From: a virus
DNA: 52,365 nucleotides
Strand: one strand, 5' to 3'
IMG/VR virus record: IMGVR_UViG_3300018414_000009
Coordinates: 1 to 52,365 of that record
Below the pieces are notes generated by a model. It searched no databases. It saw only the letters and a program-made list of their open reading frames with translations, and was not told where the DNA came from. Positions 1-52,365 of this stretch are shown here, piece after piece; within the stretch, counting starts at the first letter, position 1, and each line of letters begins with the position of its first letter. Both the position numbers and the translations under genes were made by a program.

Positions 1-1
1 C

Positions 2-880
2 ATGTTAAGAAATCACTTAACTACTCAACGTAAAACCTATGAAATTTCAGGATCAGCTTCTACCGATGTAATGGCGGTAATGATGAAAGATCCTAAAACC
101 GGAAAAACCTCTACCATGTGGACAGATGTTCAAAAATGGACTTTTTATGAACAATGGTATCGTGAACAAGAAAGAGCCATGATCTATTCTACTTACAACG
201 CAACTCCGACCGGATTTGTGGATATGAAAGGATCAAACGGTCGCCCAGTATATATTGGTTCTGGTTTACGTGAACAAATTGCTCCTGCTAACCAAAGAAC
301 CTATACTGTTCTTACTGAAAACATTATTCGTGAATTCCTGATGGATCTTTCTTATAATGTGATTGATAAAGGTAAACGTAAATTCGTGGCTCTTTGTGGT
401 GAGTATTTCATGGATGCTTTTGACAGAGCTATGAAGCAATCGGCTAATCGTTTCCAATTAATCGATACTCATTTTGTATCTGGAGAAGGTCAAGATTTAA
501 CTTTAAAAGGTCAATTCACTTCTTACTACGGATTGAATGGTACTGAGATTACTTTAATGCACATGCCAATTTATGACGATCCAATTCACAACCGTCAACT
601 TCACCCAATCACAGGTCGTCCTTTAGAATCGTACAGAGCTACCTTTATCGATTACGGTATGTATGATGGAAAATCTAACATTCAGAAATATGCTAAGAGA
701 GATCGTGAAAGCGTAATGTGGCAAACCGCTGGAGCAAGTTCTGATGCGGGTCATTCGAATTCTGTTTCAAACATTCGTTCTAACACCTTAGATGGACATG
801 CAGTTCACTTCTTAGCTGAAACCGGAATTGCTATTCAAAATCCATTATCATGTGGAGAATTGATCTGTAACGCATCCTAA
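2..880 (+). CDS. Major capsid protein, crAss-like (5'-truncated by window edge)
   Basis: The last 292 residues of what I take to be the major capsid protein, which builds the icosahedral head. The text resembles the C-terminal part of crAss-like capsid proteins: a helical stretch around residues 40-60 (KWTFYEQWYREQERAMIYST), a long mixed alpha/beta region, and a C-terminus rich in Gly, Ser and Asn. Capsid proteins of this group are usually near 500 residues. The ATG at base 2 is therefore probably an internal Met and the true start lies upstream of the window. It is the first gene of the plus-strand structural block and is followed after 35 nt by a conserved unknown. The family call rests on recognition and on the downstream crAss-type gene order. 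A major tail or scaffold protein is much less likely. Confidence 0.72.
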   Translation: MLRNHLTTQRKTYEISGSASTDVMAVMMKDPKTGKTSTMWTDVQKWTFYEQWYREQERAMIYSTYNATPTGFVDMKGSNGRPVYIGSGLREQIAPANQRTYTVLTENIIREFLMDLSYNVIDKGKRKFVALCGEYFMDAFDRAMKQSANRFQLIDTHFVSGEGQDLTLKGQFTSYYGLNGTEITLMHMPIYDDPIHNRQLHPITGRPLESYRATFIDYGMYDGKSNIQKYAKRDRESVMWQTAGASSDAGHSNSVSNIRSNTLDGHAVHFLAETGIAIQNPLSCGELICNAS

Positions 881-915
881 TTATTAAAAACTTTAAATTT
901 CATTAATATATTTTT

Positions 916-1758
916 ATGTCATCTCAAAACCAAGAAGAATACAAAATTCATCAAAGTGTTAAATTAAAACCCGGTAGACGTGTAAAGATCGTACCCCGAC
1001 AAAAATCAGAAAATATGTGGTCGGGGTTCGTTCGATATAAACAATGTAAAGATTATATTTCCCCGTATATCGACAAAAAGGGAAATTTATACACCGGGTT
1101 AGATCGAGACCAAGAAATCGCAATGGAAAAGCTGTTGCGAAAAGATGAAGGAGAATTAACCAAAGAGTCTGAGTTTTGGAACGATTTTGCGGTCATCATG
1201 ACCAATAAAGATAAAGAACTCGATTTAGGAATAGCTAGTGATTTATTATGTTACAATTTCCTATTAGGTCACAAAAACGTAGCAAATTCCTGGGATGAGT
1301 ACAATGAAGGTAAATGGCCCGAAGCTAAATATGTGATTACGGATGATGAAAAAGATGCCGTAATTGAAAATAGAAAAAACGAAATCAAATTGAAAGCGAG
1401 TATTCTATTTTCAAATTTATCTTACGAACAAAAAACATCTTTGTTAAAATTGTATACAAACAATCTTATTACGGACAACGTAAGTGAAGCGGTAATTTCT
1501 TCCAGGCTATTTAAAGAAATGGAAAATGATCCGGAAAAATTCGTGTCATTCGTGGAAGATAAGAATTTAGATTTAAAATTGTTTATCAAACAATGTGTGA
1601 GTTTAAAGATTTTACGTAAAAATCGTCAAGCGTATTATTATAATGATGATATGATTGGAAACGACGAACAAGACGTAATTGATTACTTGAACGATCCACA
1701 AAATCAAGGATTCCTCATCGGACTTAAAAAAGATGTGGAGTTGAAAACTAAAAAATAA
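916..1758 (+). CDS. Conserved crAss-like structural-module protein, unknown function
   Basis: A 280-residue charged, mostly helical protein with no signal peptide or membrane segment. The N-terminus is basic (KLKPGRRVKIVPRQK) and the rest is rich in Asp, Glu and Lys. No enzymatic motif is visible. It lies between the capsid gene and a ring-type protein gene, 7 nt ahead of the latter, so it is probably co-transcribed and made late. Its position suggests a head-completion or assembly protein, but that is inference from place only. The upstream spacer is AT-rich with no Shine-Dalgarno-like sequence, as is usual in Bacteroidetes. Confidence 0.7.
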   Translation: MSSQNQEEYKIHQSVKLKPGRRVKIVPRQKSENMWSGFVRYKQCKDYISPYIDKKGNLYTGLDRDQEIAMEKLLRKDEGELTKESEFWNDFAVIMTNKDKELDLGIASDLLCYNFLLGHKNVANSWDEYNEGKWPEAKYVITDDEKDAVIENRKNEIKLKASILFSNLSYEQKTSLLKLYTNNLITDNVSEAVISSRLFKEMENDPEKFVSFVEDKNLDLKLFIKQCVSLKILRKNRQAYYYNDDMIGNDEQDVIDYLNDPQNQGFLIGLKKDVELKTKK

Positions 1759-1765
1759 TGTGTGA

Positions 1766-2473
1766 ATGACCATATTGGATATGCATAATGCGGTGAATCT
1801 GGAATTAGATAAAACCCAGGATTACAGTTTCGCATACATGCAACCTGAGCAAATCGATTACTGGTTAAACAAAGCCATTACTCGATTGGTCAAAACAAAG
1901 TATTCAGGAAATAATCTAGCCCGGACGGGGTTTGAACAAACACAAAAAAGAACGGATGATCTTAGGTTAGTAACAAAATTTACAGCCGATGGTAGTGGTA
2001 ATCCTAGTATTCAATCGGTAAGTTTACTACCTGATAATTTGACATATACGTATACATTACCCTCAGATTATTGGTTTTTAGTTCGATTGGATATACAAAC
2101 ACAAGTGGGAAATTGCGCTCCGGAATTAAATCCAGGATCCCAAGTTCGACAAGATACAGTAAGTACGATTCAAGAAGATCCGTTTAATCGATCTTACAAT
2201 CAAATACCCACTTACTATATCGTAGGAAATAAAATTTATTTTCCCACCGATGGAAGTTTTACCATATTAGGAGTCATTCCTTATTATGTTCGACAACCCA
2301 CTACTGTAGCACTAGGCTCACAATATGTAAGTCAAGGGGTGGATGTGAATTGTGACTTGTCAGTAGAATTACATGATGAGATTATTGATTCAACAGTATC
2401 TATGATACTTGAAAACATAGAATCTCCAAGAGTACAAACTCAACCTGCTTTATCCAGATCAGAAAACGAATAA
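1766..2473 (+). CDS. Ring/connector-type protein, crAss-like
   Basis: A 235-residue protein. An N-terminal helical part (residues 1-45, with the pattern YWLNKAITRLVKTKY) is followed by a beta-rich domain with the segment YTYTLPSDYWFLVRLDI and a C-terminal helix. This layout, helical N-terminus then a 'LPSDYW' beta section, is what I associate with the small ring proteins stacked below the portal in crAss-like phages. Those proteins join head and tail. It starts 7 nt after the preceding stop, at ATGACC; another ATG lies just upstream out of frame. A 61-nt AT-rich spacer separates it from the next gene. Assignment as a ring protein is by resemblance and gene order, so moderate. Confidence 0.55.
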   Translation: MTILDMHNAVNLELDKTQDYSFAYMQPEQIDYWLNKAITRLVKTKYSGNNLARTGFEQTQKRTDDLRLVTKFTADGSGNPSIQSVSLLPDNLTYTYTLPSDYWFLVRLDIQTQVGNCAPELNPGSQVRQDTVSTIQEDPFNRSYNQIPTYYIVGNKIYFPTDGSFTILGVIPYYVRQPTTVALGSQYVSQGVDVNCDLSVELHDEIIDSTVSMILENIESPRVQTQPALSRSENE

Positions 2474-2534
2474 AATATTACCTCAAATAAAACTAGATAG
2501 AAACTTAAATTAAAATTAAAACCCCCAATCATGA

Positions 2535-3542
2535 ATGGCAAGTTATTCAACCAACCGAGTATTTAACGTCCTAGTTGCTGGAACAGCAGCTTCAGGAGTC
2601 GCTTCCGGAATCGGAAACGTAGCAAATGGAGAAGTAATCATCGTAAAAAGAGATGGTTCTCTAGCAACCCCAACTGATATTTATAACTACCATTTAACGG
2701 GAGATAAAGTCTCTATTGTTATTGGTGGAGCTGGAAATTATGTAGTTCAAAAAACTCCATTATTTTCTCCTAAAGATATCACCAAATATGGTAAACAAGA
2801 TTACGTAGCTGAGGTGCAAAAAGTAATGACCATTAATTATACTGGTTTCACCGTTACCGCTAACTACGAATATACTTTGATTATTAATGAAATTTCAGAT
2901 CACGAAATTTTACAAAATCGTCAAGCTCGTAAACAATATACTTATGTGGCTGGACCATCTGATACTTTAGATACGGTTAACGCAGCTTTAGTATTGGCTG
3001 TAAATAATGACAAAAATGCTCCAGTCACAGCTTCATACGCAAGCCCAGTTATTACTTTAACGGCTAAAGATACCTCAGCTTTATCAACGAGATATAATAC
3101 TTCAGAATTTAAAGATCAGATTAATTTCGTAGTAGAATCAAAAGTAACCCAGTCTAGTTATAACAACACCGGATACAATAACTATTATTCTATTTATGGA
3201 GCAACTCCAGTAGTAGCAACAGCTATTGGTTATGGTGAAGGAACTTATCGTCAAATGTATACTTTGGAAAGATTACAACAAGCTTACCAAGGAGCTAGTA
3301 ACTTTACTTCTTTCCCTCAAGATCCAGGAGTATATTACACCACTTCAGGTACAACTTATGATGTACGGATAATTGAGTTAGCAGCTACCCATGGAAATGG
3401 TCAAGAAGTAGTTTCTTCCAGATATTCTTCTCCAATCACGTATATCATTGCCTTCCCAACCACAGCGAGTGCTACTAAATTAGCTTTTGATAGTTTCTTT
3501 GGAGTACCGACCATTGGACCAGTTTATTCTGATTTAGTATAA
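2535..3542 (+). CDS. Virion structural protein, possible auxiliary capsid protein
   Basis: A 335-residue protein rich in Ser, Thr, Ala, Val and Tyr, predicted mostly beta, without signal peptide or membrane segments. Such composition is typical of an abundant virion protein (capsid decoration, tail tube or auxiliary capsid). It is the last gene before a strong rho-independent terminator at 3567-3598, so it ends a transcription unit beginning in or before the capsid gene. A strong terminator after it fits a highly expressed product. Two overlapping starts exist (ATGAATGGC); I take the second, giving MASYST. The same ATGAATGGC context recurs at the start of the fibre gene at 3626. Exact role not recognised. 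Confidence 0.6.
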   Translation: MASYSTNRVFNVLVAGTAASGVASGIGNVANGEVIIVKRDGSLATPTDIYNYHLTGDKVSIVIGGAGNYVVQKTPLFSPKDITKYGKQDYVAEVQKVMTINYTGFTVTANYEYTLIINEISDHEILQNRQARKQYTYVAGPSDTLDTVNAALVLAVNNDKNAPVTASYASPVITLTAKDTSALSTRYNTSEFKDQINFVVESKVTQSSYNNTGYNNYYSIYGATPVVATAIGYGEGTYRQMYTLERLQQAYQGASNFTSFPQDPGVYYTTSGTTYDVRIIELAATHGNGQEVVSSRYSSPITYIIAFPTTASATKLAFDSFFGVPTIGPVYSDLV

Positions 3543-3566
3543 ACTAAATTTTAATATTTAAAATAA

Positions 3567-3598
3567 AATAGCTACCTTTGTAAGGTGGCTATTTTTTT
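3567..3598 (+). terminator. Rho-independent terminator after capsid-module genes
   Basis: AATAGCTACCTT (3567-3578) pairs with AAGGTGGCTATT (3582-3593). The 12-bp stem has a single T.G wobble and a 3-nt loop, and the T run continues to 3598. It lies 24 nt after the stop of the 335-residue structural gene and ahead of the fibre gene. Confidence 0.88.
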
Positions 3599-3625
3599 AT
3601 CTAAACTTTTTTCCTATTCCTATGA

Positions 3626-6600
3626 ATGGCGCAAAATCCCTATCAAGCATGTGTACCTAAATATTCAGTTTATTCAAAAGTAGACGTATATAATTTATGG
3701 CAAAATTTAGTTGCCGTATTAGGAAATGCTACTTTTTGGGGAACGGGAGTGCCTACCGCTAATCCCACATTAACCGCTTTAGATACGGATATTTATAAAT
3801 GGTATGTAGATTATTCCACGGGGAACATTTATAATTTTATTAATGGTGGATGGGGAAGTCCTTTGAGTCATATTAATTTTTCATCAGGAACCATCAGTTC
3901 AGGAAGTGCTATTTTAAACGGTACTTTAGTTCAATCAGGAGCTAATTTTAATATTGACGGAAACGGAGTAATCGGAGGATCGTTAACCATGGGTGGCCCT
4001 ATTAACGGTACGTCTCAGTATTTATTTCAAGGATTATCGATAGCGGGAAATTCATCAGCTCATGATCCATACGGTACATTATCCGTAATCAATCCTACAG
4101 ACGGCAATAATTACAATTATTTAGCATTCACTAGAGTAGGTCAATCTATTTGGACTCAAGGAATAGATACAAATAATCGATATATTTTAGGAATTGGTGG
4201 AACAAAAGGATTTTCAGGAATCAAAGGAACTACTTATTTAGCTATTGATTATTTAGGAAATCCAGTTTTTACAAACGGTATTACCGCTCCTAAATTTATT
4301 GTTCCTGGAGGAAGTCCAAACACGTTTTTAATGCAGGACGGATCGTTTAATACCAATACATATTTAACATCAGTCACTTTTGCTAATCACACGGATGTTC
4401 AATTAACAGGATTATCAAGTGGTCAAATTTTGCAATATAATGGAAGCAAATGGGTCAACGTAGCGGCTGCTTCTGGAGGAGGTGGTGGAGGATCAACTAC
4501 ATTATCTGCTCTTACCGATGTTAGTTTATCTGGATTAACCAGTTCTCAATATTTACAATATAACGGCACTAAATGGGTTAATGTTACATTACCTAACTAT
4601 TTAACTTCTGTTACTTCAACAGCTGTAACAGGTGCTTTAGGGTTTGTTCCTTATAACTCTACTAACCCTAATAATTATATTACTTCTAGTGCTTTAAGCC
4701 CGTATTTAACCACAGCTACCGCAAGTACTACTTACCAACCAATAGGAAGTTATTTAACAAGTAATCAAAATATTACTATTTCAGGTGATGCTTCTGGATC
4801 AGGAACTACTACGTTATCTTTAACATTAGCTAGTGTTAATAGTAATGTGGGTACTTGGAACAACGTAACCGTAAATGCAAAAGGATTAGTTACATCAGCT
4901 TCTAACGTTTCTTATCTTACTGGTAATCAATCTATAACTTTTACAGTAAGTGGAGATTTAACAGGAACGGCTAGTGGGACTACGACATTGAGTCCTAATT
5001 TAACACTAGCTACTGTCAATTCTAACGTAGGTACTTTTAATACAGTCACCGTAAACGCTAAAGGCTTGGTAACAGCAGCATCTAATACATCTTATTTAAC
5101 AGCTAACCAAAGCATTACCATTAGTGGAGATATTTCCGGATCAGGAACAACGAGCATTGCATTAACATTACCTGTGGTAAATGCTAATGTTGGTACTTGG
5201 AATAATGTTACGGTTAACGCTAAAGGATTGGTGACGGCAGGATCTAATGTGTCTTATTTAACGGCTAATCAATCTATATCTTTTGCTCCAGTAGGTACAG
5301 GAGATGTTACCGGATCATCATCAGGAACTACTTCTTTAACTCCCACTTTAACATTAGCGACTATTACCCAAGGATCTTCCGGAACATCTTTTGTTAAACT
5401 TGGCTTAGATACAAAAGGACGTGTTATTAATAATACAGCCGTAACTACTTCAGATTTAACTCCATTGTTAAACGGTACATATTTAACAGGAAATCAAAAC
5501 ATTACTCTTACAGGAGATATAACGGGTTCGGGAACTACTAATATAACAACTACTTTAAAACCGATCACTCAAGCCGCTACCGGAACTAGTTTTTCTAAAT
5601 TTGCAGTTGATGGATACGGACGAGTAGTATCTAGTTTTGGTGTAGGTTCTTCGGATATTATTACGGCTTTAGGATATACTCCTTTTAACGGTACGGGAGC
5701 TATTGGTATTTATCAAAGTTCATACTTTAATACGAATTCTGGAACCACATCTTACACTTCTTACACTACATACGCACCAAGTGGAACAACGTATACTTAC
5801 ACAGCGGCTTCTGGAATTTCTTCTACCGGGTCAAGTAATGGATATACGGACGTGTATTATTACGCTCAGAATTTATATTTCGCAGAATGTCAAATAACAT
5901 CCACGGTTAAAGTAAATACTGTTGGAAGCGGAGCCGCTATATTTTACGGAAATACAACGGCTTACGGAGAATTCGTTGTTAATACCTCTACGGGTATTTT
6001 GACTATTGTAGCTTCAGCTCACGTAGTAGCTACTTCTGTGAACGCCTTGACAATTAATGCGGGGGATGTTTTAAATTTAAGTGTGGTTCGAGATAACGCT
6101 ACATATTCGTTTACTGTAACAAATACAACTACTCCAGGAACAGCATCCATTAAATACGTCCAAGCATTATCTACAACGGCTTATTCTTTTGGAGGATCAT
6201 ATCCCACATGGGTAGGTATTTGTACGGTAGGGGGGTCGTATTTGTATCAAAATATTGTCTATATGGTCAATACTCAATTGAACCCATATATTGTTCATAT
6301 TGGGGACAGTATAACCCAGGGGTATAATTGTACCATTGCTAATACCACATTAGATGTACCTACAGCAGCTGATCCTAATAACGCGTATGGTCGTATAGCG
6401 GCTAACTCATTTAACTTAGGTAAACGATACGTTCAATTAGCTCAATCTGGTGGTAGTATATCAGATATTACAAATTATACTACTCAAATGGGTGTTTTAA
6501 AACCCACTTATGCTATTATGAGTATGGGTAAAAATGACTCAGCTCAAGGATTAACTAACTTCACCAACTATTTAAAACAATTTATTAGTTATTGTTTGAA

Positions 6601-8215
6601 TAATAATATCATTCCAATTTTAACTACTATCATACCCGATTTAACATATAACGCGGTTATTATATCGTATAACACATTAATTAATACATATGCTAATGAT
6701 GGGTATGTAATTGATTTATGGACTCCACTTGCTATGCCGGGTACAGGAACATTTAACGTAGCATATTCGTCTAATGGTAATAATATTCACCCTAGCTTAG
6801 AAGGTCATATTTTGATGGCTCAAACCATGATAACGGCTTTTCAAACATTTGGTTTTCAATCATCAGGTTCGAGAATATTAACAGGTAACTTATACATATC
6901 AAATCATTTATTTAATAACGCTAGTAGTAAAGTAGATGATTTAAAACCAGTTCTTACAGAATATCCGTTTAGTTCAACCATCAATCCTAATTTTACATCA
7001 ACTTCTCAACTTACATACAAAGTATCATCTAACGTAACTATAGGATATCCGGTGGGTATGGAACCGGGTCAAGTTCGATATTTACGACTAACAAATTTAG
7101 GAACTTATGTAATAACTTGGGCTAATTATGCATTCGTAGGTTCTGTACCTCCCACCCTTAGTTCTAACGCTACTGATTTATTTAGAATTACTTATGATGG
7201 CACACTATATTATTTAGAACCATTACAGAACATAGGTAATCAAACAGCCTGGACTCAGAATATAAATTTTAACGCTAATGCTCAAAGTATTGCTGGATGG
7301 CAAGATGTTTCGGGTAATCCGAGTACAGGAGTTGTAACAAAAGCATTAAGTAACGGAGTTACAATAAGTACAGTAGCTACGGCAAACTGGACATCTTTTT
7401 CAGGTTCATTATCAGCTTATAACACATTAAACACAACTACCTGGGGAAATTCTATTATTCCCGCAACGGTTATGAATTCAGGTTTTGAATCATACGTAGC
7501 CGCAGGGGCATATGTTAAAACTAAAACAGGGGCTTTATTACAATTTTCAGGATTAGATACCACAGGTACATACAATCTTGAAATATTTAGTTCTTCTGTA
7601 TATAAACAAGGTACAAACACAGTAGTTGCTTTTTCCGTAAATGGATTAAATAATGATCAAAACGTAACGTATTATAACAACACTTCCCAGGTTTTATATT
7701 TTAATAATATAAGTCCAGACGGAACAGGTATTATTTGGATTAATGGAGGTAGTACGTTAGGTAATGCTACAATGCCTATTAATGCTATTGTACTTTCTAA
7801 AGTAGGTTCTACCACAGCCGCTACTTTAGGTACTGGTCAAATGGTATATCAAACAGGAACGTTTAACGGATCAGTTATCACCAAAGGTCAAGGTATGAAC
7901 ATGACGTTTACAGGAACGTCTAACTATACCACATCCACGTCAGACGAAGTGATCATTTGTAATAATGGGTCAACCGCTATCACTATCAATTTAACAACTC
8001 CTAGTTATCCTCAACGAATATACATTCACAGAGGAACGGCTACGACAAATACAGGAACGATCACATTAACTCCAGCATCTGGATCAATAGAACAATATTT
8101 TACCGGGCAATCCGGATCAACTACGGTATTGAATACTTTGTCATCAGGAGGATCCAGGTTATGTATTGTTTGGGATCCAACAAATACAGTATGGTATATA
8201 TTATCTAGTTTCTAA
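3626..8215 (+). CDS. Large tail/head fibre with embedded SGNH (GDSL) esterase domain
   Basis: A 1529-residue fibre, probably binding and deacylating a host surface glycan. In order: an N-terminal anchor (about residues 10-75, with the pattern FWGTGVP...Y.WYVDYSTGNIY); a pyocin-like Gly/Ser/Thr stalk; two copies of a QYNG(S/T)KWVNV unit (about 270-315); five imperfect 54-75 residue repeats starting with YLT.NQ at about 376, 430, 490, 544 and 619; an SGNH hydrolase domain at about 885-1080; and a beta-rich C-terminal part. The esterase shows block I GDSITQG (Ser near 894), the block II Gly in AQSGGS, block III GKND and block V NIHPSLEGH, so a complete catalytic set. It follows a terminator and is followed by an AT-rich hairpin. 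A role as a capsid-attached rather than tail-attached fibre cannot be excluded. Confidence 0.85.
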   Translation: MAQNPYQACVPKYSVYSKVDVYNLWQNLVAVLGNATFWGTGVPTANPTLTALDTDIYKWYVDYSTGNIYNFINGGWGSPLSHINFSSGTISSGSAILNGTLVQSGANFNIDGNGVIGGSLTMGGPINGTSQYLFQGLSIAGNSSAHDPYGTLSVINPTDGNNYNYLAFTRVGQSIWTQGIDTNNRYILGIGGTKGFSGIKGTTYLAIDYLGNPVFTNGITAPKFIVPGGSPNTFLMQDGSFNTNTYLTSVTFANHTDVQLTGLSSGQILQYNGSKWVNVAAASGGGGGGSTTLSALTDVSLSGLTSSQYLQYNGTKWVNVTLPNYLTSVTSTAVTGALGFVPYNSTNPNNYITSSALSPYLTTATASTTYQPIGSYLTSNQNITISGDASGSGTTTLSLTLASVNSNVGTWNNVTVNAKGLVTSASNVSYLTGNQSITFTVSGDLTGTASGTTTLSPNLTLATVNSNVGTFNTVTVNAKGLVTAASNTSYLTANQSITISGDISGSGTTSIALTLPVVNANVGTWNNVTVNAKGLVTAGSNVSYLTANQSISFAPVGTGDVTGSSSGTTSLTPTLTLATITQGSSGTSFVKLGLDTKGRVINNTAVTTSDLTPLLNGTYLTGNQNITLTGDITGSGTTNITTTLKPITQAATGTSFSKFAVDGYGRVVSSFGVGSSDIITALGYTPFNGTGAIGIYQSSYFNTNSGTTSYTSYTTYAPSGTTYTYTAASGISSTGSSNGYTDVYYYAQNLYFAECQITSTVKVNTVGSGAAIFYGNTTAYGEFVVNTSTGILTIVASAHVVATSVNALTINAGDVLNLSVVRDNATYSFTVTNTTTPGTASIKYVQALSTTAYSFGGSYPTWVGICTVGGSYLYQNIVYMVNTQLNPYIVHIGDSITQGYNCTIANTTLDVPTAADPNNAYGRIAANSFNLGKRYVQLAQSGGSISDITNYTTQMGVLKPTYAIMSMGKNDSAQGLTNFTNYLKQFISYCLNNNIIPILTTIIPDLTYNAVIISYNTLINTYANDGYVIDLWTPLAMPGTGTFNVAYSSNGNNIHPSLEGHILMAQTMITAFQTFGFQSSGSRILTGNLYISNHLFNNASSKVDDLKPVLTEYPFSSTINPNFTSTSQLTYKVSSNVTIGYPVGMEPGQVRYLRLTNLGTYVITWANYAFVGSVPPTLSSNATDLFRITYDGTLYYLEPLQNIGNQTAWTQNINFNANAQSIAGWQDVSGNPSTGVVTKALSNGVTISTVATANWTSFSGSLSAYNTLNTTTWGNSIIPATVMNSGFESYVAAGAYVKTKTGALLQFSGLDTTGTYNLEIFSSSVYKQGTNTVVAFSVNGLNNDQNVTYYNNTSQVLYFNNISPDGTGIIWINGGSTLGNATMPINAIVLSKVGSTTAATLGTGQMVYQTGTFNGSVITKGQGMNMTFTGTSNYTTSTSDEVIICNNGSTAITINLTTPSYPQRIYIHRGTATTNTGTITLTPASGSIEQYFTGQSGSTTVLNTLSSGGSRLCIVWDPTNTVWYILSSF
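4751..5650 (+). repeat. Five coding repeats in the fibre stalk
   Basis: Imperfect tandem units of about 54-75 codons, beginning at 4751, 4913, 5093, 5255 and 5480. Each starts with a YLT.NQ.I motif followed by SGD.(S/T)GSGTT. The first, second and third also share a VTVNAKGLVT segment before the next unit. The repeats are within the reading frame of the fibre gene. The pattern is known in Bacteroidetes phage fibres, where units can be gained or lost by recombination. Confidence 0.85.
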
Positions 8216-8221
8216 TTGTAA

Positions 8222-8269
8222 AAATATATCAAATTAAATTTTAATATTTCAATTTAATTCGATATATTT
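8222..8269. repeat. AT-rich inverted repeat (hairpin) after fibre gene
   Basis: The left arm 8222-8240 (AAATATATCAAATTAAATT) and right arm 8251-8269 (AATTTAATTCGATATATTT) are complementary over 19 nt with one mismatch. The loop is 10 nt. It sits 7 nt after the fibre stop codon. It may end the fibre transcript or protect its 3' end. The right arm also contains the TATATTTG box of the possible next promoter. Confidence 0.7.
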
Positions 8270-8270
8270 G
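8263..8270 (+). promoter_or_regulatory. Possible Bacteroidetes-type -7 box (TATATTTG)
   Basis: TATATTTG matches the Bacteroidetes -7 consensus TAnnTTTG and lies 31 nt ahead of the ATG at 8301. I do not see a good TTTG -33 element at the expected spacing. The same 8-mer precedes genes at 15058 and 50732 at similar distances (23 and 20 nt). Confidence 0.35.
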
Positions 8271-8300
8271 AATTTTAAATAAAAAAAAACAAAATAACCC

Positions 8301-8699
8301 ATGGAATTGACCAATTTGCAAATTTTAAATTTAAGTGAAGGATTAGCTATTCTTCAAAATAGTGTTCCCGCTGAAGATAGAAACACATACGAAACCGCTA
8401 CTTCAATTAAAATAGTTCAAAATTTATTGGTTTTAGAAAAATCGATAAAAAACTATTTAATAACAAAAAATGATCAAGTCGGGTCAGAAGCCGAATTAGC
8501 TCAGTTAGAAAAAGAGGTAGAAAACGGATCGTCAGAAGCCATAACTAAAAAAGATGAAATTTTAAATAAATTGAATCCTTTGAATAACGCTTTAGTGGAT
8601 GTAGAAGGATTACAAACGTTTTCTTTTTCTGAAATCGAGAAATTACCGAATTTATCCCCCATGTTAATTATTTTCTTATTTCCTATTCTAACCAAATAA
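8301..8699 (+). CDS. Small helical protein of the fibre/lysis island, unknown
   Basis: A 132-residue protein, acidic and Leu/Asn/Glu-rich. It is predicted to be largely helical, with coiled-coil-like stretches (about residues 28-95), and has a hydrophobic C-terminal tail (MLIIFLFPILTK). It is 7 nt ahead of the lysozyme gene, so probably co-transcribed with it. Small helical proteins of this look in Bacteroidetes phages often accompany fibres, but I do not recognise a function. The hydrophobic tail could be a weak membrane anchor. Confidence 0.65.
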   Translation: MELTNLQILNLSEGLAILQNSVPAEDRNTYETATSIKIVQNLLVLEKSIKNYLITKNDQVGSEAELAQLEKEVENGSSEAITKKDEILNKLNPLNNALVDVEGLQTFSFSEIEKLPNLSPMLIIFLFPILTK

Positions 8700-8706
8700 T
8701 AAAAAT

Positions 8707-9207
8707 ATGAAATTTTCACAAAACGGGCTGAGTAAATTAGGAGAATGGGAAACATTTGAGGAAAAAAGTTATCGTGATTCTAAAGGTGTTTGGACCATTG
8801 GATACGGAACTATTATTTATCCGGATGGACGTTTTGTAACACAAAATCAAACAATTACTAAAGATCAAGCTTTAAAATATCTTTTATTAGATGTTCAAAA
8901 AAGAGAAATTTCAGTTAACAAATTAATTACGTCAGTACTTACTCAGAATCAATATGACGCAGTTATTTGTTTAAATTATAATATAGGTATGCATGGCTTT
9001 GCTACATCAAGCGTTTTAAAAACCATTAACCTAAATCCAAACGATCACGATCACATTATTCACAATTGGATGAAATGGGATGAAGCTAACGGTAAAATAC
9101 TTGACGGATTGGTAAATAGGCGATATAAAGAGTTATCGGAATTATATTTCAAAGATGTATTGACTTTAGATGAAATTAAAAACATACGAGTACTTATGGC
9201 TAAATAA
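8707..9207 (+). CDS. Endolysin, GH24 (T4-type) lysozyme
   Basis: A 166-residue peptidoglycan hydrolase that cleaves the MurNAc-GlcNAc bond at the end of infection. The family triad Glu-8x-Asp-5x-Thr is present as E15, D24 and T30 (GEWETF...YRDSKGVWTIGYGT), followed by the lysozyme core helices with LNYNIG and a C-terminal helix with VNRRYKELSELY. Length is normal for the family. There is no signal peptide or membrane anchor, so release would need a holin. The holin-like gene at 16406 and spanin candidate at 16675 are the likely partners, 7 kb downstream. It is preceded by a 7-nt spacer from the 132-residue gene and followed by a small fibre gene. Confidence 0.93.
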   Translation: MKFSQNGLSKLGEWETFEEKSYRDSKGVWTIGYGTIIYPDGRFVTQNQTITKDQALKYLLLDVQKREISVNKLITSVLTQNQYDAVICLNYNIGMHGFATSSVLKTINLNPNDHDHIIHNWMKWDEANGKILDGLVNRRYKELSELYFKDVLTLDEIKNIRVLMAK

Positions 9208-9215
9208 AATAATAA

Positions 9216-9881
9216 ATGTGTAATATATGCGGAGATCCTACTTCAGTTTGGAATAGTTCAGGTTGTTCAACCTGTGGTTGTAGCCCAATTGCTCAACAGA
9301 ACAATTTTACATCGCTGTACTCCGGATTATACAATTCTATTATTAATAGTATAGGGGGTAAATTTTGGCCTGGTCAAGGTTTACCCCAAGCACAATATCC
9401 ACCTGTAGACATTACTCAGTATTCTCATTATTTAGATGTACTCACATCCAATATTTATGTTTACAATAGCACAACAGCTACTTGGTCTTTTTTATTTTCT
9501 TTAACAGGGGCTTTCATATCAATATTACAATCAAATATTATTGCGGGGGCTAATATCACTATTACTCCGTCTTCAAGTGGGATAACCATTGCATCGTCCG
9601 GAGGTGGAGGAACTACAGTAGTTACTCCAAACACCGATACTTTACAAATTGTTACTAATAGAGGATCTAGTACTAATTTACCAATAACGGTTGGTGGTTT
9701 AACTTTTCAAACTCTTCCTAATTTATATGGAGACAGTAACGGAGTATACGATATGGTTTTAGATGCGTCTACTTACACAATAGCTGTTAGACCCAGACAA
9801 CAAATTTTAGTAGGTCCTTCCGGATCAACTCCACCCGCCACAGGTACTTTTTATCGTGGGGATATATACATAGCAGGTTAA
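9216..9881 (+). CDS. Small fibre/adaptor protein with N-terminal Cys cluster
   Basis: A 221-residue virion-type protein. Residues 2-22 hold a Cys cluster (C2, C5, C17, C20, C22; C-x2-C ... C-x2-C-x-C) that could bind a metal. Residues about 28-95 resemble the N-terminal anchor of the large fibre at 3626 (FW..G.P......Y..Y.D..T.NIY....W). The remainder is Gly/Ser/Thr-rich beta, with a GGGG linker near residue 127 and a C-terminus resembling a fibre tip. A shared anchor implies both proteins attach to the same virion site. The Cys cluster is absent from the large fibre. Confidence 0.6.
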   Translation: MCNICGDPTSVWNSSGCSTCGCSPIAQQNNFTSLYSGLYNSIINSIGGKFWPGQGLPQAQYPPVDITQYSHYLDVLTSNIYVYNSTTATWSFLFSLTGAFISILQSNIIAGANITITPSSSGITIASSGGGGTTVVTPNTDTLQIVTNRGSSTNLPITVGGLTFQTLPNLYGDSNGVYDMVLDASTYTIAVRPRQQILVGPSGSTPPATGTFYRGDIYIAG

Positions 9882-9897
9882 TTAAACATTCAAGTAA

Positions 9898-10164
9898 ATG
9901 AAAAAAACATTTAGTTTCTTATTGTTACTCGTGGTTTGTGTTTTTAAATTATCAGCACAAACTATAAGTTCTTCTAAATCGGATACCTCTAATATACATG
10001 AGTTAAAATTATTAATTACTCATTATAAAGAACTTCAAAAATTACACTTAAAAGATAAAAATCCTGAAATATACATGGGGTTAGAAAGATCCATTAAACA
10101 GAAAGAAGCTGCTTTAGCTACTACAATACAATTATATAATTCTTTTAAAACGAATAAAAAATAA
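9898..10164 (+). CDS. Small secreted helical protein with signal peptide
   Basis: An 88-residue protein with a clear Sec signal peptide: basic MKK, a hydrophobic core of about 13 residues, and a KLSAQ cleavage site of the Bacteroidetes type (cut near residue 20). The mature part is about 67 residues, charged and helical, with a possible short coiled coil (about residues 30-75). The stop codon overlaps the start of the next gene (TAATG), so the two are translationally coupled, and both are predicted to be exported. I do not recognise the family. A periplasmic helper of the hydrolase next door or a lysis-related protein are both conceivable. Confidence 0.65.
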   Translation: MKKTFSFLLLLVVCVFKLSAQTISSSKSDTSNIHELKLLITHYKELQKLHLKDKNPEIYMGLERSIKQKEAALATTIQLYNSFKTNKK

Positions 10165-11951
10165 TGAAAAAAATAGTATTGTTCATTTTATTGATTTGTT
10201 CACTGTACGTGAATGGTCAAGCTCCTACGTTTACAGCTAACACGTTTATTCCTTCAGCTACCACATCACATTATGCTTACGGTATTAATGCTCAATTTTA
10301 TGGAGATGGATCAGATCCCGCTTTCACAGCCCATGGCTTATTTTATCCTAATTATCAAGATTCTATTCAAGCCCATATTGCTAGAGACTTGGGGGCTAAA
10401 TCAGAAAGATTAGGAGATTTTGAGGATCAATATTATTTATTTTCTTTACCTAATGGTCAACCTAACTGGGCTATTCATAAAGCTAATTATTTATTTTATG
10501 GTAATCAAGGAGGAATGAGTGATATTGCTTGTTTCATGAATACTGTGTCAGATGGAAACTTAGATAAACGAGTTTATAATAATCCAGTAGCCACGGGCAA
10601 TACTCATTCACCATATCATTCTTTAGTATTTAGAAATCTTTATGATTCAACCAATAACGGTAATATTTGGAACGCGGATGGTTCTCCAGATACAGTTAGT
10701 CCTATGGTTAGATATGTTAAAAATTTCGTTCTCACATATGGTCAACAAGCCACTCCAAAAGGAGGAGTAAGATATTTTTCAGTTTGGAACGAACCGGATA
10801 TATTTGATTATTCTGGTACAGGTATTATTGATACATTAGGTGTACCTGCTCCTCAAGACATGCATAATTTATATTGTCCAGCATATTTTTACATTCGTAT
10901 GTTACGAATAACATACGAAGTCGCTCATCATTATTATCCAAATTGTATTGTACTTACGGGTGGAATTGGTTATCCTGGATTTTTACATTTTTTACTAACT
11001 AATACAGATAACCCTGGTTCTGATTTTACAGGAGATCCTACTAAAGGATCAGGTACAAAATCTTCCTTATACCCTAATTTCGGAGGAGCTTATTTTGATG
11101 CAATTGATTTTCATAATTACCCAGGTTATTCTTGGAGTACTTATAATAATACCACCAATCGAACAGATAGATTAGCGAATTCAGATAATGCTTGTAATAT
11201 ATTTTTAGCTTCTTTAAATGGATTTAAAGCATATTTAGCTCAATATGGATATGATGGAACTAAATATCCAGCTAAGTTCTTTATATGTACGGAAACAGAC
11301 TTACCTTCATATACATCTTTCAATACATGGGCTACATTTGGTAGTTACGAAATTGAACGAAATTATGATACTAAAATTGCTGTAATAGCTCAACGAAATG
11401 GAATTAGACAGGTTTATTATTACGCACAAACAGACAATGTAGTTTTACCTAATAACGCCAATAATCCAGGAGATCCGAACGGATCAATGGGTAAATATTT
11501 CTTTTTATCTAATCACACATCTTATTCTCAATTTCAGAAAAAACCATCAGGAGTAGCTATGACTACCCATGCTAATTTATTTTACGGATATGATTACGAT
11601 GCTACTAAATCAGCGGCTTTAAACTTACCATCAACTTGTGATGGCGGAGCATTCACCAATTCCACAACAGGAGTTACAAGATACGTTCTTTGGGCTAAAT
11701 GTACAGGGGATGCAGATGAAAGTTTGGTAGCAGGAAATCAAACTCTTAAAAATAGTCAAAATACTACATTTACTAACGTGGGGAGATCAATAACTTACAC
11801 TATTCCATCGGGAATATCTTTTTCAAAAATTTGGAATTGGGATGCTTCTTATGTTCCTAATAATGGATTTATCTATTGGTCAAGTTATCCTTATCAAAGT
11901 TTTCAAGGTCAAAAATTAATTTTAACTGGTACTCCAATATTCGTACAATAA
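10164..11951 (+). CDS. Secreted glycoside hydrolase-like protein, clan GH-A fold
   Basis: A 595-residue protein with a signal peptide (MKKIVLFILLICSLYVNGQ, cut near residue 19). The body looks like a (beta/alpha)8 glycoside hydrolase of clan GH-A. FSVWNEPD at the end of a predicted strand gives a candidate acid/base E210, and FICTETDLPS gives a candidate nucleophile E377; the spacing is normal for the clan. The last 100 or so residues look like a beta-sandwich accessory domain. The likely substrate is a host capsule or cell-wall glycan. It is coupled to the signal-peptide protein upstream and overlaps the next gene's start by one base. An exported enzyme inside a fibre island is unusual because virion proteins normally lack signal peptides. 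It may act on the host surface or clear glycan during lysis. Confidence 0.68.
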   Translation: MKKIVLFILLICSLYVNGQAPTFTANTFIPSATTSHYAYGINAQFYGDGSDPAFTAHGLFYPNYQDSIQAHIARDLGAKSERLGDFEDQYYLFSLPNGQPNWAIHKANYLFYGNQGGMSDIACFMNTVSDGNLDKRVYNNPVATGNTHSPYHSLVFRNLYDSTNNGNIWNADGSPDTVSPMVRYVKNFVLTYGQQATPKGGVRYFSVWNEPDIFDYSGTGIIDTLGVPAPQDMHNLYCPAYFYIRMLRITYEVAHHYYPNCIVLTGGIGYPGFLHFLLTNTDNPGSDFTGDPTKGSGTKSSLYPNFGGAYFDAIDFHNYPGYSWSTYNNTTNRTDRLANSDNACNIFLASLNGFKAYLAQYGYDGTKYPAKFFICTETDLPSYTSFNTWATFGSYEIERNYDTKIAVIAQRNGIRQVYYYAQTDNVVLPNNANNPGDPNGSMGKYFFLSNHTSYSQFQKKPSGVAMTTHANLFYGYDYDATKSAALNLPSTCDGGAFTNSTTGVTRYVLWAKCTGDADESLVAGNQTLKNSQNTTFTNVGRSITYTIPSGISFSKIWNWDASYVPNNGFIYWSSYPYQSFQGQKLILTGTPIFVQ

Positions 11952-14900
11952 TGAGCGCAATAGTAATCACATCATTAACCATACCGAATCCATTATATGC
12001 CAATTCTATAATTGGAATTAACGGTACGGGATTGTCTACTCTTGGAGGTATCCAAATAAAAGGATCAACTGGGAATATATTTGTTAATAAAAACTTAGTT
12101 TCAGATACATATGCTTACGCTTCTTTTGGCGGAACATCTCCGGTAATCGGCACAGTATATACTCTTGAAACCATTCAAGCTAATACCGGAACACCTACGG
12201 ACGCTAGTCAAACGTTTTCATTTAGCTCATTACCAACTCCCACTATTTCAGGTGTAAATCCCACATCAGCGGGAGGAGGAGCATCCGTTACTATCACAGG
12301 AACTAATTTCGATAGTTCTTCTACTGCAAACAATACGGTTAATTTAGGAACCACGGCTTGTACTGTAAGTTCTGTTAGTACAGATGGCACAACGTTAGTT
12401 GTTATATTACCTAATTTAAGCCCAGCTACATATAATTTACAAGTATTTAGAGCGGGTAATTCTACTGGATCGAATATCGTATCTTTTGTAGTAACTGCTC
12501 CTCAAATAGTGATGACTTCGATTGACCCTATATTGGGTGGAGTGGGTCAAGAATTTCAAATTCGAGGACAAAATTTTGGAACCGATATTACTAAAATTCA
12601 ATTGTATTTCGGAAGTGTATTAGCTACTTTAGTTAGTACATCTTTAAATACCACATCAGGGGGAATTGATTTTCAAGGTAATGTTCCATCGGGATTAAGT
12701 CCAGGACCTGTTACAGTAGGAATTATCATAAATGGTCAATCGGGGTCTAATACTTTAACGTTTACGTATTTAGATGCTACTAACGCAATACCTAATCAAA
12801 CATCAGGCATTAGCATTAACGCGGGAAGTAATCAAAATTTATCATCAGGTCTAACAACGGCTACTGTTACTGCAACACCTACTTATGGGAGTAGTCAAAC
12901 CGCCACTTTCACTTGGACTCAAGTTTCTGGTCCAAGTGTAGCGACTATAAATTCTCCTAATACATTAAGTACCACATTAAGTAATTTAATATCAGGAACC
13001 TATATTTTTCAAATAGAAGCTATAGACGGGAATGGAGATTATGCTTTTAGTCAAACTACCATTACTATTGCCGGAGGAGTTATTGTTAATCCAAGCGTCA
13101 TTGCTGGTAGTAATCAAACTATTCAATTACCCACAAGTACAGTTTCATTAACCTCTACTGGAACACCAGGAGGTAGTTCTACTATTGCAAGTTATACTTG
13201 GTCAAAAGTATCCGGAAACGCAGGGGGTACAATTACTAATCCTAATTCTCAAAATACCTCAGTTACCGGATTAACCCAAGGAACTAATGTATATCAAATA
13301 ACAGTAATTGATGCGGATGGTGGAACAGCCGCAGCTCAAACGACTGTCGTAGTTAACCCAGCTGTTTCAGCAACTCCAGTTGTTACTTCTATTTCCCCTT
13401 TAGTTGGAATCGTAGGAAGTAGTTTTACAATTACCGGAACTAATTTTAATTTAACTAACAACTTAGTTTACATAAACGGAGTAGCTTGTTCATCTGTTTT
13501 AACGATTAATTCTACTCAAATAATAGCTACCGTTCCAACAGGAGCTACTTCTGGAAACATCACATTGGTAAGTAATGGTACAGTAGCATCAGGTATATTT
13601 TATTACACTATTAGTGCTTTAACTCCCATTTCTAAAGTGTATGTTCAAACCGCTAGTAATACTTGGGAAGACTTATGTAATTCTTTTATAAAAACAGCTT
13701 CTGGAAATTGGGCGCAAGTAAATACAAAACAAGTTTACATTAGAGATTTTGCAGGTAATTGGCAATTATGTACTTGCTCAGGTTATGGGCCTACGGGATG
13801 GCAAGTAAATCCCGGATCAGCCTATTGTGAAAAAGTTGTAAACTCCGGAGCATCCGGAGGAGGATTAAGCTATCCTTATTCCGTAGTGATTGATCAAACA
13901 ACCAATCGAGCTTTTTTTGCAAATTATAATAGCGCAACAACTACTCCAGCATCAGGTGGAACCAGTACTGTTTCCGTTTTAGATGTAAATCCCGCTAACA
14001 CAAGTACGTACAACACGATTATTCAAACTATAACTGGATTTACTTCACCTAGAAGTTTAGTTCAAGTGGGGTCGATGATTTATTTATTAGATCAACAAAA
14101 AGGTTTATATTCTATAAATCCATCCACCTATGCAGTAACAGCCCTCAATACCGCTATTGCTTCAAATACTCCGATTGGATTATTCTATTCTCAATATCAA
14201 AATTTATTTATTGTACCTTATGGCCCCACACAATATTATGCTCAGAAACTAACATTGTCAGGAACAGCCGCAGGTTTGATTTCATTTACAAACGGAGCCA
14301 CCGGGTCATATCCAACTTCAGTAGCTGAAGATACAACCACGGGTAATTTATATTTTGTTGATGGTAACACAGGAATCAATCAAGTAGTAAGAGTAAATGT
14401 GGTATCTCCCACAGGCACAACCGCTTTTGCCACCCTTACTTTACCTTCACCAACAGGCGATACTGGAAGAAAACCTGCTTATTTTCCAGCCACTCGTACT
14501 ATGTTTGTTCCAGTTCAAAACGCACAATCTGTATATGTAATTGATACAAATCCAGCAAATCCGACTTACAACACAATCATCAATACTTTGAGTTTACCTA
14601 CTCCAGCAGGTAACGCTGAATATTTACCTCAAACTTCTTCTATTTACATAGCTAGTCGTCAAGGATCTAATATTTATCAAATTAATCCGTCATTAAACAA
14701 CGGAACCATTGTCAATACGGGAATGGCTGGAAATGCTCCTTTAGACGTAGCCTATTCAAACGCAGCTTCGGGTATTTACGCAGCTAATTACGATAGTGCG
14801 AGTTGGACCGAAATTAAATATCCTAATACATTTATTAATGATGGTAAATTAGGATATACGTTATTACAACAGTATTATACAAACGGATCCGGACTAGTTT

Positions 14901-14998
14901 ATAATAACGGAGTTTTAGTTACGAAACCCAATGTGAGTACTGATATTAATTACGTAGCTCCTACTTTAAATACTACATCTTGCCCTATTGGCGTGTAA
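11951..14998 (+). CDS. TIG/PKD-repeat adhesin-like fibre with beta-propeller
   Basis: About 1015 residues from the ATG at 11951, which overlaps the upstream stop as TAATG. In order: a short N-terminal domain; two IPT/TIG Ig-like domains (about 95-178 and 184-272, with PTISGVNPTSAGGG and GTNF patterns); two PKD/REJ-like domains (about 288-375 and 380-472, each with AGSNQ); a third IPT/TIG domain (about 475-555); a W-rich segment (560-615); and a YncE-like beta-propeller (about 637-960). Such modules bind carbohydrates or proteins. The product is probably a receptor-binding fibre or a surface adhesin. A longer reading from 11876 exists but overlaps the hydrolase gene by 76 nt, and I prefer the coupled start. 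The N-terminus is hydrophobic but lacks the usual basic residues of a signal peptide. Confidence 0.72.
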   Translation: MSAIVITSLTIPNPLYANSIIGINGTGLSTLGGIQIKGSTGNIFVNKNLVSDTYAYASFGGTSPVIGTVYTLETIQANTGTPTDASQTFSFSSLPTPTISGVNPTSAGGGASVTITGTNFDSSSTANNTVNLGTTACTVSSVSTDGTTLVVILPNLSPATYNLQVFRAGNSTGSNIVSFVVTAPQIVMTSIDPILGGVGQEFQIRGQNFGTDITKIQLYFGSVLATLVSTSLNTTSGGIDFQGNVPSGLSPGPVTVGIIINGQSGSNTLTFTYLDATNAIPNQTSGISINAGSNQNLSSGLTTATVTATPTYGSSQTATFTWTQVSGPSVATINSPNTLSTTLSNLISGTYIFQIEAIDGNGDYAFSQTTITIAGGVIVNPSVIAGSNQTIQLPTSTVSLTSTGTPGGSSTIASYTWSKVSGNAGGTITNPNSQNTSVTGLTQGTNVYQITVIDADGGTAAAQTTVVVNPAVSATPVVTSISPLVGIVGSSFTITGTNFNLTNNLVYINGVACSSVLTINSTQIIATVPTGATSGNITLVSNGTVASGIFYYTISALTPISKVYVQTASNTWEDLCNSFIKTASGNWAQVNTKQVYIRDFAGNWQLCTCSGYGPTGWQVNPGSAYCEKVVNSGASGGGLSYPYSVVIDQTTNRAFFANYNSATTTPASGGTSTVSVLDVNPANTSTYNTIIQTITGFTSPRSLVQVGSMIYLLDQQKGLYSINPSTYAVTALNTAIASNTPIGLFYSQYQNLFIVPYGPTQYYAQKLTLSGTAAGLISFTNGATGSYPTSVAEDTTTGNLYFVDGNTGINQVVRVNVVSPTGTTAFATLTLPSPTGDTGRKPAYFPATRTMFVPVQNAQSVYVIDTNPANPTYNTIINTLSLPTPAGNAEYLPQTSSIYIASRQGSNIYQINPSLNNGTIVNTGMAGNAPLDVAYSNAASGIYAANYDSASWTEIKYPNTFINDGKLGYTLLQQYYTNGSGLVYNNGVLVTKPNVSTDINYVAPTLNTTSCPIGV

Positions 14999-15016
14999 AT
15001 TAATTAGGAATTAATT
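14998..15016. repeat. Short AT hairpin after TIG/propeller gene
   Basis: AATTAATT (14998-15005) and AATTAATT (15009-15016) form an 8-bp self-complementary stem with a 3-nt loop directly over the stop codon. It may slow or end the upstream transcript. There is no T run, so a true terminator is uncertain. Confidence 0.4.
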
Positions 15017-15027
15017 GTAAATATTTG

Positions 15028-15035
15028 TATATTTG
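15028..15035 (+). promoter_or_regulatory. Possible Bacteroidetes-type -7 box (TATATTTG)
   Basis: The same TATATTTG octamer as at 8263 and, on the other strand, at 50752. It is placed 23 nt ahead of the ATG at 15058 in a 59-nt spacer. It fits TAnnTTTG but the -33 element is not clear. Confidence 0.38.
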
Positions 15036-15057
15036 AAACATAACAATAAATATTTAA

Positions 15058-15660
15058 ATGAGTTTTACTCCATCTATTCAAGTTCAAACAGTTAATAACG
15101 GAACTGATTTATTAGTTACCGATACTTCTGTATATGGATCAACATTAGGATCGATAAGTAAATCGGCATTTGTAGGAAGAACGGTTACGTTAACTCGTTT
15201 CGACGGAATAACTCAAGTTGTTTTGTTTCCTTATTCAGGAACAATCGATGGTGTTCAAGATACGGTAACGGTATCCGGATACTTTACTGGAGTACTTGGT
15301 TCCCAGACGACATTAGATCTAATAGTAACTGTAACTGTAACGTATATTTATCAAGTATCGGGAGTAAATTCATCCATAAATACCAGTATAATTTATACCA
15401 GTAAATATAACACTATGAATAACTTGGCTAATTTAGCGTTGAGCGTATATCTTAGCACGGCTGTTGGAGATACGTTAAGCGAACAATCTAATAATTATGG
15501 AAATAGTTTTAGTTATCCTGGAATAATTACAGATAAAATAAAAAACGTAATTAATAATTTAGAAGCAAGTAAAGCTAAAATTTATGTGGGGGATTTATTG
15601 ACGGCTCAACAATTATTAACTTTAGCTTGTAATTTATCATTTTCATCCGCTACTTGTTAA
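15058..15660 (+). CDS. Putative virion protein, beta-rich N-terminus, unknown
   Basis: A 200-residue protein. Residues 1-105 are beta-rich (many Thr, Val, Ser, Gly), like a small Ig-type or fibre head. Residues 115-200 are helical with KYNTMNNLANLAL and a Cys-containing tail (CNLSFSSATC). It is the first gene after a possible promoter and 7 nt ahead of another small unknown gene. The two-part build suggests a structural protein that docks onto another, but no family is recognised. Confidence 0.6.
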   Translation: MSFTPSIQVQTVNNGTDLLVTDTSVYGSTLGSISKSAFVGRTVTLTRFDGITQVVLFPYSGTIDGVQDTVTVSGYFTGVLGSQTTLDLIVTVTVTYIYQVSGVNSSINTSIIYTSKYNTMNNLANLALSVYLSTAVGDTLSEQSNNYGNSFSYPGIITDKIKNVINNLEASKAKIYVGDLLTAQQLLTLACNLSFSSATC

Positions 15661-15667
15661 ATTTATA

Positions 15668-16030
15668 ATGGGAGCTACAACATTTAATAATCCGGGACCT
15701 AACGATTGTCAATCAGCATATATTAATTTACGATACGCTTATTCCGTATTAGCTACTAAAATTATGAATTTGACAACCAATGGGATAGAAGTTAAAGATT
15801 TTAATGCGGATTATTTAAATGGAGTTTACCAGAATTTATACATATTTAAACATTTTTTAGATAAATGGGTATTAAAAAACCCTACCAACGGACAATATTA
15901 TTTTAATCCTCAGATGCAAACATCTGATTACGTTCTTTTTTCTGAATTGTTTATTGTAATTAAATCCATACTAAATAATAATATGATGATTAATATATCA
16001 CCCGCTTTAACCAATACACCAATCGCTTAA
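15668..16030 (+). CDS. Hypothetical protein, Tyr/Asn-rich, helical
   Basis: A 120-residue, mainly helical protein rich in Asn, Tyr and Ile. No signal peptide, membrane helix or metal motif is visible. It sits between the 200-residue virion-type protein and a small membrane protein. Its stop overlaps the next start (TAATG), implying translational coupling to the 124-residue gene. Similarly sized helical proteins are common next to structural and lysis genes of Bacteroidetes phages. Function unknown. Confidence 0.6.
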   Translation: MGATTFNNPGPNDCQSAYINLRYAYSVLATKIMNLTTNGIEVKDFNADYLNGVYQNLYIFKHFLDKWVLKNPTNGQYYFNPQMQTSDYVLFSELFIVIKSILNNNMMINISPALTNTPIA

Positions 16031-16404
16031 TGGAGGATAATAACGAACAAACACTATATGGAAATCAATCACATAATCACTCGCCTAACAATCACCCAAC
16101 CATTGATACATCATTAAATTGGAATCACATAGCAGGAATAATAGCGGGTATTTTTGCATTAGGGGTTGGATACGCCAATCTTAATAACAAATTAGATCAA
16201 TTGTTAACGGTATTACCTAGAACGACTAATTTAGAAGTTAATATCCGGAAAACAGATAGTGTAAATAGAGAATTAATTACCCAGGTTCAAGAATCTCGAA
16301 AAGAAGTAGCCGATTTAAAAAAAAACATTGAACGTTTAGATAGACAAAAACTTGTGTATAATCAAGAACAAAGACCCAAAAAAAGAAAATTAATCCAAGA
16401 CTAA
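16030..16404 (+). CDS. Small membrane protein with coiled-coil tail (lysis-region)
   Basis: A 124-residue protein. A hydrophilic His/Asn-rich N-terminus (residues 1-31) is followed by one membrane segment (about 32-50, HIAGIIAGIFALGVGYANL). The rest is a charged helical tail (about 55-124) predicted to form a coiled coil and ending in a very basic stretch. It is coupled to the gene upstream and 1 nt ahead of the holin-like gene. One membrane span plus a long coiled coil fits a spanin partner, a holin accessory or an anti-holin, but none is certain. Confidence 0.6.
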   Translation: MEDNNEQTLYGNQSHNHSPNNHPTIDTSLNWNHIAGIIAGIFALGVGYANLNNKLDQLLTVLPRTTNLEVNIRKTDSVNRELITQVQESRKEVADLKKNIERLDRQKLVYNQEQRPKKRKLIQD

Positions 16405-16405
16405 A

Positions 16406-16678
16406 ATGAAAAAGTTTTTTATAGAATTAAAAGATCGTTTTTTAAGCGAACTACCCGTGTGGTGGAAAAAATTACAAAAGATTGCTGCACTTATTTGTTT
16501 TACTTCTGAAAGTGTAAAACAACAACCTAGCGTAACCGCGGTAATTCCAGGTCATATTTTAGATAAATTAGCGGTTGTAGCTGGAACAGCTGCGGTAGTA
16601 GCTCAGTTTGCTAAAATTGATAAAACAATTGTTGATCCATCTGTTATCCCAACCCCCACTACTCCTCCTCAAGCATGA
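16406..16678 (+). CDS. Holin-like small membrane protein
   Basis: A 90-residue protein with an amphipathic N-terminus containing KLQKIAALICF (about residues 22-32). A second hydrophobic segment spans about residues 53-68 (LAVVAGTAAVVAQFAKI), and the tail is Pro-rich. Small proteins with this 'KKLQKI...VAGT...VAQ' arrangement are frequent next to lysis genes of Bacteroidetes phages. I infer a holin or holin-like role: permeabilising the inner membrane so the GH24 lysozyme at 8707 can act. Its stop overlaps the start of the spanin candidate (ATGA), as expected for a lysis cassette. Confidence 0.45.
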   Translation: MKKFFIELKDRFLSELPVWWKKLQKIAALICFTSESVKQQPSVTAVIPGHILDKLAVVAGTAAVVAQFAKIDKTIVDPSVIPTPTTPPQA

Positions 16679-17226
16679 AAAAAAATAACAATATTCGATC
16701 AATTAGATTTTATATTTTAATCATTGTAGTAGTTTGTTGGATAATTGACATGGTAGCTTGTGGTACTCATAAGTTTGTTTCATCAGAATCCATTATTCGT
16801 CACGATATAGATACTCTTATTCATCCAGTAAAAAATACAATCCTTATTAAAGGATCAGGTATTCATTATAATGATGATAAAAGCATCGGAGTGCGAGTTC
16901 ATGGAGACACGGTTTTTGTTGAAAAAGTGCAAGTAATTGACCATCAAAGTACCGATAATAAACAGTTTAAAAGTTTATCATTAGAAAATCATAAATTACG
17001 TGTAACCCAGGATTCATTAATCAGAGTTTTTAAATTATTACAAGAAAAAGAAAAAATAAAAAGTGACAGTTTAACTACTTCTGTTAAAATTGCTAAAGTG
17101 GTGAATCATGTTCCAAATTTTTGGCAAAATTTAGTAAATATTGCCAAAGAAATAAAATGTATTATATTGGCTATTATTGGATTAGGGATTTTGATATTAA
17201 TAGCTCGATTTAAAAAATTATTTTAA
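16675..17226 (+). CDS. Putative unimolecular spanin (u-spanin)
   Basis: A 183-residue protein with the layout of a u-spanin, which disrupts the outer membrane by linking it to the inner one. The N-terminus is basic then hydrophobic and ends in a near-lipobox M-V-A-C (C29), suggesting outer-membrane lipoprotein export. The middle (30-155) is polar, with beta and helical parts. The C-terminus carries one strong membrane segment (about 160-176, CIILAIIGLGILILIA) and a basic cytoplasmic tail (RFKKLF). Its start overlaps the stop of the holin-like gene (ATGA). Met at -3 of the lipobox is less usual than Leu, so lipidation is likely rather than certain. An ordinary two-span membrane protein is the alternative. 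Confidence 0.5.
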   Translation: MKKNNNIRSIRFYILIIVVVCWIIDMVACGTHKFVSSESIIRHDIDTLIHPVKNTILIKGSGIHYNDDKSIGVRVHGDTVFVEKVQVIDHQSTDNKQFKSLSLENHKLRVTQDSLIRVFKLLQEKEKIKSDSLTTSVKIAKVVNHVPNFWQNLVNIAKEIKCIILAIIGLGILILIARFKKLF

Positions 17227-17229
17227 TAA

Positions 17230-17940
17230 ATGGCGACTCTCAATGAAATTATTTATATTCTCAAAAATGAAATAAACGATTATTCTAACGATTATAAAGT
17301 TAGCAATCGTCAATTTGAGTTTATGATTAATACCTGGAGAGCTAGATTGATTAAACAAGACATAGATAAAAAGAAACAATTATCGTCTAATGTTATTCAA
17401 AATTTAGGACCCGTTCCTATGATCCGTCAAAATATAACCGACAATCCCTTAATCCCAGCCGGAGATATATTGGCATCCGTGAGTATGATTCCGAATCCAT
17501 TAGAGACCAACGATCGAGATTTATTTACTTATATTGGAGGATTAGATAGGAATTCACCGTTTGATTTTTCTAGTCGTTCATATGCTTCACATTGGTCGCG
17601 GTATAACCCTTATACAAGCTCTAGGAAGCGAAGTTATTTCAGAGACAATAGAATATATGTATCGGGGTGTGATCAGCTCCCTATTACGAGCTTATGGGTC
17701 GAGGGAGTGTTTCAAGATCCCAGAGATGTCTGGAAATTTAAAAACGCCAATACAGGAACAAGTAATTGTGCTATTGTTTATGAAGAAGAACCATATCCTA
17801 TGAGTGAATATATGATTACTATTTTAACAAAAGCAATCAAAGAAAACGAATTAGATTTGAAGTTAGCTTTACCTAATGATACCAAAAATGACGGATCGTC
17901 TGGATTAGATGAAATAACATCAGAAGTGAGAAAAAAATAA
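17230..17940 (+). CDS. Ring/connector-type protein, crAss-like
   Basis: A 236-residue protein. A helical N-terminus (residues 1-50, EIIYILKNEINDYSNDYKVS) is followed by a mixed beta domain containing RNSPFDFSSRSYASHWSRY and FRDNRIYVSG, then a helical C-terminus. This resembles the head-tail ring proteins of crAss-like phages that lie just before the IHF-like gene. It is 3 nt after the spanin candidate and 4 nt before the IHF-like gene, so it is part of the same dense late operon. Assignment rests on sequence resemblance and order. Confidence 0.6.
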   Translation: MATLNEIIYILKNEINDYSNDYKVSNRQFEFMINTWRARLIKQDIDKKKQLSSNVIQNLGPVPMIRQNITDNPLIPAGDILASVSMIPNPLETNDRDLFTYIGGLDRNSPFDFSSRSYASHWSRYNPYTSSRKRSYFRDNRIYVSGCDQLPITSLWVEGVFQDPRDVWKFKNANTGTSNCAIVYEEEPYPMSEYMITILTKAIKENELDLKLALPNDTKNDGSSGLDEITSEVRKK

Positions 17941-17944
17941 TATC

Positions 17945-18436
17945 ATGGAAACTTCAGAAAATAAGAAAAAAATATACCCTAAAAAACTAATTCAAAAAGA
18001 GCAATTAACAGAACAACTAACATTATTTCAAGCATATCAGTATTACGTTAAGGATTTAGACAAAAAATCTAAATGCTATATTGACAGATCGTTATATCGA
18101 CAAATATGTCAAAAATTTAATGAAAATTTATCTGAAGCTTTAATAGATGGAGAAATAGTTGATTTACCTTTTCGATTGGGATATTTTAGAATTAAAAAGA
18201 AAAAGATAATTCTTAACCGATTAAAAGTAGACTGGGGAACCTGGAAGAAAACAGGTATTATAACTCATCATTTAAATTCCCATAGTAATGAATATTACTA
18301 TAAATTTTTTTGGGGAAAACGAGATATGATCGTAAAAAACAAATCGTATTATTGTTTTATACCAGCAAGGGTAAACCAAAGAGCTTTAGCTAAAGCAGCT
18401 AAAGAAAACGGTAAATGTATTAAATATTTTGATTAA
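17945..18436 (+). CDS. IHF-like / HU-like domain structural protein, crAss-like
   Basis: A 163-residue basic protein. An IHF/HU-like section at about residues 35-95 contains FNENLSEALIDGEIVDLPFR, then GYFRIKKKK, matching the helix-beta pattern in which HU-family proteins place their arms. In crAss-like phages IHF-like proteins are encoded between the ring proteins and are probably part of the neck or tail rather than host-style chromatin. The 3' end overlaps the next start (TAATGG), so translation is coupled. The C-terminus (110-163) is Lys/Tyr-rich. The family call is moderately secure and the role is by analogy. Confidence 0.65.
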   Translation: METSENKKKIYPKKLIQKEQLTEQLTLFQAYQYYVKDLDKKSKCYIDRSLYRQICQKFNENLSEALIDGEIVDLPFRLGYFRIKKKKIILNRLKVDWGTWKKTGIITHHLNSHSNEYYYKFFWGKRDMIVKNKSYYCFIPARVNQRALAKAAKENGKCIKYFD

Positions 18437-19236
18437 TGGCCTTATATGGAAACTTTGTATCAGTTAAACAAATCCTAGCTAAAGTATATCGTGATTTAGA
18501 TCTTAAAGAAGAAGATCGAATTGGTGATATGGTAGAATGGGTAGCTGAAGCATTGGATTATATTGGAACATTTGAACAATATGTAACAAAAACATTAAAG
18601 ATATGTGTTGATAATTATTCTGGAATCTTACCCCCGGATTTTGCTGGGCTTAATATGATTAGTTATAATGGCTATCCTTTAAAAAGATCTTCTGATATTT
18701 TTGGTCCGACCCATAGACGTAACATAGTTACTAATACTAACACTTCCATCATCAATGAAGCTAGTCTTTACAATTCTGTTTTTGTTGGTAATCTTAATAA
18801 TGTTAATTGGGCTACTGCCAATTATAGTATTGAAGGTCGCATTATCAGAACATCTTTTCCCGAAGGCGAAATCATAATAGGATACACGGCTAGACAATTA
18901 GATGAAGAAAATTGGCCCATGATCCCGGACAATCAAGAATTTAAAGAAGCTGTTTTTAGATATATTGTATATAAGCTGTATTATATTGAATGGCTCAGGG
19001 GAAAAATTACTTCAGGAATGTATGAAAAAATTGAACAAGATTGGTGGAGAAAATGTAAACAAGCTAGAGCCGAAGCAAAATCTCCTGATTTAAATAATAT
19101 GATTAATATTGCCAAACAGTATTTGTCATTAAAACCTAATCTAACAGCTTCTAATAATTTCTTCGCGGATTTAAATAGAACCTTACCTACTGATTTTTCA
19201 TCTAATACCCATTACGGTAATTATTCTTCATATTAA
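18436..19236 (+). CDS. Ring/tail-hub-type protein, crAss-like
   Basis: A 266-residue protein. The N-terminal helical domain (1-60) shows the pattern ILAKVYRDLDL...MVEWVAEALDYIGTF. A beta domain with ILPPDFAGLNMISYNG and IIGYTARQLDE follows, and a helical C-terminal part with the KLYYIEWLRGKI segment ends in a flexible tail. This is the layout I know for the crAss-like ring protein next to the IHF-like gene, which builds the short tail barrel. It is coupled to that gene by a one-base overlap and lies 2 nt before the giant tail gene. Confidence 0.65.
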   Translation: MALYGNFVSVKQILAKVYRDLDLKEEDRIGDMVEWVAEALDYIGTFEQYVTKTLKICVDNYSGILPPDFAGLNMISYNGYPLKRSSDIFGPTHRRNIVTNTNTSIINEASLYNSVFVGNLNNVNWATANYSIEGRIIRTSFPEGEIIIGYTARQLDEENWPMIPDNQEFKEAVFRYIVYKLYYIEWLRGKITSGMYEKIEQDWWRKCKQARAEAKSPDLNNMINIAKQYLSLKPNLTASNNFFADLNRTLPTDFSSNTHYGNYSSY

Positions 19237-19238
19237 TA

Positions 19239-22200
19239 ATGAGTGCAAAAGGTAATGAATCCCATCAAGTATTTACCCATGGCTTAATTCTGAATCAAGC
19301 AAAACAAACTCAGAAAAAAGATAGTTATTCGTATGCTTTAAACGCCATTAAAAACGATCCGATTATTAATGGTAGCACTTTGGAAAATGAAAATGGTTCC
19401 CAGGATATAACTTTAACCGGATTACCTTCACCTTGTTTACTAGTTGGTAATATTTGGTTAGGCGTTCATCAATATGTATTTTTTGTTAAAAATTTAGATA
19501 CTAATTCTTCAGTTTTTAATTCCATATATTTAATTGATTTAGATGCTTCTACAGCAACCTTAGTTTATTCTACCCCCTTACTTAATTTCCAATCTACTAA
19601 TGAAATAACCGGAACGTATAAATTTAATTATTTAAATCAGCGAATTATTTATTGGGTAGATGGATTAAATAATGATAGTTCCTTAAATATAGATTACGCG
19701 TTATCTCAAATCGCTTTAGGTGTTTCCCAACCCTGTGTTCCCATAGAACAATTATCGCTATCCCCTAGTTATTCCCCGGCTATTATTTCATCCATTCAAG
19801 TAAATGATATTGGGGGAAATTTGACTTCCGGAACATACGAATTTGCTATTCAATATCGTTTTCAAAATTATTCTACGACAAACATATTCGGTTTATGTAA
19901 ACCTGTTTATATTAATAAAGATTTACTAAATTCAACAAACCAAGGTAATTTCGGTTTATTTGACGGAGACATTAGTGGTACAACTTTAACTAGTAAAACA
20001 ATTACTCTCAATTTACGAGATTTAGATTTAAATTATCCTCAATTTGATTTAGTAGTCGTTAAAACAATTAATCAAGTAAGTTCCGTAGCGAGTATTCAAT
20101 CTATTCCTATTACAGGAAATACGATGAGTTATACGTATACGGGTTATGAAAACACAGTAGCCAATAATCAAGGAATTAGTGCTGTAACGGTAGACCCTAG
20201 TATTTATTACGGATCGGAAGTAATTGCTCAGAAAGAAAATCGATTATTGATTGCCAATACAAAACAAGATAAAACAGTACTACGTTACCAACAATACGCT
20301 AATAACATAGTCGTTACATATACGGTTGTACCGAAAGTAGTTCAAGCCAATGTTCCATCCGTATTAAATAATCAATTAACCGATTATCAATATGTAAGTT
20401 TTGACCCTAGTGTGTCTGAATACACATTAAATGTTATGAGAGGAGAAGTATATTCATTAGGAATTGCTTTTGTTCTTAATTCTGGTTTAGAAACTCAAGT
20501 ATATCATATTCCAGGAAGAAGTTATATCGCATCAGATGTAAACACAAATTATGATAGTTCTACTAATACGAATACATTTAATTGGCAAAATCGAGATACA
20601 TTTTATACGGATGGAAATGGTAACCGTTTAAATTATTGGGAATCCACTATTCAATATCCATCGGGTTTCGATTATCCTACTTCCGGATCATATGGTCCAA
20701 GTGGAAATATACCCAATTTAATTCGTCATCATCGAATCCCAAGCTCTACATCATTACCTATTATCACGTATAGTGGAAATGTAATGTATGCCAATTACAT
20801 AGCATTAACGTTTAGTAATATTCAATTACCATCAGCCATTGCTAATCAAGTAAAACTGATCAAATTTTACATGACTCCTCGTGATTTACCTCAAAATAAA
20901 TCAGTTATCGCAAAAGGAGCTTTTAGTCGCACCGCTTTTTGCGGAGGGGATGTTCAGTATACATCCAATAGTACTACGAACGGACCTACTCAATTACCTC
21001 GTTATGTAGTACCTGCAAGTCCTTTTTCCACAATACCTCAAGATGTTAATCCCGGATTTAGTTCTACGGCATCTGGTCCCCAGTTTACTAATAATGCGTC
21101 AGCGGTTCAACAGAATATTGCTCAATACTCAAATACTAAAATTAATTTATCTTATTACGGAGGATCCCAAGGAAATACTCAACAAATTTCCGATCCTAGT
21201 GATTTGTCATTACCTAGTCCGAATACTCAACAATTAAATGGAGCAACCTACCAAAACGAAAACAAGACAATACTTTTTTTCCATAGTCCGGATACTGATG
21301 CGAAAGCGGATAATAACGACAAACCCGTCTTATCCGTTAATAAGGCTTTATTAGAAAATAGACTCCAAGGAAATGTAAATTGGTATAAAAATCCAACGGC
21401 TTTTAGTATTAATAGTAACAACTATAACGCTAATACATACAATACCTACAACCAAGGAGCAGCTAATGGAGTTCAAGTTCCTCATTTTATGGGGGATTGT
21501 GTGTTTAATAATATGGATTCTCGATCCGGAGTAACTAAATTTTATTATGGAGTTCAAGGGGCAACTTATGTTCCATATAACGCGATTTTATCTCAATCTA
21601 ATGTGGGTAATATATCGATGCCTTATTATGGAATACTGAGAGAATCAGGAACTTTGGTCGAATTATTGCATTCAGTTTCTCCAGATTTTAGTGATTACGG
21701 TTCTGAAAATTCAACCACATTTATTACGAATGCCGTTTCAGGTGGAAATTTTGCTCATCCTGTATATGATAAATACGATGGAGATAGCCCTACGTCCAGT
21801 CAACAAGGAATTTCCCCATATGGTCCCCGTGGAACAATTAATCAGTTGGCTCAATTTCAAAGTTCTGCCCCCACCGGAATTACAGGATACAGTCAAAACA
21901 ACGCAATATATTATTACGGCTCATTACAATCAGCTAATGTTTCACAATACGGATCAACATTAGGATTACAATATGAATATTTAGGACTCACGTGTGATAA
22001 TTTATCTGTAAACGGTAGTGGGTATCTTACCACCAGCCCCAGCGGTATTATTGGGGATACGTTTATTGATATGTATTCCATTAAACGAACCGCGTATTCT
22101 AATTATTATCATGACGCTACTAGTACAGCCGGATCTATTTTTCAAGTGTATATGGCGGGAATTAGTTCGTTTCCTTGTGAATCGAGTTTAAATTATCGAA

Positions 22201-23768
22201 TGAGACTTACCCAGGGAATAAATGGGGCGAGTTATTACCCGAAAGATGTTTATGGTAGTCAAGCAGATACTTGGATTCAAAACAATTTCGCATATGATAA
22301 TTATTTGAAAATAAATGACGACTATAATAAGAAATATTCGAAACAGAATTTTGGCCCGACTCAAATTAATACTATTACGTCGAATCAAGCATTAGTCACC
22401 ACCTCAACTCTTCAATATTTAACTCGTATATCTTATTCTCAACAATCTTTATCAGAAGATACGGTTGATTATTGGAGAACATTTTTAGCTAATGATTATC
22501 GAGATCTTCCTAAAAATAGAGGACCTATAACCGGATTGTTTACGAAGTACGAAAGGATATTTGCTTTAACTCGTGATAGTTTATTTGATGTCTATGGTTC
22601 TAATTATAATTTACAAAATAGTACAACTACGGATATTGCTGTTGGAACTGGAACATTTTTTGGATTAGAGCCAAAAGAAGTATTATCGATTGATGGAGGG
22701 TATTCAGGAACATCTAGCAAGTGGTCTATTGTTGAAACACCTTATGGGTATTTATTTGTTGATAAAAATAAAAAATCCGTTATTTTATTTAACGATCAAT
22801 TAAAAGATATCACGTACCAAGGAGCTAAAGAATTCTTCCAACTAAATGGAGCCATTAGTTTATATAATCAAATTCCGGATTTGAAAAAAGGATCAGGATT
22901 TGATAATCCTCTTAATAATGTGGGATATACGTGCGGATGGGATAAAGAACATAATCGATTATTAGTAACTAAATTAGATTACAATTTAGTGGATATTACC
23001 CGATACAAAGGAATTTACAATCCTAACACAACCTACGGTAGTACTGATATTTATACTCAGAATGGTAAATTAACGAATTCTGCGAATTCACTTAGTTTTT
23101 CGGATACATCTACGTTTATTAATAAGAGTTTTACATTATCGTACATTCCTCAATTGGAACAATGGGCATCTTTCCACAGTTATTTACCAAACAATTATCT
23201 TCATCACCCTACTAATTTCTTATTAAAACAAAATACGAGTTCTGTTCAAATTTCAAATAGTGGTGTTCCAGGCTATTATTTTAATACCCAATACCCATTT
23301 ATAATAGAAATAGTAGCCAATGATTATCCTCAAGATGTAAAAGTAACCGATTCTATTCAAGTAAGTTTAGAATCATATACTGGGTCTGGTGTAGATAAAT
23401 TACGGGGTAATTCTTTTTTTGATCAATTTATGGTATATAATGAATTTCAAAATAGCGGAATTATTTCTTTAATTGTAAATACCAACTTAACTAAAAAAGA
23501 AAAAATTTGGTCTATTAATCAATTTTTAGATGTGACAAATAGCAATCAATCCGCTCAAATGTTTACAGATAATTGGTCTATTATTCAATCGGTTTATCCT
23601 ATTGATAAAGTAATAAATACTTCCATATTAAATACTAATAAACCATGGTATCAACGCGGACGATTTAGAGATAATTATTTTGTTATTCGTTTCAGTAAGA
23701 ATAATTTGGACAATAGCAAATTTTTAATTAACTTTGTATCTACCCAGTTCCGAAAATCTATCAGATAA
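19239..23768 (+). CDS. Large tail (muzzle-type) protein, crAss-like
   Basis: A 1509-residue protein, very rich in Asn, Ser, Tyr and Gly and predicted to be beta-structured throughout. The N-terminus (NQAKQTQKKDSYSYALNAIK) and the C-terminal third (LFVDKNKKSVILFND..., then CGWDKEHNRLLVTKLDY and a repeated EQWASFHSYLPN-type segment) match the large crAss-like tail proteins that close the tail end. There is no signal peptide or membrane segment. It follows the ring gene by 2 nt and precedes the cargo genes, as in known crAss-like maps. It probably forms the tail tip and acts in DNA release. It shows no clear catalytic motif. Confidence 0.75.
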   Translation: MSAKGNESHQVFTHGLILNQAKQTQKKDSYSYALNAIKNDPIINGSTLENENGSQDITLTGLPSPCLLVGNIWLGVHQYVFFVKNLDTNSSVFNSIYLIDLDASTATLVYSTPLLNFQSTNEITGTYKFNYLNQRIIYWVDGLNNDSSLNIDYALSQIALGVSQPCVPIEQLSLSPSYSPAIISSIQVNDIGGNLTSGTYEFAIQYRFQNYSTTNIFGLCKPVYINKDLLNSTNQGNFGLFDGDISGTTLTSKTITLNLRDLDLNYPQFDLVVVKTINQVSSVASIQSIPITGNTMSYTYTGYENTVANNQGISAVTVDPSIYYGSEVIAQKENRLLIANTKQDKTVLRYQQYANNIVVTYTVVPKVVQANVPSVLNNQLTDYQYVSFDPSVSEYTLNVMRGEVYSLGIAFVLNSGLETQVYHIPGRSYIASDVNTNYDSSTNTNTFNWQNRDTFYTDGNGNRLNYWESTIQYPSGFDYPTSGSYGPSGNIPNLIRHHRIPSSTSLPIITYSGNVMYANYIALTFSNIQLPSAIANQVKLIKFYMTPRDLPQNKSVIAKGAFSRTAFCGGDVQYTSNSTTNGPTQLPRYVVPASPFSTIPQDVNPGFSSTASGPQFTNNASAVQQNIAQYSNTKINLSYYGGSQGNTQQISDPSDLSLPSPNTQQLNGATYQNENKTILFFHSPDTDAKADNNDKPVLSVNKALLENRLQGNVNWYKNPTAFSINSNNYNANTYNTYNQGAANGVQVPHFMGDCVFNNMDSRSGVTKFYYGVQGATYVPYNAILSQSNVGNISMPYYGILRESGTLVELLHSVSPDFSDYGSENSTTFITNAVSGGNFAHPVYDKYDGDSPTSSQQGISPYGPRGTINQLAQFQSSAPTGITGYSQNNAIYYYGSLQSANVSQYGSTLGLQYEYLGLTCDNLSVNGSGYLTTSPSGIIGDTFIDMYSIKRTAYSNYYHDATSTAGSIFQVYMAGISSFPCESSLNYRMRLTQGINGASYYPKDVYGSQADTWIQNNFAYDNYLKINDDYNKKYSKQNFGPTQINTITSNQALVTTSTLQYLTRISYSQQSLSEDTVDYWRTFLANDYRDLPKNRGPITGLFTKYERIFALTRDSLFDVYGSNYNLQNSTTTDIAVGTGTFFGLEPKEVLSIDGGYSGTSSKWSIVETPYGYLFVDKNKKSVILFNDQLKDITYQGAKEFFQLNGAISLYNQIPDLKKGSGFDNPLNNVGYTCGWDKEHNRLLVTKLDYNLVDITRYKGIYNPNTTYGSTDIYTQNGKLTNSANSLSFSDTSTFINKSFTLSYIPQLEQWASFHSYLPNNYLHHPTNFLLKQNTSSVQISNSGVPGYYFNTQYPFIIEIVANDYPQDVKVTDSIQVSLESYTGSGVDKLRGNSFFDQFMVYNEFQNSGIISLIVNTNLTKKEKIWSINQFLDVTNSNQSAQMFTDNWSIIQSVYPIDKVINTSILNTNKPWYQRGRFRDNYFVIRFSKNNLDNSKFLINFVSTQFRKSIR

Positions 23769-23786
23769 TAAAAATATTTATATTTA

Positions 23787-26700
23787 ATGAGCCTATATGA
23801 CAACGAAAATGATTATGAGGAAGATGAAGATCAAGAAAATGACGGTAGTGAGCAACCATCTGTAAATAATTATGAAAAAAACGAAGAAGAAAATACTCCT
23901 TCGCCTTCCCCTAAAAAAGGAGGAATTAACCTAGCTAAGATAAAAGCGGATATTGCTCAAGTAGAATCGAGAGGTCGTTATAATGCCACTAGTAAAAAAT
24001 CCACAGCCGCAGGTAAATATCAATTTATTTGGAGTCAATGGGGAAAACAAATTGCTCAACTCACAGGCGTAAAATCTAAACAACAATTCTTAGCGAATCC
24101 CCAGGCTCAGGAAGATTTCATGGATCATTACCTAGTAAATCAAGTATTACCTCGTGTAAAAATATTAAGACAAGAAGGACTTGGTAATAATTTATCGGAT
24201 TCTGATTTAGCTAAAATAATACATTTGGAAGGGTATGCTGGAGCAAAACGTAAATTGGCATCCGGTCAATTAAACGTAGCCTCTAAAAATAATTTAAGTC
24301 CTCTTCAATACTTAAAAAGATCTCAATCATCAGTTATTCCTCCCGTTCGTCCACCTAAAAATGCGGACATGGATTATATGGATATGATGGATGATGAAAA
24401 TGACGCTAACAATCAAAAGGAGCAAATGAGTAATGTAGTGGGATCAACTGTTTATGGTCAAGCACATACTCCCACAAGCGAAGAACAACAAACTTTATTA
24501 CCACCTAATTTATATTATCAATTAAAAAATAATCGTTCAGATAAACCATACGCAGATGGTTCTTGGATTACAGATGGAGATAGTCCTTTAAGTAAAGGAA
24601 TTGGTGCTGGAGCAGGTTTATTAGCGGGATTTCTTCCACCAGACGATTCAGCAAATACGGGTAAAGTAAATTATGGTTCTAAAATAGGAACAGGAGCATT
24701 ATCCGGAGCATCAGCTGGTGCGGAATTTGGACCCATCGGAGCAGCAGCAGGAGCCGTTTTAGGAGGAGTTACTGGATTAATAGGAGCAAATCGTGAACAA
24801 AAAACATTAACGGAAGCCGGAGTTAAGAATTCTAGGAAAATGTCGAATAATATCAACACAAGAGCCACTTCTGTTGATAATGACCCATATGGTCTACAAA
24901 TGGCAATGGGAAGTTTTGTTTACAACATGGGTGGGGAATTAGATTCTCAACCAGGAGGAACAAAAAACTCAAAAACTAAACCTAGTAATAATTCAACCAT
25001 CCAAGTACCTTTAAAGAATAACACATTTTATAATAATAAAAAAGAGTTAGCAAATATGTATAATCAAGCATCTAAAAATTTAGATGGACTTGATAAACAA
25101 ACCATGGAATTAAAAGGTCAAGGATTGCTTCATCCAAATGATTTACGGATTACTCCTCAATATTCTATGAATGGTACAGAAAATAACTTTTATCGTTCGG
25201 CTGGTCCCACAGCAGTTATTCCCTCTAAACCGGGAATGAATAGCAATCCTAATTGGAGAAATACACCCACTAAAATGGGGTCAAATGGAGAATACGTAAT
25301 TGACAATAGTCCATATGCTTTTGGTATGGGAGGTCAATTTACGAATCCTTTTAAATTTGATATGGGAGGTGAAAATGAAGCAGTAAGTGAGGGAGAAAAT
25401 GAAGGAGCAAATTACATCGATATTGAAAAAGGAGAATTGCGAATTGATCCGAAATCAGGTAAAATTTTACAAGAATATTCAGGATTAAATCCTTTAAGCG
25501 GAACTAAATACGAAAAACACGCTAAAAATATAGATATAGAACCCGCTGGTAATTTTGTAAAAGCAACTCCCGGTGAATTTATCATTACTCGCAAAGACGC
25601 TAAAAAATACAAATTAGCGGATAAAAATAACGATACTATTTTAAAAGGAAGTATAATGCGAAACATCATAGCGAATAAAAATAAAAAAGAAGAAGGCAAC
25701 TACAAACGAGGATCCTATATTGTACCTAAATATGATATGGGGGGAAATACTACTTCTTCCCCTACCGGATACCCCGCATCGGCAAATACTGATGTACCTT
25801 TTGATTTTTTAACAAATTCTCCTTTATTAAATTCCCCATCGGTTCCCGCTCCTTTTACGTATCAAGGGTGGGTAAATCATGATGTTATGAGTAGAGTTAA
25901 GCCTGTGGTTGGTGACTTACCAGCTCATGCGCCATTACATCCGGTTCAAGGGTATGATCCAGGAATTATGAAACAATTGATTAAACAACATCAAAATACA
26001 AATTTTGCGGATGGAGGACCTTATTTAGATTCTTCAGATCCTGAATTACCTACCGTAACAGTTAACGGGGGAAAAAGCGACAGAAATTCGTATTCCAAAT
26101 CTATTCCTGTCAATTCAATTTATAATCCTTCACCGAATTTACCTATTCCTAATGTGGTGAATGGAAACATTCCTCAAGATAATACCCCATTAAAATTTAA
26201 ATCCGCTCCAAGTGATTCTTTATCATTCGGTCAAATTGCAGACCATATTAGTAAAATAACTCCCGCTTTATATAATATTGGTCAAGGTTTATATGCTGAT
26301 AAAGAAAAACAAATTGCTCCAGAATATAATCCATACGAAGGTCAAGTGATTGGAAATATGCCTCAAAATGTTAATTTTGAAAATATTAGACAACAGTATT
26401 TACTAAATGCCCAGGGTCAATATAATGATATTGATCAAAGAAGTAATTCCAGTTCAGTAGGCAGAGCTAATAAAAATAACGTATATGCAAATACTCTGAA
26501 TCAGTTAGGAAATGCTCAATTCCAGGCGAATCAATACAACAATCAAAACGCAAGTACAAGAGCCGGATTATACAATCAACTAGGTAACCAACGTGTGAAT
26601 GCTAACAATATAGCTAATCAATACAATTATCGAATTAATGATGATAATGCTCGTAACCAAGGAGCCGCTAGAAATTCTATTGGAACGGGATTAAGTCAAA

Positions 26701-26843
26701 TCATAGCTAGTAATTTAAATGATAAACAAAACGCATTAAAAGCTCAATATGATCAAGCTATTTTAAATCACGTATACAATCATTTAGGAGCTGTATATGG
26801 ACTTCATTCCAACGATTATGTTACTCCTTTTCTCGCTCAATAA
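23787..26843 (+). CDS. Virion cargo-type protein with lysozyme-like transglycosylase domain
   Basis: A 1018-residue multi-part protein. An acidic disordered start (1-47) precedes a lysozyme-fold domain (about 48-150) with candidate catalytic E60 in AQVESRGRYN and the GKYQF motif (76-80). A glycine-zipper hydrophobic segment follows (about 270-335, rich in GAG, AGA and GAVLGG). Then come a region with repeated MGGxL/MGGQF/MGGNT-type units (about 365-660) and a Gln/Asn-rich C-terminal third with helical repeats. The domain set suggests a protein ejected from the virion: it would cut peptidoglycan locally and its hydrophobic segment would enter the inner membrane. Gene order (after the muzzle-type gene, before two larger cargo-type genes) supports this. 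The exact enzyme class is inferred. Confidence 0.7.
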   Translation: MSLYDNENDYEEDEDQENDGSEQPSVNNYEKNEEENTPSPSPKKGGINLAKIKADIAQVESRGRYNATSKKSTAAGKYQFIWSQWGKQIAQLTGVKSKQQFLANPQAQEDFMDHYLVNQVLPRVKILRQEGLGNNLSDSDLAKIIHLEGYAGAKRKLASGQLNVASKNNLSPLQYLKRSQSSVIPPVRPPKNADMDYMDMMDDENDANNQKEQMSNVVGSTVYGQAHTPTSEEQQTLLPPNLYYQLKNNRSDKPYADGSWITDGDSPLSKGIGAGAGLLAGFLPPDDSANTGKVNYGSKIGTGALSGASAGAEFGPIGAAAGAVLGGVTGLIGANREQKTLTEAGVKNSRKMSNNINTRATSVDNDPYGLQMAMGSFVYNMGGELDSQPGGTKNSKTKPSNNSTIQVPLKNNTFYNNKKELANMYNQASKNLDGLDKQTMELKGQGLLHPNDLRITPQYSMNGTENNFYRSAGPTAVIPSKPGMNSNPNWRNTPTKMGSNGEYVIDNSPYAFGMGGQFTNPFKFDMGGENEAVSEGENEGANYIDIEKGELRIDPKSGKILQEYSGLNPLSGTKYEKHAKNIDIEPAGNFVKATPGEFIITRKDAKKYKLADKNNDTILKGSIMRNIIANKNKKEEGNYKRGSYIVPKYDMGGNTTSSPTGYPASANTDVPFDFLTNSPLLNSPSVPAPFTYQGWVNHDVMSRVKPVVGDLPAHAPLHPVQGYDPGIMKQLIKQHQNTNFADGGPYLDSSDPELPTVTVNGGKSDRNSYSKSIPVNSIYNPSPNLPIPNVVNGNIPQDNTPLKFKSAPSDSLSFGQIADHISKITPALYNIGQGLYADKEKQIAPEYNPYEGQVIGNMPQNVNFENIRQQYLLNAQGQYNDIDQRSNSSSVGRANKNNVYANTLNQLGNAQFQANQYNNQNASTRAGLYNQLGNQRVNANNIANQYNYRINDDNARNQGAARNSIGTGLSQIIASNLNDKQNALKAQYDQAILNHVYNHLGAVYGLHSNDYVTPFLAQ

Positions 26844-26852
26844 TCTTCGACT

Positions 26853-28445
26853 ATGAATAGATATCAAACGCCTATAGACCAACCTCTTGAACAATACGTA
26901 CCTATTCCATTAGATACGATTGGGAGAGTTGCACAAGCCGATCAACAAGATTACGATACCCAGGAAAAACAAAATGCAGCTACTAATTCGGCTTTAGCCA
27001 ACATGACAAGTTATAGTCCGGATATTCAAAATAAATTATTGGATAAAGCCAATCAATTTAAAAAAGAAAGCGAAGAAGTATACAATCAATATCCGGATTG
27101 GACGGATCCCATAGGTAAACGAAAACGACAAGAATTATACGCTCGTTATGTAAATGATCCTTTATATTCACAAAACAATAAATATAACCAAGCCTATTTA
27201 GCTAATCAAAAAATTGTTCAAAAATTGAATTCCGAAGGAGTTCCTTACGCTGATCCATTCGCTAATGGGAAAGCGGTAGATCTAAGTGGAAATATTGTTA
27301 TTCCTAATCAGTTTGCCAAAAAATTAGATTATATTGAGCAAATAGATCATTTAGGATCAAAAGCGGGTTTTGATGATTATGGAAATGGGGTTAAATCAAA
27401 CCACGCTAATCTCAATAATCAAATCGCTAGAGCCATCAATCCTAATAGCGATATTTATAAACAAGCGTATCAACACGCATCTACGTTAGGTATTGATCCA
27501 TCTCAAAGAAGAGATTGGGCTACTAAAGCCATCATGGATCGATTTAAAAATTACGCTCATCAAGAATATGATCCTAATTCAGACCCGAATGTAAAAGCGT
27601 CAATAGCTCAAAATGATGTAGGTTTCCTTCATGCTCCTACATTAGATGAAAGTCAATCAGGATTTAATGAATCTAACGAATTCAATAATGCGGGATTATT
27701 GGGCAAACACGTTACTGGAAATCGTGTAGTTTCTCATTATACTTTTGGTAAATCTACCGTACCTTATAATAGAAATGTAGATTTACAACCCATCTCAGGT
27801 CCTCATTGGCATGTAGGACCAGATGGTCACGCTGATTTATCTTTAACTGAAAAACCAACAATTATTACAGGCGGTAAACATTTATATGATGCGGTTATGG
27901 GAGTCATTCAAGATGGTCCTCGTAATTTAATAGGTCAATTAGTTACATTGGATCAAGATGGTGATGTTACCGGACATACAGGTAATACCATGAGTGAGAA
28001 AATACATAAAGATCCGGTAACGGGAATTACGTATGGTAATTGGGGAACAAAAGATCAATTTATTATTCAACCCCAAGCGGTTACTGTTTATAGAAATCAC
28101 GATGGTAGTTCAGAATACGTACCTTTAAGTAGAGATCAATCTGAAAAATTCTTAGGAGCCGATTATAGTAGTAGTGTACCGGAAGATCCATCTCAACATT
28201 TAAGTAAAGAGCAATTAACAAATTCATTAAAAAACTTTAAATTTAGCAATGAATTTATTAATCGTTATCATAAAGCTACTGGACTCGAAAAACAAAATAT
28301 GAATCGAATTATTCAAAATCAATTAAGACAGAAAGATATAGAAGCTAAAAGAGCCGCTACATTTGGTTCACAAAATAAGTTAGGAAATATCGAAAGCAGT
28401 ATTTATCAAGACGAAAAACCAGAATCCAAAACAGTTGAAAACTAA
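26853..28445 (+). CDS. Virion cargo-type protein, crAss-like, unknown
   Basis: A 530-residue hydrophilic protein rich in Asn, Gln, Asp and Tyr, with helical N- and C-terminal parts and a beta-rich middle (about 300-440). No known catalytic motif is seen. Both neighbours are large late genes: 9 nt after the transglycosylase-domain gene, and its stop overlaps the start of the giant gene (TAATG). Proteins of this place and size in crAss-like phages are packaged in the virion and ejected into the cell, so I infer the same. It has no signal peptide or membrane segment. Confidence 0.65.
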   Translation: MNRYQTPIDQPLEQYVPIPLDTIGRVAQADQQDYDTQEKQNAATNSALANMTSYSPDIQNKLLDKANQFKKESEEVYNQYPDWTDPIGKRKRQELYARYVNDPLYSQNNKYNQAYLANQKIVQKLNSEGVPYADPFANGKAVDLSGNIVIPNQFAKKLDYIEQIDHLGSKAGFDDYGNGVKSNHANLNNQIARAINPNSDIYKQAYQHASTLGIDPSQRRDWATKAIMDRFKNYAHQEYDPNSDPNVKASIAQNDVGFLHAPTLDESQSGFNESNEFNNAGLLGKHVTGNRVVSHYTFGKSTVPYNRNVDLQPISGPHWHVGPDGHADLSLTEKPTIITGGKHLYDAVMGVIQDGPRNLIGQLVTLDQDGDVTGHTGNTMSEKIHKDPVTGITYGNWGTKDQFIIQPQAVTVYRNHDGSSEYVPLSRDQSEKFLGADYSSSVPEDPSQHLSKEQLTNSLKNFKFSNEFINRYHKATGLEKQNMNRIIQNQLRQKDIEAKRAATFGSQNKLGNIESSIYQDEKPESKTVEN

Positions 28446-31400
28446 TGGGCAAAAAAAGAAAAATAGATGTTGGGGACGATATTTATGCGAGTGAATCTGA
28501 TCCATTAGTTCGGTTTTTTGCAGGTCATAAAGACACAACATCGGGGTATTCACCAACAGATGCTGAAAAAGATCCGTTATACCAGTTATATAACAAACCA
28601 TCTAATTTACAAAATACTCCGCGAGTTTCCTTACCTGATTTAAATGTGGAAGCCCAGCCCAGAATTAATACTCAAGAGCAACAAGCGGCTTTTCATCAAG
28701 CTAATCTTAACGGGTTTATTCCTAATCCCCATGATCCATCAGGTCAGCCTTTGGATACTCGTAATTTGGATCCGGCTAGTTTATGGGATATTATAACAGG
28801 CAATGCTCCTATTGTAGATAAGAATGGTACGAAACGATTAGCTAGACAAACTACTGGATACGCTAATGATTCAGATCCTAATAATCCAGATACTACCGCT
28901 CAAAGTAAACGAGCTGAAGCTGAAAATTATTTTTCCGAAATTCCAGGCTTTAATCAATTAATTAGTCCTGGATTTACTAGCAAACAATTCAAAGTATTTC
29001 ATGATCCGAGTAATCCTAATGATATTCCCACATTGGTTCCGTTTAGTCCTAAAGATGAACAAGATCTCAATCAAACAGTGAGTACATACGGACCAAAAGA
29101 TTTCTCTTCTAATTTTTTACGATCTTTTTCAGATGGATTTTCTAATGGTATCGGATCGACCGCTAATATTGTGACCGGAACAGCCCAAGCAGTTAAAGAT
29201 ATTTTCAATCCGTCTCAAGATTCTTGGTTAGATAAAACAGCTAATCAAATTCGTAAAACAACAAAACAAGAAGAATTACCGGGTAGTGAAGATCAAACGG
29301 ATCCGTTTAGCGCTCAAGGTGTGTTTAAAGGATTAGGTAGTGGAGTAGCTTCTTTGGCTCAATTTGGCGGTTTAGGAAAGGGAATAGGTTTATCCGGTAA
29401 AGCATTAGGACTATTACGTAGTCCACGAGCCGTAGAATTAGCTAGTCGTTTAGGAGGTATGTTTATGCTGAGTGTTGGCCCAGCTTACGAAGAAGCTTTG
29501 AATAATGGCTTATCGGAAAAAGATGCGGGAATTATGGGAGTGAGCATCGGCATGTTAAATAGCGGTCTTCAAGAACTTTTAGGTCCTACGGTTCTAACAA
29601 AATATTTAACCGGAGGAGGAAGTAAAGAAATAACTAAAATGGCTTTGGATGAATTAAAAGCCCATGGTGGGGAATTGACTGAGAAAGCTTTAAACGACAT
29701 CACTCCTAATTTACTTCGACGAGTATATTCGAGCATTAAGGGACTAGAAGGAACCAGTCGATTAGGTAATGCTATTTCTGCCGCTGGAGAAACTTCTTTA
29801 CAAATGGGAGTTCAATCCGCATTAGATGATACCGCTAAAGTATTATATAATAATATGCATAAAAATGATGCGGATAAATACGAATACAACGGTTTGTACG
29901 GAGGATTATCGCAACAGGATATTTTTAGAAAAGCTTTTACAGAAGCGGGATCAGGAGCTATTTTAGGATTAACGACTGGGGTGATGATTCCCGGATCAAA
30001 AGATGAAAAATCAATTCGTCAAAAAATAGCTGATGGTAAAACGGATGATGTATTAAAATCGCTAAATTGGATGAAATCCGATGGTAAATTAACGGATGAT
30101 CAGCATCAAGCGTATGTAGACCGGGTAAATCAATTGGACGATATTTATAATAAAAATAAAGAAGCCTGGAATAGTGTACCTGATCCAGCAAAAAGAAAAG
30201 AAAATCAAGATCGAGGATTTGAAACCATCGATCAAATATTTCGTCAAAAAATGAATGTGGATCGCGAACAAGAAGCATTCGGTCAAAAAGTAAATGAAAT
30301 TAGTAATGAGCCTAATTTAGACGACGATGTTAAACAGGAAAAAATAAAAAATGCTCGTGAGCCTTTAACAGCCGCTGAGAGAGAATTAGCTACCAGTCGT
30401 AAGAATTTACGAGATTTGTTACCAGATGAAAATGGTGAAATACCTTTTGAACAAAAACAAGAAATTGATCGTAAATTAATTAAAAATTTAGGAAATAAAT
30501 TAGGCGTTAATTCAGAAACTGAATCACTACTAGATGATTTTATTATACATAAAATTCATAAACGGGGTATTTATGACCTCACCGATGAATTAACAGATGC
30601 TATCCATGGGAGAGAAGATCGAAACCCCACAAAAGAAGATCATGATACATTTGAAAAATTATTTCACGATAACGATTTAGAAGGATTAAAAAAAGATTGG
30701 GAAGATCACGTAGATAGTAAAACTAAATCGGATATTCGAGATACTAAAGTTAAAAAAGATATTTTATCCGATATGTCTAAAATATCTGATTCAGATTTAG
30801 AAAATTTATTATCCCAGGAAAAAAATCCTAAAAACAGGCAACTTATTAAAGATGAATTAGAAAAGCGTAAGAATCCGGATAATTTAGATAATATTCCTAA
30901 TAAATTAGCCTATAGTTCTTTTGATTCAAAAAATAATATCGATACGATTGATCCTACTGATGGGAGTAAAGTTAAAAATCCTAATTTCAATCGAAAGTTA
31001 GAATCCCATAACCATTATCCCCAGGATACACGAGCTATTATTCGACCGATGACTTTTGAAGAAGCTAAATCTGTGTATCCAGAACTTACTAAAGAAAAAT
31101 TTGATAAAAACAATAGTAAGAAGGATACTCATATGTTGGGAACTTTCAGAGAATCAGATAATGAATTTATGGGTCATTACCCCACATCAAAAAGAATTAA
31201 AGAAACAGGTAAAAACTCAGACCCCCTTGTTTTAGCGAATTCTTTAAAAGTACGAGATCAATTATTTAAAAATCCAGAAAATCCCATTTCTACTTCTATT
31301 AAAAAAAGTAGAGGACGGATGAATTATCAATACGAAGTAACTCCTGAAGGAATTCATAAAACATTATATCGACCTTTTTTAGAACGATTGGGTGACAAAT

Positions 31401-34400
31401 CTAAGTTAGCCAATGGCGTAAAACTATTAATTCCGGATAATAATATGGATCTTTTGGAAGCTAAAGGAAAAGTAACCGAAAGAACTCATTTTAATGAAGA
31501 AGAAATAAAAAAGGATATTAAAAATAAAGGTCAATTATTAGCTTCAGTTCCTTTACCAGATGGAAGTTACGGTCTTTCTCGTATTACCATCAATAAATTA
31601 GGTAAGGAAAATACCGATATTGTGGTTAAACTTCTTCAGGGAGCTTTTAGTAGTAATTCTGAAACCGCTAAAAAAATACAAAAAGAATTAACGGACGGAG
31701 GATTAAAAGTTAATTTTAAGGATTTACGTAGTGTAATGAATCTAATACGTAGCTTAGTATACGTAGACGGAGTTAATACGGGTATCCAATCGGTTAATCA
31801 ATCAGATGGAGAAAATAATCTCAGTTCTCCCCATACTTTTACATTTACTAATGAAAATGGTAAACTCATGCTCGATTTAGGGGAAAAAGATGGGAAATTT
31901 AACATTAGTGATTTATGGAACTCAGGATCAGAAGAAAAAAATCGATTAGAAGAAGCGATTGCTAATCGATACCGTAGAATAGATTTAAATTTACTTAACC
32001 AAGAAGGTAAATATACTTCGGTGGTTCACGATAATAATCACATATTAATAAAAGAATTTGATAGTTATCAAAAATATTTAAATGATACTGGAGCCGCTGA
32101 GTCCAATTTAAAAGGATATCCGGTGGAACCTGGGTCTATGGAATACACATTCGCTTCCCAACCTACTATTGCTTTAGAAGTGGGTCATCTAAGTGATATG
32201 GAAAATGACGGTCCTCATTTAGTTCGAGAAGAATTGAATGAAGATGGAAACAGTAAAGAAGAACTATCTAAAGAACATTCCTTTAAGAAATCAATTGGTT
32301 TAGAAAAAGAAGCTGATACATCCGTTCATTCTGTATTATCCCATATTCAAACCATGGAAGATATACCCGAATCTACCAAACGAGTAGCTAATGAATTACG
32401 AGAATTACTTCCGGAAGATACTTTAGTAAAAGAAAGTGGTGAGTTTACAAACTTAGATGCGTGGGTAGATAATTCTCATATTTACTTAAACGTATCTAAA
32501 TTAGTAGATGGTGAATCAAGTAAAGAGACCGCAATATCCCGCATTTTAGAAGAAGGTCTCCATTTACTAACCCAAGATAAATTATATTCGGATGAATTAA
32601 GTCCGGAAGAAGCTAAATCTCGAAACCGGATTGAAACACTATTTAATCGTTATAAACGAGATACGATTTTAAAAGACAAACAGCGTAAGGATCAATTTAA
32701 TACTTTTCAATCCATTAATGAAAAACTAAAAAAACAAACTCAAGATCCTAGTATCGAAGTTACTGATCAAGAAAAAGAATGGTATTCAAAATATTATGAT
32801 AAATTATATCCATTAACTTCATTGGATGAATTTGTCGCATCTGGACTAAGTAATCCAGAATTTGCTGATCGATTGGGTAAACGAGAAAGAACTGAAAGTT
32901 ATTGGCAAAAATTATTTAATGGTGTCATGGATATGGTGGGAATTCATTATAAAAATGATTTCGAAGCCTTATTAGATAATACGTTAAAATTAGCGGGTAA
33001 AACGGAAAAGAAAAGTGAAGTGGATACAGAAGCTCCTCGTAATTTTGCTGTGGGTAAACAATCAGGTAATAAAGAAAACGATATACCGGATCATGGACGA
33101 GCCATCAAAAATATGTATAATCTTTTTAATAAAAAACGAGGATTGGATAGTATTCGAGGAACGGTGGATCGAGATGCCATTCAAGCTGAGGTTGATAAAT
33201 ATAACGAAAAAGTAGGATACAAAGCTCTTACCATTTACGATGGTAAAAGTAAAACGGATGATAGTACTTACTATAAAATAGTTTTGGATAAATCGGTGGA
33301 TAAAAATGTTCGTAATAGTATTTCTCAAGAAGAAGAGGAAGCTAAACGAAATATTGTGAATGCTAAAATAAAAGCATTGGAACGACAAAAAGTCGATTTA
33401 AGTAAACGGATTACTGAAAAGAATAAAGAAAGTATTTATCGAGCATTAGGTAAGATTAATGCTAAGATTGAAAATTTAAAACAAGCTGATTTTTTATCAG
33501 ATGTAGTATCATCTATCGATAAAGCCGTAAGATCCGCTTATAGTGAAATTCAAAATCCAAATTCTAGCATCGAATCTATTCAATCCGCTAAAGATCAATT
33601 GCGAATTTACGAAAATACGTTTAACGAGGAAACAAAAAAATTGTTAGATGAATCTTTATTAGGTAAGTTAAAAAATATTGAATTTGAAAGGCAAAAAGTT
33701 TATGAAAAATTAAAAAATAAAGAAACGGAATTAGTAAAAATTGGATTACCTGAAATGACCATCGATCAAATTGATGGTGAAAAACTTCAAAGTATTTTTA
33801 CTAAACCTCAAAAAAATACTAATCCTTTTCGTAGATTTTTATTAGATGGTAGAGATTCATTTAACCAGGCTCTCCAATTAGCGTCTAACATTATCGATAA
33901 AGTTAAAATTAATGCTGAAACTCTTAGACAAAAAGAAGTTAATAAAAACAAAAAGTTATTTAAAGATTATCGGGATTTAGGAAATCGAGGTTTTACCGAA
34001 TTTATTCAATATGATAAAGAAGGTAAAGCTACGGGTAAAATGTTAAATGAAACCAATGCCGAATATGATCGATTAAAAGATGAAGCTATTCAAAATAAAA
34101 AATACTCGGAATTCTTAAAAGATCATAACACCATCGAAATTTCAAGAGAAAGACGATTACAATACGAACGAGATTTAAAAAATTTACGAGATAATCATCC
34201 AGATTGGGAAGACGAAGAATCTCCGGATTATCATATCATCGAACAATGGATAAAATATAATGATCCGGATGAGTATAAAGCAAAAGTCTTGAGTGGAGAT
34301 ACAAAAGTTCCTAGGAGTAATCCCTATGTAGATATTATTCCTAATAAAGAATTTCTGGATCCTAAATACACCCAATTGATGAAAAAGGGAGAAAATAGTC

Positions 34401-36226
34401 CAGAAGTAAAATTGTATCGATATTTAGCTGATAAATTTTCTGATTACTATAAACGATACAGTAATTATAATGAGAACAATATCCCCCAGTTCTCTAAGGA
34501 TATGATTGAATATATGAAAGATGGGGATCCGAAAGGAGCTATGAATAAATTTATTAACGAATTTCGAGATAGTTTTTTAACCACAGCTGATCCATTGACC
34601 AAAGAAAATTTAGTAGACGAGGAAGGAAATGTAGCCAATAGTATTCCGTTTTATCATCTTACGAGTAATATTGATCCTTCTCAAATGAGTTTTAATTTGG
34701 AGGATATTGTAAATCACATGATTAATCAAGATTTACTGGTCCGAGGTAAACTAGAAGCTGAACCCTATTTAAAATTTATTCGAGAGCAACTAGCTAATGC
34801 TACTACTTTAAAAACGGATAGAAGCGGTAAAACCCAATTGGTTCTTCACGAAGATAGTACGGTTAGTCCTATCGAGGTTCCCGTAGAAGCTGATTTTAGC
34901 CCCCTACAACAATTAGATTACATGTTGGATGCTAACTTATATGGTAAATCTAAAAATCATACTCCGATCTTTAAAGTATATGATCCGGAAGGAAAGAAAT
35001 TACTAGATTTTAGTACAGGCGAAGAAGGAAAAGGAATGAGTTTATCATCGGTAGCGGATGGAATTAATAAGTTTTCTCGTTTGGGTGTAATGGGGTTAAA
35101 TGCTCCAGCGGCTACATCCCGTTTAGTTTTAGGAGTACTGCAAAATTTAATGCGATCTACTTCACGAGAAGGCGTTACTTTAGATACGATGATGTTTGGT
35201 TTTGGTAAAGCTATTGAAGGGGCTAATCATATGTCGGATACTTCCATTAAAAATAAATTGTTGATGGAGTATTACCAGGTTCCTACTAAATTAAGTGAAG
35301 CTACCCACGGTAAAGGAGTTAATCCTTTTATCGCTATTCACGCAACTGAAAAATTTATTGAAACCATGGAAGGAATTGGGTATTTAAAATTTGCCAAACG
35401 AGGTCAAACTAATTTGTATGATGGTTGGAGTTTAAATGCCGATAAAACAGAACTAGTTTGGACTGGAGATAAAAATGTATCTCCCCATGAATCAGAAAAT
35501 GATCGGGTAAAATTCATCAACTATTTAGCCAATACAGTTAGAGAATCCCATGCGGATATGGATAGTAAATTAGAAGTCGATAAAGAATGGTATGGAAGAT
35601 TATTAATTACGTATAAGAAATATTTTGCTCCATTTATCACTTCACGTTTCGGAATTGCTAATGAAAAAATAAATGGAACTACTTCCCAAGGTATTTATTG
35701 GTCATTACTTAAATTGAAAAACGGAGCTGATCAAACAGAAAGTTGGGGAAATGTAATGAAAAATGTATGGGATGTGTATTCTAAAAATCCTACACTAGAA
35801 GGAATTAGTACCCATGATAAAAATAACATTCGTAGATCTCTTAATGATTTTTTTGTAGTAGGATCTTTAGGAGCGATGGGGTTAGCCATAAAAGCTGTAT
35901 TAACCGACGATAAAGATAAAAATCAAAAACGAGCTTTAACTTTCGCTTTAAATATTATCAATCGAAATCTGGAAGAAAACTCCTCAGCCTTTAACCCTCA
36001 ATCTTGGGTAAAAATGGCACAAAATCCGGTTCCCGCTTTAACTACCGCTGGAAATGCCGTATCTATTATGTTTGCTATTCCCGGTTTATTATTAGGCCAA
36101 GATCAAATCAAATCCGGTAAAGAAAAAGGTAAGAGTAAGATATTGGGTAAAATTGGTAAAGAAATACCTATTGTCAATTCTCCAGGAAAAATTATCCGAT
36201 ATTTGGATTATGATAAAATAAAATAG
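28445..36226 (+). CDS. Giant virion cargo-type protein (2593 aa), crAss-like
   Basis: The largest gene of the window and the last of the late block. Residues 1-280 are hydrophilic. Residues about 285-360 hold hydrophobic Gly/Ala helices (LGSGVASLAQFGGLGKGIGL), and about 430-480 is a further helical part. Residues 520-900 are charged and coiled-coil-like. Around 1360-1375 the text ISRILEEGLHLLT resembles a zincin active-site helix with the first His replaced by Glu. From about 1600 to 2060 it is again highly charged and helical. The C-terminus has further hydrophobic segments (about 2205-2230 and 2475-2495). I do not see a DxDGD RNA polymerase motif. The layout suggests an ejected internal protein. 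The TAG stop lies in a hairpin arm at 36224. Confidence 0.7.
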   Translation: MGKKRKIDVGDDIYASESDPLVRFFAGHKDTTSGYSPTDAEKDPLYQLYNKPSNLQNTPRVSLPDLNVEAQPRINTQEQQAAFHQANLNGFIPNPHDPSGQPLDTRNLDPASLWDIITGNAPIVDKNGTKRLARQTTGYANDSDPNNPDTTAQSKRAEAENYFSEIPGFNQLISPGFTSKQFKVFHDPSNPNDIPTLVPFSPKDEQDLNQTVSTYGPKDFSSNFLRSFSDGFSNGIGSTANIVTGTAQAVKDIFNPSQDSWLDKTANQIRKTTKQEELPGSEDQTDPFSAQGVFKGLGSGVASLAQFGGLGKGIGLSGKALGLLRSPRAVELASRLGGMFMLSVGPAYEEALNNGLSEKDAGIMGVSIGMLNSGLQELLGPTVLTKYLTGGGSKEITKMALDELKAHGGELTEKALNDITPNLLRRVYSSIKGLEGTSRLGNAISAAGETSLQMGVQSALDDTAKVLYNNMHKNDADKYEYNGLYGGLSQQDIFRKAFTEAGSGAILGLTTGVMIPGSKDEKSIRQKIADGKTDDVLKSLNWMKSDGKLTDDQHQAYVDRVNQLDDIYNKNKEAWNSVPDPAKRKENQDRGFETIDQIFRQKMNVDREQEAFGQKVNEISNEPNLDDDVKQEKIKNAREPLTAAERELATSRKNLRDLLPDENGEIPFEQKQEIDRKLIKNLGNKLGVNSETESLLDDFIIHKIHKRGIYDLTDELTDAIHGREDRNPTKEDHDTFEKLFHDNDLEGLKKDWEDHVDSKTKSDIRDTKVKKDILSDMSKISDSDLENLLSQEKNPKNRQLIKDELEKRKNPDNLDNIPNKLAYSSFDSKNNIDTIDPTDGSKVKNPNFNRKLESHNHYPQDTRAIIRPMTFEEAKSVYPELTKEKFDKNNSKKDTHMLGTFRESDNEFMGHYPTSKRIKETGKNSDPLVLANSLKVRDQLFKNPENPISTSIKKSRGRMNYQYEVTPEGIHKTLYRPFLERLGDKSKLANGVKLLIPDNNMDLLEAKGKVTERTHFNEEEIKKDIKNKGQLLASVPLPDGSYGLSRITINKLGKENTDIVVKLLQGAFSSNSETAKKIQKELTDGGLKVNFKDLRSVMNLIRSLVYVDGVNTGIQSVNQSDGENNLSSPHTFTFTNENGKLMLDLGEKDGKFNISDLWNSGSEEKNRLEEAIANRYRRIDLNLLNQEGKYTSVVHDNNHILIKEFDSYQKYLNDTGAAESNLKGYPVEPGSMEYTFASQPTIALEVGHLSDMENDGPHLVREELNEDGNSKEELSKEHSFKKSIGLEKEADTSVHSVLSHIQTMEDIPESTKRVANELRELLPEDTLVKESGEFTNLDAWVDNSHIYLNVSKLVDGESSKETAISRILEEGLHLLTQDKLYSDELSPEEAKSRNRIETLFNRYKRDTILKDKQRKDQFNTFQSINEKLKKQTQDPSIEVTDQEKEWYSKYYDKLYPLTSLDEFVASGLSNPEFADRLGKRERTESYWQKLFNGVMDMVGIHYKNDFEALLDNTLKLAGKTEKKSEVDTEAPRNFAVGKQSGNKENDIPDHGRAIKNMYNLFNKKRGLDSIRGTVDRDAIQAEVDKYNEKVGYKALTIYDGKSKTDDSTYYKIVLDKSVDKNVRNSISQEEEEAKRNIVNAKIKALERQKVDLSKRITEKNKESIYRALGKINAKIENLKQADFLSDVVSSIDKAVRSAYSEIQNPNSSIESIQSAKDQLRIYENTFNEETKKLLDESLLGKLKNIEFERQKVYEKLKNKETELVKIGLPEMTIDQIDGEKLQSIFTKPQKNTNPFRRFLLDGRDSFNQALQLASNIIDKVKINAETLRQKEVNKNKKLFKDYRDLGNRGFTEFIQYDKEGKATGKMLNETNAEYDRLKDEAIQNKKYSEFLKDHNTIEISRERRLQYERDLKNLRDNHPDWEDEESPDYHIIEQWIKYNDPDEYKAKVLSGDTKVPRSNPYVDIIPNKEFLDPKYTQLMKKGENSPEVKLYRYLADKFSDYYKRYSNYNENNIPQFSKDMIEYMKDGDPKGAMNKFINEFRDSFLTTADPLTKENLVDEEGNVANSIPFYHLTSNIDPSQMSFNLEDIVNHMINQDLLVRGKLEAEPYLKFIREQLANATTLKTDRSGKTQLVLHEDSTVSPIEVPVEADFSPLQQLDYMLDANLYGKSKNHTPIFKVYDPEGKKLLDFSTGEEGKGMSLSSVADGINKFSRLGVMGLNAPAATSRLVLGVLQNLMRSTSREGVTLDTMMFGFGKAIEGANHMSDTSIKNKLLMEYYQVPTKLSEATHGKGVNPFIAIHATEKFIETMEGIGYLKFAKRGQTNLYDGWSLNADKTELVWTGDKNVSPHESENDRVKFINYLANTVRESHADMDSKLEVDKEWYGRLLITYKKYFAPFITSRFGIANEKINGTTSQGIYWSLLKLKNGADQTESWGNVMKNVWDVYSKNPTLEGISTHDKNNIRRSLNDFFVVGSLGAMGLAIKAVLTDDKDKNQKRALTFALNIINRNLEENSSAFNPQSWVKMAQNPVPALTTAGNAVSIMFAIPGLLLGQDQIKSGKEKGKSKILGKIGKEIPIVNSPGKIIRYLDYDKIK

Positions 36227-36282
36227 AATATATAGTAAACTTAGTATATTCTTTAATTATATTGAGTTTACTATATATTCTA
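36224..36282. repeat. 17-bp perfect inverted repeat at end of late block
   Basis: TAGAATATATAGTAAAC (36224-36240) is the exact reverse complement of 36266-36282, with a 25-nt loop. The stop codon of the 2593-residue gene lies inside the left arm. It may end or stabilise the late transcript at the convergent junction; no T run follows, so it is not a classical terminator. Confidence 0.75.
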
Positions 36283-36283
36283 T

Positions 36284-36321
36284 CGCATATAAAAACAAAA
36301 AATTACACCTAATTATATGCG
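36284..36321. repeat. Second hairpin at convergent junction
   Basis: CGCATATAA (36284-36292) and TTATATGCG (36313-36321) are perfect 9-bp complements with a 20-nt loop, immediately after the 17-bp repeat. It could end transcription in either direction or be a protein-binding site. Confidence 0.55.
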
Positions 36322-36330
36322 GTTCCATAT

Positions 36331-36359
36331 AAAAAATCCCCGGTTCGTCTAACCGAGGA
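36331..36359 (-). terminator. Rho-independent terminator of the leftward (early) operon
   Basis: On the minus strand TCCTCGGTT (36359-36351) pairs with AACCGGGGA (36345-36337) across a 5-nt loop, with one T.G wobble, followed by six T (36336-36331). It lies about 50 nt past the stop of the membrane-protein gene, the last gene of the leftward block. Confidence 0.9.
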
Positions 36360-36408
36360 TCTGATACTCTACGCTTTGTTTACCACGAGTATTTATCTTT
36401 ACAGGTTT

Positions 36409-36792
36409 TTACAGGCTACTACCTATTTTTTTCTTGTTGAACAACACGTAAGCAATTTGAAAAGAAATTCCCCAAACAGCCATCAAAATCAATCCATTTA
36501 CAAAAGTATTGACTATCCAAATATAATCCGTAGCAATAGCAAAACAAATTCCCAAAATCATAATTTCTTTAAACAGATGATACGCATCCGTAACGAATAC
36601 AAAAATAGTAGATGAACCAAGAAATCGTTCTTTAGTAGTACTACCTACTGCCCATTTATTTACCCAACTAACATTAGGATCCCAAAATTTAGGATTGAGT
36701 TTACTAAAAATAGAAGTAGAAAAAGTAGACTTTAAAGTATCACATACCGCTGAAGATACAGCCGCTAAGATTAGAAATAGAATAGAAATCAT
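36409..36792 (-). CDS. Small multi-span membrane protein
   Basis: A 127-residue integral membrane protein. Hydrophobic segments at about 1-16, 58-72, 75-92 and 95-117 alternate with short polar loops, and the tail is basic (NKKKIG). Similar 'SSAVCDTLKSTFSTSIFSK...FWDP...WVNKW' proteins occur in Bacteroidetes phages and host genomes; their function is not known to me. It is the last gene of the leftward block. Its start overlaps the stop of the 41-residue zinc-ribbon gene (ATGA), so the two are coupled. Possible roles are superinfection exclusion or membrane modification, both unproven. It is not an obvious holin. Confidence 0.75.
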   Translation of the reverse strand: MISILFLILAAVSSAVCDTLKSTFSTSIFSKLNPKFWDPNVSWVNKWAVGSTTKERFLGSSTIFVFVTDAYHLFKEIMILGICFAIATDYIWIVNTFVNGLILMAVWGISFQIAYVLFNKKKIGSSL

Positions 36793-36914
36793 TTTGTTTT
36801 AGGTTTAGGTTTATAAATTTGTGAAAGACAATCGGTACATGTAAAACTAGTACCTGGAATATTACTTATGATTTTTTTACCACATACGGAACAAATGTGA
36901 ACATGGAGACTCAT
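36789..36914 (-). CDS. 41-residue zinc-ribbon-like protein
   Basis: A short gene starting at the ATG at 36914 and ending at TGA 36789-36791. It holds CSVC (residues 8-11) and CTDC (26-29), a C-x2-C ... C-x2-C zinc ribbon with a 14-residue loop, then a basic tail (KPKPKTK). Its stop overlaps the ATG of the membrane-protein gene (ATGA), arguing that it is translated. Tiny zinc-ribbon proteins are common in phage early regions, but the target is unknown. Confidence 0.65.
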   Translation of the reverse strand: MSLHVHICSVCGKKIISNIPGTSFTCTDCLSQIYKPKPKTK

Positions 36915-36931
36915 ATAATTTTTATTAATTG

Positions 36932-37150
36932 TTAATATTCTGAATGTTCATTACCGTCCCTATCTTCATTTTCTAATTTAGTATAATTAGAATAATTTAT
37001 GAATTTCCAATAATGATCACAAGATTGAGTAACTGAATCATATTTAAACGAAGCATAAGCTTGACGAAAAGGATCGGGATTTGCTTTAAATCGATAACAA
37101 GTTTCTCGAATAGGACAATCTTGTCCTTTACACATGGATATATCGCTCAT
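36932..37150 (-). CDS. Small Cys-rich protein of Bacteroidetes phages
   Basis: A 72-residue soluble protein. The pattern C-x3-DC-x4-TCYRFKA at residues 7-23, plus a later Cys (C44, QSCDHYW), gives four Cys that could bind zinc or iron. The 'CxGxxCPxxxxCYRF' pattern recurs in small proteins of Bacteroidetes phages and prophages. It lies 6 nt after RtcB and 17 nt before the 41-residue zinc-ribbon gene. Function unknown. Confidence 0.7.
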   Translation of the reverse strand: MSDISMCKGQDCPIRETCYRFKANPDPFRQAYASFKYDSVTQSCDHYWKFINYSNYTKLENEDRDGNEHSEY

Positions 37151-37156
37151 GTTATT

Positions 37157-38536
37157 TTATTTAGTTTTTTTCCAAAAAGCATTTCTTTGCCAATCTCCTG
37201 CCATAATACAACCGTAGGGTTTAATTTCGTCCAAAACGTTACCTAAATTATAATCATTCATTTGTTTTTTAACCACATCGGCATTTTTATAAGCACTGGG
37301 TAATTCTGAAATATCTATAAAATTAGAAAAAAATCTAACGTCTAATCCTTTAGTTTCTTCCTTAAATATTTCAATTTCCGATCGATTATTTTTATTGGTT
37401 AATTCGTGTTGTCTACGACTAATATTTCTTCCAGCCCCATGAGGAGCGAATCCTAAATTATTTTTTGTGGTTTTACCTGAAACAATCAAAATAGGTTCAC
37501 TCATATTCATAGGAATAATTCTAAAACCGTAAGTACTATCGGGAACAAATTTATTATCCAAAGGAGTAGCTCCTTTAGCGTGATAAAACAAATCATTTTC
37601 TTTAAAAACAAAATTATGTTCATTCCAATAACTAAAATAAGTGGATTCTATTTTTAATTTTTCACAAATGGTTTTATGAATTATTTCGTGATTGTATTTA
37701 GTCCAATCTCTAACCACTTGCAAAGCTTCCCAATAAATTTCACCTTCTTTGGTGTTATAAGGAATCCATGGATTTTTATTAGATGATTTAGGGGATATTT
37801 CTTTTCGAAATTTTTCAGTAATTTTCATACCTGTTTTATATAATCCAGCTCCTAATCCTCTACTACCATGGTGAGTAATTAAAACTACTGACCCGTTAGC
37901 TTCAGACGTACCAACAAATAAGAAATGATTACCGTCTCCTTGGGTTCCTAAATGAGATTTAGCAATATGTAACTCATTCTTTAAATACAAGTTTTTAACG
38001 ATTTTTTCTTCTAGTTCTTCGGGTAATTTAAATTGATCTTTTCTACCACCTGGACCAAAATGAGTAGTTTCAAAAGCTACGTCTAATAATAATTTACAAG
38101 ATATTGAAGATGGAAGATGAGTAGCTTTTAATGAACAACATATATCCGAACTATGAAGGGCTGGATGAATTGCGTTTTTAGTTACTACGATTCCTCCTAC
38201 TGGTATTTGTCCTTCTCCTGTAGGACAAGCATCGGGCATTATAGCTCCAGTTATAACAGTCGGAGCTTTCATTACCTCATCCATGGCTTGAAATACTTTG
38301 TTTATGTTTTGTTGCTCCTGTAAAGAACCCGATTCATTATGAATATTCTTGTGATAAAACACAGGTTTTGAATGGGGTTCTTTTTCTTCAACCATTGTAC
38401 TCATAACATACTGTTTCAATTCCTCTTCAGATAATGAATGAGAATTAGCATATTCGATGATGGATTTAAAATGTCGATTGGGAGTAAAACCTAAATCAAT
38501 TAAATGTTGACCTGAAATCACAGTAGGAAGGTTCAT
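37157..38536 (-). CDS. rtcB: RtcB-type RNA-splicing ligase
   Basis: A 459-residue GTP- and Mn-dependent RNA ligase that joins 2',3'-cyclic phosphate or 3'-phosphate ends to 5'-OH ends. Key motifs are intact: D131 and C133 (SSDICCS), GDGNHF with H204, the HHGSRG metal-binding site (H222/H223), EHNFVF with H307, the HAKGATP stretch (319-325), and H366 in APHGAGRNISRRQ, the His that takes GMP. The N-terminal 60 residues carry a non-standard extension. Phage RtcB is usually thought to repair tRNA or mRNA cut by host anticodon nucleases or toxins. It lies between the methyltransferase and the Cys-rich gene in the leftward operon. It is not needed for group I splicing, which is self-catalysed. Confidence 0.92.
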   Translation of the reverse strand: MNLPTVISGQHLIDLGFTPNRHFKSIIEYANSHSLSEEELKQYVMSTMVEEKEPHSKPVFYHKNIHNESGSLQEQQNINKVFQAMDEVMKAPTVITGAIMPDACPTGEGQIPVGGIVVTKNAIHPALHSSDICCSLKATHLPSSISCKLLLDVAFETTHFGPGGRKDQFKLPEELEEKIVKNLYLKNELHIAKSHLGTQGDGNHFLFVGTSEANGSVVLITHHGSRGLGAGLYKTGMKITEKFRKEISPKSSNKNPWIPYNTKEGEIYWEALQVVRDWTKYNHEIIHKTICEKLKIESTYFSYWNEHNFVFKENDLFYHAKGATPLDNKFVPDSTYGFRIIPMNMSEPILIVSGKTTKNNLGFAPHGAGRNISRRQHELTNKNNRSEIEIFKEETKGLDVRFFSNFIDISELPSAYKNADVVKKQMNDYNLGNVLDEIKPYGCIMAGDWQRNAFWKKTK

Positions 38537-38541
38537 ATTAT

Positions 38542-39084
38542 TTATATTGAACTATTTGTTTTAGTACAAACTACGTAAAATTGCCAATCCGCTTTAGATA
38601 CTAACCGATCATCATTAACTTTAGTAATATCAAAAAATTCAAATTTATCAAAAGTTTGAGATAATAAGTTTTCTAAAATAGGTCGATTGTAAATAGCTTT
38701 ATGAGTATCCCATTCAGTATGGGGAGTATCAGGAAAATATCCCCAAATGATTCCGTGAAATTCACCCGGTAACATTTTATTAGCTTTGTCATTCAAATAA
38801 CATTTCCATACATCCGGTAATACTAAGGTTAAAGTTCCACCTACTTTTAATGCAAACCCACAATAGCATAAAAATAGATCAGCTTTAAATGAATCTAAAT
38901 GTTCTAAAAAATGACCCGCATAAATAGTATCTACCGTATTTTCAGGTACATCTGAAAGATATTCAAGAGCATCCATACATACGTCTGGATTAGCATCCGG
39001 ATTGATATCTACATTGATATATCCTGGTAATTTGTTATAAGCATTACAGCCTATGTTAATATTCATTGGACTAGATGATCCCAT
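38542..39084 (-). CDS. SAM-dependent methyltransferase, class I
   Basis: A 180-residue single-domain methyltransferase. Motif I is NINIGCNAYNK (about 8-18), with an acidic residue at the end of strand 2 (GYINVDIN). Motif II-like DALEYL and the region ENTVDTIYAGHFLEHL (about 54-69), then KVGGTLTLVLPDV (post-I strand), complete the Rossmann core. This 'cluster' type often modifies sugars or small molecules rather than DNA, and no DNA-binding extension is present. It overlaps the glycosyltransferase-like gene upstream by 14 nt, so a shared role in glycan or nucleotide-sugar decoration is plausible. Confidence 0.8.
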   Translation of the reverse strand: MGSSSPMNINIGCNAYNKLPGYINVDINPDANPDVCMDALEYLSDVPENTVDTIYAGHFLEHLDSFKADLFLCYCGFALKVGGTLTLVLPDVWKCYLNDKANKMLPGEFHGIIWGYFPDTPHTEWDTHKAIYNRPILENLLSQTFDKFEFFDITKVNDDRLVSKADWQFYVVCTKTNSSI

Positions 39085-39778
39085 AAATGTGAGGGGTTAT
39101 TAAGTTAGTAAATGGATAATAAGAATAAATTCGAGCGTTATTTTTAGTCACCCATAATTCACAAAAATTACGGTGATTTTCAATTTCATTAAGTACGGGT
39201 TCAGGTAATGCCTTAATCCACTCACTTGATGTGAACCACATATTACCCGCTGAATATTTGTATTGACCATATCCCGCTAAATAATCTTCGTACTGAAAGG
39301 CAGTGACTACATCATAGGATTCCAATAATTTGATGTTTTCGGGTATTTGTAATAAGACTGTATTGGTCATCATTTTTCTCCAATACCGGGTATTAGGTTC
39401 TACGTTTACGGCTCCTTTAGTATGGATATATCCCACGTATTTATAATCCTCAACTTCCCAATATAAATTGGACAAAGTATCGTATTCAAATTCGTGATGA
39501 GGTTTACTATAAAGTAATGTATTATTATAATTACGATGAGCATATCGATATTCATGTAAATATGTAAATAAATCAACAAAAAAATCAGAACCTTTATCAG
39601 ATTCGTTATAAACCATTACAATTTCTAAATCAAAATTTGAATATTTTCTAGCTTCGTCAACAACCGCTAATTGTTCTTTTACAATATCCAATACGGTAGG
39701 CGTAGCATATACATGATACCATATTCCGATAATAGGATCCGTATGATCATGATCCGCGGTTCTCGTCATTCCTGTCAT
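39071..39778 (-). CDS. Glycosyltransferase-like protein
   Basis: A 235-residue protein with a central VGYIHTKGA motif, a WRKMM stretch and a C-terminal SAGNMWFTSSEWIKALPEP motif. These are typical of small glycosyltransferase-like proteins that resemble the C-terminal half of rhamnan/O-antigen synthesis enzymes. It has no membrane span. It is followed by the methyltransferase (14-nt overlap) and preceded by a second glycosyltransferase-like gene after a 2-nt gap. It may modify a host surface glycan, a phage protein or modified DNA bases. The donor and acceptor cannot be read from the sequence. Confidence 0.65.
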   Translation of the reverse strand: MTGMTRTADHDHTDPIIGIWYHVYATPTVLDIVKEQLAVVDEARKYSNFDLEIVMVYNESDKGSDFFVDLFTYLHEYRYAHRNYNNTLLYSKPHHEFEYDTLSNLYWEVEDYKYVGYIHTKGAVNVEPNTRYWRKMMTNTVLLQIPENIKLLESYDVVTAFQYEDYLAGYGQYKYSAGNMWFTSSEWIKALPEPVLNEIENHRNFCELWVTKNNARIYSYYPFTNLITPHIYGII

Positions 39779-39780
39779 AA

Positions 39781-40857
39781 TTATTTATTTTCTAACAACA
39801 ATTGAATTCGTTCATATCGAGTTCTCACCGTTTGACTCAATAACTGGGTTTTAATAAATCCGTCCCATTGCTCATCTGCCCATTCTTTTAATCGTTTAGG
39901 CTGAGAAACTCGATAATTAAATTTTTCTACAAATTCATCCGGAGAAACATTAAAATTATAGGCTCCCGCGTAAGCTCCTTCTAACGAATTAATATTGGAT
40001 TTACAATCGTTGAATTCGCTAGGTTCCAATAGAATTAAATTTACCATGGGATTTAAATTTTGAATCGCTTTGTGGAAGCTATAAATTGCCATGGGTTGAT
40101 TCATATGGAATATCGATTTAGCATTAGTAAAATTTTCAGATAAAAAAGTGGGCAATGGTCCAAAAAAATAAAACGATAAATCGGTTCGAGTATTACAAAT
40201 TTCTAATAAAGGTTTAGCATAATAATATAAATCATTATTGTGACTTGCCCCACCTCTCCAAAGAATAACATTGTTTGTTGTATGGGGTTTGCGTTTATCA
40301 ACCGGAAAATCAAAATCGTTATGTGCGTTTTCAATAACGACTATTTTATCATGCACCTTATTAAAAGATCGATCTTTTTCCGAATCAGGTAGTGCTTTAA
40401 AACTATCTAATCCACCTAAAAAGAATAATAATCGTTGAATTAAAGACGTTCTTAATTGAGGAGTACTTACCCAAATTTCATCCGCTAAATTCATAATTTG
40501 ATTTATTGTACTATGAACTTGAGAAGTCATATACAAATTATAATACGGATTAGTTAAAGGTAAATTGAATAATAAATCATCATAATCAATAATCAATTTT
40601 CTACCGATAGTTTTTACCTGGATAGCTAAATCTAAATGAGCTTGAATAAAAGGTCGCTGAAGAACAATCACATCCGCTTGAATAACATCAGGCCAAATAG
40701 CTGGATTCAATTGACTAGCATTGACTAATTCCACATCTGGAGCAAATGTTTTAATTAAACAGGTTAAAGGTAATTCTCCTCGATAATAAGAAGTAGCATC
40801 TCCGGAATTCGGAGTGTGAAGAAGGATTCGAATGGGTTTTTTGGTTAAATTACTCAT
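39781..40857 (-). CDS. Glycosyltransferase-like protein (GT-B/GT4 type)
   Basis: A 358-residue protein. An N-terminal Rossmann-like half has IRILLHTPNSGDATSYYR near residue 8-25, DVIVLQRPF (about 63-71), LIIDYDDLLFNLP (about 88-100) and ADEIWVSTPQLR (about 128-139). Then comes the GT-B C-terminal half with ILWRGGASHNND, FYFFGPLP and NLILLEPSEFNDCKSN. The layout matches GT-B family 4-like enzymes of Bacteroidetes phages. It is preceded by the metallophosphoesterase gene (36-nt spacer) and followed after 2 nt by the second glycosyltransferase-like gene, forming a sugar-modification cluster with the methyltransferase. Confidence 0.75.
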   Translation of the reverse strand: MSNLTKKPIRILLHTPNSGDATSYYRGELPLTCLIKTFAPDVELVNASQLNPAIWPDVIQADVIVLQRPFIQAHLDLAIQVKTIGRKLIIDYDDLLFNLPLTNPYYNLYMTSQVHSTINQIMNLADEIWVSTPQLRTSLIQRLLFFLGGLDSFKALPDSEKDRSFNKVHDKIVVIENAHNDFDFPVDKRKPHTTNNVILWRGGASHNNDLYYYAKPLLEICNTRTDLSFYFFGPLPTFLSENFTNAKSIFHMNQPMAIYSFHKAIQNLNPMVNLILLEPSEFNDCKSNINSLEGAYAGAYNFNVSPDEFVEKFNYRVSQPKRLKEWADEQWDGFIKTQLLSQTVRTRYERIQLLLENK

Positions 40858-40893
40858 GTAGTAAAGGTAACGTTTATTTAGAAATTATGAAAT

Positions 40894-42321
40894 TTATTTT
40901 AAATTGTGGTTTACGAAAGAAATCATCCCCTCATCCTTTGAATAAATAAAGGCTTCCGCTCCTTTAACCGATCCACAATATCCTCGTTTAAAATGCCAAG
41001 CATCTGTAGCACTCAGCGATCTCATATACCGGATAATCATTCCATTGTAATCTTCAGTAGACTTGTACGATATTTCTTTTTTAGTATGAAAATGTCCTAA
41101 TAAAAATTCTCTAAAAGACGTTTTACTCCAAAGTTCTTTAGCTTCATTAGCCATTAATGAGAATAATTCGGTCGGTTTTTCATTATTTCCATGGGTAAGT
41201 CCGAATAAATTTTGATAATATTGATAGTATTTTCTAAGTTTTGGACTATTATCTACGTCAACTAACTTATTATTATGAAAAACGGCATTTAAAATTTCAC
41301 CTAAATAAAAATTACGTTCTTCATCATGATTTCCAGGAATTAATTTTACTCGAACTGGAGCAATTTCTAAACATCGATGGATAGCTTTAGTCCACATACT
41401 ATGACCTACTCGAACTAATTGTTGCCATCTGAGATCGTCTTGTTGCGGAGTTCCAGCCGTTGTTTGAGGATATGGAGTAGCTTTATCAGAATTAAAAAAA
41501 TCATGACCCACAGATAATAATATTTCATCAATTTTATGACCGGAACTTTTTTGAAGTAAATCTTCAATCGCATCAAAAAATCGATTTTGAGCAATTTTAT
41601 AATCGTAATTTTCCCCACTTTCTTCATGCCATGATACTTTTCCTAAATGTACGTCATATAAATTAGGCGATAATAAGCAACTAGATGGCGTAGATACGTA
41701 ATTTGGAATATAATTTACCGTATAGGATGTATGATATTCCCCTGCTTTAAGATCTTGTATTAAATCGGATCTAAACTGAGATAGTAATTTTTCCTCAGCT
41801 TTTTTGGGTTTAAGCCAACATTTAACTTGAAATAACGGAGTTACATTTATATTACCCTCGCCATCACTAGCCCCCACTTCCCATTTATTGATGATATGGC
41901 GATCAATAATCCATTCATCTAAATCAATATCACAGGCTTTAATCAAATCATCTAATGATCGGATTTGACTAGCTTCTAAATAAATAGAATCGGATTTTTG
42001 ATCCTTAGTAATTTTATTAGTAATGGGTAATTTAGCCTGGGGATCGTCCGTCATGGATGGGTGAAGTATGGGTAATGGTTGGGACATATCCGGGGCTATC
42101 ACGGAGTTCATCGTAGAATTCGTCGAAAGGGTTTTTAGTATAGCTTGTTCTTTTCTGAAGTTCCGAATATCTTCGTAGATTTCCTGGATAAGTTGGGGTG
42201 ATACCTGAAAGTATTCCGCTAAATACCTCCGACCCTTCTTCAGATGAAGGTCCACCGGACTGATTAGAGATGGACTCGATAATATTTTCTGTTTTATTTC
42301 TTGTTTTGTTAGATTCGACAT
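40894..42321 (-). CDS. Calcineurin-like metallophosphoesterase with N-terminal HTH-like region
   Basis: A 475-residue protein. The phosphoesterase domain (about 200-475) has DVH (D223, H225), the GHDFF motif (D274), GNHDE (330-334), THG (377-379) and GHFH (409-412), the complete two-metal set. It probably hydrolyses phosphate diesters of nucleic acid or a nucleotide. Residues 20-60 resemble a helix-turn-helix (RRYLAEYFQVSPQLIQEIYE), so it may touch DNA. Residues 120-170 (LDEWIIDRHIINKWEVG) match the linker seen in this phage family. Its first 96 codons overlap, in another frame, the last part of the MazG-like gene at 42032. It stands ahead of the sugar-modification cluster. Confidence 0.85.
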   Translation of the reverse strand: MSNLTKQEIKQKILSSPSLISPVDLHLKKGRRYLAEYFQVSPQLIQEIYEDIRNFRKEQAILKTLSTNSTMNSVIAPDMSQPLPILHPSMTDDPQAKLPITNKITKDQKSDSIYLEASQIRSLDDLIKACDIDLDEWIIDRHIINKWEVGASDGEGNINVTPLFQVKCWLKPKKAEEKLLSQFRSDLIQDLKAGEYHTSYTVNYIPNYVSTPSSCLLSPNLYDVHLGKVSWHEESGENYDYKIAQNRFFDAIEDLLQKSSGHKIDEILLSVGHDFFNSDKATPYPQTTAGTPQQDDLRWQQLVRVGHSMWTKAIHRCLEIAPVRVKLIPGNHDEERNFYLGEILNAVFHNNKLVDVDNSPKLRKYYQYYQNLFGLTHGNNEKPTELFSLMANEAKELWSKTSFREFLLGHFHTKKEISYKSTEDYNGMIIRYMRSLSATDAWHFKRGYCGSVKGAEAFIYSKDEGMISFVNHNLK

Positions 42322-42610
42322 AAGCGCATTTAAGTAAAAAACTGTAAGTAAATAAGTCTAGTATCGAATCATCCAACGACTCGAAATTAATTTTTTTAGA
42401 AGGGTTTAGTAAATTAACAATCCGAGATACTTTAGTAGCAATTAACGTTAAAATGGAAATTTCTGATCGAGACTTCATAATACTCGCTACTTCCTTAAAA
42501 TTAGTTAATACGTCCTCTTCTCCCGCATAATCATTTCCTTTGCTTACCAAAGTTTCTCGAACTTGAGCGGTGAACATATCAAATAATTCGAGTTGTTCTT
42601 TTCGGTTCAT
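42032..42610 (-). CDS. MazG-like / DUF1599 nucleotide-modification-associated protein
   Basis: A 192-residue protein. Residues 1-100 match a small helical nucleotide pyrophosphohydrolase-like domain: KGNDYAG (24-30), NFKEVA, K60/R63 and ESLDDSILDLFTYSFLL (77-93). Residues 100-192 are Ser/Pro/Gly-rich and look disordered. That tail is encoded on DNA that also encodes the N-terminus of the metallophosphoesterase in a different frame (290 nt shared). The likely role is to remove or alter nucleotides in a modified-nucleotide pathway, or house-cleaning of the dNTP pool. Co-location with dUTPase, a methyltransferase and glycosyltransferases is consistent with this but not proof. Confidence 0.68.
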   Translation of the reverse strand: MNRKEQLELFDMFTAQVRETLVSKGNDYAGEEDVLTNFKEVASIMKSRSEISILTLIATKVSRIVNLLNPSKKINFESLDDSILDLFTYSFLLKCAYVESNKTRNKTENIIESISNQSGGPSSEEGSEVFSGILSGITPTYPGNLRRYSELQKRTSYTKNPFDEFYDELRDSPGYVPTITHTSPIHDGRSPG

Positions 42611-42615
42611 GGGTT

Positions 42616-42912
42616 TTATTTATTTTCTAATTTATTTAATAGAACAAAATAAACATTTACTGATTTTTTGAAATAATCTAACATGTAATCAACAATTAAT
42701 TGAAAATCAACAGAATGATCCAAATTAATTCTAAATCCTTTTTGATAAATAATACCGTTTTCATAATGAATATCAAAAAAAATACTTTGACAATTAAAAA
42801 ATTCGGATCTTATTTCATAATTACAAGAAAAACCTTCAATGGTATTAATTGTGCGTTTAAATTCATCTAATATAGAATAATCTAAATTAGTTTGTTGTGT
42901 TGTTTCAGTCAT
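42616..42912 (-). CDS. Hypothetical small protein of early operon
   Basis: A 98-residue, acidic, soluble protein with alternating helical and beta segments and several Phe/Tyr. No metal or nucleotide motif is visible. It shares general character (short, Phe/Tyr/Asn-rich, alpha/beta) with the 137-residue gene at 43190: both have a 'YEIRSEF / KYDISGF' middle and a C-terminal LDYF/LLK-type helix, hinting at distant paralogy. It follows an 83-residue gene by 12 nt and precedes the MazG-like gene by 5 nt. Function unknown. Confidence 0.6.
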   Translation of the reverse strand: MTETTQQTNLDYSILDEFKRTINTIEGFSCNYEIRSEFFNCQSIFFDIHYENGIIYQKGFRINLDHSVDFQLIVDYMLDYFKKSVNVYFVLLNKLENK

Positions 42913-42924
42913 GATTATTATGGT

Positions 42925-43176
42925 TTATTTTATAATAGAATATGAGTCAATTAAAGTGTTTAAGCTCTCATCAGATATTAAACACATAACGTCTAAATCT
43001 TCCGGATCCACATATTTTTTATTAATCTTTACGGTATCTGATTCCGGATTAAATCTTATAGCTTGGTATTCACCCGGATAATTATACCCAACATGTGAAT
43101 TTTGAATAACGGATTCGACAATATCTAATACGTCTTGTCGAGAATAATAAACTACGGATTTGTGAATAATTGCCAT
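42925..43176 (-). CDS. Hypothetical small protein of early operon
   Basis: An 83-residue protein with a strongly mixed alpha/beta pattern and an acidic C-terminal half. No Cys cluster, signal peptide or membrane span is seen. It begins with MAIIHKSVVYYSRQ and has a predicted helix DVLDIVESVIQNS. It lies between two other small unknown genes with short spacers (12-13 nt), typical of the early operon. Function unknown. Confidence 0.6.
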   Translation of the reverse strand: MAIIHKSVVYYSRQDVLDIVESVIQNSHVGYNYPGEYQAIRFNPESDTVKINKKYVDPEDLDVMCLISDESLNTLIDSYSIIK

Positions 43177-43189
43177 GGGATGTTAGATG

Positions 43190-43603
43190 TTATTTAATTT
43201 CTTGAAATTTACGGTCTGCTAAATGCAGCAATCCAAATTTTAAAAGTAACGATTTTATTTCTTCTATTATGTTATTAATAGTTATATTAACATGATAGAA
43301 TTTAACAAAACTAAAAGTTTTAATGCTATATTTATGACTTATTGCGATAATGTCAGCAGTAAATTTAATAAATTGAACATCATGTTTTATAATGCTTGAT
43401 CCTACTTCGGTAGAGAAAGTATCTTTAAAACCGGATATGTCATATTTTACAGTAAACGGGGTGAAATTATCTCCTAACAAAGAAGGAAATCCGTTTAATT
43501 CTTCAATGGATTTTTGAAATAAATTTAATAGATCTTGTTCGTAATCCGTTAAAACAATATCGATTGATCCTGTTTGTTTCAATTCTGATTGATGAGTTAT
43601 CAT
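43190..43603 (-). CDS. Hypothetical protein downstream of C10 tract
   Basis: A 137-residue acidic/neutral soluble protein with alternating helix and strand. The central part (VKYDISGFKDTFSTEVGSS, about 48-66) and the C-terminal helix (IIEEIKSLLLKFGLLHL) resemble the 98-residue gene at 42616. Seven nucleotides ahead of its start is a run of ten C on the transcribed strand (43611-43620), which may affect its translation. Function unknown. Confidence 0.6.
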   Translation of the reverse strand: MITHQSELKQTGSIDIVLTDYEQDLLNLFQKSIEELNGFPSLLGDNFTPFTVKYDISGFKDTFSTEVGSSIIKHDVQFIKFTADIIAISHKYSIKTFSFVKFYHVNITINNIIEEIKSLLLKFGLLHLADRKFQEIK

Positions 43604-43610
43604 AAATGGA

Positions 43611-43620
43611 GGGGGGGGGG
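43611..43620 (-). promoter_or_regulatory. Homopolymer tract (C10 on the transcribed strand)
   Basis: Ten G on the plus strand, so ten C in the message, lie 7 nt ahead of the ATG at 43603 in the 22-nt spacer between two early genes. Such a tract is very unusual in this AT-rich DNA. It could vary in length by slippage and change expression of the gene at 43190. A sequencing-length error is also possible. Confidence 0.55.
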
Positions 43621-43625
43621 TTGAG

Positions 43626-44189
43626 TTATATTTGATGATAGTTTAAGATTTCTTGATCCAAATGGGGTTTATCTAAAATTTCGGCATTTTCGGGTATTTT
43701 TTGTCCGATTCGTTTTTCTAATTCTTTTACTCCGATCTCCGGTTTGTATAAAATTCGATATACAAAATTTTTATCAATGGGTTTGGTTAAAATGCGATCT
43801 GTAATGGTATCTTTATAATCCTGGGAAAATTGAGAATACTTACCATCTAAAAATAGACTATAGTCATTTTCAAATTCATCGGGAATATTCATAACCAACA
43901 CGTAATTTTTCGAAGGTTTATCTAAATAAGTCGTATGAAAATGTGGAGAAGAATGAACGAATTTATTTGGATTAGTGGTAACTACAAACAATTTATCAAA
44001 ATTCCATTTAGGGTTAGGATTACCGGGTCCCATATCCGCAACATATGTATTAACGTATCCGGAATATTGAGATTTGGTTTTTTGTAACATGGGTAGTAAT
44101 AAATACGTAGAATAGTTAAAAGAGGTTTGAGTAGTCGTGGTACTCGTTAGGGGTTGATGAGATACCGGATTGGTTGTTTGTTGCTCCAT
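43626..44189 (-). CDS. Hypothetical protein overlapping the exonuclease 3' end
   Basis: A 187-residue protein. A disordered Thr/Gln-rich start (1-22) precedes an alpha/beta domain with repeated Tyr, Lys and Asn and a C-terminal helical region (RIGQKIPENAEIL). The domain has no motif I recognise. Its first 74 nt overlap the end of the exonuclease gene in another frame. The low-complexity N-terminus may simply reflect that overlap, and a later start cannot be excluded. It probably belongs to the DNA-replication/repair set because of its place. Confidence 0.6.
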   Translation of the reverse strand: MEQQTTNPVSHQPLTSTTTTQTSFNYSTYLLLPMLQKTKSQYSGYVNTYVADMGPGNPNPKWNFDKLFVVTTNPNKFVHSSPHFHTTYLDKPSKNYVLVMNIPDEFENDYSLFLDGKYSQFSQDYKDTITDRILTKPIDKNFVYRILYKPEIGVKELEKRIGQKIPENAEILDKPHLDQEILNYHQI

Positions 44190-45024
44190 TCATAACTTCA
44201 GTATTAGATGAGGATTTAAAAGTTAACTTACCGTTGTAAGTTTGACTCGTAAATATACTAACATTTAAATTATCTCGCAACTTTAAAAGGTCATAATTGC
44301 TAAAAAATTTACGAATCCCTTCATCGGTTCCTAAATTTTCTACGTATAATTCTAAGATAAATGCTGGAGAAGTATACGTTAATTCCATTTTATATTTCCC
44401 CCACATCTTTTCAAAATACTTCTCGCCTTTTTTAGGTAATCCAACAATACCGTCTGCACTATCCCCCACTACCATGGATCTCCAGAAAAACTTATCGGCT
44501 TCCAATTCATTCGTTTCTACCCAGGTCTTTTTCTGAGGATTATAGTGTTTACCCACCAACATCAATAAATCTTTATCACACGATACAATTACCCCGTTTT
44601 TGTAAATTTTGGATAAACTTAAAATAAAATCATCAGCTTCATATTCGACCGCTTTTTCGAATTGCCACACATCCCATAAATAGGATTTTACTTTTTGAAA
44701 TAGCTGAGGTTTAACCGCTCCCGCTCGATTGGATTTATATGAAGGATCCACTTTATACCGAAAATTCAATCCATATCCTATAAAACCAATATATTCATAG
44801 GTTCCAATTTCACTCAATATGGAAACAAGAGTGTGATCTACCGACCTACAAGCTTCTTCTAAAGTTCGTTCTCGTTTACGATTTTTACCCGTTTCCTCAT
44901 CCACGATAGGATTACCGTCTTCCCCTAATTCATCTACCGGAAAAGTACAATAATACAAAAGAAAATCAGCATCAATCAAAGCTACCCGGTCATTTAGCTT
45001 AGGATTTATAATTTCTTCAATCAT
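44116..45024 (-). CDS. 5'-3' exonuclease / flap endonuclease family
   Basis: A 302-residue nuclease of the FEN/T5-exonuclease type that removes RNA primers or 5' flaps. Metal-binding acids appear as D18 and D20 (ALIDADFLLYY), E129-A-D-D (129-132), D150 and D152 (VSCDKDLLML), and GDSADGIVGLPKKGEK (187-202), the helix-three-turn-helix start. The C-terminal 50 residues are low-complexity. It sits between the RusA-like and 131-residue genes upstream and a 187-residue gene that overlaps its end. The start codon overlaps the preceding stop by 4 nt (ATGA). Confidence 0.85.
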   Translation of the reverse strand: MIEEIINPKLNDRVALIDADFLLYYCTFPVDELGEDGNPIVDEETGKNRKRERTLEEACRSVDHTLVSILSEIGTYEYIGFIGYGLNFRYKVDPSYKSNRAGAVKPQLFQKVKSYLWDVWQFEKAVEYEADDFILSLSKIYKNGVIVSCDKDLLMLVGKHYNPQKKTWVETNELEADKFFWRSMVVGDSADGIVGLPKKGEKYFEKMWGKYKMELTYTSPAFILELYVENLGTDEGIRKFFSNYDLLKLRDNLNVSIFTSQTYNGKLTFKSSSNTEVMNGATNNQSGISSTPNEYHDYSNLF

Positions 45025-45416
45025 TTACTTATATGGATTATTAAAGAATCTAACTCAAAACCAAAACTATTAGGAGTAGCCTGAAATAATTGTATCATTT
45101 TGTTAGCATCTTCTTTTTTTTCAAAAACCCAAACTTCATCTTCTTGTAAAGAAGTTGCTATATAATAATCAGACTCGGAATCTACACAAAGAGATACGGG
45201 TTTAACAAAAACCATATATAATGGTTTGGAATAATCTGTTTTAGTCGATTCTACTTTTTTTACGAAATCAAAATAAGCTCGGTCATTTTTCGTACATTGA
45301 GCAGTATGTTCGTCCATTTTTCTAGTATACTCAGCCATTTTATTTTTTTCGTATAATTTAACTACTTCTTCTATTTGTTCAGGAGTTAATTCGGGTAATT
45401 TTGTTGAATTTGTCAT
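45021..45416 (-). CDS. Hypothetical protein between RusA-like and exonuclease genes
   Basis: A 131-residue protein. The N-terminal half is charged and helical (residues 8-60, rich in Glu, Lys and Asp) and the C-terminal half is mixed strand and helix (KPLYMVFVKPVSLCV, then DEVWVFEKKEDANKMIQLFQ). No catalytic motif is recognised. It overlaps the stop/start junctions on both sides by 4 nt (ATGA type), so is clearly part of the replication operon. Function unknown. Confidence 0.65.
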   Translation of the reverse strand: MTNSTKLPELTPEQIEEVVKLYEKNKMAEYTRKMDEHTAQCTKNDRAYFDFVKKVESTKTDYSKPLYMVFVKPVSLCVDSESDYYIATSLQEDEVWVFEKKEDANKMIQLFQATPNSFGFELDSLIIHISK

Positions 45417-46003
45417 GTGAGTTCTTCTATAATAACAGTTAATGTTTGGTTAGTTACGTCTCCATTAAATAAGTCTACTTTGATGGAGACTTCGGAAATA
45501 TAATCCGGATTATCATCTGGAATCAAACCGGATAAAGTTAATGAATCATTGAAAGCTTTTAAATATAAAAACATATTATCACAATCCAGGTTAAACTTAC
45601 CTTTGTCTACTACGTGAAATTGCAATTCTACTCGTAAAGGAAATCGTAAAAATTCTTTAACGTCTCGTAAATGATGAATAAAATATTCATGAAGTTCATG
45701 CATCATTTTATTACGACTGAAATGATGTAAATTTCCAGAATAAATATCATTCATATTTACTCGATGGTATTTAGGCGTATTAACTCGATTGATATTCGCT
45801 ATCACAAACTCGTTAGTTTGAGTATTGAATAACTTTTTATTTTTAAACACGAATTGAGGACCTTGGTATTTTTTAGGAATTTTTTTAGTCCCTTGTTTAT
45901 AATAAGTGGGTCTAATTTTATCAGCTAGTTTTACGTATCCGGTGAATCCTGGAATTACTATTTTTTCATATCGTGTTTTTTGACTAGGAGTATTTTTCTT
46001 CAT
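45413..46003 (-). CDS. RusA-like Holliday-junction resolvase
   Basis: A 196-residue protein. The RusA signature is visible: acidic residues D140 and D142 with N143 (NLDCDNMFLYLKAFNDSL, 138-155), K149, D153, and the paired DD at 163-164 (SGLIPDDNPDYI). An N-terminal extension of about 110 residues (YKQGTKKIPKKYQGPQFVFK) is longer than in classical RusA (120 aa). It would cut four-way junctions formed in replication or recombination. It is coupled to the following 131-residue gene (ATGA). A 70-nt spacer without other features separates it from the primase. Confidence 0.75.
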   Translation of the reverse strand: MKKNTPSQKTRYEKIVIPGFTGYVKLADKIRPTYYKQGTKKIPKKYQGPQFVFKNKKLFNTQTNEFVIANINRVNTPKYHRVNMNDIYSGNLHHFSRNKMMHELHEYFIHHLRDVKEFLRFPLRVELQFHVVDKGKFNLDCDNMFLYLKAFNDSLTLSGLIPDDNPDYISEVSIKVDLFNGDVTNQTLTVIIEELT

Positions 46004-46073
46004 TCATGTTGTTATTTCCTCTCATATTGTTAGTTTTTTCAATCGTTATGTTGATTATTCGCTTATAATGATG

Positions 46074-47084
46074 CTATTTTCCATTATTAATAAATAATTC
46101 ACCTACTAAATTTTTACCCTCAGCTAATCCGTATTTTCGAACATAATCGGAAATATCTTTTGGTTCGAAAATAGGATTCATAATATACGGTAATCCTGTT
46201 TTTTTGGCATATTCTATACCGGGATCATCATTATCATAATACACTACTAAATGCTCGAATCTTAATCTCATTTCTTTAATCCAAGATTCTGGTATTTTAG
46301 CCCCTTCAGATCCAAAAGCTACTGCTTCATACCCCATGGTTTTGAAAACCATTACGTCTTTTAAACTAGAAGTAATAATTAACACGAGACCTGAATGATT
46401 TAATTGTTTTGCCCCTTGGATATCTCCTTCTTTAGTAGTCCCCATCCATTTTTTACCATAAAGATCCAAAGGACGGTATATTTTATATCGACCGTTTACG
46501 TTATAACAATAAATTGGATTATTATTTGAATGGGTAGCTACTAAATTCCATACCCCATTTTTTACAAGATACACCGATTCACAAGGATTTACGTCATATT
46601 CCAAAACCGTATCTAAACTGATATGGAAACTGGACCAATAATTAAAATCCACTTCACTAAATGAACGAATGATGGGAATGATTTTAGTATCGGCTATTTT
46701 ATGAGGAATAACTTCATGGGTTTTGACAATTAAATTTACAGGTACAGATGTAGCTGTTAATTTAAAGTCCTGAGAAATTCGTTCCAAAGCTTCGTGATAT
46801 CCAAGATTGTATAATTCTCTTACATACGTAATAACACTTCCGAATTTACCACAAGCAAAACATTTAAATTGCAATCGATTAGTTGTATTATGTAAATAAT
46901 ACGTCATCGAAGGATTTTTATCACTATGAATCCCACATTTTACTTTTTTTCCTATTTTAACTTCCTGGGAAGTATAGTACTCAAAAACTTCTCGATCACT
47001 AACACAACTAAAGATTTCCCCCGCATTCAATGAAATTTGGGAGAAATCAATGGTTTTTTGATTATTTGAAGGATTTTCCAACAT
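46074..47084 (-). CDS. DnaG-type primase (zinc finger + TOPRIM)
   Basis: A 336-residue primase that makes RNA primers for the replication fork. A CHC2-type zinc finger appears as C50-x2-H53 ... C75-x2-C78 (CGIHSDKNPSM..., FKCFACGKFGS). The TOPRIM-like part has VLIITSSLKDVMVFKTMG and YYDNDDPGIEYAKKTG (DxD motif). In the first motif the usual Glu is replaced by Ser (ITSSLKD rather than ITEGEKD), as in some other phage primases. The C-terminal domain is short, so no DnaB-binding P16 domain is seen. Its start is contiguous with the SSB-like gene (1-nt overlap at 47084). It ends with TAG. Confidence 0.88.
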   Translation of the reverse strand: MLENPSNNQKTIDFSQISLNAGEIFSCVSDREVFEYYTSQEVKIGKKVKCGIHSDKNPSMTYYLHNTTNRLQFKCFACGKFGSVITYVRELYNLGYHEALERISQDFKLTATSVPVNLIVKTHEVIPHKIADTKIIPIIRSFSEVDFNYWSSFHISLDTVLEYDVNPCESVYLVKNGVWNLVATHSNNNPIYCYNVNGRYKIYRPLDLYGKKWMGTTKEGDIQGAKQLNHSGLVLIITSSLKDVMVFKTMGYEAVAFGSEGAKIPESWIKEMRLRFEHLVVYYDNDDPGIEYAKKTGLPYIMNPIFEPKDISDYVRKYGLAEGKNLVGELFINNGK

Positions 47085-47620
47085 TAGAAAGGTAATTCGT
47101 TATCGTCGTCGTTATTTTGACTCGAACTGGATAAAGGTCCCCCGAATGAATCCACCGCTGGAACATATCCTCCAGTTTTATCTGTAATAACATAATCCGA
47201 ATCGGTGAATTTATTTTCGGAATTAATCGGTTGAGCGAATCCTCCAAAACCTAATTGAGAATACGTTACCACATCTCCGGAATTGTTAATTTTTTTCTCC
47301 CCTCCCAATGCTATACGTACTCGTTTACCGATTAGTTTAGCGGATAACGATTGTTCAGTTACTTCCCCGGTTAATTTTACTCCGGTTGCTTGAGAAACCA
47401 AATGCTGTACACGGGGTAAGGCTCCTTTAGACAAATAAAAATCTTCCGAGTGTATCAAATTACTCTTATCATCTTGAAAAGTAACCTTGATAAATTCGGT
47501 TCCTTTATTTTTGGATTTACCAAATTCCACTTTCGTGATTTTAGTTTCATAAACGCCTGGACTTAGGTTAGTCCGTCCTGTAGATTCTTCTACTTCATCA
47601 AAATTGAATACTGTTGACAT
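47084..47620 (-). CDS. SSB-like single-stranded DNA-binding protein
   Basis: A 178-residue protein. The N-terminal 110 residues have an OB-fold-type pattern of strands (VYETKITKVEFGKSKNKG, EFIKVTFQDD, KRVRIALGG). The C-terminal part is disordered and ends in an acidic DDDNELPF tip, like the DDxxxPF tips through which SSBs recruit partners. It lies between the split ATPase and the primase. The fold call is a guess from pattern; the acidic tip is the strongest evidence. It could equally belong to a DUF669-like phage protein family with the same role. Confidence 0.7.
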   Translation of the reverse strand: MSTVFNFDEVEESTGRTNLSPGVYETKITKVEFGKSKNKGTEFIKVTFQDDKSNLIHSEDFYLSKGALPRVQHLVSQATGVKLTGEVTEQSLSAKLIGKRVRIALGGEKKINNSGDVVTYSQLGFGGFAQPINSENKFTDSDYVITDKTGGYVPAVDSFGGPLSSSSQNNDDDNELPF

Positions 47621-47634
47621 AATTTATTGGGTTA

Positions 47635-48138
47635 TTAGTTATTAGTGGTTTGAGTTGTTGTGGGTTTAGCCGGAGTTACGTCAATGGATTGAGTTTTTTT
47701 AGGTTTAACGATTTCCGCTTCATCTCTATAATATTCATCCATCCGGTTTAAAACAAATTGAAGATCGTTGTCAATATAAGTATCTTCAAACATTCCCATA
47801 GGACTTTTACAGGTATCTTGACCATTAGTACGAGTTCTGAATACATATCGTAATCCATTTTCGCCTTTAATCACTTCTGAATACAATACTGTAGTAAATA
47901 ACCCATCAAACGTTACTTGTTTGTCGATCAATTTACCAGCGGTTTTAATTTTGGTAAATTTATTACCCATATCATCATAATCCGTTTCGGTATGGGACAA
48001 ATAAATAATGGTGAGATCATCTCTTAAATTAGAATCATGGGATCCAGCATTATAAATATGTTTACTCAAATCATTCCATTTTCCATATCCGTTTTCATCT
48101 ACTCGTGTCATAATGGATTGCGCTATTGCATATTGAAA
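47635..48138 (-). CDS. Exon 2 of interrupted recombination-type AAA/RecA-like ATPase
   Basis: The 3' part of the split ATPase gene; joined to exon 1 (48395-48658) it gives about 255 residues. It begins at TTT (48138), directly after the last base of the intron, and reads FQYAIAQSIMTRV... so that the Walker B Asp-Asp of exon 1 joins Phe-Gln-Tyr. Later parts include TIIYLSHTETDYDDMGN, the sensor-like segment of Sak4-type ATPases, and a Lys/Thr-rich C-terminus. An ATG (48141-48139) made from the last three bases of the intron gives an apparent separate start, which I think is not the true one. It lies 14 nt ahead of the SSB-like gene, a usual partner. Confidence 0.78.
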   Translation of the reverse strand, partial: FQYAIAQSIMTRVDENGYGKWNDLSKHIYNAGSHDSNLRDDLTIIYLSHTETDYDDMGNKFTKIKTAGKLIDKQVTFDGLFTTVLYSEVIKGENGLRYVFRTRTNGQDTCKSPMGMFEDTYIDNDLQFVLNRMDEYYRDEAEIVKPKKTQSIDVTPAKPTTTQTTNN

Positions 48139-48394
48139 CATTTATTACCCTAGAAGCTCTTTATCTCCTAGTTCTACATTTTTATAAATCTTGTATTATA
48201 TATGTAGTTTAGACTATCTCTTATAAGAACCTAAATTCTTACCTCCGCACTCGTGGTATTTCATAATCCGTTCTGGATCGTATATACTAGTCGTTGATCC
48301 TGCAAAACCATTCCTGGTAATGATTGGATTAGGATATTCTGTACCCAGAAGTCTCCAGATTCACGAAGTTTAACGACAACCTTCAATTTATTTG
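48139..48394 (-). other. Group I self-splicing intron (256 nt, no endonuclease ORF)
   Basis: The RNA from 48394 to 48139 (minus) interrupts the ATPase gene. Exon 1 ends GACGAU, which pairs with GUUGUC (intron positions 15-20), with the required U.G pair at the splice site (P1). The sequence just 5' of this, UUGAAG, pairs with the first six bases of exon 2, UUUCAA (P10). Group I core strands are present: GACUA in AUCAACGACUAG (48292-48288) and UAGUC in AGAGAUAGUC (48216-48212), forming P7. A P9-type stem (CUAGGAG with CUUCUAG) is near the 3' end. The last base is G. Splicing restores the ATPase frame at phase 0. At 256 nt it is compact and too small to encode a homing endonuclease. Confidence 0.85.
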
Positions 48395-48658
48395 ATCGTC
48401 AATAATGAGAGTTTTAATTTCCGGTCGTTTTTCCGAAATAGCATTAACCCAAGTTAATACTTTTACAAACTCATTCTCATTCACCAAATTTCCATTGGGA
48501 TTTTCCTTATTACAAATTTTGTAATTTGTCCTGGATTTAGGAAAACTTAAATCCTTTTTACCACAATTTATGATGAATGTGGTTTTCGGGTCCAGCGTTC
48601 GTATCGACGTGGATTTACCCGATCCGGAAGCTCCGGCAATCATTAGTTTTTTACTCAT
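48395..48658 (-). CDS. Exon 1 of interrupted recombination-type AAA/RecA-like ATPase
   Basis: The first 88 codons of the ATPase. The Walker A motif GASGSGKS is at residues 8-15 and the Walker B strand TLIIDD lies at the very end, so the intron is placed directly after the catalytic Asp pair. Unspliced reading goes on for only three codons (QIN) before TGA at 48385-48383. The whole protein (about 255 aa with exon 2) looks like phage Sak4-type ATPases, which act with SSB in single-strand annealing or recombination. SSB-like, RusA-like and exonuclease genes lie downstream. Its start is 17 nt after the end of the 101-residue gene. Confidence 0.82.
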
Positions 48659-48675
48659 GTTTGTTTGGGTTTTTG

Positions 48676-48981
48676 TTAATTATTGGTAAGTTCTTTAATA
48701 TCTAGTTCGTACCCCATTTTGTAAAGAAGTACGATAATTTGATGTAATGAATAAGCTGATAGTTCCATATCGTATAACATTTCAAATAATGTTCCTCGAT
48801 TAGTATCCAATTTCTTATACAAATCCCACTCATTTTTACAACCTACTTCCCAATCTGGAAATTCTCGATTTTTGTATTCTTCAAAAACGTTTCTTAATTT
48901 TTCTTGAAAGGGTCGATACCAATACATAGGAGAACTAGCTAAATCTCGACCCCAATCTTTTACGTTATTGACTTCTATCAT
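48676..48981 (-). CDS. Hypothetical helical protein of the replication block
   Basis: A 101-residue soluble, mostly helical protein with several Trp and Tyr in the first half (WGRDLASSPMYWYRPFQEKL) and a C-terminal helix (SLHQIIVLLYKMGYEL). No metal or nucleotide motif is seen. It lies between the helicase and the ATPase. Close spacing (14 nt and 17 nt) suggests one operon. Function unknown; perhaps a replication or recombination accessory factor. Confidence 0.65.
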   Translation of the reverse strand: MIEVNNVKDWGRDLASSPMYWYRPFQEKLRNVFEEYKNREFPDWEVGCKNEWDLYKKLDTNRGTLFEMLYDMELSAYSLHQIIVLLYKMGYELDIKELTNN

Positions 48982-48995
48982 TAGTATTTATATTT

Positions 48996-49832
48996 TTAAA
49001 AATTAGGAGGAACGGCTTCTTGATACTCACCTGTTTTTATATTAAACCGTAAATATAATTCTCCCATCGCACCTGTATCTTTTGTTTTACACTTAATAAA
49101 CCGGGTCAATTCTCCTTCACGATGAAGAATAACAATATTATCCGCTTTATTAAACCATTCTGCACTATGGGCAAATTGATAGGGATCGGGAGGATTTAAA
49201 CTACCATCTGAATTAGGTGTAGGTTTACGGGGATGGGCTACAATAAACATATGAAAATTTAATGCTTTATTGATTAAGTTAAGATCTCCTAATGTTTCTT
49301 CAATAGCTTCTGTTTTGGGAGAAGATTCTAATTTGATGTAAGAAAAAGGATCGATGGTTAAGCTATCATAAGGCCAATGTTTATGAGCCAACAAAATTTC
49401 TTCTTTGATTTTACTATATTTTGGTAATCCTTCAGGATAATCCAAAAATAAATAATGATTTTGCATTTTTCTTAGCTCAGGAACTAAATCACTTGCAATT
49501 CGTTCCATGTTGGGCAACTTACCGTATTTAGAAATATTAATTCCTAATTGATTTAATGCAATTTTTAAAATTTGACGTTCGACATTTCCCTCTTCTGGAC
49601 CAAACACAAGATGTTTATATCCATAAGTTTGAGTTAAATGTCGTCTACCGTTTCTAAGAATGACGGATTTACCTGAAGTGGGATATCCGGTAATGTAGGT
49701 ATTTTCTCCCCTACGAATTTGCCAAAGCTCATCAATAGCGGGAATACCCATAAACGAACTGTATTCTTTTTCACCATGTATAAATAAATCAATTACTCGA
49801 TCCGAGTATGATTCAGGTCTTACTATCGCCAT
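48996..49832 (-). CDS. DnaB-like replicative helicase core (SF4)
   Basis: A 278-residue RecA-fold ATPase. Walker A is GYPTSGKS (49-56), Walker B DSLTIDPFSY (about 155-164), a His-containing motif is FIVAHPRKP (about 195-203), and the C-terminal nucleotide-dependent segment is IVILHREGELTRFIKCKTKDTGAMGELYLRF (split by natural breaks). This is the ATPase half of a DnaB/Twinkle-type helicase; the N-terminal collar domain is missing, making it shorter than DnaB (about 450 aa). It would unwind the fork, with the 119-residue gene upstream as a probable loader (10-nt overlap) and the primase downstream. Confidence 0.85.
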   Translation of the reverse strand: MAIVRPESYSDRVIDLFIHGEKEYSSFMGIPAIDELWQIRRGENTYITGYPTSGKSVILRNGRRHLTQTYGYKHLVFGPEEGNVERQILKIALNQLGINISKYGKLPNMERIASDLVPELRKMQNHYLFLDYPEGLPKYSKIKEEILLAHKHWPYDSLTIDPFSYIKLESSPKTEAIEETLGDLNLINKALNFHMFIVAHPRKPTPNSDGSLNPPDPYQFAHSAEWFNKADNIVILHREGELTRFIKCKTKDTGAMGELYLRFNIKTGEYQEAVPPNF

Positions 49833-50182
49833 ATGGAAGGGTTGTATTTTTTAGTTTCAGAATTTTGCATTTCAGGTGTTACATTTAAGTAACATTCCAA
49901 TTTATCCGGACGAGTAATAAATTCTGGGGTTAAGAAGTGGGGATTTTGTTTATGGTATTTATCATCTCTACAATTTCGAATAGCAATGGCAAAATCCTCC
50001 AAGGTATATCCCTCTTTTAATCTTACGTCATATTGCCGTTTAATTTTACTATTCATTCGGTATCGAGTCGGTTTTCCTGGTTCTCCTTTGATTTTATTAA
50101 ATAATTCAATAAACTGGACATATTTGTCCGGATGAATGTCCAAATCGACCATTGATGGTTCCAAATTTGTTGTTTGATCCAT
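49823..50182 (-). CDS. Probable helicase loader / replisome organiser (phage C-terminal domain)
   Basis: A 119-residue protein. Residues 36-98 fit the conserved phage C-terminal domain found in replisome organisers: RMNSKIKRQYDVRLKEGYTLE, then DFAIAIRNCRDDKY and FLTPEFITRPDKLECYLN. In many phages this domain follows a DNA-binding winged helix; here that part is absent, so the gene is a stand-alone short form. Its end overlaps the helicase start by 10 nt, consistent with a helicase-loading role. The inference is from domain resemblance and place. Confidence 0.68.
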   Translation of the reverse strand: MDQTTNLEPSMVDLDIHPDKYVQFIELFNKIKGEPGKPTRYRMNSKIKRQYDVRLKEGYTLEDFAIAIRNCRDDKYHKQNPHFLTPEFITRPDKLECYLNVTPEMQNSETKKYNPSIWR

Positions 50183-50197
50183 AAAGTTTTACGATAA

Positions 50198-50464
50198 TTA
50201 TACTTTTTCAACCGACTTATTTTTCTGCAATAGCCCACCTATATGGGTATAAACTTTTTCTAATTCGTCGCGATGTAGGAAAATAATACCTCCAAATTCA
50301 GTTGCATTATCACTCGATAGTTCGATACCCATATCACCATCTTCATCAAATTCTCCATCAAAAATTATATGAACTGATGGAATGTATTTAGACGCTACTT
50401 TTAATTCTTGAGCGGGTTCCTGATTAAGTTCCGGACGTGATGGAATAAATTGATTTTTTGTCAT
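50198..50464 (-). CDS. Hypothetical small acidic protein
   Basis: An 88-residue, strongly acidic protein in the middle part (DGEFDEDGDMGIELSSDN, about 36-53), with a helical C-terminus (HRDELEKVYTHIGGLLQK). Its start overlaps the 3' end of the 102-residue gene by 41 nt. Acidic DNA-mimic or regulatory proteins look like this, but no family is recognised. Confidence 0.6.
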   Translation of the reverse strand: MTKNQFIPSRPELNQEPAQELKVASKYIPSVHIIFDGEFDEDGDMGIELSSDNATEFGGIIFLHRDELEKVYTHIGGLLQKNKSVEKV

Positions 50465-50732
50465 TTTTTAATAAATGTGAAATGAGACGTTTAATTCGTA
50501 GATGAGTTTTCTTTTTATTACGACGAAGAATGGTAGGAACGGATGGAATTTTTCTTTTTACAATTCGGCTTCTTTTAATAATACCTTCTCGTTCAATTTG
50601 ACTCACAATTTTAGGTGATTTACTCCATTCTATAACTAATCGTTCAGCTTTTGTTTTTTCTTCTCCTAATAAATCGTTAATAAATTGGAGAGTTAGATAC
50701 CACTTTTGATCTTTTAAATTTTGGTCAACCAA
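50424..50732 (-). CDS. Small basic DNA-binding-type protein, TTG start
   Basis: A 102-residue protein. The first half (WYLTLQFINDLLGEEKTKAERLV) is helical. The second is extremely basic (KRSRIVKRKIPSVP, then RRNKKKTHLRIKRLISHLLKN), suggesting RNA or DNA binding. The only start at this end is TTG at 50732, with no internal Met. It lies 20 nt after a TATATTTG box, which supports the TTG choice. Its 3' end overlaps the following gene by 41 nt. Function unknown; possibly a transcription or replication regulator. Confidence 0.6.
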   Translation of the reverse strand: MVDQNLKDQKWYLTLQFINDLLGEEKTKAERLVIEWSKSPKIVSQIEREGIIKRSRIVKRKIPSVPTILRRNKKKTHLRIKRLISHLLKNDKKSIYSITSGT

Positions 50733-50751
50733 GTTCTTTCTTCTGTCGAGT

Positions 50752-50759
50752 CAAATATA
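50752..50759 (-). promoter_or_regulatory. Possible internal early promoter -7 box (TATATTTG)
   Basis: TATATTTG on the minus strand (plus-strand CAAATATA) lies 20 nt upstream of the TTG at 50732, within the 62-nt spacer after the dUTPase gene. It fits the Bacteroidetes TAnnTTTG element. No clear -33 TTTG at 19-21 nt is seen. If used, it would allow replication genes to be driven separately from dUTPase and the Rieske gene. Confidence 0.42.
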
Positions 50760-50794
50760 AGTAGGGAGAAAGAATATTCCTAATATTATTAAAA

Positions 50795-51217
50795 TTATTT
50801 TCCAGTTGATCCAAATCCTCCGTCTCCTCGATTGGTAGATGATAGTTCCGAAACCTCCTGAAATTCCAGATATGGACGCTGGATGATGATCAATTGAAGA
50901 ATGCGATCTCCTACATTATATTCCGGTTTAGCGAATGCTCTGAATCTAGCTTTGATTTCTCCTCGATATGTAGAATCTAAAACACCCACTGAATTACTTA
51001 AAACTAATCCGAATTCGGATATACTAGACCTAGGGAACAATAACCCCACATGATCTTCTGGAATTTCAATGGCGAGTCCTGTTCCGTATTCCCAATAACC
51101 TGTGCTACCCTGGGTCATTACTTTAGATGTAGCGACTAAATCTACTGCTCCGTCCCCATCATTAGCGTATTTTGGAATTCGGGCTGAGTCGTTTAACTTT
51201 TTAATTTTTATGTTCAT
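50795..51217 (-). CDS. dut: dUTP diphosphatase (dUTPase)
   Basis: A 140-residue trimeric dUTPase that converts dUTP to dUMP and keeps uracil out of the DNA. All five family motifs are present: DGAVDLVA (22-29), PRSSISEFG (62-70), GVLDSTYRGEI with catalytic D81 and Y84 (78-88), GDRILQLII (103-111) and NRGDGGFGSTG (129-139), the last containing the R and glycine-rich lid. Length is standard. It overlaps the end of the Rieske-motif gene by 17 nt, so the pair is translated together. It suggests a DNA-precursor function for this part of the operon. Confidence 0.97.
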   Translation of the reverse strand: MNIKIKKLNDSARIPKYANDGDGAVDLVATSKVMTQGSTGYWEYGTGLAIEIPEDHVGLLFPRSSISEFGLVLSNSVGVLDSTYRGEIKARFRAFAKPEYNVGDRILQLIIIQRPYLEFQEVSELSSTNRGDGGFGSTGK

Positions 51218-51791
51218 TAATTAATTGTTTAGTTTTCGCGTCAAATTGTAAACTGTGGAGAGGACACGTTATAACTCCATCTATTTCAGGTACTTGAGAT
51301 AAGTCATATCCTTTATGGGGACATTTACCTTTATGAATACATTTATGGATCAATTTAGAATTTTTTATAAGAAAAGTACTTGTTGAAAAGTTTTCAAAAT
51401 TGTGATCCTCATACCTATTAATAACCCTTAAGTTTCTATATTCAAAACGATAATTAGATTTAGGTACAATTCTAGTTCTAGTTATTAAATCTAATACAGA
51501 TTGTGAAAATTCATATATATTAGCATATTTTGAGTCTAATCTTTGTTCTAAAACGGAATATTTTTCTCTATGTATTTCTGTTTTTATAAATCTAAAATCA
51601 GCATGATAATGGGGTTCATATTGACCGTTTTCAAAATCAGTATGTAAGTGATTTATTAAAGGAATTATGGTTGTTGTTAATTTATCGAGTTTTTTACTCT
51701 CTTCTACAAAACACAATACTTCGTATACTTCTTCAGGTTTTAAAGGTCGTTTAACGTCTTCTACTTTTAAAATAAGACTGGAAAAACTCAT
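51201..51791 (-). CDS. Protein with C-terminal Rieske [2Fe-2S] motif
   Basis: A 196-residue protein. The first 150 residues are helical and beta with many Asp, Glu and Lys and no familiar motif. The C-terminus holds CPHKG (C157, H159) and CPLHSLQFD (C176, H179), i.e. C-x-H, 16 residues, C-x2-H. That is the standard spacing for a Rieske [2Fe-2S] cluster as in ferredoxin subunits of oxygenases. An additional CIHKGK lies just before it. No oxygenase or reductase domain is in the same chain. It overlaps dUTPase (17 nt). It may serve as an electron carrier in nucleotide metabolism or base modification, an idea from position only. Confidence 0.62.
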   Translation of the reverse strand: MSFSSLILKVEDVKRPLKPEEVYEVLCFVEESKKLDKLTTTIIPLINHLHTDFENGQYEPHYHADFRFIKTEIHREKYSVLEQRLDSKYANIYEFSQSVLDLITRTRIVPKSNYRFEYRNLRVINRYEDHNFENFSTSTFLIKNSKLIHKCIHKGKCPHKGYDLSQVPEIDGVITCPLHSLQFDAKTKQLINEHKN

Positions 51792-51795
51792 GCTT

Positions 51796-51990
51796 TTAAT
51801 ATAAAGTAATGACTAAACCGTCCTGAGTATGAAGCAATACAAAAGTATCCGCTTCTGCTTGAGTTTTAAAATAAAGTAATCCGGATCCATTAGGATTTTC
51901 CACTAAATATGGTTCTCCGGCTACATCTACATCTCGTTCCAATACGATGTAATTTCCGAATGAGTTTTTCTTTTTATTGTTGTTCATCAT
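51796..51990 (-). CDS. Hypothetical small protein
   Basis: A 64-residue protein with a Lys/Asn-rich start (MMNNNKKKN), then a predicted beta-hairpin-like fold (YIVLERDVDVAGEPYLVENPNG is broken by turns). No metal-binding or catalytic motif is seen. It sits 4 nt before the Rieske gene and 8 nt after the 78-residue gene, inside the early operon. Function unknown. Confidence 0.6.
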   Translation of the reverse strand: MMNNNKKKNSFGNYIVLERDVDVAGEPYLVENPNGSGLLYFKTQAEADTFVLLHTQDGLVITLY

Positions 51991-51998
51991 TTTCGTTA

Positions 51999-52235
51999 TT
52001 ATAATAACTCATCTAAATCAATACCGTGATCTTCAAGAATTTCTGAAATTTTATCAAAAATTACTTGAATTAAGTTTACTTCAATTTCATTAAAACTAGA
52101 CATGTCTTCAAATTTTTCTCTTAAACTACGGCTAATTCTATCTAACGATAACACCATATTACGTGAGTTTTTAAAACGTTCGTAAGACAAAGCATCATCT
52201 TCATCCTTTAAATCAAATTCTACTATTGTTTTCAT
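51999..52235 (-). CDS. Hypothetical small acidic helical protein
   Basis: A 78-residue, acidic, helical protein (Asp/Glu/Leu-rich), with coiled-coil character in residues 30-78. No motif is recognised. It follows the truncated gene at the window edge by 16 nt and precedes the 64-residue gene by 8 nt. Function unknown. Confidence 0.6.
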   Translation of the reverse strand: MKTIVEFDLKDEDDALSYERFKNSRNMVLSLDRISRSLREKFEDMSSFNEIEVNLIQVIFDKISEILEDHGIDLDELL

Positions 52236-52251
52236 ATTTTATTTTTTATAT

Positions 52252-52365
52252 TTATCGACTAACTTCAATAATAGCTTCGGGGTATTCCAAACAAGCTTGC
52301 AAATAACGATCTACAAACTGTAATAAACCTTCGTAATTTCCCCATCCGTTTGTTGGGGTACTAGC
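52252..52365 (-). CDS. C-terminal end of an unknown early gene (truncated by window edge)
   Basis: Only the last 37 codons are in the window, read on the minus strand from 52365 to a TAA at 52254-52252. The fragment (ending ...ACLEYPEAIIEVSR) is open, with no Met, and contains a helical stretch YEGLLQFVDRYLQACLEY. It runs out of the window at 52365. The function cannot be told from this fragment. Confidence 0.6.
   Translation of the reverse strand, partial: ASTPTNGWGNYEGLLQFVDRYLQACLEYPEAIIEVSR

Follow-up and report, generated by a model that had tools for sequence, protein, structure and literature searches.

A putative IA-type group I intron in the Sak4-like ATPase gene of a Crassvirales phage

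The ATPase locus and its phage context

The window analysed here is the whole of a linear IMG/VR virus record of 52,365 bases. Its minus strand carries two ORFs that together read as one ATPase gene, separated by 256 nt with the features of a group I intron (Table 1) and flanked by genes for a primase, an SSB and a DnaB-type helicase. The nearest match to the MCP of the window is that of the crAss-like phage cr118_1 (Crassvirales, Suoliviridae; 54.6% identity), and, judged from this protein, we assign the window to a Crassvirales phage with its MCP nearest to Suoliviridae. The MCP gene itself (2–880, plus strand) matches its profile only from position 200 on, as the contig begins inside the gene. 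Phage cr118_1 is intron-rich: matches to the covariance model R1 (see below) lie between the fragments of its split MCP, PolB and DnaB genes, that in the MCP gene at 11470–11701 of the fetched locus (L224). A nucleotide-binding protein of cr118_1 encoded at the corresponding place was considered as the Sak4 orthologue and rejected, as the two proteins have no detectable similarity. Elsewhere on the minus strand, the window encodes an RtcB-type tRNA-splicing RNA ligase (37157–38536; PHROG 1075, E = 2.3e-92) and a small phage protein with a C-terminal Rieske [2Fe-2S] domain that scores above the Pfam cut-off (51201–51791).

Table 1. Predicted exons, intron and RNA elements of the interrupted Sak4-like gene (window coordinates)
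Feature	Position	Strand	Description
Exon 1, Sak4-like AAA_24 ATPase	48395–48658	−	88 aa, Walker A GASGSGKST to Walker B TLIIDD
Exon 2, Sak4-like ATPase	47635–48138	−	167 aa plus stop, N-terminus FQYAIA
Group I intron, IA-type	48139–48394	−	256 nt; P7.1/P7.2 present, P2 absent
P1	exon GACGAU 48400–48395 / IGS GUUGUC 48380–48375	−	6/6 pairs, U.G at 5′ splice site
P10	intron UUGAAG 48386–48381 / exon 2 UUUCAA 48138–48133	−	6/6 pairs
P3	CUUCGUG 48368–48362 / UGCGGAG 48249–48243	−	7/7 pairs; covariation on 6/7
P4-P5-P6 domain	48297–48356	−	pairing and centroid fold; covariation in P4, P6, P6a
P4	GGA 48356–48354 / UCC 48334–48332	−	short: 3 bp (4 if a bulge is allowed)
P5	UUCUG/CAGAA 48350–48337	−	pairing, centroid fold
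P6	AUCC 48329–48326 / GGAU 48300–48297	−	pairing, covariation
P6a	ACCA-GGAA-UGGU 48318–48307	−	GGAA loop; covariation
P7, predicted guanosine-binding site	R GACUA 48292–48288 / S UAGUC 48216–48212	−	5/5 pairs
P7.2 GUAU/AUAC around P7.1 GAUCC/GGAUU, between P7 and P3′	48256–48287	−	pairing, covariation
P8	UAAGAA/UUCUUA 48224–48241	−	6/6 pairs; covarying
P9	CUACAU 48207–48202 / AUGUAG 48179–48174	−	pairing
P9.1	CUAGGAG 48171–48165 / CUUCUAG 48156–48150	−	pairing
Terminal omega-G	48139	−	G on minus strand

The exons encode one protein. Profile columns 1–82 of PHROG 2872 are matched by the exon-1 ORF (E = 2.7e-16) and columns 83–212 by the exon-2 ORF (E = 7e-39), so that the two fit end to end. 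As originally predicted, the exons join in phase 0 into 255 aa with residues neither gained nor lost. The joined protein matches this family of Sak4-like ssDNA annealing proteins over positions 1–212 of 219 (E = 6.7e-62, 209.9 bits) and reaches 40.5 bits against Pfam AAA_24, above the cut-off of 27, whereas the separate ORFs score 26.2 and 15.1, below it; the earlier description of the product as a phage recombination ATPase is thus borne out. The junction, LIIDD/FQYAIA, places the intron between the codon of the final Walker B aspartate and the codon that follows, directly after Walker B as had been proposed, and is gapless in 90 uninterrupted homologues from the fetched loci, which read IDD[WYF]QY or similar across it. 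Unbroken relatives exist at 41–46% identity (41–42% for loci L001–L003), and an unbroken homologue is what the original prediction had named as support for the junction. From these protein comparisons we read the two ORFs as a single Sak4-like gene, and the annotation is corrected accordingly.

Structure and homology of the intervening RNA

All of the core helices of a group I intron are present between the exons. P1, P10 and P7 pair at the positions given for them in the original prediction, and the P9-type stem and the terminal G that it had described are likewise in place. The 5′ strand of P3 has an alternative partner, CACGAG (48255–48250), just upstream of UGCGGAG; we consider P3 best placed as CUUCGUG/UGCGGAG, which is the position homologous to that in relatives. 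P7.1 and P7.2 are a hallmark of IA introns, and it is from these predicted elements that the intron is placed in the IA group. They are among the features used to distinguish group I classes (PMC3984707). The 3′ end of the intron resembles that of crAss-like phage introns. The intron was also said to lack a homing endonuclease, and this holds: its sole ORF (41 aa, TTG start) has no Pfam domain, and a Pfam scan found no homing-endonuclease domain among 20 ORFs of the window.

Pairing of P1, P10 and P7 alone is weak evidence, because the combination occurs by chance at three further places in the 52-kb window when both strands are scanned, and we rejected it as a stand-alone test. Folding energy is uninformative (z = −1.49), with a centroid fold that contains P4, P5, P6, P6a, P7.1, P8, P9 and P9.1. 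The Rfam group I search of the minus strand, an empty result of which the original prediction had counted against itself, found nothing for the intron at the gathering score, a threshold that was set by curators and does not define group I introns biologically. At a relaxed E-value, RF00028 gives 14.1 bits against a cut-off of 50, with the alignment misplaced. We attribute this outcome to a technical cause, because Rfam misaligns the intron and leaves a related intron, in the DnaB gene of Bacteroides phage PhiCrAssBcn14, likewise unreported. The low RF00028 score, the short P4 and the folding z-score are among the points that count against the intron reading.

Related introns were located by distant blastn, between gene fragments of other phages, and R1 was built from six relatives with the window sequence left out. 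The model matches the window at 48369–48200 on the minus strand with 104.1 bits (E = 7.1e-27), compared with 12 bits for the runner-up in the window, which shows the intervening RNA to be a homologue of the group I introns of phages. Across 18 aligned introns, standard pairs fill 90.3% of cells, both sides change in 34 of the 41 pairs, and the covariation score is 0.600, compared with 0.173 when shuffled and no more than 0.162 when slid as a control; these figures lean towards structure because the alignment was fitted to the structure of the model, yet the effect is still large. Covariation is strong in nearly all core helices, and P5 is the weakest helix (55% of cells paired). Among individual changes, P7.2 is GUAU/AUAC in the window and GGGU/ACCC in relatives, a double compensatory change, and P7 takes the compensatory form GACCA/UGGUC in the first TerL intron of Vibrio phage qdvp001. 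Together these results uphold the call of a 256-nt group I intron. We regard two independent results as decisive: the R1 match obtained without the window sequence, and the absence of a gap at the junction in 90 homologues.

The PhiCrAssBcn14 DnaB intron (L007 1329–1523) scores 111 bits with R1, of which it is a member, and has no Rfam match at E-values up to 1; Rfam-based surveys therefore miss part of this intron family. Two other relatives do exceed the RF00028 cut-off, namely the TerL intron of qdvp001 whose core is 77% identical to the window intron (90.6 bits) and the intron of Vibrio phage 1.161.O (94 bits), which is 87% identical to the window intron over 62 nt.

Alternative readings and proposed splicing

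The two ORFs could instead be separate genes, with a 91-aa P-loop protein and a 168-aa partner forming a split ATPase without RNA splicing. Each ORF has its own ATG; that of the exon-2 ORF, however, consists of the last three intron bases (AUG, 48139–48141), which are in frame with exon 2 and give the ORF an apparent start, so that gene-calling programs will wrongly list it as a gene in its own right. The exon-1 ORF in turn runs on into the intron for three residues (QIN), and a split ATPase leaves the R1 score of the sequence between the ORFs unexplained. In the phage collection, moreover, the homologue covers at least 80% of the query at one place in 493 of 493 records, and it is a single piece in each phage record among the matches listed. 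We consider a split ATPase very improbable. Somewhat less so, but still quite unlikely, is a decayed, splicing-defective intron that has inactivated the gene. The weak P4 and the low Rfam score would suit decay, whereas P1, P3, P5, P6, P6a, P7, P7.1, P7.2, P8, P9, P9.1, P10 and omega-G are all intact, and both exons are still open and collinear with the ATPase family. An assembly artefact fusing two phages is a further possibility, given that the window comes from one virus record of metagenomic origin; a chance fusion would hardly join precisely in phase 0, leave exons that are complementary with neither overlap nor loss, and supply a guide sequence that pairs with both, and we give this explanation almost no credence.

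The reading we prefer, with a probability of about 0.96, is that an IA group I intron interrupts the gene for a Sak4-like single-strand-annealing ATPase of a Crassvirales phage and is spliced out to give the mRNA for the 255-aa protein. Splicing is what we infer from the sequence, and it may well proceed independently of protein. In the predicted reaction, P1 would be formed by the internal guide sequence and exon 1, with U.G at the splice site, and P10 by the guide sequence and exon 2. The first attack, on the 5′ splice site, would come from a guanosine held in P7 and the second, after omega-G 48139, from the released exon 1; ligation of the exons would then yield an unbroken ATPase mRNA. The intron probably came by homing to a conserved site, by means of an endonuclease that may since have been lost or may be supplied in trans.

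Related introns, insertion site and implications

The closest known intron by sequence is the second in the TerL gene of qdvp001 (KT932418.1, L005 ~1464–1744), with a core 77% identical over 115 nt. Like the window intron, it has P7.1/P7.2, a 3′ end reading AUAAAUG and no annotated ORF, and it sits at the Walker B aspartate codon (VLVD/EATQ) of another P-loop ATPase; it differs in its gene, its guide sequence and its length (~282 nt), and has one more hairpin, located between P7.2 and P3′. The qdvp001 TerL gene as a whole, annotated as three terminase fragments, holds two group I introns (L005 ~868–1101 at Walker A and ~1464–1744 at Walker B). The PhiCrAssBcn14 intron belongs to the same family and has a similar 3′ end (72.8% identity over 81 nt); it sits in DnaB, whereas the window intron is in Sak4, and in that crAss-like phage the intron-bearing DnaB gene adjoins an intact Sak4 gene.

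According to Yutin et al. 2021 (PMC7886860), group I introns occur in core genes of Delta-group (Suoliviridae) and Zeta crAss-like phages, the typical Delta-group targets being the genes for MCP, PolB, primase and an AAA ATPase, ATP_43b. The likeness of the ATP_43b introns to the window intron lies at the level of the AAA ATPase target gene. Given these examples, an intron in a recombination or replication ATPase of a crAss-like phage is to be expected, and the Sak4 intron is a further example of a kind of insertion known in these phages. The introns of that study were found mainly through their endonuclease domains (PMC7886860), whereas the window intron has none. In this it resembles the ORF-less group I introns of T4-like phages, which are homed by trans-acting endonucleases (reviewed in PMC3984707); in contrast to those known enzymes, a trans-acting endonuclease for the window intron is hypothetical. 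Among the papers of the searched literature collection that mention Sak4, intron and phage together, none is on an intron in a Sak4 gene, judged by title and abstract.

Group I introns prefer conserved, functionally constrained sites (PMC2814812), and insertion at Walker B fits this documented preference. With splice sites placed by eye, the first TerL intron of qdvp001 falls in Walker A, as does the intron of 1.161.O, at the codons for this motif in a DnaB-type helicase. These sites, with the two at Walker B, could suggest an IA lineage that has entered the nucleotide-binding motifs of unrelated phage P-loop ATPases time and again, tracking motif codons and not one gene. We think this unlikely: other members of the family lie in capsid, polymerase and further genes, and the plain reading of the pattern is a general preference for conserved sites. 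We found no intron at the same Sak4 site in other phages, with 80 viral contigs (of 570 relatives) continuous across it in a search that places intact genes first and so may have passed over interrupted ones. A pattern scan for the intron end together with exon 2 gave chance matches only, among the matches listed; a search of GTDB genomes found no relative, and the exact P7-to-P7′ core pattern returned nothing in IMG/VR.

The Sak4 intron is a clear case of a genuine phage group I intron missed by the Rfam model. A functional recombination ATPase would need splicing, so intron activity could conceivably tie to the replication of the phage.
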